From positions 1-35,584 of the IMG/VR virus record IMGVR_UViG_3300023223_000205: DNA of 35,584 nt; one strand, 5' to 3'. Positions 1-35,584 of this stretch are shown piece by piece. Source of the stretch: a virus. The translations under genes and the position numbers were made by a program. The notes beneath the pieces are model-generated. The model searched no databases, was not told the DNA's origin, and was given only the letters and a program-made list of their open reading frames with translations. How positions within the stretch are numbered: position 1 is the stretch's first letter; the number at the start of each line of letters is the position of its first letter.

Positions 1-70
1 CCAGTTGTTGTCTTCAGCACTTGCCCTATTACTCGGTGGATCTCATGGTGGAAGAAAGGAAACTGCATAA
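1..70 (+). CDS. 3' end of the lipoprotein gene (partial copy in the terminal overlap)
   Basis: This is the duplicated last part of the lipoprotein gene whose full copy is at 35130-35510. It encodes the Gly/Leu-rich C-terminus ending GGRKETA, with a TAA stop at 68-70. It is not a separate gene. Confidence 0.7.
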   Translation, partial: QLLSSALALLLGGSHGGRKETA

Positions 71-144
71 TGCCAAGACATACAAAAGCAGAAAGAAAAA
101 AAAGAATGATGTCGAACCGCTCTTTTAAGAAGAGCAAACGATTA
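1..144. repeat. Terminal direct repeat (contig overlap), left copy
   Basis: Bases 1-144 are identical to 35441-35584. The repeat starts inside the lipoprotein gene and runs through the small basic gene after it, so it does not respect gene borders. This is what an assembler leaves when it closes a circular or circularly permuted phage genome. A true short terminal repeat is possible but less likely. The unique genome is therefore 35,440 bp and the genes at the two ends are contiguous. Confidence 0.95.
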
Positions 145-165
145 GGGATAACCCGAAGAGGCTAA
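70..165 (+). CDS. Small, highly basic 31-residue protein
   Basis: The ATG at 70 overlaps the TAA of the upstream lipoprotein gene by one base (TAATG), which implies translational coupling. The product is about 31 residues, starts MPRHTKAERKKR and is rich in Lys and Arg throughout, with very few acidic residues. It is the last gene of the late transcript, ending just before the terminator at 181-209. A nucleic-acid-binding or condensing role is possible from composition alone, but I recognise no family. A second, truncated copy starts at 35510 because of the terminal overlap. Confidence 0.6.
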   Translation: MPRHTKAERKKRMMSNRSFKKSKRLGITRRG

Positions 166-180
166 TCCCACTACCACACG

Positions 181-209
181 GCCCGGTCTTAGGATCGGGC
201 TAACTTTTT
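181..209 (+). terminator. Intrinsic terminator of the late transcript
   Basis: GCCCGGTC at 181-188 pairs with GATCGGGC at 193-200 (one G-T wobble) around a TTAG loop. A T-tract follows at 205-209. It lies between the last plus-strand late gene and the convergent minus-strand operon. The T-tract is on the plus side only, so it should mainly stop the late transcript. Confidence 0.8.
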
Positions 210-340
210 ACAACAACCTCTTCACCCTCAATCATTACAAAATCTTCAGCCGGAATTAATTCAAGCTTGTATCCCCTGATTCTGTCAACCTTAAAAGTGT
301 GGCCCATGATCTTTATTCCCTGACCTCTTTTAATAAACAT
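200..340 (-). CDS. Hypothetical protein, 46 residues, last gene of the leftward operon
   Basis: The ATG is at 340 and the TAG at 202-200, which touches the late terminator hairpin. The product begins MFIKRGQGIKIMGHTFKV and ends in an acidic then valine-rich tail (EGEEVVVKS), suggesting a small beta-rich protein. Its start overlaps the end of the upstream 102-residue gene by 11 bp, which is the pattern along this operon. No family is recognised. The Shine-Dalgarno site is weak, so translation probably depends on coupling. Confidence 0.55.
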   Translation of the reverse strand: MFIKRGQGIKIMGHTFKVDRIRGYKLELIPAEDFVMIEGEEVVVKS

Positions 341-638
341 GGTTCGCTTTTGAGATTTTTTCATTGAACAATTTTCCTTTCTCTATGGCCCTGTCAATTA
401 TGGCAGCGCATGGTATTGGTTCATTTATGGATTTTTTCACATTGCAGAGAGAGGTGTGAGTTGATGACAATTGATCTATCACCGCAATGTATTTTCTTTC
501 AAGTCCGTCCAATTGTCTGGCCAGTGTATTAAGCCTGTCAATAGCAGAATAGCCCGTCTCAATCACATGACAGTCGTGAACGCCATCAGCTAAGGCGTCC
601 TGAAGTCTTTTCGATATGATGTGCGTTGGAATCTCCAT
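330..638 (-). CDS. Hypothetical protein, 102 residues
   Basis: A mostly helical, soluble-looking small protein with no membrane segment and scattered Cys (residues about 23, 65 and 77). A good Shine-Dalgarno site (AGGGGAGGG) precedes the ATG. The central stretch from about residue 30 to 70 has regularly spaced leucines and isoleucines and could form a short coiled coil. It is part of the leftward early operon of small accessory genes. I recognise no family. Confidence 0.7.
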   Translation of the reverse strand: MEIPTHIISKRLQDALADGVHDCHVIETGYSAIDRLNTLARQLDGLERKYIAVIDQLSSTHTSLCNVKKSINEPIPCAAIIDRAIEKGKLFNEKISKANHVY

Positions 639-650
639 GATTACCCTCCC

Positions 651-869
651 CTATTTCTTAATTATATCCACCTTGAATTCACCACAACTCCAATCTGCAA
701 GAACTTTTGGAAAGAAACTGTTCGTAACAGGTTCCACCTTTCCCGTCTTTGGATTCAATATTTGGGCGACTACAAGTTGAGGCGGGTATCTTCTGCATGA
801 TCCTGATTGACCGTCACTCAATAACCATTTGCAATATTTACAATAACTACCCTGTGAATTCATATTCAT
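651..869 (-). CDS. Small Cys-rich (zinc-ribbon-like) protein, 72 residues
   Basis: Four cysteines are arranged as C10-x2-C13, C25 and C62 (YCKYCKW, GSCRRYP and DWSCGEF), consistent with binding one metal ion. The central part (KTGKVEPVTN) looks like a beta hairpin. The ATG overlaps the stop of the upstream gene in an ATGA arrangement and a GGAG site lies upstream. Compact CxxC proteins like this are frequent in phage early regions, usually with no known role. Function not assigned. Confidence 0.7.
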   Translation of the reverse strand: MNMNSQGSYCKYCKWLLSDGQSGSCRRYPPQLVVAQILNPKTGKVEPVTNSFFPKVLADWSCGEFKVDIIKK

Positions 870-1048
870 TTTGTTCTCCGTGATCGTTTTCTTCTACATG
901 GTTTGCAAAATCTATCGCCTCTTCTTTTCGATTCAAACATATTGGAACACTTTAAATCAAGACATTTCCTCATGTCTATTTCTTGATTCTTTAATCGGGC
1001 TGCTTTCACCGGGCTTCTTTGATCTAGCTTTTTAGGTTTTTCTGCCAT
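866..1048 (-). CDS. Basic zinc-finger-like miniprotein, 60 residues
   Basis: The start chosen is the ATG at 1048; a longer frame to 1093 exists but would run deep into the upstream gene. The product is strongly basic. It has cysteines arranged C-x4-C-x13-C-x2-C (from KCLDLKC to FCKPC), followed by an Arg/Lys-rich tail ending RRKRSRRTK. That pattern suggests one zinc site plus nucleic-acid contacts. It overlaps both neighbours in the operon (17 bp upstream, 3 bp downstream). Specific function unknown. Confidence 0.65.
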   Translation of the reverse strand: MAEKPKKLDQRSPVKAARLKNQEIDMRKCLDLKCSNMFESKRRGDRFCKPCRRKRSRRTK

Positions 1049-1205
1049 TGAGTTCTTTTTCCACTTGTTCAAATATCTTCTGCATGGCCACAACTAAATC
1101 AGCTTCAAGAAACATATCTCTTCGTGGACAGACTTTGACATGATGCTTGAATTTGTAAGCGATTGTTTTGAAGTCGAGGTCTTTATTGTGGAGGGGTTCA
1201 TTCAT
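1032..1205 (-). CDS. Hypothetical protein, 57 residues
   Basis: The ATG at 1205 is preferred over the one at 1250, which would sit inside the MmcB-like gene. The product is helical and charged, with the pattern MNEPLHNKDLDFKTIAYKF then an amphipathic C-terminal helix ending EQVEKELNGRKT. It starts 8 bp after the upstream stop and overlaps the downstream zinc-finger gene. No family recognised. Confidence 0.6.
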   Translation of the reverse strand: MNEPLHNKDLDFKTIAYKFKHHVKVCPRRDMFLEADLVVAMQKIFEQVEKELNGRKT

Positions 1206-1212
1206 TTTCTGT

Positions 1213-1986
1213 CTAATCTTTGTTTTCAATTTTATCAAGCATGTCCACAACCTTATTTAAATCTTCCGAGGCATTTTTTAAATTGCTTTTAAAACTATCC
1301 GGGATTCCTCCAAGTAGTTCATCCATTCTTCTGTCCAATTGCCATCCACTTATATGGGTTTTAGGATCGTGGCCGAGTTCCATCAACCTATTTTCAATTG
1401 CCTGAAAGTTTTCTGAATCATCTATGGCAGAATCACGCTCTCTCTTAATCTCTTTGATTAATTTCCTGATCCTATCACTAACTTTGTATCCAATATCTTC
1501 TGCTTTATGCTTTGTGTTCAGCCATTCTTCCCATTGTTCGATTCTTTCAGACCTATTCTTTTTAACATAGTAACCTCTAGCGACCTGAACTCTGTTCATC
1601 ATGATATACATATAAATTGATTCAGGTATTTCAATATCTCTGTATGGCGATTTCTTTTTTTTGAACAACTTGGTTCCGGTTTTTGAGACGAGATAAAGAC
1701 CGGCTTGTTCTGGAACCTCATCGGGACTTATTATTCCGGCAGGGGCAACAAAATAAAATTCATTACAATATTTAAGGTATCCCATCCACTTCTTGTCGTT
1801 CATAAAATCACTTCTGGAAACTTTAACTTCATATCCGGTTGCAGTTGCATTCGCCCAACTCTTGTTCATCGCCCACCCGTCTAGCCTAAGACATGGAGAC
1901 GGCCCTGTTTTACACTCGGATATAAAAACTTCTTGCCAATGTTTGTTTTCAAGCAGTGTAATAATTTGACCTGCGTTAATTTTCAT
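1213..1986 (-). CDS. MmcB-like PD-(D/E)XK nuclease-fold protein with a C-terminal helical extension
   Basis: Residues 5-110 look like the MmcB/DUF1052 branch of the PD-(D/E)XK superfamily. D36 lies in LRLDGWA and E53-V-K55 in GYEVKVSRSDF, the expected D...ExK catalytic spacing, followed by the family-like WMGYLKYCNEFYFVAP. Residues about 140-257 form a long charged helical region not typical of the family. MmcB proteins are linked to DNA repair in bacteria; the phage version could act in recombination or degrade DNA. The ATG overlaps the upstream stop (ATGA). Activity is inferred from motif conservation only. Confidence 0.75.
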   Translation of the reverse strand: MKINAGQIITLLENKHWQEVFISECKTGPSPCLRLDGWAMNKSWANATATGYEVKVSRSDFMNDKKWMGYLKYCNEFYFVAPAGIISPDEVPEQAGLYLVSKTGTKLFKKKKSPYRDIEIPESIYMYIMMNRVQVARGYYVKKNRSERIEQWEEWLNTKHKAEDIGYKVSDRIRKLIKEIKRERDSAIDDSENFQAIENRLMELGHDPKTHISGWQLDRRMDELLGGIPDSFKSNLKNASEDLNKVVDMLDKIENKD

Positions 1987-2159
1987 CCCTTCCCTTCCGC
2001 AGAATTGGGGGTGGTAAACCGATCACCAAACATAGTTTTTTGCCTATGAATTTCTTGACACTTGAAGTCACAGAAGATACTTCTTGGTTGAAGTTCGCTC
2101 GTTGTCCCATCGTCATAATAAAAATGTTTATCACAGACAATGCATTTACTTATCATCAT
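1983..2159 (-). CDS. Small zinc-ribbon-like protein, 58 residues
   Basis: The start is set at the ATG at 2159 (MMISKCIVC) because GGAGGGGG lies directly upstream. The longer frame to 2258 overlaps most of the Lar-like gene. Cysteines are arranged C-x2-C (KCIVC) and C-x3-C (FCDFKC), followed by EIHRQK, which is a plausible single zinc site. It overlaps the Lar-like gene by 14 bp upstream and the MmcB-like gene by 4 bp downstream. Function unknown. Confidence 0.65.
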   Translation of the reverse strand: MMISKCIVCDKHFYYDDGTTSELQPRSIFCDFKCQEIHRQKTMFGDRFTTPNSAEGKG

Positions 2160-2352
2160 CCCCCTCCGATTTTGGTGCTGTGCGGGTGTTCCACGCGTCA
2201 ATTGCTTTTTGCTCGGAACCCTGATCACATTCGTGAAACCGTTTGCCCCAAGATCCACACCCTATGCATTTAGCTGTCCAACAATTACCGTCCCAATGGA
2301 TCATGACATTGTCGTAACCACAAAACGGACACGGCAGTAATTTAGTTGGCAT
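2146..2352 (-). CDS. Lar-like restriction alleviation protein (zinc ribbon)
   Basis: The 68-residue product shows the Lar family layout: LLPCPFCG near the N-terminus, a short beta-rich stretch containing a WDGNCW segment, a second knuckle KCIGCGS, then the hallmark C-terminal segment EQKAIDAWNTR. Lar of the E. coli Rac prophage modulates host type I restriction-modification; many phage copies share only the fold. A strong Shine-Dalgarno site (GGAGGGGA) precedes the ATG. The gene sits in the accessory part of the early operon, as expected for a host-defence-evasion factor. The family call is firm; antirestriction activity in this phage is inference. Confidence 0.85.
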   Translation of the reverse strand: MPTKLLPCPFCGYDNVMIHWDGNCWTAKCIGCGSWGKRFHECDQGSEQKAIDAWNTRTAPKSEGDDDK

Positions 2353-2629
2353 CGTCCCCTCCCTTCAATTTTTCGTAGCGTTGGAGCCATTCCAACGTCG
2401 CCTCACTCCAATCGCCTTTGTAATCATACGGGTTACTTGCAGATCCGATAATCTTTCTCGCCCGATCCAACAGGGTTTGGAGGGTTTGGATTCGTTGGTT
2501 GCAATAAGTTTCAGTTTGGAACACTTCGGCTTTCATCTTTTCACAACTGTATCGCCAGTAATTGTCAGACTTGAAATGCTTGTCACACTGTCCACAGTAT
2601 GCAGGTGGTTCATGTTCAACCTTGTCCAT
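2342..2629 (-). CDS. Hypothetical protein with CxxC motif, 95 residues
   Basis: The ATG at 2629 is preferred over the in-frame GTG directly before it because AAGGTGAG lies at suitable spacing. Near the N-terminus CGQC, then C at about 29 and 42 (YSCEK, YCNQR), could bind zinc. The remainder is helical with a Leu-rich segment (IQTLQTLLDRARKII). It overlaps the Lar-like gene by 11 bp. No family recognised. Confidence 0.65.
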   Translation of the reverse strand: MDKVEHEPPAYCGQCDKHFKSDNYWRYSCEKMKAEVFQTETYCNQRIQTLQTLLDRARKIIGSASNPYDYKGDWSEATLEWLQRYEKLKGGDDAN

Positions 2630-2632
2630 CAC

Positions 2633-2935
2633 TCACCTTCTTTCCGGGGTAGGTTCAGTCATTTCAATTATCTGCAAACCCAACAGTTTATTGTTGTGTT
2701 GTCTTGTGAAATCAATAGCAAGTTCACCGACATAATTATTGCATACATCTGTCAAAACTGTCATCTGATCGTAAGTAACAACAACGCCAGTGGGTTTTAA
2801 GTTTTCGCTTTCAATTCTTTTAATGGCGTCATAGAGCGGATTCAGATAATAATATTTTCTTTTATTTTTATCATCCCCGGTATCAATCAAGCCCAATGGC
2901 CTAAGATCAATTATCAATCCAACGTCATCCATCAT
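2633..2935 (-). CDS. Hypothetical protein, 100 residues
   Basis: The start at 2935 is set by GGGAGGA directly upstream (ATGATGGATGAC); the longer frame to 2992 lacks such a site. The product begins MMDDVGLIIDLRPLGLID and mixes short beta strands with helices. It has no Cys cluster and no membrane segment. It overlaps the upstream gene by 11 bp, consistent with coupled translation. No family recognised. Confidence 0.65.
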   Translation of the reverse strand: MMDDVGLIIDLRPLGLIDTGDDKNKRKYYYLNPLYDAIKRIESENLKPTGVVVTYDQMTVLTDVCNNYVGELAIDFTRQHNNKLLGLQIIEMTEPTPERR

Positions 2936-3230
2936 TCCTCCCTTCAGTCGTGACTTCGGTGGGGGGTAATCTTCCCCTATTTTCTGCGTCATTTATTATT
3001 TCACTTACAATATCCAGCAGTAATTTCGTTTGTTCTTCGGCACTTCCGTAATTTCTTGTTTCGATCTGATTTAATATTGCACTGACCATTGGATACAATC
3101 GGCTCATAGGTACGGTAGAAATCAAATATTTATTGTCATCTTCTTGTGATCTCAACCTTTCGTCTGACTTCCGTTTACGGTTAATTTCTTTTAGTCGTCC
3201 TCTTTCTAATATGTCTTGAAGATTAGCCAT
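2925..3230 (-). CDS. Hypothetical helical protein, 101 residues
   Basis: The ATG at 3230 overlaps the upstream TGA by one base and is preceded by GGACGGGG. A GTG three bases earlier is an alternative start. The N-terminal 35 residues are very charged (LKEINRKRKSDERLRSQ) and probably helical. A second amphipathic helix lies near EEQTKLLLDIVSEII. No motif is recognised. Confidence 0.65.
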   Translation of the reverse strand: MANLQDILERGRLKEINRKRKSDERLRSQEDDNKYLISTVPMSRLYPMVSAILNQIETRNYGSAEEQTKLLLDIVSEIINDAENRGRLPPTEVTTEGRNDG

Positions 3231-3448
3231 CACCCCGTCCTTTCTTTGGTGGGATTTAGTTGGGTTAGGGCTGACTTTGCAACCCTATCTGCATACCGTT
3301 TTGCGAATCCGTCTTTAGCTATTGATTCCAACGCTTCCACCAACACAGCTTTGTCGGCCAATAATTTTTTAATCAATGCTGGTTGGTCAATACAATGTAG
3401 TTGATAATCGGTACATTGGAATGTTGGTTCTGGTACGTCACTCATCAT
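3230..3448 (-). CDS. Hypothetical protein, 72 residues
   Basis: The ATGATG start overlaps the stop of the upstream gene and has GGCGG just ahead. The pattern LIKKLLADKAVLVEALESIA gives a leucine-rich helix typical of short phage ead/Ea22-like fragments, but I cannot support a family assignment. It is a link in the chain of overlapping small genes of the early operon. Confidence 0.65.
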   Translation of the reverse strand: MMSDVPEPTFQCTDYQLHCIDQPALIKKLLADKAVLVEALESIAKDGFAKRYADRVAKSALTQLNPTKERTG

Positions 3449-3780
3449 TCACCGCCTTGTATTTGTTTGAGTGCTTCCTCGCACCATTCTTTAACATAAA
3501 TAGGTGGTGGAAGGCAGAGAGGTAGATTCTTCCATTCATCACCCACAATTTTTTTCAATACTTCAACCCCTATGGTTTTTTGATCTAACAAAAAAATAAC
3601 CATATCATTTTTTTCTTCATACTCTCTTATCCCTTCATGAATCATTTGTTTTTGATTCTTATTTTTTTCAAGAAGGGATTCGATGCAGTCGGCGATAACA
3701 TCTATTTCTTCATCTAAAACATTCATTGTTAATCGTAAATGTTCAACCAACTTCCGGGCTTCATCATCATTCATGTCCAT
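3445..3780 (-). CDS. Hypothetical acidic coiled-coil-like protein, 111 residues
   Basis: The product is acidic and helical from about residue 5 to 60, with heptad-like Leu and Ile (LVEHLRLTMNVLDEEIDVI). This is followed by a Pro-rich stretch (LCLPPPIYV) and a short C-terminal helix (EWCEEALKQIQ). It overlaps both neighbours in the operon. No family recognised. Confidence 0.65.
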   Translation of the reverse strand: MDMNDDEARKLVEHLRLTMNVLDEEIDVIADCIESLLEKNKNQKQMIHEGIREYEEKNDMVIFLLDQKTIGVEVLKKIVGDEWKNLPLCLPPPIYVKEWCEEALKQIQGGE

Positions 3781-4295
3781 CCGTACCCTTCTAATTCTTC
3801 TCTGTTCATTAATTCCCTATATGAGAATTTCGTTCCTAACGCTGTGGTAATACCAATCATGTCCCCGGATTTATCATAAACTTTTGTGTTATAAACATGG
3901 ACATATTTTGGAACTTGCAATCGACCAACTACAAAATCCATTCCATCTTTTGTAATTTTCCACATGCCAGAACATTTTTTATCTACATCTTCTAGGTTTG
4001 GCTTTTCTTCGACAAGGTTCCAGTATCTTAACTTTGCAAAATCTCCACCACCAGCGAATCTATCATCTTTAAAATCAACTCTGTGATACCACTTTCCATT
4101 TCTAGCCCCCGGCATAAAATAAAGATCAATCAATGATTTCGCCATTTGACAATTAATTCTTCTTTTATATATTTTTACAAACTGTTCGCAGCATGGACAT
4201 CGAACGCCTTCATTAAAGTTCCTTCTTAGATATGCTTTTAATTCCGGTAATGTCCTATCGTAATTATCTGGATCTTCCTGCATCATTTCTTTCAT
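3771..4295 (-). CDS. Putative DNA-binding protein with Cys cluster and winged-helix-like region, 174 residues
   Basis: An N-terminal CPCC motif (VRCPCCEQFV, about residue 32) and one more Cys in INCQMAK suggest a metal site. From about residue 75 the text GGGDFAKLRYWNLVEE followed by GMWKITKDGMDFV reads like a winged-helix module: recognition helix, then strand-turn-strand. VPKYVHVYN then leads into a small beta domain. Proteins of this layout recur in many phages without assigned function; gene regulation is an inference. An AGGGAG site precedes the ATG. The gene follows the RusA-like gene after a 118-bp gap. Confidence 0.7.
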   Translation of the reverse strand: MKEMMQEDPDNYDRTLPELKAYLRRNFNEGVRCPCCEQFVKIYKRRINCQMAKSLIDLYFMPGARNGKWYHRVDFKDDRFAGGGDFAKLRYWNLVEEKPNLEDVDKKCSGMWKITKDGMDFVVGRLQVPKYVHVYNTKVYDKSGDMIGITTALGTKFSYRELMNREELEGYGWT

Positions 4296-4371
4296 CTCTT
4301 ATAACTCCCTGAAATTGTTTTGAAAATAAACGGGGGAAAGGTTTTTAGAATACAGCAGATCGCTGTCAGCT

Positions 4372-4383
4372 AGAAAGGAACGG
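4372..4383 (+). promoter_or_regulatory. Antisense copy of the AGCTAGAAAGGA leader, followed by a 22-codon ORF
   Basis: An exact 12-of-12 copy of the leader found before early genes, here on the plus strand inside the minus-strand operon. Four bases later an ATG at 4384 opens a 22-codon frame (MHSEKNSSPHSI...) that stops at 4452, antisense to the 3' end of the RusA-like gene. I see no convincing -10/-35 upstream. The rest of the 4299-4413 gap shows no supported gene; one minus frame stays open there but lacks a start codon. Confidence 0.45.
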
Positions 4384-4413
4384 ATGCACTCCGAGAAAAA
4401 CTCTTCCCCCCAT

Positions 4414-4827
4414 TCAATAATTGAGACGAATGTATGTGTACTCTTTCTTTGAACGTCCCTGAAGGACTGAGAGATCACACCATTTGTCAGTGTCGTCTTT
4501 GATCCATCCCTTTTTAACAAGGATGTCTTCGATTGGCTTGGCCCCTCCGTAACGATTGACTTTATCCAATGGACAATTTCGCATTGAAACAATTGTGACG
4601 AAAGCTTTCTTTTCAACTTTGTCAACTTTGATAAGTCCTCGAAGTGCCGATGCCCAATATCTACAATAATTTGTCCAGTATTTTGGTTGTCGTTCAGCCG
4701 CTTCACCAATGAAATGATTGAGTGATTCGATGCGTGGAGATATTGTTCTGCGATTGTGGATACAGTGATAAACTTCCAATTCAAATCCCATCGGTGAGCA
4801 ATGAATAATTTTAAGTAGCTCTTCCAT
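4414..4827 (-). CDS. RusA-like Holliday junction resolvase
   Basis: The 137-residue product is about RusA size. The C-terminal half carries a RusA-like signature: a basic and acidic segment LDKVNRYGGAKPIEDIL followed by KKGWIKDDTDKW. This recalls the D-x-D-N...K...D.L...G...DD pattern that places the catalytic aspartates of RusA. The first aspartate of the usual DxD pair is not present, so the match is partial. RusA-type enzymes resolve Holliday junctions in phage recombination and packaging, which suits an operon also encoding exonuclease, Sak4-like ATPase and SSB. The start at 4827 has only a distant purine-rich site; M13 is an alternative. The gene begins 54 bp beyond the 36-bp repeat array. 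Confidence 0.6.
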   Translation of the reverse strand: MEELLKIIHCSPMGFELEVYHCIHNRRTISPRIESLNHFIGEAAERQPKYWTNYCRYWASALRGLIKVDKVEKKAFVTIVSMRNCPLDKVNRYGGAKPIEDILVKKGWIKDDTDKWCDLSVLQGRSKKEYTYIRLNY

Positions 4828-4881
4828 GATCGATATTTTAACACAGTTTCTTCCTCTCTCTAAAAAGTAGCAATATGCAAT

Positions 4882-5539
4882 TGGGTTTCATTTATGGAAT
4901 GGCTCACAAATCCTTCGTGGGTTTCAGCGATTGTATGGTTCGGATCATTCAATTGGGTTTCATTTCTCAAGTGGCTCACACATGGTCGATGGGTTTCATT
5001 AATGGCTTGGCTCACATCGATAGACTGGGTTTCAGTTATATGATGGTTCACATTGTCAGGTTGGGTATCAATCCAGTGGTGGTTCGCACACTCAACTTGG
5101 GTTTGAATTCCTTTTAAGGCTCGTAGGTTGACACTGGGTATCACTGATTCTCTGGCTCGAATTCCGGGCTTGGGTTTCATGCTTTTCCGGGCTCGTATTT
5201 TTTCATTGGGATTCAAAGCGAATATGTCTCGAAGTGTTCTTATGGTGTTTACATTTTTTATGGCTCGAATTTTCACTCTGGTTATCAAGTGGCGTATGTC
5301 TCGCAGGGCTTTTTGGGTTGATACAGATAGCTTGGCTCGTATATACATAGTGGATTTCAAAGGAAGGATGGCTCGAATTCTGACTATGGGTTTCAATGAA
5401 AATGTGTCTCGCTGTGAAAGTGTGGGTTTCAACTCTTGTATGGCTCGAATGGTGATGTTGGGTTTCAGCCTTTTCTTGGCTCGAATGCTACAATTGGATT
5501 TCAACAACTGTTTGGCTCGAAAATTCTCTAAGGATTTCA
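4882..5539 (-). repeat. TIGR array: about 18 units of 36 bp with two 9-nt boxes and two 9-nt spacers each
   Basis: Read on the plus strand, box 1 (consensus TGGGTTTCA) begins at 4882, 4918, 4954, 4990, 5026, 5062 and 5098. It then resumes at 5135, 5171, 5207 and so on every 36 bp to 5531. Box 2 (consensus TGGCTCRNA) begins exactly 18 bp after each box 1. The 9-nt stretches between boxes are all different. On the minus strand, the tas orientation, the boxes read TGAAACCCA and TNYGAGCCA. Nine box 1 copies are exact and the others differ by a few bases. The single irregularity is a 10-nt spacer in the unit at 5098. The array starts 7 bp after the tas stop codon. Period, dual boxes, paired 9-nt spacers and neighbour all match TIGR arrays, which are processed to 36-nt tigRNAs. 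Transcribed strand is inferred. Box 2 ends CTCA in four of the six leftmost units and CTCG in all others. Confidence 0.88.
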
Positions 5540-5545
5540 TAATAA

Positions 5546-6433
5546 CTACGGCTGAATCTTACTCGTGTGACCCAACTTCTCAATCACATAAGGCTCACGA
5601 ACAGGCAGCCCCTCCATCTCTCTCCACTTTTCCCAGAGGTGAGAAAGGAAAATCTTAGTGGCCTTCCTCTTCGCTCTGGCATGGATGTGACCTTTGGAGT
5701 AGTCGGGATGCTTGATTGTGTCAGCGTGTTTGGCGTCGTCAAAGATGTCTCTATAACGTCCTCCACATCTGACAAATGATTCACCGATTTTCCAACAAAG
5801 AGTTTTCAAAAACGAATTCCAGTTGGCAATTTGTCCAGCTTTTCTTTTGGCCGCAACTCTTTCAACCGTGATGTCATCGCCCCAACAATAACCCTTGAGA
5901 AGTCTTGTGATCTCAGCTTCAACATCTGTTTTCTTATCAGACCTGTCAACGTATTGTTGAGCGAATGGTTTGATAAATTCTCTCGCTGCATATTCAGAAG
6001 TGAACCATCTCTTTCCAGACTTGGCGTCAACCTCATAAGTGTGAAGACCGGCATAGGCCCAGAGACTTGAGATCGTATCAAACCGTTCAATACTTTTTCC
6101 ATACTTCTCAGATTCAGATCCAATAGAAGCAATGATTCCGGCGGCAATGACAGGCCCAACACCTTTGACATCTTCGAGAAAGTAATTCCAGATCGGACGC
6201 TCTCTCACCCATCGGGCCATTTCTGATCTGATCTCTTCCTCTGCTGACATTAATTTATCTGCCATGAAGTCGTGAAGATATTCAGCATCGGATTCAGGAA
6301 CAATGTCATCTCTAACCAAGGCTGAGATTCGGTTGCCTGTTTGAATTCTTTCTTTCTGAAGACTGTAATAAGTTCCGACAAGAAGCTTTGCAGCCTCAAG
6401 TGATGTTACTTTTGAAGGGATCTTTTTTCCCAT
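5546..6433 (-). CDS. tas: TIGR-associated (Tas) protein, nuclease-less type: Nop/IS110-C-terminal-like domain
   Basis: The 295-residue protein has an N-terminal helical region (1-80) and a helix-hairpin-helix at 85-105 (EDVKGVGPVIAAGI). Then come F118...WAYAGL at 125-130 and a C-terminal HIHARAKRKATKIF...LWEKWRE at 249-272. These are the signatures of the IS116/IS110/IS902 transposase C-terminal domain, which is related to the snoRNP Nop domain. The DEDD/RuvC-like catalytic half of IS110 transposases is absent and I see no HNH motif, so it should bind rather than cut (TasA-like). There are no IS ends. It lies directly upstream of the 36-bp array on the same strand. Its own leader (AGCTAGAAAGGA 7 bp before the ATG) and a terminator upstream separate it from the SSB genes. 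Known of the family: Tas uses 36-nt guide RNAs for sequence-specific DNA binding. Role in this phage is unknown. Confidence 0.85.
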   Translation of the reverse strand: MGKKIPSKVTSLEAAKLLVGTYYSLQKERIQTGNRISALVRDDIVPESDAEYLHDFMADKLMSAEEEIRSEMARWVRERPIWNYFLEDVKGVGPVIAAGIIASIGSESEKYGKSIERFDTISSLWAYAGLHTYEVDAKSGKRWFTSEYAAREFIKPFAQQYVDRSDKKTDVEAEITRLLKGYCWGDDITVERVAAKRKAGQIANWNSFLKTLCWKIGESFVRCGGRYRDIFDDAKHADTIKHPDYSKGHIHARAKRKATKIFLSHLWEKWREMEGLPVREPYVIEKLGHTSKIQP

Positions 6434-6440
6434 ATTATTT

Positions 6441-6452
6441 TCCTTTCTAGCT
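6441..6452 (-). promoter_or_regulatory. AGCTAGAAAGGA leader/ribosome-binding site of tas
   Basis: An exact copy of the 12-nt leader, ending 7 bp before the tas ATG. It contains the AGAAAGGA Shine-Dalgarno core. A weak -10-like TATTTT lies just upstream, overlapping the T-tract of the preceding terminator. Whether tas has its own promoter is uncertain. Confidence 0.65.
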
Positions 6453-6456
6453 GACT

Positions 6457-6487
6457 TTAAAATAAACCCGGAGGAACACCCTCCGGG
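6457..6487 (-). terminator. Intrinsic terminator between the 72-residue gene and tas
   Basis: On the minus strand CCCGGAGG (6487-6480) pairs perfectly with CCTCCGGG (6474-6467) around a 5-nt loop, followed by TTTATTTTAAA. This is a strong 8-bp GC stem with a T-rich tail. It separates the upstream SSB/Sak4-like recombination genes from tas and the array, which would lower or separately control their expression. Confidence 0.75.
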
Positions 6488-6518
6488 CCGACACTTTCCG
6501 GGCTACCGAAATTGTGTC

Positions 6519-6737
6519 TCAAACTCTTTCTACACTGTGGCGGTAATCATAATTTGCCTGCGCCTCTTCCTTGTTCTCATAGACGTGAAGTCCTTGAAAA
6601 AATAAAAGCTTCACATTGAAATCAGGATTGCCTTCAAAGAAAAACTGACACGCCTCTCTGAAAGTTTCACCCTCTCCCTCACCAAGACAGGTTGGCTCCT
6701 CATCTTTTCCACACCAAAATTCAAAAGTCCTACTCAT
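6519..6737 (-). CDS. Hypothetical acidic protein, 72 residues
   Basis: The ATG has AAGAAAGGA upstream at good spacing. The product is acidic and aromatic-rich (FEFWCGKDEEPTCLG, then ACQFFFEGNPDFNVK), possibly a small alpha/beta fold with three Cys. It is the last gene before the terminator at 6457-6487 and is probably co-transcribed with the SSB-like gene. No family recognised. Confidence 0.7.
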   Translation of the reverse strand: MSRTFEFWCGKDEEPTCLGEGEGETFREACQFFFEGNPDFNVKLLFFQGLHVYENKEEAQANYDYRHSVERV

Positions 6738-6749
6738 TTTTTTCCTTTC

Positions 6750-7193
6750 TTAGAATGGGATTTCATCAACATTGTCAGGAGCATTGAAAGCCTGAACCTT
6801 CTTCTTCTCACCACCTTTGTCAATGTACTTCAATGGTTCAAGATACCTGTTGCCCTTGTCATTCGGTGCGCCAAGAGTGAAGTCAGCAGTTCCTTTGTAG
6901 CCAACTAAATCTTGAGGCTCAGGAGCGTGGTTGAAATCAAGGCCAAGACATTCCATCAACTCTTTAAATCTCCAAAGAGCTTTGTCGCTGAACCAGAATG
7001 AATCGAAGGATTTGAAAGTCTTTCCATCTCCAACGGCAAATTCAATGGAAAGACATTCGCCCTTCCCGCCGTCTTTCTTGTCATACTTTTTCATTTCCGA
7101 TTTCTTGATTTCGAAGGGATAAGTTCCTTCAGGTTTTGGTGAGTGCTCATTCGCATCCGGGTCATATTTCTCCGGGTCGTATAGTGGTGACAT
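6750..7193 (-). CDS. DUF669-like single-strand DNA-binding protein
   Basis: The 147-residue product has an OB-like pattern: EGTYPFEIKKSEMK at the N-terminus, GECLSIEFAVGDGKTFKSFDSF, a helix around LMECLGLDF, then strands to KYIDKG. It ends with the acidic tip NVDEIPF, like the conserved C-terminus of SSBs (D-D/E-I-P-F) that recruits partner proteins. DUF669 proteins sit beside phage Sak4-type ATPases and are taken as their SSB. Here the next gene upstream is exactly that ATPase, 1 bp away. A GAAAGGA site precedes the ATG. Confidence 0.8.
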   Translation of the reverse strand: MSPLYDPEKYDPDANEHSPKPEGTYPFEIKKSEMKKYDKKDGGKGECLSIEFAVGDGKTFKSFDSFWFSDKALWRFKELMECLGLDFNHAPEPQDLVGYKGTADFTLGAPNDKGNRYLEPLKYIDKGGEKKKVQAFNAPDNVDEIPF

Positions 7194-7194
7194 A

Positions 7195-8118
7195 TCATTT
7201 CCTTTCTTGGATGATTGTTTGTAATCTGTTTCGTGTTTGATTCAATCGAGTGAGGGATGGATTTTTTCCCATGAAGCCCCTCACCTTGTCTTCAAGTTCT
7301 TTGTTGTCCAACGAGGCCAACATCTCTTCAACTTCTTTCGTCCTTTCGGCCTTCTTCATCTCAGGGGTAGCATCTAAATGCTCTCTTAGGGTAGGGTAAT
7401 CAAGGCGAATTCGGGGAGGCATTTCAAAACCGGCTCTGGACTTGACCTTCAAACCGGCCTGACCCTCGAAAATAATGTGTCTTGTTTTTTCTTTGAACTT
7501 GGCTTTGATCTTTCCGCCGTCGTCTTCATAGGTCTGGACATCACGGCAAATGTAACCAACAATGTCACACCAATCATAGAACATAGCCCATGAATGAGAA
7601 AACAAAGCGGCAGTCCTGATGCCATAATCTTCACCCAAAGGATCTTTCTCTTTGTTGATTCCATCGTGGGCGAGGATGACAACCTCCATGTCACGCTCGT
7701 TATTGATCTGATCGAGGAGGTTCAGGAATTGTTTTAAGACTTGTGTTGATGCGATAGGCCCCTGAGCGTATGCATTGAAGCCATTCTTACCTGTCTTCAT
7801 TCCTTTATAGTCGTTCTGTAAAACATATTCCTGACAGAGTTTTTCAATCCCGTCAACGGTATCAACGACAACTGTTTTCTTTTCATGTTTCGTTTCAAGA
7901 ATTTTAGTAGCCGCATCAAGACATTCTCCCCATGTCATACATCTCGGGAATGCCATGTCCTCTTCTTCAAGGTTGCCCAATCCATCTTCAGTGACTATGA
8001 AAATTGGGTTTTCGTATTCAGTGGCCAGAGTTGTTTTACCAATTCCTCCTGTGCCAAAATACATTTGTTTAGGTTTTCGTTTCTTAGGTTTCGCTAAGAA
8101 CTTGCTCAGTTCTTCCAT
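7195..8118 (-). CDS. Sak4-like RecA-fold ATPase (AAA_24), putative single-strand annealing recombinase
   Basis: A Walker A motif GTGGIGKTT lies at 22-30 and a Walker B-like KTVVVDTVDG at 81-90 (D86). A LAHDG segment at about 163 could carry the sensor. At 307 residues it fits the phage nucleotide-binding protein/AAA_24 family that includes Sak4, a RecA-core recombinase that anneals single strands and works with its cognate SSB. The C-terminal 60 residues are helical and charged. It has the AGCTAGAAAGGA leader, and the SSB-like gene follows immediately. The substrate role is inferred from family and context. Confidence 0.82.
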   Translation of the reverse strand: MEELSKFLAKPKKRKPKQMYFGTGGIGKTTLATEYENPIFIVTEDGLGNLEEEDMAFPRCMTWGECLDAATKILETKHEKKTVVVDTVDGIEKLCQEYVLQNDYKGMKTGKNGFNAYAQGPIASTQVLKQFLNLLDQINNERDMEVVILAHDGINKEKDPLGEDYGIRTAALFSHSWAMFYDWCDIVGYICRDVQTYEDDGGKIKAKFKEKTRHIIFEGQAGLKVKSRAGFEMPPRIRLDYPTLREHLDATPEMKKAERTKEVEEMLASLDNKELEDKVRGFMGKNPSLTRLNQTRNRLQTIIQERK

Positions 8119-8125
8119 TTAATTT

Positions 8126-8137
8126 TCCTTTCTAGCT
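8126..8137 (-). promoter_or_regulatory. AGCTAGAAAGGA leader/ribosome-binding site of the Sak4-like gene
   Basis: An exact copy of the 12-nt motif ending 7 bp before the ATG of the ATPase gene. Its first base lies in the stop codon of the upstream 54-residue gene. No promoter -10 is seen at the position used in the other copies, so here it probably acts as a translation signal. Confidence 0.65.
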
Positions 8138-8301
8138 TATAAATCGTTACTATTTTTATCGTCAATTTTTTCTTCATTGAAAAAGTTTTTCAATTTACCG
8201 TGACCTTTTGGACAGGCTGCAAACTTTTTCTTGGTGATGATCAATTTCTCACCACACTTCTCACATGTTTCAACTGTGAATCCAGTTTTCCTCTCCGTCA
8301 T
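8137..8301 (-). CDS. Small zinc-ribbon-like protein, 54 residues
   Basis: The ATG at 8301 overlaps the TGA of the nuclease gene and the frame ends with TAA at 8139-8137. The N-terminal half has C13-x2-C16 (TCEKCGEK) and C30 with H34 (AACPKGHGK), a likely single zinc site. The second half is charged (FNEEKIDDKN). It lies between the Fe-S nuclease and the Sak4-like ATPase, so a role in recombination is possible. No family is recognised. Confidence 0.65.
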   Translation of the reverse strand: MTERKTGFTVETCEKCGEKLIITKKKFAACPKGHGKLKNFFNEEKIDDKNSNDL

Positions 8302-9293
8302 ATCTTTATCTCAGGATGTTTAAATTCTTTGTCTTGAAAACAGGGTGCATCAATTGATTGAATACCGGCACAGACGTTGAAGAATGAACAAAGTTGTCTG
8401 AATTTATTTTCACAAGCATCATCATTCTGAGGGTAGGTTTCAAGTTCTTGACACCTCTTCATAGTGTTTAATGTCATGTGCATGTTGGCAGTCCAGTTGC
8501 GGATTTCCTGATCTGTGATGGTGATGTTTTTTGTAAAGGAATATTTGTTGTAGTTCTCCCTTGCTTCCTTCATCAACCTGTCCTCGAAATTCTGCAATGT
8601 CTCAACCGCTTCAGCCTTCCTCAGATCAAGAGCCTCATCAGTTTCATCTTTCCTCCTCTGTATTTTGAGAGGTGCGCCCGTCTTTGGGTTAATGATGTTC
8701 TTTAATTTATTGTCTGAATGTTTCTTTACGACTATGTATATGGAGGGGCAAATGTAATTTAATTCCACTTTGATCATGTAATGATATTGACGGATCTGGT
8801 TATCAAAGTTGAGACGAATCCAAAAGTTAGAGGAATGTTTGTCAACAGCTTCGGAGGTGGTTTTATATTCAACGATGAAATATTTTCCAGTTGCTTTATG
8901 TTTGACGACAACATCAATTCCTCCGGCCATCTTATCTTCAGTTGTTTCAAAAGGAACCACTAGAACTTTTTCAGGCTGAACTAATTCATATTCTTTTCTT
9001 CGGTCTTTCCAATATTCAAAGGTGCAGACAACGGTGAATTTGATTCTGATATTCATAATCGCTTCTTCAACGGGATCGAGAGGAGTTGAATTCTCATTCA
9101 TGTAATCATCAACCCTATCCAACATTTGTTTGACATTACAATCGGTGAAAAGAATTTCAGCAGCGTAGTGAAAGGCAGATCCCTCGTAGAAGTAGAAGAC
9201 AAATCCCTCGGTTGTTTTCATTAAGACATATTGGTAATACCATTTGCGAATGCAGGTATGGAACACGCCGTCTTCAGAATTTGTAACAATCAT
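8298..9293 (-). CDS. Cas4/RecB-like PD-(D/E)XK exonuclease with Fe-S cluster motif
   Basis: The 331-residue protein shows the RecB-family nuclease motif with D127 in MAGGIDVVV and E142-x-K144 in FIVEYKTTS. QIRQYHYM follows as the Q-x-x-x-Y helix. C14 near the N-terminus (FHTCIRKWYY) together with C294, C302 and C308 near the C-terminus (CENKFRQLCSFFNVC) matches the split four-Cys 4Fe-4S site of AddB and Cas4-type nucleases. These enzymes resect DNA ends; with the Sak4-like ATPase and SSB-like protein it would form a phage recombination set. It is the first gene of the leftward operon, directly after the early promoter. Confidence 0.85.
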   Translation of the reverse strand: MIVTNSEDGVFHTCIRKWYYQYVLMKTTEGFVFYFYEGSAFHYAAEILFTDCNVKQMLDRVDDYMNENSTPLDPVEEAIMNIRIKFTVVCTFEYWKDRRKEYELVQPEKVLVVPFETTEDKMAGGIDVVVKHKATGKYFIVEYKTTSEAVDKHSSNFWIRLNFDNQIRQYHYMIKVELNYICPSIYIVVKKHSDNKLKNIINPKTGAPLKIQRRKDETDEALDLRKAEAVETLQNFEDRLMKEARENYNKYSFTKNITITDQEIRNWTANMHMTLNTMKRCQELETYPQNDDACENKFRQLCSFFNVCAGIQSIDAPCFQDKEFKHPEIKI

Positions 9294-9297
9294 TTTG

Positions 9298-9345
9298 TCC
9301 TCTCTAGCTGCTTAATATTATGACAAATTGGAAAGGTGATTGCAA
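9298..9345 (-). promoter_or_regulatory. Leftward early promoter and leader
   Basis: On the minus strand: TTGCAA (9345-9340), 17 nt, CATAAT (9322-9317), 7 nt, then AGCTAGAGAGGA (9309-9298) and the ATG at 9293. The 7-nt distance puts the likely transcription start at the first base of the AGCTAG leader. A second promoter at 10907 has the same -10 sequence and the same spacing to its leader, which supports the call. Confidence 0.7.
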
Positions 9346-9368
9346 GCGTGTCATTTCTTTTTTATGAT
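9340..9368 (+). promoter_or_regulatory. Rightward early promoter sharing the -35 box of the leftward promoter
   Basis: TTGCAA (9340-9345) is palindromic, so the same six bases serve as -35 on the plus strand. After 17 nt comes TATGAT (9363-9368). Transcription would start near 9375 and run into the replication gene at 9484. Overlap implies that the two promoters cannot both be occupied by polymerase. Confidence 0.6.
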
Positions 9369-9374
9369 TCAAGA

Positions 9375-9460
9375 GTAACGCAATATAAATTTTGCATAAG
9401 AAAAATTTTGTTCGACCCCGCTCCAATTACTTTCGTAATCGTTGCGTTACAACGGGGTCG
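9375..9460. promoter_or_regulatory. Nested inverted repeats, possible operators or 5' UTR structure
   Basis: GTAACGCAA (9375-9383) is repeated inverted as TTGCGTTAC (9442-9450). CGACCCCG (9413-9420) is inverted as CGGGGTCG (9453-9460), and ATTAC/GTAAT (9426-9439) forms a small hairpin inside. They lie between the rightward promoter and the first plus-strand gene. They could be repressor sites, a replication-related structure or a regulatory leader. No phage repressor gene is recognised nearby apart from the RHH protein at 11939. Confidence 0.5.
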
Positions 9461-9483
9461 GACATTTACTTTTCGGGGGAAGA

Positions 9484-10230
9484 ATGGCTCGGGCAAGGAA
9501 CATCAAACCATCTATAACAACGAATGAGAAGCTTGCTGACTTGAAACCTTTTGCAAGAATCCTCTTCATATACCTGCCGATGTTTGCCGACTGTGAGGGC
9601 AAATTGGAGGACAGACCACGCCGGATCAAGGCCCAGATGTTCCCGTTCGACAGCGTGGATGTTGATAACTTGTTGACAACTTTGGATGAAGCCGGATTTA
9701 TAACCAGATATTCAGTTTCAAATTCGAACTATATTTTAATAGATAAATTTCTCAAACATCAGAATCCTCACAAGAATGAGCGCGATATTGGCTCAAAAAT
9801 CCCCTATCCAGATAAAGACGGAACTAAGACGGAAGTTGTTCCGGCGCACGACGAAACCGATCCTGCTGATTCCCTTAACCTGAGTCCTGATTCCCTTAAC
9901 ACTGATTCCAGTGGCAAGGCCAGTGTGGCTGTTGTGTGGGATTTCTTTCTCGAAACCTTTCCGGACAAAAAAATCAGCCTGACACCAAAACGTCGGGAGA
10001 AAATAAAAACGGCTTTGAAAAATAATCCAGTTGAGTTTTTAAAAACTGCCATTACAAACTTTTCAAAAGACAATTGGAAAGATCGTTATAAATTTTCTGA
10101 CATCATTCACTGTTTTAAAAATCAAGAAACAATTGAACGATGGATAAATTTCACAACAGAGAAACCAAAAACTCAAGCTCAGTTGGATATTGAAACTGAG
10201 TACGACAAATTATTCGAGGGAAAAAAATGA
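9484..10230 (+). CDS. Phage replication initiation protein (winged-helix N-terminus)
   Basis: The start at 9484 is set by CGGGGGA upstream; the earlier in-frame start at 9442 lies inside the regulatory repeats. The 248-residue protein opens with the common phage replication N-terminus: MARARNIKPSI, then L..L...ARILFIYLPMFADCEG, LEDRPRRIKAQMFP, and YILIDKFLKHQNPHKNE. A Ser/Asp-rich linker (about 110-145) leads to a C-terminal helical domain. Proteins of this type bind the phage origin and recruit the helicase loader. It is the first rightward gene and overlaps the next gene by 4 bp. Confidence 0.75.
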   Translation: MARARNIKPSITTNEKLADLKPFARILFIYLPMFADCEGKLEDRPRRIKAQMFPFDSVDVDNLLTTLDEAGFITRYSVSNSNYILIDKFLKHQNPHKNERDIGSKIPYPDKDGTKTEVVPAHDETDPADSLNLSPDSLNTDSSGKASVAVVWDFFLETFPDKKISLTPKRREKIKTALKNNPVEFLKTAITNFSKDNWKDRYKFSDIIHCFKNQETIERWINFTTEKPKTQAQLDIETEYDKLFEGKK

Positions 10231-10742
10231 GAAAAGATATTTTCAAACACATGATGCAACTTTACCGTGACCGTTACGGTGAAGAGAGAATGAACTCTAC
10301 GCTAGAGAAGTTCTGGTGGAAGAGGGCGAATGAGTTGGATGAAATTGAATTCGCTTGTGCGTTCGAACAATTGATTGATATGAAAAAGTTTGCGTTTTCA
10401 TTTCTCGATGTCAGATCTTACATGGCCGACACTCAACCCCGTGGAGATTTAATTGATTGGTCGAAAGAAAAAAAGTCTGATCAAAAGTTTTCTAAATTTT
10501 TCAATCAAAAGATTTTACAAATGCTGACTGATAAAAAATCTCGTGATGAAATTTGGAATGAGTTGAAATTGTTTTTGTTGGAAAATAACACGTTGGATGA
10601 GATCGATAAACTTGTCATCAATTTGCGCTATTCCCATCAAATGCCGGGCCTCAGAGATTTCTGTGATGAACTTCATGACTTAGCTTACAACATCCAACGT
10701 GATCCTAAGCCGCTTCAGATAGGCCAGAATCGTGAAACATGA
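10227..10742 (+). CDS. Putative helicase-loader-like protein, 171 residues
   Basis: The ATG overlaps the end of the initiator gene, as in other phage replication pairs. Residues 1-75 form a helical module (MRKDIFKHMMQLYRDRYGEE...AFEQLIDMKKFAFSFLDVRSYM). It resembles the N-terminus of G39P-type helicase loaders, with a short aromatic-charged helix pair ending in FxxxxDVR. The rest is helical and charged. No Walker motif is present, so it is not a DnaC-type ATPase. The assignment rests on position and helix pattern. Confidence 0.5.
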   Translation: MRKDIFKHMMQLYRDRYGEERMNSTLEKFWWKRANELDEIEFACAFEQLIDMKKFAFSFLDVRSYMADTQPRGDLIDWSKEKKSDQKFSKFFNQKILQMLTDKKSRDEIWNELKLFLLENNTLDEIDKLVINLRYSHQMPGLRDFCDELHDLAYNIQRDPKPLQIGQNRET

Positions 10743-10906
10743 TGGGGTTAGTGGGGTGAATAGGGTTGAGATATGAAGTGGCTGAGAATGGCTGGAAATA
10801 GGCTTAGAATTAACACCCTTAATTTTGAGCCAGAATCCTATCTTCCCCACCATATTCTCTTAAAAAGAAGGCTTTGCCCCGCGCACTTTACTTTACTGGA
10901 TTGTAC

Positions 10907-10953
10907 TTGACATTACTTTGTTGATGTGCATAATTGAGATCAGCTAGAAAGGA
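10907..10953 (+). promoter_or_regulatory. Strong promoter and AGCTAGAAAGGA leader for the rightward accessory genes
   Basis: Perfect -35 TTGACA (10907-10912), 16 nt, CATAAT (10929-10934), 7 nt, then AGCTAGAAAGGA (10942-10953) and a GTG start at 10958. This is the best consensus promoter in the window. The rest of the 215-bp gap from 10743 shows no gene I can support. Confidence 0.8.
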
Positions 10954-10957
10954 CATA

Positions 10958-11086
10958 GTGATTAAGAAAATTCAACCAGTTCATAAAACCAGTGACCGAA
11001 CATCGTCACCATTTTGGAATAAGAAAATCACAAGTAAGTTCAGCAGGGTTTTGAATGATGAGAAACAAAAGAGAGGTGATAATTGA
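10958..11086 (+). CDS. Small basic protein, 42 residues (GTG start)
   Basis: The GTG lies 4 bp after the AGGA of the leader. The frame begins MIKKIQPVHKTSDRTSS and ends with TGA at 11084-11086, overlapping the TTG start of the next gene. The product is basic and polar with no Cys and no membrane segment. It is the first gene behind a very strong promoter, so it may be highly expressed. No family is recognised. Confidence 0.6.
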   Translation: MIKKIQPVHKTSDRTSSPFWNKKITSKFSRVLNDEKQKRGDN

Positions 11087-11520
11087 AAAAGGAAACACGG
11101 ATAAAGGAAACTAAAAAAGAATTGGTCAGGCAGGTTGATCGATTGAATGATCAGATTGAATATGAAAGGCAGAGAAAAACAGAACTGTCAAATAAAATTT
11201 CTAAAATGAATGAAGCTGTAAGTACTGCTGAATCAAAATTGCAACATACCGCAGAACATTACACTAATTTGTCATGGTCAAAAGATGTTACTCTTGAAAC
11301 TTTAAATAAAGCTAATCAATTACTCTATGCAACTAAAGGAATAAAAATTGAAACTTCTAGTACTTATGGATACCAACAAGAGAATGAACGATTAATTGTT
11401 TGTGAAAAGATTTCTTCTGAAAATGCTTTGATTGAATTGGTTGGATTTATTAATGGATTAATGTTGAGGCCACAAATTCAAAGCTCACGTTCATATATAG
11501 ATGGATTAAGCCATGATTAA
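11083..11520 (+). CDS. Coiled-coil protein, 145 residues (TTG start)
   Basis: The TTG at 11083 has AGAGAGGTG upstream and overlaps the previous stop. Residues about 5-75 are a long charged coiled coil (from KKELVRQVDRLNDQIEYERQ to KMNEAVSTAESKLQ). The C-terminal half is mixed. No enzymatic motif is seen. Its place in the early-middle operon suggests an accessory or regulatory role, not a structural one. Confidence 0.7.
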   Translation: MKKETRIKETKKELVRQVDRLNDQIEYERQRKTELSNKISKMNEAVSTAESKLQHTAEHYTNLSWSKDVTLETLNKANQLLYATKGIKIETSSTYGYQQENERLIVCEKISSENALIELVGFINGLMLRPQIQSSRSYIDGLSHD

Positions 11521-11641
11521 AACTATGAAATATTGCGCTCTTTGCGGGACTGTTCTTTATGTAGGTTTGATGGTTCGAATGCATGGGCCTGACTGCATGG
11601 GTGATGTGAAAGATTTGCCAAAGCCACCGGAGAGGAAGTGA
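11513..11641 (+). CDS. Small Cys-containing protein, 42 residues
   Basis: The ATG at 11513 overlaps the end of the coiled-coil gene by 8 bp. The product has C-x2-C (YCALCGTV, residues 8-11) and later HGPDC (24-28), which could make one zinc site. It ends KPPERK. The GGAGAGGAAG at its 3' end also serves as Shine-Dalgarno site for the next gene, supporting tight packing of real genes. Function unknown. Confidence 0.55.
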   Translation: MIKTMKYCALCGTVLYVGLMVRMHGPDCMGDVKDLPKPPERK

Positions 11642-11644
11642 ATC

Positions 11645-11938
11645 ATGGATAATGAACAACTTGAACAAACTTTAAAAAAACTTTGTGCTTCAGGTAAGTG
11701 TTTAATGTCCAACATTGATAATGAAATTCATAAAGATGTAGAAAAATATCTCAAAGAAAACCCTTTTCAGGTTGCAGATTATGCCGGATGGAATTTTCAT
11801 TCAGATGTTTGGTATGACGACATATCGAAAAAATTTAATGTCTTAGTTATGGTTTATCATTGCTGTCAAGGTATTTGGGAATTTGATACGCCGGAAGAAA
11901 TCATGAAATTTTGTTGTGACAAATGGGGAGATGATTAA
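11645..11938 (+). CDS. Hypothetical protein, 97 residues
   Basis: A GGAGAGGAAG site precedes the ATG. The N-terminal 40 residues are helical and charged. The C-terminal part is aromatic and Cys-containing (GWNFHSDVWYDD, VYHCCQG, FCCDKWGDD) and looks like a small alpha/beta domain. No family recognised. Confidence 0.7.
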   Translation: MDNEQLEQTLKKLCASGKCLMSNIDNEIHKDVEKYLKENPFQVADYAGWNFHSDVWYDDISKKFNVLVMVYHCCQGIWEFDTPEEIMKFCCDKWGDD

Positions 11939-12076
11939 ATGAAAGAAAAACAAATCAGCATCTACCTCGAAACAAACCAATACAAAAAAATAAAACGTCT
12001 CGCCCAAAAAGATGGAAGGTCGATGAGTGATTTTTGTTCGAGGAAGTTGTTAGATATTTTGAAGGTGAAGAGATGA
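11939..12076 (+). CDS. Ribbon-helix-helix DNA-binding protein, 45 residues
   Basis: The ATG follows the upstream TAA directly and the stop overlaps the next start (ATGA). The sequence is a textbook Arc/CopG-like RHH: an N-terminal strand KQISIYLE (residues 4-11), helix A with YKKIKRLAQKDG (15-26), a turn RSMSD, and helix B FCSRKLLDILK. RHH proteins bind operator DNA as dimers through the paired N-terminal strands. With no other repressor visible, it is the best candidate regulator of the early promoters. Its target here is inference. Confidence 0.75.
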   Translation: MKEKQISIYLETNQYKKIKRLAQKDGRSMSDFCSRKLLDILKVKR

Positions 12077-12276
12077 GTAAAGCGAAATACGAATGGGAAT
12101 TGAAAAAAGAATGTGAAGAAAATAATTCTGTTGAATTTATTAGAGGTGAAAACGGTGACATTGCAATAATTAGTTACGCTGATAAGCCTGAAGGTATGAA
12201 AGTTGTGAATTGTAAAATGTCAGAGATAGAATTTTATGAACTACTCGAAGACTTGGTGAGGTTGGTGAGGCCATGA
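12073..12276 (+). CDS. Hypothetical acidic protein, 67 residues
   Basis: The ATG at 12073 overlaps the RHH gene stop. A longer frame from a TTG at 12034 would overlap the RHH coding region and is not preferred. The product begins MSKAKYEWELKKECEENNSV, has a beta-rich middle (GDIAIISYADK) and an acidic C-terminal helix (EIEFYELLEDLVRL). It overlaps the YopX gene by 4 bp. No family recognised. Confidence 0.65.
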   Translation: MSKAKYEWELKKECEENNSVEFIRGENGDIAIISYADKPEGMKVVNCKMSEIEFYELLEDLVRLVRP

Positions 12277-12677
12277 TTGGAAAATTTAGAGTATGGGATA
12301 GTCGAGAAAAAAAGATGTGGTCGCCTAAAGAGGTTGAAGAAAAGAATTGGTCGCTCGGATCTCACGGAGTAGTTGTTGCCCTTGATGAAGATTCTTTAAA
12401 GGATGGACACCTCTGGAATATAGATCATTTTGCAACACCACTTTTCTGGACGGGGCTTAAGGATAAGAATGATGTTGAGATTTTTCAGGGGGATATTACT
12501 TATTGGAAAATAGGAGTTCACGAAGAAACAAATATTGTTGAGTGGGCAGGATCATTGGCAGCTTGTAGTTGCTGTTATGAATCTTTTAACGGAAGTGGTT
12601 TCACTGGATTTTCAGATGCACATGAAATTATTGGAAACATTTTTGAGAACCCTGAATTGTTGGAGGTGGGGAAGTGA
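12273..12677 (+). CDS. YopX-family phage protein
   Basis: The 134-residue product starts KFRVWDSREKKM, the hallmark N-terminus of the YopX family. Next comes a variable segment, the block FWTGLKDKNDVEIFQGDI, and the C-terminal block EIIGNIFENPELLE. YopX proteins form a barrel-like fold and are very common in phages and prophages; their role is not known. Start and stop overlap both neighbours, so it is embedded in the operon. Confidence 0.88.
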   Translation: MIGKFRVWDSREKKMWSPKEVEEKNWSLGSHGVVVALDEDSLKDGHLWNIDHFATPLFWTGLKDKNDVEIFQGDITYWKIGVHEETNIVEWAGSLAACSCCYESFNGSGFTGFSDAHEIIGNIFENPELLEVGK

Positions 12678-12832
12678 TTCATATTAAATATAAAGCTCTT
12701 ATGTTTGTATGGTCATTGCAAATATTTTGGTGTTTGGTGGCTGGAATTGAAAATCAATTGTTGGCTCCTTATTTTTTGACAGTATTTATTTTCTTACCTG
12801 AGAAAATTCAAAAAAAGATATTGGGGTATTGA
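12674..12832 (+). CDS. Small membrane protein, 52 residues (GTG start)
   Basis: The GTG overlaps the YopX stop (GTGA) and GGAGGTGGGG lies just upstream. Residues 8-27 (ALMFVWSLQIFWCLVAG) and 31-43 (APYFLTVFIFLP) are hydrophobic, giving one or two membrane passes with basic ends. It is followed at once by another membrane peptide, so the two may act together. Function unknown. Confidence 0.65.
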   Translation: MIHIKYKALMFVWSLQIFWCLVAGIENQLLAPYFLTVFIFLPEKIQKKILGY

Positions 12833-12921
12833 TGAACGGCAAGATTGAAACCTTCCGAGAATTTATTTGGTACTTGGGGTGGTGTGTTGTTGGAATATGG
12901 ATTGGGAGTTTGATGATATGA
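12832..12921 (+). CDS. Membrane peptide, 29 residues
   Basis: The ATG overlaps the previous stop (TGATG) and its own TGA overlaps the start of the next gene. The sequence has a short polar N-terminus and one hydrophobic stretch (WYLGWCVVGIWIGSLMI) long enough for a single membrane span. Overlaps on both sides favour a real gene; no family is recognisable at this length. Confidence 0.5.
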   Translation: MNGKIETFREFIWYLGWCVVGIWIGSLMI

Positions 12922-13070
12922 AGACTACACAAGAAATAAAAGATAGATTAAATGATATAAGAGATAGTGTTGACACAATATTTTTAAGTCCATCAGGTAA
13001 TCGTAAAGCTATTATTGATTTGATTGATCTGATGATTGAGATTATAGAGATCCACGAGGAGAAAAAATGA
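12918..13070 (+). CDS. Hypothetical helical protein, 50 residues
   Basis: The start at 12918 (MKTTQEIKDRLNDIRDS) is preferred over the upstream GTG in the same frame because it overlaps the previous stop. The product is an acidic two-helix peptide with Ile/Leu repeats near the end (IIDLIDLMIEIIEI). It overlaps the next gene by 4 bp. No family recognised. Confidence 0.6.
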   Translation: MKTTQEIKDRLNDIRDSVDTIFLSPSGNRKAIIDLIDLMIEIIEIHEEKK

Positions 13071-13939
13071 AAACTAAAGAAGCATTTGATGTTTTAAAAA
13101 AGGCCATGCATGATGACCCGAGCTATGCACACTCATGGCATTGCAACGTGGCTATGTCTTTCTTCGACGCTATGCCTGACCCTGTTACAAATGAATTCGG
13201 TCACAAGATGGCGAATGAGGGGGCGACTAGATTTATGCGATTGTGTTTTGGCGTGGAGACAGCGCAACATCCTAAAGAAAGAAATGAAATGAAAACATGT
13301 GAGTATCCAGAAAACGATCTTAGCTTTGAGGATCATGAAATAAAAGAGATCAAGGATACAGAGAACTATTGGCAAATATCAGTTGGTGATTATTGGCTTG
13401 GCCTTGATAAATCAGAATCGTCTTTGATTCCTGAAGTGGGAATGAAAGCTAGATTATATGGTGGTTTCGGGTATCCAGTTCGAGGCGTCTTTCTTAACGG
13501 AGATAAATTTTATTATCGAACTGAAGAAGAACAAAAAATTCACAATCAAATTAATTCCTACGGCAAAGACGCAAAAGATTGGCTTGCTCGTTGGGACAAG
13601 GGTGATTCAGTTTGGTCAATTGAGATGGGTGGTATGGGGCCGGGATATGAACAGGCCATTCAAATCACTGCGGCTGAGTTATTAAGATTTTTATTGGAAA
13701 AGAAATATGATATTAAATCATGGGAAGATGAAGCTACATCGAAAAGAGATCGAGATGAAATTCACAAAGCATCTCTTGAGATTCCTAAAATAAAAGATCT
13801 CGGTTTGTCTGGCGCTCAATATGGTGCGGCTTTAAATATTGCTTCAATGATTTACAATAAAGGCCCGGTTGCGGTTATGACAGATGAAAGAGTTGAGGAT
13901 AGAAAGATTCAAGTGTCGAAGAATTTTCCAAGGGGATAG
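13067..13939 (+). CDS. Conserved phage hypothetical protein, 290 residues, probably two modules
   Basis: Residues 1-65 carry a block seen in many small phage proteins (YAHSWHCNVAMSFFDAMPD...ANEGATRFMRLCFGVET). Residues 75-200 are a beta-rich domain with GYPVRGVFLNGDKFYY and GGMGPGYEQAIQ, followed by helices. The first block usually occurs as a stand-alone protein, so this looks like a fusion with an internal Met at residue 75. An AGGAGAAAAA site precedes the ATG. Molecular role unknown. Confidence 0.75.
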   Translation: MKTKEAFDVLKKAMHDDPSYAHSWHCNVAMSFFDAMPDPVTNEFGHKMANEGATRFMRLCFGVETAQHPKERNEMKTCEYPENDLSFEDHEIKEIKDTENYWQISVGDYWLGLDKSESSLIPEVGMKARLYGGFGYPVRGVFLNGDKFYYRTEEEQKIHNQINSYGKDAKDWLARWDKGDSVWSIEMGGMGPGYEQAIQITAAELLRFLLEKKYDIKSWEDEATSKRDRDEIHKASLEIPKIKDLGLSGAQYGAALNIASMIYNKGPVAVMTDERVEDRKIQVSKNFPRG

Positions 13940-13967
13940 AAATGTTTTTGGAAAGGATACCGAGGGC

Positions 13968-14240
13968 GTGAGTGATCAAAGTTGGGTATCCGTGAAAGAT
14001 GAACTACCACCAAGACGAAAGTATGTATTGATTCATTTAACTAAAACTAACTGGATAGATGAAGATGATCCTGATTATGTTTATTGTGATGTGGCCATGC
14101 GTGTTAGTGCTAAATATGAGGGTAATAATCAACGTCACTATTCTTGGGAGACGTTTGGCCCGTCTTCATATTTTGGACAGGAAGTCGATTATTGGTGTCC
14201 TATACCTAAGTTGCCTGTGTCACAATCGAAAGTCACATGA
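13968..14240 (+). CDS. DUF551-like protein, 90 residues (GTG start)
   Basis: The DUF551 pattern is visible: QSWVSVKDELPPRRKYVLIH at the N-terminus and EVDYWCPIPKLP at the C-terminus, framing a short central region. The start is placed at GTG 13968, just before the family block, with GAGGG upstream. An ATG at 13884 would overlap the previous gene by 56 bp. DUF551 proteins are small phage accessory proteins without known activity. Confidence 0.75.
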   Translation: MSDQSWVSVKDELPPRRKYVLIHLTKTNWIDEDDPDYVYCDVAMRVSAKYEGNNQRHYSWETFGPSSYFGQEVDYWCPIPKLPVSQSKVT

Positions 14241-14512
14241 GCGACGACACTCCAATATGGGCCATCCCACACAAGGAAGTTAAAAATGTGTCGTATAAGC
14301 AAGCCAAAAAGATTATTCGAGATATTTACCGTAAAGGAAACGACATGAAAACAGCCGCAACAGTAACAATTCATAAAGCAGCAGATATGGATTACAAAGG
14401 GCGAATGAAGATTGCAAGATGGCTGCATCGGCAAGCACGTCTTTTAGAATCAAAAGAAAAAGCATCTAAATTAGCGCATAAATATGTGGCTCGATGGGAA
14501 TATACAGAATGA
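14237..14512 (+). CDS. Hypothetical basic protein, 91 residues
   Basis: The start overlaps the DUF551 stop (ATGA). The product is basic and helical with a segment KTAATVTIHKAADMDYKG followed by two helices (MKIARWLHRQARLLESKEKA). The layout could suit nucleic-acid or protein binding but no family is recognised. Confidence 0.65.
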   Translation: MSDDTPIWAIPHKEVKNVSYKQAKKIIRDIYRKGNDMKTAATVTIHKAADMDYKGRMKIARWLHRQARLLESKEKASKLAHKYVARWEYTE

Positions 14513-14565
14513 TCGAAATATCAAAACCGGGTGAAAAATTGAAAGGAAAAAACAATGAGCGATAG
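14509..14565 (+). CDS. Possible 18-codon coupling ORF
   Basis: The ATG overlaps the previous TGA and the frame (MIEISKPGEKLKGKNNER) ends inside the first codons of the next gene. It may exist mainly to carry ribosomes to the downstream start, since AAAGGAAAA lies within it. Weak evidence as a protein. Confidence 0.3.
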   Translation: MIEISKPGEKLKGKNNER

Positions 14566-14749
14566 TTCAAGTAGTTCAGGAGGCATTGGAATAATCGGCC
14601 TCCTTGGTGTGGCATTCGTAGTTCTAAAACTATGCGGCGTTATCAATTGGTCATGGTGGTGGGTCACTGCTCCATTTTGGGGAGGGCTGTGTTTAATTTT
14701 ATTGGTGCTTGCAATAATCTTAGGGTTTGCGTGGTGGGCGAACAAATGA
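14555..14749 (+). CDS. Two-helix membrane protein (TMEM185/Fragile-X-F-like), 64 residues
   Basis: After a Ser-rich N-terminus (MSDSSSSSGG) there are two hydrophobic segments, IGIIGLLGVAFVVLKLCGVI (11-30) and GGLCLILLVLAIILGFAWW (43-61). They are separated by NWSWWWVTAPFW. This matches the short prokaryotic/phage members of the TMEM185-like family, which occur as unexplained small membrane proteins. An AAAGGAAAA site precedes the ATG and the stop overlaps the next start. Confidence 0.75.
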   Translation: MSDSSSSSGGIGIIGLLGVAFVVLKLCGVINWSWWWVTAPFWGGLCLILLVLAIILGFAWWANK

Positions 14750-14946
14750 AAACTCTCTACCTCCTCACATACATAGAAAACAAATCAGGTCTTTTCCGTT
14801 CTCGCCTCTTCGATCAAGACACATTTGAAATCTTCCAATCCGAACCCTCATTCTCAAGATTCGTTACAGAAGAAGTATGTCAATTTTACGCCCGTTGTAA
14901 GTATGACAATATTTCCATTATCAAACCGTTGGCTCAACATGTATAA
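14746..14946 (+). CDS. Hypothetical protein, 66 residues
   Basis: The ATG at 14746 overlaps the TGA of the membrane-protein gene. The product begins MKTLYLLTYIENKSGLFR and continues with DTFEIFQSEPSFSRFV and a helix EEVCQFYARCKY. It seems a small soluble alpha/beta protein. No family recognised. Confidence 0.6.
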   Translation: MKTLYLLTYIENKSGLFRSRLFDQDTFEIFQSEPSFSRFVTEEVCQFYARCKYDNISIIKPLAQHV

Positions 14947-15088
14947 TATTAAGCATCAAGCTTTCCCTATTTGGATTGCTTTTCTTCTCTCAGGCCCTTG
15001 GATTGTTTTCAAGGGTTTTTTTGTTACAATGAATTTTTCAATTAGTCTGACTGTAACCCCGGCTTGTGGTCGGGGTTTTTTATTGTGA
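14939..15088 (+). CDS. Possible membrane peptide, 49 residues, ending in the terminator
   Basis: The ATG overlaps the end of the previous gene. The first 31 residues include a hydrophobic stretch (FPIWIAFLLSGPWIVFKGFF), but the last third is encoded by the terminator hairpin and T-tract at 15055-15081. That is unusual for a real gene. Weak support. Confidence 0.3.
   Translation: MYNIKHQAFPIWIAFLLSGPWIVFKGFFVTMNFSISLTVTPACGRGFLL
15055..15081 (+). terminator. Intrinsic terminator of the rightward early genes
   Basis: AACCCCG (15055-15061) pairs with CGGGGTT (15071-15077) around a 9-nt loop, with a T-run at 15076-15081. It closes the operon that begins at the 10907 promoter. Confidence 0.82.
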
Positions 15089-15119
15089 AGAATAAATGTC
15101 ACGTTTCTGAAAGGATTGA

Positions 15120-15254
15120 ATGATGAGCGAATTCTTAGAGACAGTCATATTCCTTACCTGCTGTGCAATAACGTTGCTGACAATTTCGGTGATAATGCAC
15201 TTAATGGACATCAAGCAAATTATTAAAGAAATCTATCGTGACATGCCAGACTGA
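15120..15254 (+). CDS. Small membrane protein between two terminators, 44 residues
   Basis: GAAAGGA lies 5 bp before the ATGATG start. The sequence has one clear membrane span (VIFLTCCAITLLTISVIMHL, residues 9-28) followed by a charged C-terminal helix (DIKQIIKEIYRDMPD), a single-pass N-in or N-out peptide. It is isolated between terminators at 15055 and 15273, so it may be expressed by partial read-through. No family recognised; a lysis-accessory role is only a guess. Confidence 0.55.
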   Translation: MMSEFLETVIFLTCCAITLLTISVIMHLMDIKQIIKEIYRDMPD

Positions 15255-15272
15255 CCACCGTCACCACAATCT

Positions 15273-15322
15273 GAACCCCTTGATGAGTTTCCGGTCAAGC
15301 TACTCTGATGGGGGTTCTTTTT
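15273..15322 (+). terminator. Second intrinsic terminator with an extended stem
   Basis: GAACCCC (15273-15279) pairs with GGGGTTC (15311-15317), followed by TTTTT (15318-15322). Inside, GAGT/ACTC and CTTGA/TCAAG offer two alternative inner stems, so the 30-nt loop is structured. It insulates the late promoter directly downstream. Confidence 0.7.
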
Positions 15323-15333
15323 ATACATGTTTC

Positions 15334-15362
15334 TTGAACTTGTAAAGATTTTTTGATATTTT
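15334..15362 (+). promoter_or_regulatory. Probable late promoter
   Basis: TTGAAC (15334-15339), 17 nt, TATTTT (15357-15362), immediately after a terminator and ahead of the packaging and virion genes. It matches four or five of six bases at each box. No phage RNA polymerase is encoded, so host polymerase must read late genes. Confidence 0.5.
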
Positions 15363-15821
15363 ATACACGTCTTCGGCAAGGTTGCAAACGAACCGGGGGA
15401 ACCACTGGGCTGATCTCTTGGTGGAATGGATCTTTCAAGGTCAAGTAGTCGTTGGTCATAGGCCTCGGATGCGAACTTTTATTAATGTTTATGAGGCCAA
15501 TTACAATAAGTACACATTACAATATTCCTACTCAAAATCCCTTTCATCTTGCAATGTGGACATCGCCTTGGATAAGGGAAAAGGAAATTCCAAGTGGCGG
15601 AAAATGGGTTGAGCATGGTGGGGCCTTTGAAGATGTTACATAGATAGATATTGAAATACCATAATAGACGCCACACATGTCAATCCACACAGACGGGAAA
15701 ATGAGAGAAGGCGGAAATTTGACGTCGAGAACTGTGCTGACATTGTGACCGGGAGGAGAGGGCGTACAAAAAGGTGGTAAATCGTTTGACAAGGCATTCA
15801 TATATGAAGTAACTTGTCGAT
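15363..15821. other. Intergenic region before terminase; possible packaging or leader region
   Basis: About 460 bp with no convincing plus-strand gene. It holds a possible minus-strand 44-codon frame (15482-15616), a strong but orphan GGGAGGAGAGG purine tract near 15750, TTGACA at 15785-15790, and a perfect 12-bp palindrome TTCATATATGAA at 15797-15808 just before terS. Position directly upstream of the small terminase gene makes a cos or pac site a reasonable guess, not shown by sequence. Confidence 0.4.
15482..15616 (-). CDS. Possible minus-strand zinc-ribbon peptide, 44 residues
   Basis: The frame from the ATG at 15616 carries CPHC and CTYC separated by about 13 residues, a good zinc-ribbon spacing. 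AAAGG lies 8 bp upstream of the start. It would be the only minus-strand gene in this half of the genome and no promoter is seen, so support is limited. Confidence 0.3.
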   Translation of the reverse strand: MLNPFSATWNFLFPYPRRCPHCKMKGILSRNIVMCTYCNWPHKH

Positions 15822-16367
15822 ATGTTCAATATTGATGAACACGAACCACACATTGATCTGCTCAAATTAATTGAGAACTTGAGGAAATGTCACGAGAAAG
15901 GCATTGAGCCTCCTGAGATCCATCCTGATCTCAGACAGCCCTGCGTCATGTACTTTTTAGATGAGGGATTTCAAAAGGTTGAGATCGCTTCCATCCTCAA
16001 CATATCCCGTGGCACTGTTTACAACGATATTCAATCTTATGAAAAACGGGCCGAAAGTTCGGTCTTCTATGAAACAGTGGGCAAAGTAGCTGAAAGAATT
16101 AATAGGCGGTCGGATGTTTTGTATGCAAAAGCCATGCAGAATCGTGACTTGCGATTGGCTCACGATGTTGAATGTCGTCGGCAAGAGCGGCTGCAAGGAA
16201 TTGGAATGATTGAAAAAGTTCCTGAGAAGTTGGAGATAATTGATGGCACTTACGAAGGAAGAAATAAAGAAGACCTTATCGACTTACTCGCACAGAGAAT
16301 TGCTGAACGAACTGTTGAATCAGGACAAAGCGGAGAGACAGACGTGGTTAAACAATTGTCAGGATAA
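15822..16367 (+). CDS. terS: Terminase small subunit
   Basis: The 181-residue protein has a helix-turn-helix at about 50-70 (KVEIASILNISRGTVYNDIQSYEKR), helical oligomerisation segments, and an acidic C-terminus that would contact the large subunit. Small terminases bind the packaging site and regulate the motor. It precedes terL, which starts 125 bp before this gene ends. No good Shine-Dalgarno site is seen before the ATG; a 12-bp palindrome (15797-15808) lies just upstream. Confidence 0.8.
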   Translation: MFNIDEHEPHIDLLKLIENLRKCHEKGIEPPEIHPDLRQPCVMYFLDEGFQKVEIASILNISRGTVYNDIQSYEKRAESSVFYETVGKVAERINRRSDVLYAKAMQNRDLRLAHDVECRRQERLQGIGMIEKVPEKLEIIDGTYEGRNKEDLIDLLAQRIAERTVESGQSGETDVVKQLSG

Positions 16368-17745
16368 TTTCGATTACTTCTTTTTCAACTACTGTTTCAC
16401 CTCTACTGATGACGGACAGTGTAAAAAGATTCCAGACACATACACGTTCCTGACCGATCTTTACAAGAGGTGGAATGTTCCTGACACTCCGACATGCGAT
16501 GTTAAGTCAGCACAGAATTTGATTACATGGTTATCTGCATCAACGAATCTTCACGACATATTATTCAAACGTAATATTGATAACTGTTATATTTCAATTG
16601 GACAATTCGAATCATCTAAAGTAAAAGATCGTGTTCAGTTTCTTATTGACAATCTTCCCGAATGGTTTCTTCCCCTGCTTGGGTTGAAGCAAACAGGTGA
16701 ATCTAAAACACAGATTGAATTCACAAAGAATGGAAAAGAAAAATCAGCCATCATCTTCTTACACTCGGGTGAGAAGTCGGGGCGTTCACTAACCTTCTAT
16801 CGATCAACACTGGATGAGTTTGGCTTTCAACGTAATGCAAAGAAGATCTATGAAGGAATCAAAGGACGGACAATCTATCTGAACATCTTCTCGACGCCCT
16901 CCTACTCAAAGGCTGGATTCTTTTATAAACTGTGGACAGAGGGTTTTGTGCTTGGCGTTGACTGTTCGACAGTATCATTCGCTGACAACCCCGACAAAGT
17001 ACCGGGAACGGAGCAAGGTGATGCGTGGGCTGAGAAAAAAAGACGAGGCATGTCAGATGAGCAGTGGCGCAGAGAGCAAGGCTGCGAGTGGATCAGTGAA
17101 GGCGGCTTGGTTTATTCGACCTTTAGCCGGGACACTCACATGGTTGATCCTCTTGACCTTGATCCCAATTGGGATTACTTTTCTGGTCTTGACTTTGGTT
17201 GGGATCATCCTTTCGTCCACTTATGGGTTGCTCAAATCCCATGCGGCTCATGGTTCAGGTGGTACATCTTTGATGAGTTTTACAAGTCACATGTGTACCT
17301 TCAACAGATCTACGACGCTATCAACGACCGCGATCTATCTGTGCATGTATCAGGAGAGCCTCCCAATCAGTCAGAGTGGCGTATCAAAGACAAGTACCGT
17401 CAACGCATCTCTGATGCTGCCGGTAAACGTGAGCGGGAGGAATTGGCAAAATTAGGACTGTCAACTGAGCCTTCGGTAAAGGGTCATGACAGTGTTAATA
17501 CGAAGATCGGCAAGGTTCGCCATGCTCTTGAGATCAAGCCTGACGGCATCCCCGGATTGTTGGTTTCCAAAAATTGTGTTAAAACATTACTTGAATTCGA
17601 AAATTATATGTATCCAAAAGAAGTGTTGGATGGCGAACACGGCGACAAGCCTTTAAAGAAGTTTGACCATTCAATGGACGTGATTGGTGATATTCTGATG
17701 ACAGTGAGTGAGGTTAGGCATGAAGAGATTGCTTTCAATTGGTAG
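16243..17745 (+). CDS. terL: Terminase large subunit
   Basis: The start is the ATG at 16243, with GGAG upstream, overlapping terS by 125 bp. The 500-residue protein has the ATPase half with Walker B STLDEFGF (D191, E192) and a degenerate Walker A region upstream. The RNase H-like nuclease half starts at YFSGLDFGWDHPF (about 313-325) and ends with FDHSMDVIGD near the C-terminus. It powers DNA packaging into the prohead and cuts concatemers. The late-gene order terS-terL-(MptE-like)-portal supports the call. Confidence 0.92.
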   Translation: MALTKEEIKKTLSTYSHRELLNELLNQDKAERQTWLNNCQDNFDYFFFNYCFTSTDDGQCKKIPDTYTFLTDLYKRWNVPDTPTCDVKSAQNLITWLSASTNLHDILFKRNIDNCYISIGQFESSKVKDRVQFLIDNLPEWFLPLLGLKQTGESKTQIEFTKNGKEKSAIIFLHSGEKSGRSLTFYRSTLDEFGFQRNAKKIYEGIKGRTIYLNIFSTPSYSKAGFFYKLWTEGFVLGVDCSTVSFADNPDKVPGTEQGDAWAEKKRRGMSDEQWRREQGCEWISEGGLVYSTFSRDTHMVDPLDLDPNWDYFSGLDFGWDHPFVHLWVAQIPCGSWFRWYIFDEFYKSHVYLQQIYDAINDRDLSVHVSGEPPNQSEWRIKDKYRQRISDAAGKREREELAKLGLSTEPSVKGHDSVNTKIGKVRHALEIKPDGIPGLLVSKNCVKTLLEFENYMYPKEVLDGEHGDKPLKKFDHSMDVIGDILMTVSEVRHEEIAFNW

Positions 17746-17748
17746 CCA

Positions 17749-18702
17749 ATGACACCTAGAAACAATCGTCCAATGCTGCCGAAGTTCAAGTACAGTCACA
17801 TCTTCTTCACAAATATGAACGATAACTTCGGTCTTGACTTCGTGTGGCCAAAGGATAGTCACTCAGTCCCCAACACTCCCAAGAAGTTCATTCCAACCAA
17901 ACCGTTTCACATGCTCCAAGATCTCAAGACCATATTCAAAGACAAGCCTGTGTTCGTGATCGGATCAGGCCCAAGCCTTAATATCAACATCCATGAGTTG
18001 AAGCTGTTGGAGACACACACGCCCAGAGATCAATATGTCATCTTGTCGTGTGACGGCTCGATATGGGATCTCAAGGAGTGGGGGATCAAGCCTGACTTTG
18101 TGATCTCAGCAGAGGCGGACGGGCAACACAATCGGCCACAGATTCCAACAACTGATCTACTGCTCAATGGCGGTGATCTGGAATGGTTCAGTGATGTACC
18201 TCTCATTGGCCCGACATGGTGCAACAAATCATTCGTCGAGAAGTGGCCATGCAAGAAGGTTTTCTATTACGTCAACCACGATCTTCGGTATCAATACTTT
18301 TGGGACGTCCATCCTGAGATGTTTCCCTCTGATACAGATTGGGCTCTGATCGATGCCCGGTGTTCAGTGGTCGGGTTCCATGCTATTGATGTGTGTCGAT
18401 ACCTTGAGGCCAGTGAAGCGATTCTCTTAGGCTTCGACATGGCAGTGGTTGACAGCAAGAAGCATCATAGTGAAAAGTTTAATTTGGATTGGGAAGCTGA
18501 CAAGACGGATCTGAAACAATGTTACGCCGATCATGTCCTGTGGTTTCTCAACAACTTTAATGGTGAGTTCAATATGAACGTCTCCAACTGCACAGAGGGA
18601 GGGGCATTGACTGAGGGTCTTTGCGACGCTAAGTGGATGACACTCTCTCAAAAGCTCCTAGAAATAAGGACGGTTCAACATGCCACAGTCACGAGTAGAT
18701 AG
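17749..18702 (+). CDS. MptE-like (DUF115) protein, 317 residues
   Basis: Residues 66-80 carry a Rossmann-like glycine motif KPVFVIGSGPSLNIN, followed by CDGSIWDLKEWGIKPDFVISAEAD (101-124). This is the typical block of the DUF115/6-hydroxymethylpterin diphosphokinase MptE-like family, which also includes bacterial Maf motility/glycosylation proteins. LLGFDMAV at about 227 is another family block. Its place between terL and portal, with a 23-bp overlap into portal, ties it to late expression. It might modify a virion or host surface component; the substrate cannot be read from sequence. Confidence 0.75.
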   Translation: MTPRNNRPMLPKFKYSHIFFTNMNDNFGLDFVWPKDSHSVPNTPKKFIPTKPFHMLQDLKTIFKDKPVFVIGSGPSLNINIHELKLLETHTPRDQYVILSCDGSIWDLKEWGIKPDFVISAEADGQHNRPQIPTTDLLLNGGDLEWFSDVPLIGPTWCNKSFVEKWPCKKVFYYVNHDLRYQYFWDVHPEMFPSDTDWALIDARCSVVGFHAIDVCRYLEASEAILLGFDMAVVDSKKHHSEKFNLDWEADKTDLKQCYADHVLWFLNNFNGEFNMNVSNCTEGGALTEGLCDAKWMTLSQKLLEIRTVQHATVTSR

Positions 18703-20263
18703 AGACGTATTCAGAAATTTCGATGGTGAGATTGACACTCTCAAAGAGATTGTTAAATTCATTCAATTCAACAGGGACAACCAGAGCGCATCAGAGGGAC
18801 GTAAGGATGATTCGAAGTTGGTCTATGACATGTATTGGGGAGTGCGTCAGCCTGATATTCTCAAGGTTGAACTGAGGAAGAGGTTCCCGAAGACATTTAA
18901 CAAGCGGAGACTTGCGACAGAGAACGTCACCAAGGCCATCGTTGACACTCAATCCGTTGTGTACAAATCCCCACCTCAAAGAGTTGTTGGTATTGACTTA
19001 CCTGAAGATGCTGATGATGACACACTTGAAGCTGCTGACACCACGCTCTCAGAGCTTCAGAATGTCTATGACAAAGCAGTGAGGGACATGAAGCAAGACT
19101 TCATGATGCAGAAGCTTGAGAGGTATCAGGGTTTTGATCAGACGTCATTGGTGCAGATTGGATACCTTCCAGAGCAAAACAGATTGAGCATGTTGGTTCT
19201 CCCACAGTTTTATTTCGATGTGATCCTTGATGAAGAGGGCGCATTGATGGCAGTGGTCAAGGCTGATTATTTTGGGGCCACACGGGAAGAGGAGTTGAGG
19301 ACTTACGAAGTTTGGACGAAGAAGGATTTTTGGATTCTCGACAACAACTTGGCTGTCATGGACAACGGCCTCGACAATGAAGACAAGAATCCATACGATC
19401 CCGTCATCCCCTTCTTCTTCGCTCGTGCCAGTGATCCCGATCAAGGTGACTACTGCGATCCCCTCACAGATTTGGCAAACCTCAACACAAACATCAACCT
19501 GCTCCTGACTGACGCCATGCATTTGGCTGAGTTCCAGATTCATGGTCAACCCGTCTCGACAGATATTGAGTGGCCCAAAGATCCCAAGACAGGGCCAGAG
19601 ACAGTTCTCGATTTGAAATCAAGAGGCGACAAGACGGGAACCTTCAGATTCCTTACGCCCAATGCAGATTTTGATGGACTGTTCTCAACCATCAATCGCC
19701 TGCTGACGGGCTACGCTTCAACACGAGGGCTTCCACCCAACATGTTTAGTTTCGAGGTCAACAAACAGGCTGGAACAAGTGCAGCTTCAGGTGTCTCTCT
19801 CAAGATTCAGAATGCTCCTCTGATTGAGTTCAGGCAATCTCAGGAAGAAAAGTACAGAATGTTTGAGGACGGAATCTTTGAAATCATCCGAGTAGTTTGG
19901 AATCACAATTCATCACTTCATGGATTGGGTGAATTTCCTGATGACATGAAGATCAATATGGTTTACACCGATTCGTCTGATGCCTTTGAGACGCCGAGTG
20001 ATCGAGCCACAACCATGTTGAAGATGCTCTCTGCTAATCTTATGAAGATGACAGAGATCGTCATGGAAACGCATCCTTCATTCAATAAGAAGGACGCAGA
20101 GAAGTATCTGATGGAAGTCCTTGAAGAGAAGAGGCGATTCGCAGGTGTGAACATGGGTGATATTCCTGATGATGCTGAAACTCAAGATTCTGAATCCAGT
20201 TCAGTAGATTTGTTTCGTCAAGCCGTGAGTGGAATCAATGGCGTTCAACCAGAAACAAGTTGA
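18680..20263 (+). CDS. Portal protein (SPP1 gp6-like)
   Basis: The 527-residue size and order (after terminase, before minor head protein and scaffold) fit a portal. Typical features are an acidic/helical N-terminus (WGVRQPDILKVELRKRFP), the middle wing with beta strands (LVLPQFYFDVILDEEGAL, ADYFG), the segment PVIPFFFARASDPDQGDYC, a stem region DLANLNTNINLLLTDAMHLAE, and a C-terminal acidic helical crown. The portal forms the dodecameric DNA channel at one capsid vertex. ATAAGGA precedes the ATG. Confidence 0.85.
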   Translation: MPQSRVDRDVFRNFDGEIDTLKEIVKFIQFNRDNQSASEGRKDDSKLVYDMYWGVRQPDILKVELRKRFPKTFNKRRLATENVTKAIVDTQSVVYKSPPQRVVGIDLPEDADDDTLEAADTTLSELQNVYDKAVRDMKQDFMMQKLERYQGFDQTSLVQIGYLPEQNRLSMLVLPQFYFDVILDEEGALMAVVKADYFGATREEELRTYEVWTKKDFWILDNNLAVMDNGLDNEDKNPYDPVIPFFFARASDPDQGDYCDPLTDLANLNTNINLLLTDAMHLAEFQIHGQPVSTDIEWPKDPKTGPETVLDLKSRGDKTGTFRFLTPNADFDGLFSTINRLLTGYASTRGLPPNMFSFEVNKQAGTSAASGVSLKIQNAPLIEFRQSQEEKYRMFEDGIFEIIRVVWNHNSSLHGLGEFPDDMKINMVYTDSSDAFETPSDRATTMLKMLSANLMKMTEIVMETHPSFNKKDAEKYLMEVLEEKRRFAGVNMGDIPDDAETQDSESSSVDLFRQAVSGINGVQPETS

Positions 20264-21095
20264 AGAGGTTTCCAATCGGTTGATGGCGCTTGAAGACAGC
20301 ATCACCGATCAAGCGGAACTTGCGATCATCAATGGGCTGCGTGAATTAGTTGGTGAGGCTGAAAACGCTTTACGTGGCGTGGAGATTGATGAGGATGGCA
20401 ATGTCACAAGCTCAGATGAAAACTTCAGGAGAGCGCAGGAGATCGTCAATGGTCTGGACGCTGCTCTTCAAGACCTCGCCAACACTGGACGGAATGTCAT
20501 TCTAGGTAGGTTGGCCAATGTCACAACGAACGTGGGAGATTTACTTGGTGCTGCTGGTTTTGATGTTGATCGTGATTTTGCAAATCGTATTGATGCGAAT
20601 ATTGTAGGATCATTTCTCGATCTGGATCTGAGCCGGTTCAATGGTGGAGGGTCGGCTTCAACTCAAGTCATCAGAGAGGGATTGTTCAACCGCCTTCTTG
20701 GGACAAACACATTCGACGATCTTGTTGACAACCTCACGCTGACCCTGACAGGAACGGATGCCGGTGGTAATCCAATGGCACGACACGCTCGAACATGGGC
20801 CATGAGTGCAGTGATAAGTTTTGAAGGCACTGTCATGCAGAATTCCATTGACATGGATTTGGTTGGTGGTCAATTCTATTCAGGGCCGAGAGATGATTCC
20901 AACAGAGAGTTTTGTCGAGTGAGGGTGAACAAGACATTCACGACTGAGAGGATTCAGCAGGACGTCCAAGCAAACCCAATCGGTAATTCAAGTATGAGAT
21001 TACCCGGTGGCTGGAACTGTCGTCATGTCCTTATTCCAATTCCTGAAGGAGATCCGTTACTTGACAATGCGATTGGAATAGGGGATTCTTTGTAA
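20238..21095 (+). CDS. Minor head protein (Mu F/SPP1 gp7-like)
   Basis: The start is the ATG at 20238 (MAFNQKQVEEV), 26 bp inside the portal gene. The N-terminal 200 residues are helical. The C-terminus has the Mu F-type signature SNREFCRVRVNKTFTTERI ending GGWNCRHVLIPI, a conserved Cys pair. Such proteins are packaged inside the head and bind the portal. The 285-residue length and location agree. Confidence 0.75.
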   Translation: MAFNQKQVEEVSNRLMALEDSITDQAELAIINGLRELVGEAENALRGVEIDEDGNVTSSDENFRRAQEIVNGLDAALQDLANTGRNVILGRLANVTTNVGDLLGAAGFDVDRDFANRIDANIVGSFLDLDLSRFNGGGSASTQVIREGLFNRLLGTNTFDDLVDNLTLTLTGTDAGGNPMARHARTWAMSAVISFEGTVMQNSIDMDLVGGQFYSGPRDDSNREFCRVRVNKTFTTERIQQDVQANPIGNSSMRLPGGWNCRHVLIPIPEGDPLLDNAIGIGDSL

Positions 21096-21578
21096 ATGGC
21101 CAGAGCACCTTTACAATTCACGGCAAATTCCATTGAAGACTTCATTCCTTCGGTGCTCAGAGCAATGGGCGTTTCATCAATTGCTCGAATTAAATTGAGA
21201 TTATCCACAACTGGACGGGGTGTTGACACTCGAAAGCTGAGAGGCGCAAGGGGTCGTGGTCGATATTCTGCCAGTTATGAACGATTCAAGCGCAGACAAA
21301 ATAAAGAAACCTCATTTGTGAACCTTCAATTATCTGGCCGAATGGTTGCCAACATGCAGATTATTGAACAAAAAAGAAGATCTCCCAAACAAAGCGTGAC
21401 CATCGGATTCACATCAGCCGAAGAAAATGAAAAGGCTCTTGAGAATACTGAGCGCAGTGGCGTGTGGTTGGGCCTCACCAAAAAAGAGACTTCATCCATT
21501 CGAACACTTGGCCGAAAGCTGATGGAGAAAAAGGTGAGACAACTTGGCGGTAGATCGGTGAAAATTAGAATCACTTGA
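21096..21578 (+). CDS. Virion morphogenesis-like protein, 160 residues
   Basis: It is a basic protein with the order VDTRKLRGARGRGRYSASYERFKRR, VNLQLSGRMVANMQII and VWLGLTKKETSSI. This resembles phage virion-morphogenesis/tail-completion proteins that have a Leu-Ser-Gly-Met motif before a beta strand. It starts directly after the minor head protein gene. The exact role (head completion or tail attachment) cannot be fixed. Confidence 0.5.
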   Translation: MARAPLQFTANSIEDFIPSVLRAMGVSSIARIKLRLSTTGRGVDTRKLRGARGRGRYSASYERFKRRQNKETSFVNLQLSGRMVANMQIIEQKRRSPKQSVTIGFTSAEENEKALENTERSGVWLGLTKKETSSIRTLGRKLMEKKVRQLGGRSVKIRIT

Positions 21579-21624
21579 CAGCACGCCATTTGTGTGGTTT
21601 AAATATTCAACACGGTAGTCGTGT
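21575..21624 (+). promoter_or_regulatory. Possible capsid-gene promoter with a 5' hairpin
   Basis: Perfect TTGACA (21575-21580), 17 nt, TTTAAA (21598-21603). A small perfect hairpin ACACG-GTAGT-CGTGT at 21610-21624 would lie at the 5' end of the transcript. It would give extra transcription of the scaffold and major capsid genes, but the -10 is weak. Confidence 0.45.
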
Positions 21625-21648
21625 CGCAGTAGCGGCAAAGGAGAAATT

Positions 21649-22311
21649 ATGCCACCAGAAGATGACATAGTAGTGTCAGATCCGAAAGATGATCCGGATT
21701 TAAAATCAGATCCTCAGAAAGACGCAGTAGTGTCAAAGGATTCCAAAGCATTTCAAGAATTGGAAGCCAAACTTGCGAAACAAGAAAAAGTAAATGTTGA
21801 ACTCGCAGGTGAGGCCAAAGATTATAGATTGAAGCTTCGGGATATGAAGGAGGCACAAAAGTCTGCCGATGATGAGAAGCTGATTGACCAGAAACAATAT
21901 AAGACACTCTTCGAACAAGAAAAGGCCGGACGAATTGCTGACGGTGAGAAAATTAAAACTCAGGCAATTAATCACGAGCTTGAACTGACTGCTGTAAAAA
22001 TGGGGATCAAGGACAAAGACTTGATTTCAAAACTCGTTGATACATCAAGCATTGTTTACGATGACGAGAAGTCAAAAGTTTACGGTGCTGAAGAAGCGAT
22101 CAAATTGTTAAAGGAAACAAAAGGCTACTTGTTTGGTGACGAACAACCTCCTAAGAATGCTCGGGTCAAGACGCCGAAGTCTGACAACTCGCAAAAGAAT
22201 GTTGAACACAGCGAGATGGCAAACTGGACGCAAGAGGAGATCCAAGAGCATTTCAGAGCAAAGCGTGAATCGCAGAAAAAGCTGCCTCACGCAGTCGCTC
22301 GAAATGCATAA
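21649..22311 (+). CDS. Capsid scaffolding protein
   Basis: This is a highly charged, low-hydrophobicity 220-residue protein with an acidic N-terminus (PPEDDIVVSDPKDDPDLK), a coiled coil from about 35 to 110 (LEAKLAKQEKVNVELAG) and a basic C-terminus (HFRAKRESQKKLPHAVARNA). This is the standard scaffold layout, with the basic tail contacting the coat protein. It lies directly before the major capsid gene with a good AAGGAGA site. Confidence 0.8.
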   Translation: MPPEDDIVVSDPKDDPDLKSDPQKDAVVSKDSKAFQELEAKLAKQEKVNVELAGEAKDYRLKLRDMKEAQKSADDEKLIDQKQYKTLFEQEKAGRIADGEKIKTQAINHELELTAVKMGIKDKDLISKLVDTSSIVYDDEKSKVYGAEEAIKLLKETKGYLFGDEQPPKNARVKTPKSDNSQKNVEHSEMANWTQEEIQEHFRAKRESQKKLPHAVARNA

Positions 22312-22342
22312 TGAAACCGGCTAACTTTAGGAGGAAAGCCAG

Positions 22343-23191
22343 ATGACAGTAGCAAATGTAATTCCGGAAATTTGGTCGGCTCTGTTAGTCGATATTCTTC
22401 AGGAAAAAAATGACATCACTTCACTCTTCAATCGTGAGTATGAAGGCGAGATTCAAAGCGAAGGCGACACAGTAAACATTGCAAAGTTTGACGGTGTGAC
22501 TGTTCGTGACTATCCCACAACTGACATGACGATTGATCCCATTACCTTTTCAACACAACAACTGCTTATCAACAAAAACAAATACTTCGCCGTTGAAGTG
22601 CAGGATGCCGACAGGATTCAAGCGAACATCGGCCTTGACAGTCCCATCCTTCAGGACGCTGCTGAGAAGATCCAGATCCAGATGAACACGGACGTTCTTG
22701 CTGACGGATTGGTCGGGCGACTGACTGCGAATTTGTTTGATGCAGGGGCAGGGCCTTTTGATCTTGATGACATGTCTGAAGTCAAGCGACTGTTGGACGT
22801 CGGGGATGTTCCCGCAACTGATCGGTGGGGTGTTGTGCCTCCTGATTTCCTCAAAGACCTGTTGGGTAATTCCAACTTCATCAAAGCTAATGAATATGCT
22901 TCAGCCGTGGCTGACAGTAACCGTCCATTGCTTTCTGGTGAGATCGGTCAGATTTTTGGAATCAGGATCATCATGTCAAACTCTGTCGCCAAGACAGGGC
23001 TGACACCAGATCAGCATCGGGCTGTATTCTTCCACAGGAGCGCAGTTGCTTTCGCCATGCAGAAGTCTCTGACTATCGAGGCTATCCGTGGTGAGAAGAG
23101 GTTTGACGACATCATACGAGGATTTGTCTTGTATGGAACCAAGCTCGTCCAGCCTACTGCACTTGTTGAAGTTACACGAGACACACTGTAA
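22343..23191 (+). CDS. Major capsid protein (HK97 fold, P22-coat-like)
   Basis: The 282-residue protein follows the scaffold and has the strongest ribosome-binding site of the window (TAGGAGGAAA). Recognisable coat features are NVIPEIWSALLVDILQEKN at the N-terminus, SEGDTVNIAKFDG, LINKNKYFAVEVQD, PDFLKDLLGNS, IFGIRIIMSNSV and the C-terminal GFVLYGTKLVQPTALV, as in P22-like/N4-gp56-like coats. The protein builds the icosahedral shell. A hairpin terminator follows it, consistent with high expression. Confidence 0.88.
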   Translation: MTVANVIPEIWSALLVDILQEKNDITSLFNREYEGEIQSEGDTVNIAKFDGVTVRDYPTTDMTIDPITFSTQQLLINKNKYFAVEVQDADRIQANIGLDSPILQDAAEKIQIQMNTDVLADGLVGRLTANLFDAGAGPFDLDDMSEVKRLLDVGDVPATDRWGVVPPDFLKDLLGNSNFIKANEYASAVADSNRPLLSGEIGQIFGIRIIMSNSVAKTGLTPDQHRAVFFHRSAVAFAMQKSLTIEAIRGEKRFDDIIRGFVLYGTKLVQPTALVEVTRDTL

Positions 23192-23203
23192 GGAACCTTT
23201 ATC

Positions 23204-23237
23204 GGGAGTGGTGGCTCAATGTCACCCTCCCATTTTT
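23204..23237 (+). terminator. Partial terminator after the major capsid gene
   Basis: GGGAG plus GGTG (23204-23213, one bulged T) pairs with CACC plus CTCCC (23223-23231), followed by ATTTTT. Since tail genes continue downstream on the same strand, it probably lets some polymerase through, giving more capsid than tail mRNA. Confidence 0.7.
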
Positions 23238-23248
23238 AAGGGGAAATT

Positions 23249-23650
23249 ATGGCTACGTTCGCAACTGATCAGGATTTACTGAGGTATGAACCGGAGCTTG
23301 ACGTTTACTTGCCAAGCACCCAAGCGGATTACACACCTCAAAATATTGCAGCCGGTGATGTCATCATCGACGATCTCAAACGAAAGAACATGATCAAGGA
23401 TGAGGCTCAGATACTTGAACCAACGCAGTTGAAACAAGCTGCAATATTTCAAGCTCTGTCAATCATCTTTAACTTCTTGTCAGCCAATGCGGAAGACAAG
23501 TTCATGGCGAAGTCTTTCACTTACAAAGAAAAGTATGATGAAGAATTCGCTCAGTTGATGATGTCCATAACGATTGATTCAAATGAAGATGGCAGTGCAA
23601 GCGAAGATGAAAAAAACCAATCCTTTCAACCACGATTAGAGAGGTGGTGA
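23249..23650 (+). CDS. Head-tail adaptor (connector) protein, 133 residues
   Basis: It is placed after the major capsid gene and before the tail terminator. It has the usual adaptor helices: FATDQDLLRYEPELDVYLP, an AGDVIIDDLKRKNMI helix, and LKQAAIFQALSIIFNFLS. Adaptors dock under the portal ring. A GGGGAAA site precedes the ATG and the gene ends 1 bp before the next. Confidence 0.65.
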   Translation: MATFATDQDLLRYEPELDVYLPSTQADYTPQNIAAGDVIIDDLKRKNMIKDEAQILEPTQLKQAAIFQALSIIFNFLSANAEDKFMAKSFTYKEKYDEEFAQLMMSITIDSNEDGSASEDEKNQSFQPRLERW

Positions 23651-23651
23651 G

Positions 23652-24098
23652 ATGACCGCCTCTGTTGCAAGAGAAATAATCGAAGCAGCTATTATCAGGT
23701 TGGAGGGCCTCGACCTCATAAACGGAAATGAAATTTTCGTTGAAGAAAATGTTCCTGCGACTACCAAGGACAAGTCCTTCACCATTCACTGGAATGAAGG
23801 GACGCTTGATCTTGATAGTCCGGGAGTGAATCGGAGGGCAACGATTGAGAGAAACTTGGAGATTCAAATCTTCAGGAAAGCTCTCAAGACTGCATCCGGT
23901 GACAAGCAGAAGAATGTCTTGCTCGATATGTATGACAAGGAGCAGGAAGTTTTCGCAAACATCATGACGACCCGTCTCACGACTAAGGTTCGTTTTGAGC
24001 AATTGGTATCGACAACCGTTGAAACAACAGAGCTTGGCCCTGATGAATGGTTGGTCAATACAATGATTTTTGTTTTTAAATATGAAGTTCAAGTCTAA
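23652..24098 (+). CDS. Tail terminator/minor tail protein, 148 residues
   Basis: The alpha-beta pattern (VAREIIEAAIIRLEGLDLI, then FVEENVP, RNLEIQIFRKA, and a long helix, ending WLVNTMIFVFKYEVQV) and its place directly before the tail tube gene suit a tail terminator, which caps the tube and joins it to the head. Sequence similarity is not strong enough to be certain. Confidence 0.55.
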   Translation: MTASVAREIIEAAIIRLEGLDLINGNEIFVEENVPATTKDKSFTIHWNEGTLDLDSPGVNRRATIERNLEIQIFRKALKTASGDKQKNVLLDMYDKEQEVFANIMTTRLTTKVRFEQLVSTTVETTELGPDEWLVNTMIFVFKYEVQV

Positions 24099-24110
24099 AG
24101 GAGAGACATA

Positions 24111-25271
24111 ATGGCTACCCCATTAACAAGAAACACAATCATCGGTGTCGCCCCTGAAGTGACGGAGGGAACTTATGTCGCTCCTACCGCTAATCAGGCA
24201 ATTCAGGTCGTTGAGTTTCCAACCATCACCCCTGAAGCAGAGGTGATTGAAAGAAATATTATTAAAGGATCAATTGGAAGACTGAAGCCATTGCAAGGTC
24301 TTCACAGTGGAAGTATTGAATTTCAGGTCGAAGCAAAGGCTGCCGGGGTTACTGGTGGACTTTCTGATCAGCCTGAGATCCATGACCTTCTGCGTTCAGC
24401 ACTCGGAACATTTCACAACGCAGGAGCAAACTCTTTGACAGATGTCGCCTCGACTGACACTATCATTGAACTTGACACAGGTGACGGTTCAAACTTTGTC
24501 GTCGGTGCAATCTTGATGATTTTGGGAGAGGTTCGTTTTGTTCGTTCCATATTGGGTGACCAACTCACCCTCAACAGGGCATTGTCAAAAGGCGCTCCCG
24601 CAAGTGGCGTCACAGTCTTTGGAGGATGGACATATTTTCCCGTCACCTCTGGACACCTTCCTCTTTCCATTACCGCTTTCTTGGGTGATTGGGAACAAAG
24701 GATGCTTGGGTGTCGTGCTTCTAATCTGGCCTTCGCTGATTTCAGTACTGGTCAGATTCCAAAACTGAGTTTTACTTTTGATGTGATTGATCACGATTCA
24801 GTTGTTGGAACCCTTCTTGCAAACCCTGTCTATGAAGATCAAGTTCCGCCCCTTGCATTGGCCGGAAACATTTTCAAAGACACAACTCTGTTCTGTATTA
24901 ACAATCTGGCTCTGACAAATGCTCAGACCGTCACTCCCGAAACTTGTATCAATACTCCGGGTGGACGAAACAGGTTGTTCGTCACAGACAGGAATATCAC
25001 AGGAACCTTTGACCCATTTGTCGATGACACTACTGTTCAGCGATTCACAGATTGGATCAACAACAATGACTTTGAAATTGAAGCAGTGCTTTCAATTCCT
25101 GATGTTTCAGGTGACTTTGTTCAAGGAACTTCGTTCGGCATTTGGTTGCCTCAGACGAATTACACCGGAATGAGTTTCACTGACAATGACGGAACTGTTG
25201 CACATGAGCTTCCTTTCTCTGCTCATGAGAGTGCAAGCCTCAATGATGAAATCTATATGGGTTTCATTTAA
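24111..25271 (+). CDS. Major tail tube protein
   Basis: The 386-residue beta-rich protein opens with NTIIGVAPEVTEGTYVAPT, a start seen in many tail tube proteins. It continues with repeated strand pairs and a C-terminal domain ending HESASLNDEIYMGFI. It is larger than simple tube proteins (about 200 residues), so the second half may be an additional surface domain. It lies directly before the tail chaperone frames. An AAAGGAGAG site precedes the ATG. Confidence 0.75.
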   Translation: MATPLTRNTIIGVAPEVTEGTYVAPTANQAIQVVEFPTITPEAEVIERNIIKGSIGRLKPLQGLHSGSIEFQVEAKAAGVTGGLSDQPEIHDLLRSALGTFHNAGANSLTDVASTDTIIELDTGDGSNFVVGAILMILGEVRFVRSILGDQLTLNRALSKGAPASGVTVFGGWTYFPVTSGHLPLSITAFLGDWEQRMLGCRASNLAFADFSTGQIPKLSFTFDVIDHDSVVGTLLANPVYEDQVPPLALAGNIFKDTTLFCINNLALTNAQTVTPETCINTPGGRNRLFVTDRNITGTFDPFVDDTTVQRFTDWINNNDFEIEAVLSIPDVSGDFVQGTSFGIWLPQTNYTGMSFTDNDGTVAHELPFSAHESASLNDEIYMGFI

Positions 25272-25352
25272 ACACGGAAGATTAGTTTGGGAAGGCTTGG
25301 TGTTACTCCGTGTTGCGCCTATGAAAGTCTTCCCATTAACACGGAGAAAAAG

Positions 25353-25775
25353 ATGACTGAAAAACTTATTGCAGTGCGCTCAAACGCAACTGTCGATTTT
25401 GTACACAAGGGCGTGACATTCAAGATCGGAATTTTGCCCCGACACATTTATGGAAAGTTCATGAGCGTTTCCATGAAGATAAATAAAGACAAGCTCAAAG
25501 ATGGTGAATTGTTTGATGCTCAATATGAGGTTGTCAAATACGGCGTGAAAGGTCATGAGGAATTTTGTTATGCAGATGGTGACGCTGTTCCATTTAAAGA
25601 AGAGGTTGTTCATGGCAAGGGTGGAAGAGTTACATGTGTATCCGAAGAAACCATGTCTATCTATTACGCTTCGAAAGTTATTGACGCTCTTTCCATGCAC
25701 ATTGCAACAGGCGCAGGGGATTCAGGTGATCAGGGAAACGAAACAGTAGAGGAAGGCATGGTGGAGGAAGCTTAA
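25353..25775 (+). CDS. Tail assembly chaperone, upstream frame (gpG-like)
   Basis: The start is the ATG at 25353 with CGGAGAAAAAG upstream; an earlier frame to 25287 runs into a structured leader. The 140-residue product has a compact alpha/beta N-terminus and an acidic, Gly-rich tail (GAGDSGDQGNETVEEG) that contains the slippery site. Location between tail tube and tape measure, plus a -1 frame continuation, identify it as the first chaperone. The 25272-25352 gap holds inverted repeats (CACGGA/TCCGTG and GGGAAG/CTTCCC) without a T-run. Confidence 0.75.
   Translation: MTEKLIAVRSNATVDFVHKGVTFKIGILPRHIYGKFMSVSMKINKDKLKDGELFDAQYEVVKYGVKGHEEFCYADGDAVPFKEEVVHGKGGRVTCVSEETMSIYYASKVIDALSMHIATGAGDSGDQGNETVEEGMVEEA
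25733..25739 (+). promoter_or_regulatory. Programmed -1 frameshift site GGGAAAC
   Basis: GGGAAAC lies in the correct phase of the upstream chaperone frame (G GGA AAC), the X-XXY-YYZ form also used by lambda (GGGAAAG). The -1 frame is open from 25730, three bases before the site, through the end of the downstream gene at 26239. A slip here would add 166 residues, giving a fusion of about 295 residues. Confidence 0.8.
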
Positions 25776-25795
25776 TAGAATCGTTAGCTGCCGAG

Positions 25796-26239
25796 GTGGT
25801 CGTGCAAAACATGATCACCGAGGATGAACGCCATGCATTAATGTGGCTTTGTCGGAAGTATTCGAAATCTAAAACACCGGATGATTGTGGTTACTGCAAT
25901 AATCCGATTGCGAGAGGTTTGAACTTTAAAAATGCTACTGAGAAAAGAAAGTTCATCAGGCAGACGAAACGGCAATATGGTTGCATTGGAAAAGCCATGC
26001 ACCCTTTTAAGTTTGATGATGGATATGAGTTATATACTTGCCCCAACAAATTCGAAAAAGAGTTCGCTGAATACTTCAGAGCCTATGCGTGGATCGAGCA
26101 TCAAGGAATATTCCCATTCGGAGAATTCGAAGATCAGTCCGAGAAGTTCATTCTTATTATGGAAACTATTCGCACAGAGTACCGCAAAATGGATAAAGAA
26201 GACGCCAACAAGATGAAGGAAAAATGGCAGAAGAAGTAA
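25796..26239 (+). CDS. Tail assembly chaperone, -1 frame extension (gpT-like)
   Basis: The 147-codon frame in the -1 phase relative to the upstream chaperone. If translated alone it could start at GTG 25796, GTG 25802 or ATG 25811. In the fusion it continues from 25739. It has Cys at CGYCNN, YGCIGK and YTCPNK (a possible metal site) and a helical charged C-terminus. It overlaps the tape measure start by 16 bp, the usual position of a GT frame. Confidence 0.7.
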   Translation: MVVQNMITEDERHALMWLCRKYSKSKTPDDCGYCNNPIARGLNFKNATEKRKFIRQTKRQYGCIGKAMHPFKFDDGYELYTCPNKFEKEFAEYFRAYAWIEHQGIFPFGEFEDQSEKFILIMETIRTEYRKMDKEDANKMKEKWQKK

Positions 26240-29157
26240 CACTAAAACTGACACTGAATGACATTCAGTTCTTAAAAGCTTTGAAACAAGCTTCACAACA
26301 GACCGTGAAGAATACACAGGCTTTGAAGGGGATGGCAAATCAGGCAGCGAAAGTCGGCAAGCAATTTTCAAAGACGGCTGAACAGACTGAGAGGAACACC
26401 AAGGGCCTCAGAGGTTTGTCAACTTCTTCCGTCAACCTTGCCGCCAAATTATCCATTCTCACGACTGCGTTTTCTGTTTTTAGTCGTGTTGTCAGAACTG
26501 CGTTCAATCAGATTGAAGATGTTGTTCTGACTGCTGCTGCGTTCGAGACGGCTTTCACGGGCGTCATCAAAGTGGTTGACGGAACCTCTGATCAAATCAA
26601 ACTCCTTGAAAGAAATATCATCACACTCTCAAGGGAAATTCCCGTCACTGCAATTGAGCTTTCAAAGATTGCTGAAGCTGCGGGACGTCTCGGTGTTCCT
26701 ATTGCAAACATTGAAACGTTCACTGAGACCATTGCCAAGTTGGGTGTTGCGACTGAATTGACTTCTGAACAAGCTGCAATTCAATTTGCCCGTCTTGCCA
26801 ATATTACTCAATTGCCTTTGGATCAGGTTGATAAATTAGGATCGGCCATTGTTGATTTGGGTAATAACTTTGCGACTTCCGAGCCTGAGATTTTGACTTT
26901 CGCTTTGAGGATTGCGGCGGCAGGTAATCAGATTGGCATTTCGACTGAACAAACTCTTGCCTTCGGTGCTGCTCTTACATCAGTTGGAGTTGAGGCAGAG
27001 GCCGGTGGAACAGCAATTTCAAAAGTCTTCTTCTCCATCAACAACGCAGTCAGGGGAGGTGGTGAGGAGCTTGAACGATTTGCTGATGTCGCAGGGGTTT
27101 CGATTGATGAGTTTGCCAAAGTGTTCAGAGAGGATGCGGCTCAAGCTGTTGTCTTATTCATTGAAGGACTGAACCGTCTCAACAAAGAAGGGAAAAACCT
27201 TTCGCCCATTCTTGAGGATTTGTCATTCAAAGATGTTCGTCTCACTCGTACCTTATTGTCTGCTGCCGGTGCTGGTGATTTGTTGCGTAATGCTTTGGAG
27301 AGATCGTCAAGAGCCTTTGAACAGAATTCAGCTTTGACGAAAGAGGCCAATACTCGGTTCCAGACTTTTGATTCTCAATTGCAATTGCTCATTAATAATT
27401 TTGATGCGTTGACGGTTGTTATTGGTTCAGAGTTTTTACCAGTTCTGAATGAAGCGTTTACTCAAATAACTGAGAATTTGGCTCCAACAATTGCATGGGC
27501 GCAGGCTAATAGTGATGTAGTCAGTGAAGAGATTCTTAGTGGATTCAAAATATTTTTGGATTTATTGACTGCATTAGTCAAAGTCACGGCTGTTATTGCC
27601 GATGCTTTCAGGTTTGTTGTAAATGTAATTCAGGCTGTCATTGGTTCCTTAATATCTTTTGGTGCTGTGGCTGGTAAGGTTTTTACATTCTTACCAAATG
27701 CAGTTTTTGGTGTTGCTGAAGAGTTTAGAAATTTGGCTGATGAAGCTGATATTCTTGGTGAGGAGCTTACGGATTCAGCCGTTGAAGGAATCAAATCTTT
27801 TGATAAATTCACAGAGAGGGCGGACAGCCTTAACGACAGAATCAACAGCTTGACAAACTCCCTTGAGGGATTCAAGAAAAAGACTGAAGAGATTGCAAGT
27901 AATCAAGCCACCACATCTTTAGGACTTATTCTTCCCGGCTCTGAAGGATTTACTGGAAAGCAACAGGAGGGAGCGCCTGAAGGAAAAGACAGAGTTGCAA
28001 TTGAAAAAGAATTCACTGTCAACTTCCTTGATGAACTTGAGAAAAGGCGTGATGCTCTTAAGAAGGATTTGGCCCTTAGAACATCCGATGCATTTGCTCA
28101 GTCTCAAGACTTATTAAATCTTAGAACAATGGCCATTGATCAAGAGATTGCAATTTCTAAAATTGGTGAATCTGAGTTATTGTCTCTGAAGCTTCAGGCA
28201 AGGCAAGAATTCACTGATAAAGTCACTGAGTTAATTGGTCTTGAAAATCAAACGGAAACTGAAAAAGCTCAAGAAGCTTTTGATGCAAAACAAAGACTTC
28301 TTGAACAGGCTTTCAATGCTGAAGTTATCAGTAAACAAAGACTATTTGAATTCACGGTTCTCAACCAACAAGCACTCAATGAAAAACTTCTTGAAATTGA
28401 AGTGGCTGAAGATGAACGCAAAAAAGTCAAAATGCTTGAGCAGGAAGAGGCTAGAAAAGAAGACTTTGAAAAGAGGCTGGATGAACTGGGAATCTTCGCT
28501 GAATCTGCTGCCGAAGCTTTTGATGTAACGGGAGATGTAATTGGAGACATCACAAAAACCATTGGAGGAACTTTGGTTCAAACATTCCAACAAGTTGAAT
28601 CAGCAGTGGCCAAAGCTTTCACTGCAATGATTGTCGGTGGCAAGAGTGCGAAAGAGATCTTCAAAGAACTTGGTGTTTCAATTGTTGCGACACTTGTTCA
28701 GGGACTTGTCCGTGTGGGAGTTCAGGCTTTACTCAATGCCGTGTTTGCTCAGACTGCGGCACAGGCAGAAATCACTGCTGCAAGTGCAAAAGGTGGAGCC
28801 AATGCTATTGCATCAATGGCAGGCGCACCATTTCCAATCAACTTGACAGCCCCGGCTTTTGGTGCATTCATTAAAGGATTGATTAACGCTCAACGTTCGT
28901 TTCAAGCAGGTTCAGATTTCGTGAGCAGCACTGGCCCCGCATTCATTCATCAAGGTGAGCGCATTATTCCTGCTCAGACAAATGTTGATTTGACAAGATT
29001 TTTGAGAAATCAAGCTGACGGCCCAAGCGGAGGGCCTCAAGGAAATTCAATTATTATTAATGTTGACACTTTCATTGGAGACGAAGAGTTTGCCGATGAG
29101 ATGGCTAGAAAAGTTTCAGATTCAATTGATCTGAACGGAATCGAGTTTAGAGGATAA
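26224..29157 (+). CDS. Tape measure protein
   Basis: At 977 residues it is the largest gene. Residues about 95-260 match the TP901-type tape measure core (FETAFTGVIKVVDGTSDQI, ELSKIAEAAGRLGVPIANI, ATELTSEQAAIQFARLANI and AFGAALTSVGVEAEAGGTA). Hydrophobic stretches occur near 70-90 and 445-490. A long coiled coil spans about 640-770, and an Ala/Gly-rich region with a final hydrophobic segment follows at about 840-890. It sets tail length and is ejected with DNA. The length would fit a tail on the order of 140 nm at 0.15 nm per residue. Confidence 0.92.
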   Translation: MAEEVTLKLTLNDIQFLKALKQASQQTVKNTQALKGMANQAAKVGKQFSKTAEQTERNTKGLRGLSTSSVNLAAKLSILTTAFSVFSRVVRTAFNQIEDVVLTAAAFETAFTGVIKVVDGTSDQIKLLERNIITLSREIPVTAIELSKIAEAAGRLGVPIANIETFTETIAKLGVATELTSEQAAIQFARLANITQLPLDQVDKLGSAIVDLGNNFATSEPEILTFALRIAAAGNQIGISTEQTLAFGAALTSVGVEAEAGGTAISKVFFSINNAVRGGGEELERFADVAGVSIDEFAKVFREDAAQAVVLFIEGLNRLNKEGKNLSPILEDLSFKDVRLTRTLLSAAGAGDLLRNALERSSRAFEQNSALTKEANTRFQTFDSQLQLLINNFDALTVVIGSEFLPVLNEAFTQITENLAPTIAWAQANSDVVSEEILSGFKIFLDLLTALVKVTAVIADAFRFVVNVIQAVIGSLISFGAVAGKVFTFLPNAVFGVAEEFRNLADEADILGEELTDSAVEGIKSFDKFTERADSLNDRINSLTNSLEGFKKKTEEIASNQATTSLGLILPGSEGFTGKQQEGAPEGKDRVAIEKEFTVNFLDELEKRRDALKKDLALRTSDAFAQSQDLLNLRTMAIDQEIAISKIGESELLSLKLQARQEFTDKVTELIGLENQTETEKAQEAFDAKQRLLEQAFNAEVISKQRLFEFTVLNQQALNEKLLEIEVAEDERKKVKMLEQEEARKEDFEKRLDELGIFAESAAEAFDVTGDVIGDITKTIGGTLVQTFQQVESAVAKAFTAMIVGGKSAKEIFKELGVSIVATLVQGLVRVGVQALLNAVFAQTAAQAEITAASAKGGANAIASMAGAPFPINLTAPAFGAFIKGLINAQRSFQAGSDFVSSTGPAFIHQGERIIPAQTNVDLTRFLRNQADGPSGGPQGNSIIINVDTFIGDEEFADEMARKVSDSIDLNGIEFRG

Positions 29158-29555
29158 TGGCACTACAATTTCCAAGATACGTTTATGATTCTGGTTCGGG
29201 CAATGTGATCATTGATTTTTTAGAACCCATTGCAGAAGATCCACATCCGTCTGTGCAAGCTGTAAGGAAAGACGCATTCAGTGGTAAAGGAATCAGACAG
29301 AGCGTTCATCATTTTAATGACGAGGTTTATACTCTCGTCCACCAATTCGAGACTGAATCGATTATCGATGCGGTTCAGACGATGATGGATACTTGGACTT
29401 TGCTTGGAAATGAATTTGATTTTTATGAGGATCAGACAATAACAGGTGTATTCAAAACTCTTGAAGTCCTTGATAAAACATTCAGGCCGAGGAGGATGAA
29501 TAAGAAGCTTGATATTTGGGAGTTCAGAATTCGAGCGAGGCTGCAAATAACATGA
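29157..29555 (+). CDS. Distal tail protein, 132 residues
   Basis: It follows the tape measure with a 1-bp overlap. It is beta-rich with FSGKGIRQSVHHFNDEVYTLVHQFE, a helix DAVQTMMDTWTLLGNEF, and ending EFRIRARLQIT. Small proteins here form the ring between tail tube and hub. The assignment rests mostly on position. Confidence 0.6.
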   Translation: MALQFPRYVYDSGSGNVIIDFLEPIAEDPHPSVQAVRKDAFSGKGIRQSVHHFNDEVYTLVHQFETESIIDAVQTMMDTWTLLGNEFDFYEDQTITGVFKTLEVLDKTFRPRRMNKKLDIWEFRIRARLQIT

Positions 29556-31366
29556 CATCTTCAGCCGCCTATATTGCAGAAGCTCAGAAGCGGAATATTC
29601 AGATTGGATATTCGATTGAGATCGAGGGGATTGCGATTGTCTTTTCTAATGTTGTTGTTCCGGGCGTGGCTTCAAATGATCAAGAAAACATTATCAATAA
29701 TGAGAGATGGAATCCTGCAAAGTTGAGCATTGATACGACACGAATTTCCATTGGAACTATTTCCGTTGACCTTATTGATACTTCAGGGACACTCTTGGCT
29801 GAATATGCAGCAGGGACTTTGAACAGAAAGAAGATGACTTTAAAGCGTGGATTCGGGAACCTTGATGTGGCTGAGTGGAATGTTTTAAATGTGTTTACGA
29901 TCTATGAGGTTGGAAGCGGTGATCAGAATAGATTAACCATTAAGGGCAGGGACAGGATCACAGAATTGAAGAAGCCGATTATCTTGCCGGATACAAAATT
30001 GAACGCCGATATTTCTGATGTTGACACACAGGTTCCCGGAATATTCCCACCTGATGCTGAATTCGATCTTGGCTTCCCGACTTCTGGTTCATGGCGTATT
30101 GATGAAGAGATTTCAACATACACAACTCTGGCAACAAGTGTTTTCAATTCACAAAGAACCGGAACTAATGTCGCTCACGATGAAGGTGATACACTTCAAT
30201 ATGTTCAAGTGATTCAAGAAAATCCTGTTGATATTCTTCTCCAACTTATGATCAGTAAGGGAGGGGGAATCACTGGAAGCATTTATGACGTCCTTCCTGT
30301 TGGCCTCGGTATTGATGAGACGACTATTGATGTGGCTCAGTTTGAAAGTATTAGAGACAATTCAAGTTTGACAGGAGATGTTTGGCTTCTGACTATCAGG
30401 GATAGTGTTGATGATGCTTTAAAATTATTTGAAGAACAAATATTTCAATTTGCCAATCTCAGGATTTTTATAAATGATGAAGGAAAGTTTTCATTGGCCT
30501 TATTGAATGAAGTCACCCTTGCTTCATTTGCAGGCGATTTATTAGAAGAAGATATTATTGTCATACCAAAATGTTCAATTAATTCGGACAGAATATTTAA
30601 TCAGCTTGTAGTTGAATATGATCATGATCCCGAGAAAGATAGCTTTGTGAAGTTGGCTGTTTTTAATGATGCTGATTCGCAGGCAGAATTTGGAATCATT
30701 CCTGTTAAAGCTAATTTTAGAACTCAGGGAATCAGGACGGGCTTTGATGGATTGGGCCTTCTTCAAGTTTTCGCCAACAGTTTCTTTAGAAGGGTTGGCA
30801 CTCCATTCGGCAAAATCAAACAGGTCAAAACTTTATGGAAGAAACAGTTCTTTAAAGCTGGTGATAAAATTCAGTTCACCCATGCAAAGGTTAAGAATTT
30901 CGCAACAGGGGCCATTGGAATCGTCAAGCAATTTGTCGAGATCATATCCCCGAAGTTTGATTTTCAGCGTGGAATCACCACTTATGAAATCAATAATTCC
31001 CCTTCTCTTTCTGACATGTGGGCTTTCATTTCTCCTTCCTCGCTTATTGATTCCGGCGTTTTTTCCCAGACCGTCTTTGATATTGAAGCCGGAGAAGGGG
31101 CAAGGGCTGAATGGACGGCGGGACAATTTATTACGTTATGGCTTATTGAAGGAGGCTCAGGGCCGATTTCAACTGCTGAAATCTTATCTGTCAGCACTGA
31201 CACAATAACGTTAGTGGGGCCGGGTTTCAGTATTACGCCGACAACCGCCCATAGAATAAGGTACGCTGACTTTGATTCTGTTACGGAGAATCAGAAAATA
31301 TTTGCATTCGTTTCTGATGGAAACAATGACTTTCCTGATGGCACTCCCCCGTATAAAATAAGTTGA
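29552..31366 (+). CDS. Tail hub/tip protein, 604 residues
   Basis: The start is the ATG at 29552 overlapping the previous TGA. The N-terminal third is a gp27-like beta domain (IQIGYSIEIEGIAIVFSNV, TISVDLIDTSGTLLAEYA, LTIKGRDRITELKKP). The middle includes VDILLQLMISKGGG and a helical domain (DDALKLFEEQIFQFANLRI). The C-terminus is beta-rich. Size and place after the distal tail gene suit the central hub to which fibres attach. No lytic domain is evident. Confidence 0.65.
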   Translation: MTSSAAYIAEAQKRNIQIGYSIEIEGIAIVFSNVVVPGVASNDQENIINNERWNPAKLSIDTTRISIGTISVDLIDTSGTLLAEYAAGTLNRKKMTLKRGFGNLDVAEWNVLNVFTIYEVGSGDQNRLTIKGRDRITELKKPIILPDTKLNADISDVDTQVPGIFPPDAEFDLGFPTSGSWRIDEEISTYTTLATSVFNSQRTGTNVAHDEGDTLQYVQVIQENPVDILLQLMISKGGGITGSIYDVLPVGLGIDETTIDVAQFESIRDNSSLTGDVWLLTIRDSVDDALKLFEEQIFQFANLRIFINDEGKFSLALLNEVTLASFAGDLLEEDIIVIPKCSINSDRIFNQLVVEYDHDPEKDSFVKLAVFNDADSQAEFGIIPVKANFRTQGIRTGFDGLGLLQVFANSFFRRVGTPFGKIKQVKTLWKKQFFKAGDKIQFTHAKVKNFATGAIGIVKQFVEIISPKFDFQRGITTYEINNSPSLSDMWAFISPSSLIDSGVFSQTVFDIEAGEGARAEWTAGQFITLWLIEGGSGPISTAEILSVSTDTITLVGPGFSITPTTAHRIRYADFDSVTENQKIFAFVSDGNNDFPDGTPPYKIS

Positions 31367-31372
31367 GAAATT

Positions 31373-32350
31373 ATGGCTGATTTAACTACTGAATTTTTTA
31401 GAGAACTGACATCTGCGGAACTTGATTTCAAGTCTCCCATCCCTGAAGACGTACAGCAACAGCTTGGACGAATCATAGACCAAAGAATCATGGCTATGGT
31501 TATTAATGATACAAACATCATTCTCGCAGGAGCGGTTGATTCTGTTTCAACGAATTCGATTGTTGATACAAATCCTACTTCTACTGGTGTGATAGACCGT
31601 GATGACCAATTCAATGGACTTTATATTCATTTCACTTCAGGAGCCGCTTTTGTCGCTTCAGATCAGAACAAATTCAAAATAACAAATATTGTTGTTTCAA
31701 CAAGCACAATTACATCATCAACAAATCTTGCAGCAGAAGGCGTACTTGCCGGTGATACTTATGTCATCTATGGTCACAGTCATGATGGGCTGTCAATTCC
31801 TGATGGTGCGCCGATTAGTTTTCAGCATCTTGTCAACCATCTTTCAGGTGGAGCTATGGGTGCTGATGCGGCTGATGCTGTTACTGACCCTCTTGGAAAC
31901 AGGGGGTCAACTCCTGATGCAACCACACCGTTTGCCACGATTGCTGATGCGGCTGTTTCATTTGGAACCAATGCGACAACTCAGGTTATTGGAGGCGGTG
32001 TTGCTTGGAGTTTCACTGTCACGCATGGACTTGGTCGTGTTCCTCAAGGTGTTTGGGGCGTTCAAACTATTGAAAATACAACCTCTGGATTTGACGGCTC
32101 TCTTTGGTTTGGTGCAAATCAATCCGGTGCAACTTTTTGGCATGGAGGCTTAGATAACTCACCAGTCAATTTCACTCAAGAATCAAGGTCGAATGGAATC
32201 ATTGGACATTTAACAGCCGGTACAGGAATTTCTGATGGAGACAATATTCAGATTGACAGCTTTAATGCCACGACTTTCCGAGTGAGGTCATTCAATGGAA
32301 ATGCTCCGAATGACAATGCAACCCTTTTGATAGGAATGATATTCGCATGA
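31373..32350 (+). CDS. Tail fibre or receptor-binding protein, 325 residues
   Basis: It has a short helical N-terminus (FFRELTSAELDFKSPIPEDVQQQLGRII), then low-complexity Ser/Thr/Asn-rich beta strands and an Ala-rich stretch around MGADAADAVTDPLG. A C-terminal domain contains WSFTVTHGLGRVPQGVWGVQ, a fold start often seen in fibre tips. Likely trimeric. Located after the hub gene. Confidence 0.6.
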   Translation: MADLTTEFFRELTSAELDFKSPIPEDVQQQLGRIIDQRIMAMVINDTNIILAGAVDSVSTNSIVDTNPTSTGVIDRDDQFNGLYIHFTSGAAFVASDQNKFKITNIVVSTSTITSSTNLAAEGVLAGDTYVIYGHSHDGLSIPDGAPISFQHLVNHLSGGAMGADAADAVTDPLGNRGSTPDATTPFATIADAAVSFGTNATTQVIGGGVAWSFTVTHGLGRVPQGVWGVQTIENTTSGFDGSLWFGANQSGATFWHGGLDNSPVNFTQESRSNGIIGHLTAGTGISDGDNIQIDSFNATTFRVRSFNGNAPNDNATLLIGMIFA

Positions 32351-32952
32351 GTAAATATGTCAAAGTTGAATCAGGTGTTGTCACCACTACTCAGGCTAAT
32401 TGTCCGGTTATGCCGAATCCTGCAAGGGACACTCAGACACCTCCCTATGACGTTGATACGCCTGAATTTATCGACAATCCTGCGTATGATTCAAACGTTC
32501 AAGGGTCTGCAAAGTATATTGTAAATCCAGTTTTCATTGTTGAGTATGTGACGGACACGGCCTACACGCTTGAGACGAATGATGCTATTGAAGCGGGTTG
32601 GACTTGGAATGCGACTGATGGCTTTGAAGCTCCGACACAGAGTGATAATGATGCAAATTGGGAAAACGCCAATACTGAATTAATTGAAGGCCGTCTCAAG
32701 TGTTCAAATGAACGTTGGCAACGTCGTCTTAGGGCAGGTGACAAAAGAGGGATGTCAACTCAGGATTGGACTGACCTCGATAATTTTACTGATTACACAA
32801 ACGATCAACTCACAGATTGGGAATGGGGTCTTGGTGAATATGTTGCCGGTGATCTTGACGGAACTGTTCGGTGGCACAGGTGTATCATTGCCAACAGAAT
32901 TGATTGTATGGCGTCTGGTGATTGGACAGCTTTGAACACGGCGGCTCCCTGA
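32347..32952 (+). CDS. Tail-associated protein, 201 residues
   Basis: The start overlaps the fibre gene stop (ATGA) and the stop overlaps the next start. It is rich in Asp, Asn, Thr and Trp, with the pattern NPARDTQTPPYDVDTPEFIDN, a helical middle (LIEGRLKCSNERWQRRLRAG) and WHRCIIANRIDCM near the end. It may be a second fibre part or a fibre assembly protein. Not recognised. Confidence 0.6.
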   Translation: MSKYVKVESGVVTTTQANCPVMPNPARDTQTPPYDVDTPEFIDNPAYDSNVQGSAKYIVNPVFIVEYVTDTAYTLETNDAIEAGWTWNATDGFEAPTQSDNDANWENANTELIEGRLKCSNERWQRRLRAGDKRGMSTQDWTDLDNFTDYTNDQLTDWEWGLGEYVAGDLDGTVRWHRCIIANRIDCMASGDWTALNTAAP

Positions 32953-33233
32953 TGCCTGATGTACATGAAGTTGGAATTACAATTGTTTGCTTGCTTTATG
33001 TTATAAAGTTATGTTTTGAATTTATGAGTAAAAGATCTCATAAAAGTGACAACGGAGCGAATGTTGAAAGACGTCAAGCCGATGCAGATTTTAAACAAGG
33101 GTTGGTTGATAGACTTGAAAGTCAGACTTTAACCCTTTCGAAGATACATGACACAACCGAATCGACAAGTGGAAAAGCTTCACGAATCGAGAAGACCGTA
33201 AACGTTATAGAGGATAGGATTCCAAGGAGCTAA
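32952..33233 (+). CDS. Single-pass membrane protein with coiled coil (holin-like candidate), 93 residues
   Basis: The start is the ATG at 32952 overlapping the previous stop. Residues 6-24 (EVGITIVCLLYVIKLCFEF) form one membrane helix. It is followed by a charged, coiled-coil-like cytoplasmic or periplasmic part (ADFKQGLVDRLESQTLTLSKI). One-span proteins with a coiled tail near tail genes include holins and XhlA-like lysis proteins. It is the best holin candidate here, with no endolysin beside it. Confidence 0.55.
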   Translation: MPDVHEVGITIVCLLYVIKLCFEFMSKRSHKSDNGANVERRQADADFKQGLVDRLESQTLTLSKIHDTTESTSGKASRIEKTVNVIEDRIPRS

Positions 33234-33236
33234 ATT

Positions 33237-33572
33237 ATGACAAGCGAGGCATTAGTATTTCCAGACACATGCAACAACACCCATCCCAAGAGAGCGTATG
33301 AAGTTAAAGAACATACTTTCTCTGCTGAAACTGATGGCCCCATTATTAATAAATTAGGATTTGGCCTTCTAGGCATTTCGTGGCCTGCGGGTAGTGGAAC
33401 ATTAACTTTCAATGTTGGTGTTCGTTCTGGTTCATTGAGGGCGCATGATGGAATTTCAATTGACGCTTCATCAGAAAATGCAACTTCAATTTCAGATCTT
33501 GCAGAGTGGCCTTTCGTTCAACCAATATTTTCCAGTGCTGTTACTGGTGTTGTCCCGATTGCATTGTCATGA
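33237..33572 (+). CDS. Hypothetical virion-region protein, 111 residues
   Basis: The protein is beta-rich and polar, with GFGLLGISWPAGSGTLTFNVGVRSGSL in pieces that alternate Gly/Ser and hydrophobic residues. This resembles a small structural or decoration domain. AAGGAG precedes the ATG. Stop and next start overlap (ATGA). No family recognised. Confidence 0.6.
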   Translation: MTSEALVFPDTCNNTHPKRAYEVKEHTFSAETDGPIINKLGFGLLGISWPAGSGTLTFNVGVRSGSLRAHDGISIDASSENATSISDLAEWPFVQPIFSSAVTGVVPIALS

Positions 33573-33859
33573 CACATCCGGCAGATACGAATTACATCAT
33601 CATTATATTGGCAGATGCTTTCACGTTGCCGGAATCGTATGGCGTACAGGACGCCAAAGATCAGGCTGATGATTATTGCATGATTGATGACCAATCCGAA
33701 AATGAGGCGTCCGATATTAGCTACACTCCGGGGGCAGCTTACCCTGCATGGATTCTAGCTGAATGTCCAAACGCCCCCAACTGTACTTACGCAGAGGCAA
33801 AAGCTTTGGTTCACACTAAAGGCGATTCCGGTTCTGCTTGGTGTCCGGTGGCGTTCTAA
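33569..33859 (+). CDS. Hypothetical protein, 96 residues
   Basis: The ATG at 33569 overlaps the previous stop; the longer frame from 33506 would overlap its neighbour by 67 bp. It contains an acidic middle (DAKDQADDYCMIDDQSENEA) and four Cys, two of them in AECPNAPNCTY. The stop overlaps the lectin-like gene start (TAATG). No family recognised. Confidence 0.55.
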   Translation: MTHPADTNYIIIILADAFTLPESYGVQDAKDQADDYCMIDDQSENEASDISYTPGAAYPAWILAECPNAPNCTYAEAKALVHTKGDSGSAWCPVAF

Positions 33860-34557
33860 TGGCTGTCCCGGCTCCCACGTTTGAAGATACCAATTTTAAT
33901 ACGGCCACTTGGATTAAAAGCGGTAGTCCCCTCTTGGCAAGTGATCAATTTGGCACAGACAACACTTTTGCTCTTGACGGTAATAACGATCTTATTACAT
34001 ACACTGGATCAGAGTTTATTCTCACTGGCGTAGCGCATACCATTTCCGGATGGTTTTTAACGACCGACGCCGGAGGCAATGATATGTGGAACGAGAGAGG
34101 CGGCATAAGTGGTGGTGGTTTCTTTACAAGGACAACACTTGGGGGACTTCTACTTATTCAATTTGAGAATACTTTAGTCACCACTCCTTTTACTAGAATC
34201 ACAAGCGTGAGTAGCGTTGTTGGCGGTACTTGGAATCATTACTCATGTGCAGTTAATGGGACTTCAATCCGTTTGGTTTTGAATGGGGTTGATGAAGGCA
34301 CGGTTCTACTTAGTGGTGGTGGTTATACCACGCCGGGGACTGAAGGTTTTCCCATGATTTTCGGTAATAACAATCCGGGAAGTGGTGCATGGGCGGGAAC
34401 ACCCTCAAAACCCAAACTTTGGGCGACCACAGAACTTAACTTAGCAGAACAGCAAGAAGAGCATGCCAATGAAGTAGCCCTCATACCAAGTCCGGGAGGA
34501 ACACCAAGAAGCAGGCTCATCACCATACTCGGAGCAGGAGCCGCAAGAAGTGCCTGA
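33859..34557 (+). CDS. Concanavalin A-like (LamG-type) lectin domain protein, 232 residues
   Basis: The start is the ATG at 33859, overlapping the previous stop by one base. A jelly-roll pattern of the laminin-G/ConA type is visible: NTFALDGNNDLITYTG, TISGWFLTTDAGGND, WNHYSCAVNGTSIRLVLNGV and KLWATTELN. Such domains in phage tail regions bind glycans, so it is a likely receptor-binding or decoration protein. The C-terminal 30 residues are Pro/Gly/Arg-rich. Confidence 0.75.
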   Translation: MAVPAPTFEDTNFNTATWIKSGSPLLASDQFGTDNTFALDGNNDLITYTGSEFILTGVAHTISGWFLTTDAGGNDMWNERGGISGGGFFTRTTLGGLLLIQFENTLVTTPFTRITSVSSVVGGTWNHYSCAVNGTSIRLVLNGVDEGTVLLSGGGYTTPGTEGFPMIFGNNNPGSGAWAGTPSKPKLWATTELNLAEQQEEHANEVALIPSPGGTPRSRLITILGAGAARSA

Positions 34558-34669
34558 TCAAATCCCTGCTGTGTTCCTAGAGAACGATCCTGTTGCGACT
34601 TTGCGTGATCTGGTCATTCGCATCTATGGGCCTGAGATTGTTGATCAGGAGGGCTTCAGTGGGTCTTGA
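34550..34669 (+). CDS. Small acidic protein, 39 residues (GTG start)
   Basis: The GTG at 34550 has AGGAG 9 bp upstream and overlaps the end of the lectin-like gene by 8 bp. The frame reads MPDQIPAVFLENDPV... and stops at 34669, overlapping the next gene start by 11 bp. The overlaps on both sides favour a real gene. No family recognised. Confidence 0.5.
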   Translation: MPDQIPAVFLENDPVATLRDLVIRIYGPEIVDQEGFSGS

Positions 34670-34826
34670 ATTTGACGATAAACTGAAAAACAATACTCGG
34701 ATGTTCGGCATTATCAGGAATGGCCTTTTTGAGTTCAGGGATGATACGGTCAGACTGTCCGATCCTGTTGGCCTGAACAAGGGACTGAGGGACAAAACAC
34801 AAATTTTTCAATTAAAGGAATGTTGA
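34659..34826 (+). CDS. Hypothetical protein, 55 residues (GTG start)
   Basis: The GTG at 34659 is preceded by AGGAGGG at ideal spacing, which decides the start against an ATG at 34593. The product begins MGLEFDDKLKNNTRMFG and is mixed alpha/beta with basic and acidic residues. No family recognised. Confidence 0.55.
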   Translation: MGLEFDDKLKNNTRMFGIIRNGLFEFRDDTVRLSDPVGLNKGLRDKTQIFQLKEC

Positions 34827-34827
34827 G

Positions 34828-35133
34828 ATGACAATAGAAACTCATTTTGTTGGCGACGATATTGAATTCAATGTTGTTTTTACCGTGGATGGCGTTGAGC
34901 AATTACCTGTCTCACCTACCGTTTGCATCAAGCAGACCAATGGAACAATCATCCTCGCTGAAACTTCATCAGGCGTGACAGTTGGTGGCGCTTCTGGAAA
35001 CAGCATTCTTTTTACAGCCACTTCAGTTGTCGAAGGAACATTCAAAATATATTTCCGGGCTACTTTTGGAAATGATAAGCCAACTCGGTTTGTCACTTAT
35101 CGAGTTATCAGAAGGGACGGAATACAAACATGA
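34828..35133 (+). CDS. Beta-sandwich-like virion protein, 101 residues
   Basis: It alternates polar and hydrophobic residues throughout (DIEFNVVFTVDGVEQLP, NSILFTATSVVEGTFKIYFRA, TRFVTYRVIRRDG), a small Ig- or BppU-N-like beta sandwich. Such proteins are usually baseplate or fibre components. GGAATGTTGAG lies upstream and the stop overlaps the lipoprotein gene. Confidence 0.6.
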   Translation: MTIETHFVGDDIEFNVVFTVDGVEQLPVSPTVCIKQTNGTIILAETSSGVTVGGASGNSILFTATSVVEGTFKIYFRATFGNDKPTRFVTYRVIRRDGIQT

Positions 35134-35510
35134 AGAATTTAACATGGTTCATATTGATCGGTGTTTTATTTGCCGGTTGTGGTAAACAGAGCTTAGAAGA
35201 CAGGGCCGCAACTGACAGAATCGATGCAAGGATAACAACGATTGAAGAAGGATTCACTTCAGGGAAATTGACCGCCGCAGAATTCAAAGAAGGTCTGACA
35301 GGAATCAAGGATGATTTCAATTCCATGAAAGCGGATTCAATCAAAGACACATTACTGGCCGGTGGTCTTGGAGGACTTGGAGCAAGGACAGCGCTTCATG
35401 CCCTTAAATTTGGAGCGGGATTCATGCCCGGTATATGGGGCCAGTTGTTGTCTTCAGCACTTGCCCTATTACTCGGTGGATCTCATGGTGGAAGAAAGGA
35501 AACTGCATAA
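35130..35510 (+). CDS. Phage lipoprotein with C-terminal hydrophobic region, 126 residues
   Basis: The signal peptide MKNLTWFILIGVLFAGC carries a lipobox LFAGC, so C17 would be acylated. A coiled-coil-like segment (DRIDARITTIEEGF) follows, then a Gly/Ala/Leu-rich hydrophobic C-terminus (LLAGGLGGLGARTALH, QLLSSALALLLGG). Lipoproteins at the end of late operons can act in lysis (spanin-like) or block superinfection; neither is shown. The last 70 bases recur at 1-70. Confidence 0.65.
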   Translation: MKNLTWFILIGVLFAGCGKQSLEDRAATDRIDARITTIEEGFTSGKLTAAEFKEGLTGIKDDFNSMKADSIKDTLLAGGLGGLGARTALHALKFGAGFMPGIWGQLLSSALALLLGGSHGGRKETA

Positions 35511-35584
35511 TGCCAAGACATACAAAAGCAGAAAGAAAAAAAAGAATGATGTCGAACCGCTCTTTTAAGAAGAGCAAACGATTA
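35441..35584. repeat. Terminal direct repeat (contig overlap), right copy
   Basis: Identical to 1-144. The gene that starts at 35510 (31-residue basic protein) is cut off by the window end here and is complete at 70-165. Confidence 0.95.

What the first reader, a model, noticed from the sequence alone, without database searches (positions are those of the whole stretch)
4882..6433. A phage-encoded TIGR-Tas system: Nop/IS110-like protein plus 36-bp dual-box guide array
Sequence: a 295-residue protein with the IS110 C-terminal/Nop-like signatures (KGVGP, WAYAGL and an Ala-Lys-Arg-rich helix near the end) is followed, 7 bp after its stop and on the same strand, by about 18 units of exactly 36 bp. 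Each unit has two 9-nt conserved boxes and two 9-nt unique stretches. Established: TIGR-Tas systems pair a Nop-domain Tas protein with arrays processed to 36-nt tigRNAs carrying two short spacers, and Nop is structurally related to the IS110 C-terminal domain. Inference: this is a working RNA-guided DNA-binding system used by the phage against competitors or to control host or phage genes.
Basis: partly seen in the sequence, partly recalled or inferred. Interest (0 to 1): 0.97.

Follow-up and report, generated by a model that had tools for sequence, protein, structure and literature searches.

The report
Phage TIGR-TasA RNA-guided DNA binder
This phage carries a gene and an array of paired 9-letter guides belonging to the recently described TIGR-Tas class of RNA-guided DNA-binding systems, in its nuclease-free TasA form; it is a real and apparently maintained member of a known kind whose targets could not be found.

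Summary
A 295-aa gene (5546-6433, minus strand) is followed on the same strand by 19 guide units (36 bp, one of 37) of alternating 9-nt edge (T-T/G/A-CGAGCCA) and loop (TGAAACCCA) repeats with 9-nt spacers. The protein passes NCBI's curated TIGR-Tas family (185.7 bits, cut-off 100) and fails IS110's. Its closest solved relatives by sequence and fold are TasR and TasH. It has no nuclease domain, so it is of TasA type. Eighty IMG/VR relatives, a Microcystis phage and bacterial bins carry such genes, mostly with the same array layout. New supporting evidence: across 74 arrays, column 6 of an edge repeat pairs with column 3 of the NEXT edge repeat (799/809; 0 of 1000 shuffles reach it; other lags sit at the null). 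The window shows 17/17. This is the register of a processed tigRNA whose two ends pair, so the array behaves as guide RNA. No targets were found in the phage's own genome, in relatives' contigs, or in four exact scans of viral contigs. The likely mechanism is cleavage-free, tandem-spacer DNA binding; the biological role is inferred only. New member of a known kind, with an unusual edge repeat.

The parts
5546..6433 (-). tasA: 295-aa Nop-type RNA-binding protein, no nuclease domain
   Evidence: NF052498 TIGR_Tas_endo 185.7 bits vs cut-off 100, IS110 model 24.9 vs 140; PDB 9mty TasR E=3e-28, TasH E=9e-9; AlphaFold2 pLDDT 87, Foldseek best hits TasR and TasH; no HNH or RuvC in Pfam
4882..5539 (-). 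TIGR array: 19 units, alternating loop repeat TGAAACCCA and edge repeat T(T/G/A)(C/T)GA(G/A)CCA with 9-nt spacers A and B
5549..5557 (-). degenerate first edge repeat (ATTCAGCCG) overlapping the last codons of tasA
   Evidence: 18-nt phase from the first loop repeat
5117..5539 (-). proximal sub-array: edge repeat mostly TTCGAGCCA or TACGAGCCA, lacking the box D G
4882..5088 (-). distal sub-array: edge repeat mostly TGTGAGCCA or TGCGAACCA; joined to the proximal one through a 37-bp unit (edge 5125 to edge 5088)
6465..6489 (-). terminator-like hairpin (11 pairs, 7 G-C) between the upstream gene and tasA
   Evidence: consensus match only, 3 sites found where shuffles give 2.0

Best explanation
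A phage-borne TIGR-TasA system. The tasA gene and the array lie on the same strand, with the first edge repeat overlapping the end of tasA. The transcript is cut in the middle of each edge repeat into 36-nt tigRNAs (half edge, spacer A, loop, spacer B, half edge). A TasA dimer holds one tigRNA through the box C (CCA) and box D (TG) motifs of the loop and of the joined edge halves. Spacer A and spacer B pair with opposite strands of an 18-bp DNA target, with no flanking motif. As there is no nuclease, the complex binds, opens and bends the target, most likely blocking transcription or replication of competing elements or host genes. Shown here: gene, family, fold, array, tigRNA-register pairing. 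Carried over from Faure et al. 2025 (PMC12045711): processing to 36 nt, tandem-spacer targeting, DNA bending. Inferred: that this copy is expressed, and what it targets.
For: Family: NF052498 above its curated cut-off, IS110 far below its own; 32 of 36 relative records also above the cut-off, 0 of 14 control genomes. Fold: TasR 9mty E=4e-11, TasH E=1e-8, IS621 E=3e-4; profile search 9mty 1e-50, TasH 1e-32, IS621 8e-5. Layout: 65 of 81 relatives have a 36-bp array beside the tas gene; Microcystis phage Mvi-JY20 has a 241-aa Tas, 9 units and a hairpin plus T run at the end. RNA-level constraint: edge column 6 pairs with column 3 of the next edge in 799/809 cases vs 777.9 expected (sd 2.2), 0/1000 shuffles; lags -1, 0 and +2 at the null. 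Window alone 17/17 vs 14.7 expected, 114 of 20000 shuffles. PMC12045711 reports 36-nt RNAs with TasA, TasR and TasH, and pairs between different edge repeats of one tigRNA.
Against: No RNA or protein data for this locus. No target was identified. More than half of the window's edge repeats (11 of 18) lack the box D G, so the second edge pair (columns 2 and 7) fits in only 9 of 17 units. No terminator was found after the array. An open reading frame runs through the array (see rivals).
Confidence: 0.87

Rival explanations
1. A decaying TIGR locus: the array has lost box D in much of its proximal half and no longer makes good tigRNAs.
For: Edge column 2 is T, A or C in 11 of 18 edges; the 2-7 pair fits 9/17 in the window, against 95.8% over all arrays. 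The array is less uniform (0.53 at lag 36) than most relatives.
Against: The 3-6 junction pair is kept in 17/17 units despite changes on both sides; C8, C25, C26, T19, G4, A5 are invariant. L080, a Tas that is not close, has the same TT edge type (6/22), so it looks like a variant. tasA is intact.
Confidence: 0.08
2. The array is a coding repeat: a 226-aa protein (4860-5540, minus strand) read from an ATG shortly after the tasA stop.
For: The frame stays open across all 19 units and across the 37-bp frame change; 0 stops at 72 in-frame spacer positions against 16 at 180 out-of-frame ones (Fisher p=0.007).
Against: Relatives' spacers (1575 distinct) show no clear in-frame stop depletion, and arrays of relatives are closed in all sense frames in 47 of 48 cases. 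Covariation is between RNA ends, not codons. The window frame was noticed first and tested afterwards.
Confidence: 0.03
3. An IS110-family transposase gene with flanking repeats (mobile element).
For: Pfam Transposase_20 weak match (16.6 bits, cut-off 21.3); PHROG 4285 is annotated 'transposase'; shared Nop-like C-terminal fold with IS621.
Against: IS110 model far below its cut-off (24.9 vs 140); no N-terminal catalytic domain, only 11 residues before the coiled coil; one copy only in this record; the repeats are a dual-repeat array.
Confidence: 0.01
4. Role variant: the guides regulate the phage's own genes.
For: A nuclease-free binder could act as a repressor (a possibility raised in the Discussion of PMC12045711).
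Against: The window's guides have no match better than 15/18 in their own genome, equal to shuffled pairings; 475 guide pairs of relatives and window against their own contigs show no excess over wrong-arrangement controls (71 vs 67, 67, 77 at up to 3 mismatches).
Confidence: 0.06

Closest known systems
TIGR-TasA (Faure et al. 2025, PMC12045711; e.g. Flavonifractor plautii FpTIGR)
   Same: Solo Nop-type protein, dual-repeat array with about 9-nt repeats and 9-nt spacers, array beside the gene, viral setting, UG...CCA box pattern
   Different: Edge repeat lacks the box D G in 11 of 18 copies; one 37-bp unit; 19 units is more than the usual 5-15; no terminator seen after the array
Microcystis phage Mvi-JY20 tas locus (PP438412.1, annotated as hypothetical protein)
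   Same: Nuclease-free Tas upstream of a 36-bp array, first edge repeat at the stop codon, repeats TGCGAGCC / CGAAACCC
   Different: 241 aa; 37% identity in the aligned part; 9 units; array ends in a hairpin with a T run
TasR (9MTY) and TasH (21KL, 9W03 and others)
   Same: Nop fold, tigRNA binding, shared C-terminal motifs
   Different: They carry RuvC or HNH nuclease domains; this protein has none
IS110/IS621 RNA-guided transposases
   Same: Related C-terminal fold (Foldseek E=3e-4)
   Different: Single bridge RNA, catalytic DEDD domain, transposition
Box C/D snoRNP (Nop5/Nop56)
   Same: Nop domain and box C/D logic (per PMC12045711)
   Different: K-turn/L7Ae and fibrillarin; not among the fold matches listed

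Membership tests
TIGR-Tas (TasA) | Tas protein with Nop domain, curated family score | tested here: met
   NF052498 185.7 bits vs cut-off 100; TasR and TasH are the best fold matches
TIGR-Tas (TasA) | Array of two alternating 8-12 nt repeats with about 9-nt spacers next to the tas gene | tested here: met
   19 units, 9/9/9/9 nt, 7 nt after the stop
TIGR-Tas (TasA) | Box D (UG) and box C (CCA) in both edge and loop repeats | tested here: inconclusive
   Loop: T 19/19, G 16/19; edge: CC mostly kept, but G of box D in only 7/18
TIGR-Tas (TasA) | Ends of one tigRNA (two successive edge repeats) base-pair | tested here: met
   Window 17/17; all arrays 799/809 at lag +1 only
TIGR-Tas (TasA) | No nuclease domain (TasA rather than TasR/TasH) | tested here: met
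   295 aa, coiled coil starts at residue 12, no HNH or RuvC match
TIGR-Tas (TasA) | Processing to 36-nt tigRNAs bound by Tas | not testable with these tools
   Needs small-RNA sequencing or pull-down
TIGR-Tas (TasA) | Tandem-spacer DNA targeting | not testable with these tools
   No target found in silico
IS110 transposase | Curated IS110 family score and catalytic domain | tested here: not met
   24.9 bits vs cut-off 140; no room for an N-terminal catalytic domain
Coding repeat protein | Open frame conserved across relatives | tested here: not met
   47 of 48 relatives' arrays closed in all sense frames; no clear stop depletion in 1575 spacers

The most novel reading that the evidence does not exclude
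A TIGR-TasA subtype in which the edge junction of the tigRNA has given up the box D G and its pair with box C, relying on a single junction pair (columns 3-6), so that the two TasA protomers see different boxes at edge and loop; the same edge type appears in the distant locus L080. In this phage the array may also be kept open for translation.
Probability: 0.15. Interest if true: 0.55.

Novelty: new member of a known kind. Interest (0 to 1): 0.42.

Why it matters
TIGR-Tas was described in 2025, and its natural role, especially of nuclease-free TasA, is open. This adds a virus-borne TasA locus with 19 guide pairs in a phage lineage without close relatives in the collections searched. The wider comparison gives a sequence-only test of tigRNA function: pairing between one edge repeat and the next. 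That test marks arrays under RNA-level selection, fixes the strand and the unit boundary, and can screen other arrays for being alive. The lack of self-targets in the phage and its relatives argues against self-regulation.

Tried and rejected
IS110 transposase: rejected. Coding repeat: open frame tested and not a family trait. Self-targets: none. Targets in viral contigs: four guides scanned exactly with 0-2 nt gaps gave 6, 8, 0 and 1 hits, about what I would expect by chance in a collection of that size (my estimate, total size assumed). No contig was hit by a second guide with fewer than 3 mismatches. One exact match between relatives (L052 guide to L007 contig) is compatible with chance (about 0.1 expected, my estimate). 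Search with the single protein in viral contigs: none; an alignment was needed. Neighbour (Sak4-like) scan: none. Terminase scan: only distant partial matches. Rfam: no match. PADLOC: no match for the Tas protein. One search used a query to which I had added five residues that are not in the protein; it is not used. The target rule used (spacer A followed by the reverse complement of spacer B) is my derivation from the published 8-nt 3' overhangs and C-5 rule; other arrangements were scanned as controls.

Full report
What is in the window. The window is a whole IMG/VR virus record of 35,584 bases, a tailed phage by its terminase, portal and tape measure genes. On the minus strand, 5546-6433 encodes a 295-residue protein. 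Directly after it on the same strand, from 5539 to 4882, are 19 loop repeats (TGAAACCCA) alternating with 18 clear edge repeats (TTCGAGCCA type near the gene, TGTGAGCCA type far from it), with 9-nt spacers between them. A degenerate first edge repeat overlaps the last codons of the gene. One unit is 37 bp and one loop repeat is displaced by a base; the rest keep 36. Identity at lag 36 is 0.533; resampled sequences never exceeded 0.345 over 19 lags.

What the protein is. It scores 185.7 bits against NCBI's curated family NF052498 'TIGR-Tas system RNA-guided endonuclease' (cut-off 100), and only 24.9 against the IS110 model (cut-off 140). The closest solved chains by sequence are 9mty (E=3e-28) and TasH (E=9e-9); 9MTY is the TasR structure of Faure et al. 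(PMC12045711). A structure predicted from the window protein and 47 locus relatives has mean pLDDT 87, and its best fold matches are TasR (E=4e-11), TasH (E=1e-8), then IS621 transposase (E=3e-4). No nuclease domain is found, and there is no room for one: the coiled coil begins at residue 12 and the open frame has 318 codons. The family name 'endonuclease' therefore should not be copied to this protein; it fits the TasA type.

Relatives. An alignment-based scan of IMG/VR gave 80 loci; with the Microcystis phage Mvi-JY20 these make 81, all with a Tas open frame. In 65 of 81, a period of 36 stands out beside the tas gene by an automatic criterion; L004 has 37. Mvi-JY20 has a 241-aa Tas with 9 units ending in a hairpin with a T run, listed only as hypothetical protein. 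Bins from prokaryote genomes with relatives include Moraniibacteriota, Nomurabacteria, Planctomycetota, Omnitrophota and others. The planctomycete locus L086 has nearly the same repeats as the window (TGCGAGCCA / TGAAACCCA).

Evidence that the array works as guide RNA. In the TasR structure the junction pairs of the edge repeat form between different edge repeats, i.e. the two ends of one processed tigRNA (PMC12045711). If so, column 6 of edge i should match column 3 of edge i+1, not of the same edge. I tested this in 74 non-redundant arrays with 883 edge repeats. At lag +1, 799 of 809 cases form a standard pair, where shuffling within arrays gives 777.9 (sd 2.2; 0 of 1000 reach it). Lags -1, 0 and +2 lie at their nulls. 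The combination C with A, which cannot pair, falls from 32 cases within an edge to 5 across edges. In the window alone the pairing is 17 of 17 (14.7 expected, 114 of 20,000 shuffles), although edges 14 and 18 (TGCGAACCA, TCCGAACCA) do not pair with themselves. Caveat: co-inheritance of whole units cut mid-edge could add linkage, but would not by itself produce complementarity. This supports selection on the tigRNA, gives the strand and the unit boundary, and speaks against translation as the array's function.

An unusual feature. The other junction pair (columns 2 and 7) fits in 775 of 809 cases over all arrays but only in 9/17 in the window and 6/22 in L080, because their edge repeats mostly carry T or A in place of the box D G. 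The two Tas proteins are not close. Whether this is a variant junction or partial decay cannot be decided from sequence.

Targets. From the published cut geometry I derive the target as spacer A followed by the reverse complement of spacer B, with 0-2 nt between. The window's 19 guides have no match better than 15/18 in their own genome, the same as shuffled pairings. With 845 distinct guide pairs of the family against 1.8 Mb, which includes the own contigs of 475 of them, matches with up to 3 mismatches in own contigs number 71, against 67, 67 and 77 for wrong arrangements. So self-targeting gets no support. Four guides scanned exactly in all viral contigs gave scattered hits and no contig matched by two guides. 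Targets remain unknown, as the discoverers also found for theirs.

Open frame. The array is open in one sense frame from an ATG at 5540 to 4860, including across the 37-bp unit; in-frame stops are rarer than out-of-frame ones (0/72 vs 16/180, p=0.007). Relatives show nothing of the kind as a rule. I treat it as chance or a local oddity.

Conclusion. A genuine phage TIGR-TasA locus, apparently maintained, of a kind described in 2025. Most likely it binds DNA at tandem 9+9 targets without cutting. The identity is close to certain (about 0.97); RNA-guided binding is likely (about 0.87); its use against competitors is plausible but unshown.

Noticed in passing
window 4860-5540 (-): A 226-codon open frame starts at an ATG shortly after the tasA stop and spans the whole array, surviving the 37-bp frame change; in-frame stops 0/72 vs 16/180 out of frame (p=0.007). 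Not seen as a trend in relatives.
   Followed up: yes
L080 (G032) and window edge repeats: Two distant Tas loci share a TT-type edge repeat (TTCGTGCCA, TTCGAGCCA) that lacks the box D G and breaks the otherwise near-universal 2-7 junction pair.
   Followed up: partly
L034:3596-4882 (similar lengths in L037, L043): Tas proteins of about 445 aa; L034 has an N-terminal helix-hairpin-helix domain matching the RNA polymerase alpha C-terminal domain (PF03118, E=1e-6), a possible Tas fusion to a DNA- or transcription-related domain.
   Followed up: no
L002 (Microcystis phage Mvi-JY20, 17730-26065): Complete TIGR-TasA locus, not annotated as such, in a named phage of Microcystis viridis, with a terminator-like end: a good experimental system.
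   Followed up: partly
L004 (IMGVR_UViG_3300034419_000018): Array with a period of 37 rather than 36 beside a Tas gene.
   Followed up: no
window 16240-17745 (+) and 7195-8118 (-): Terminase finds only distant partial matches and the Sak4-like protein none in the viral contigs: the phage has no close relative found in the collection.
   Followed up: partly
window 6465-6489 (-): G+C-rich hairpin with a T-rich tail just upstream of tasA, which would separate it from the gene before it.
   Followed up: no
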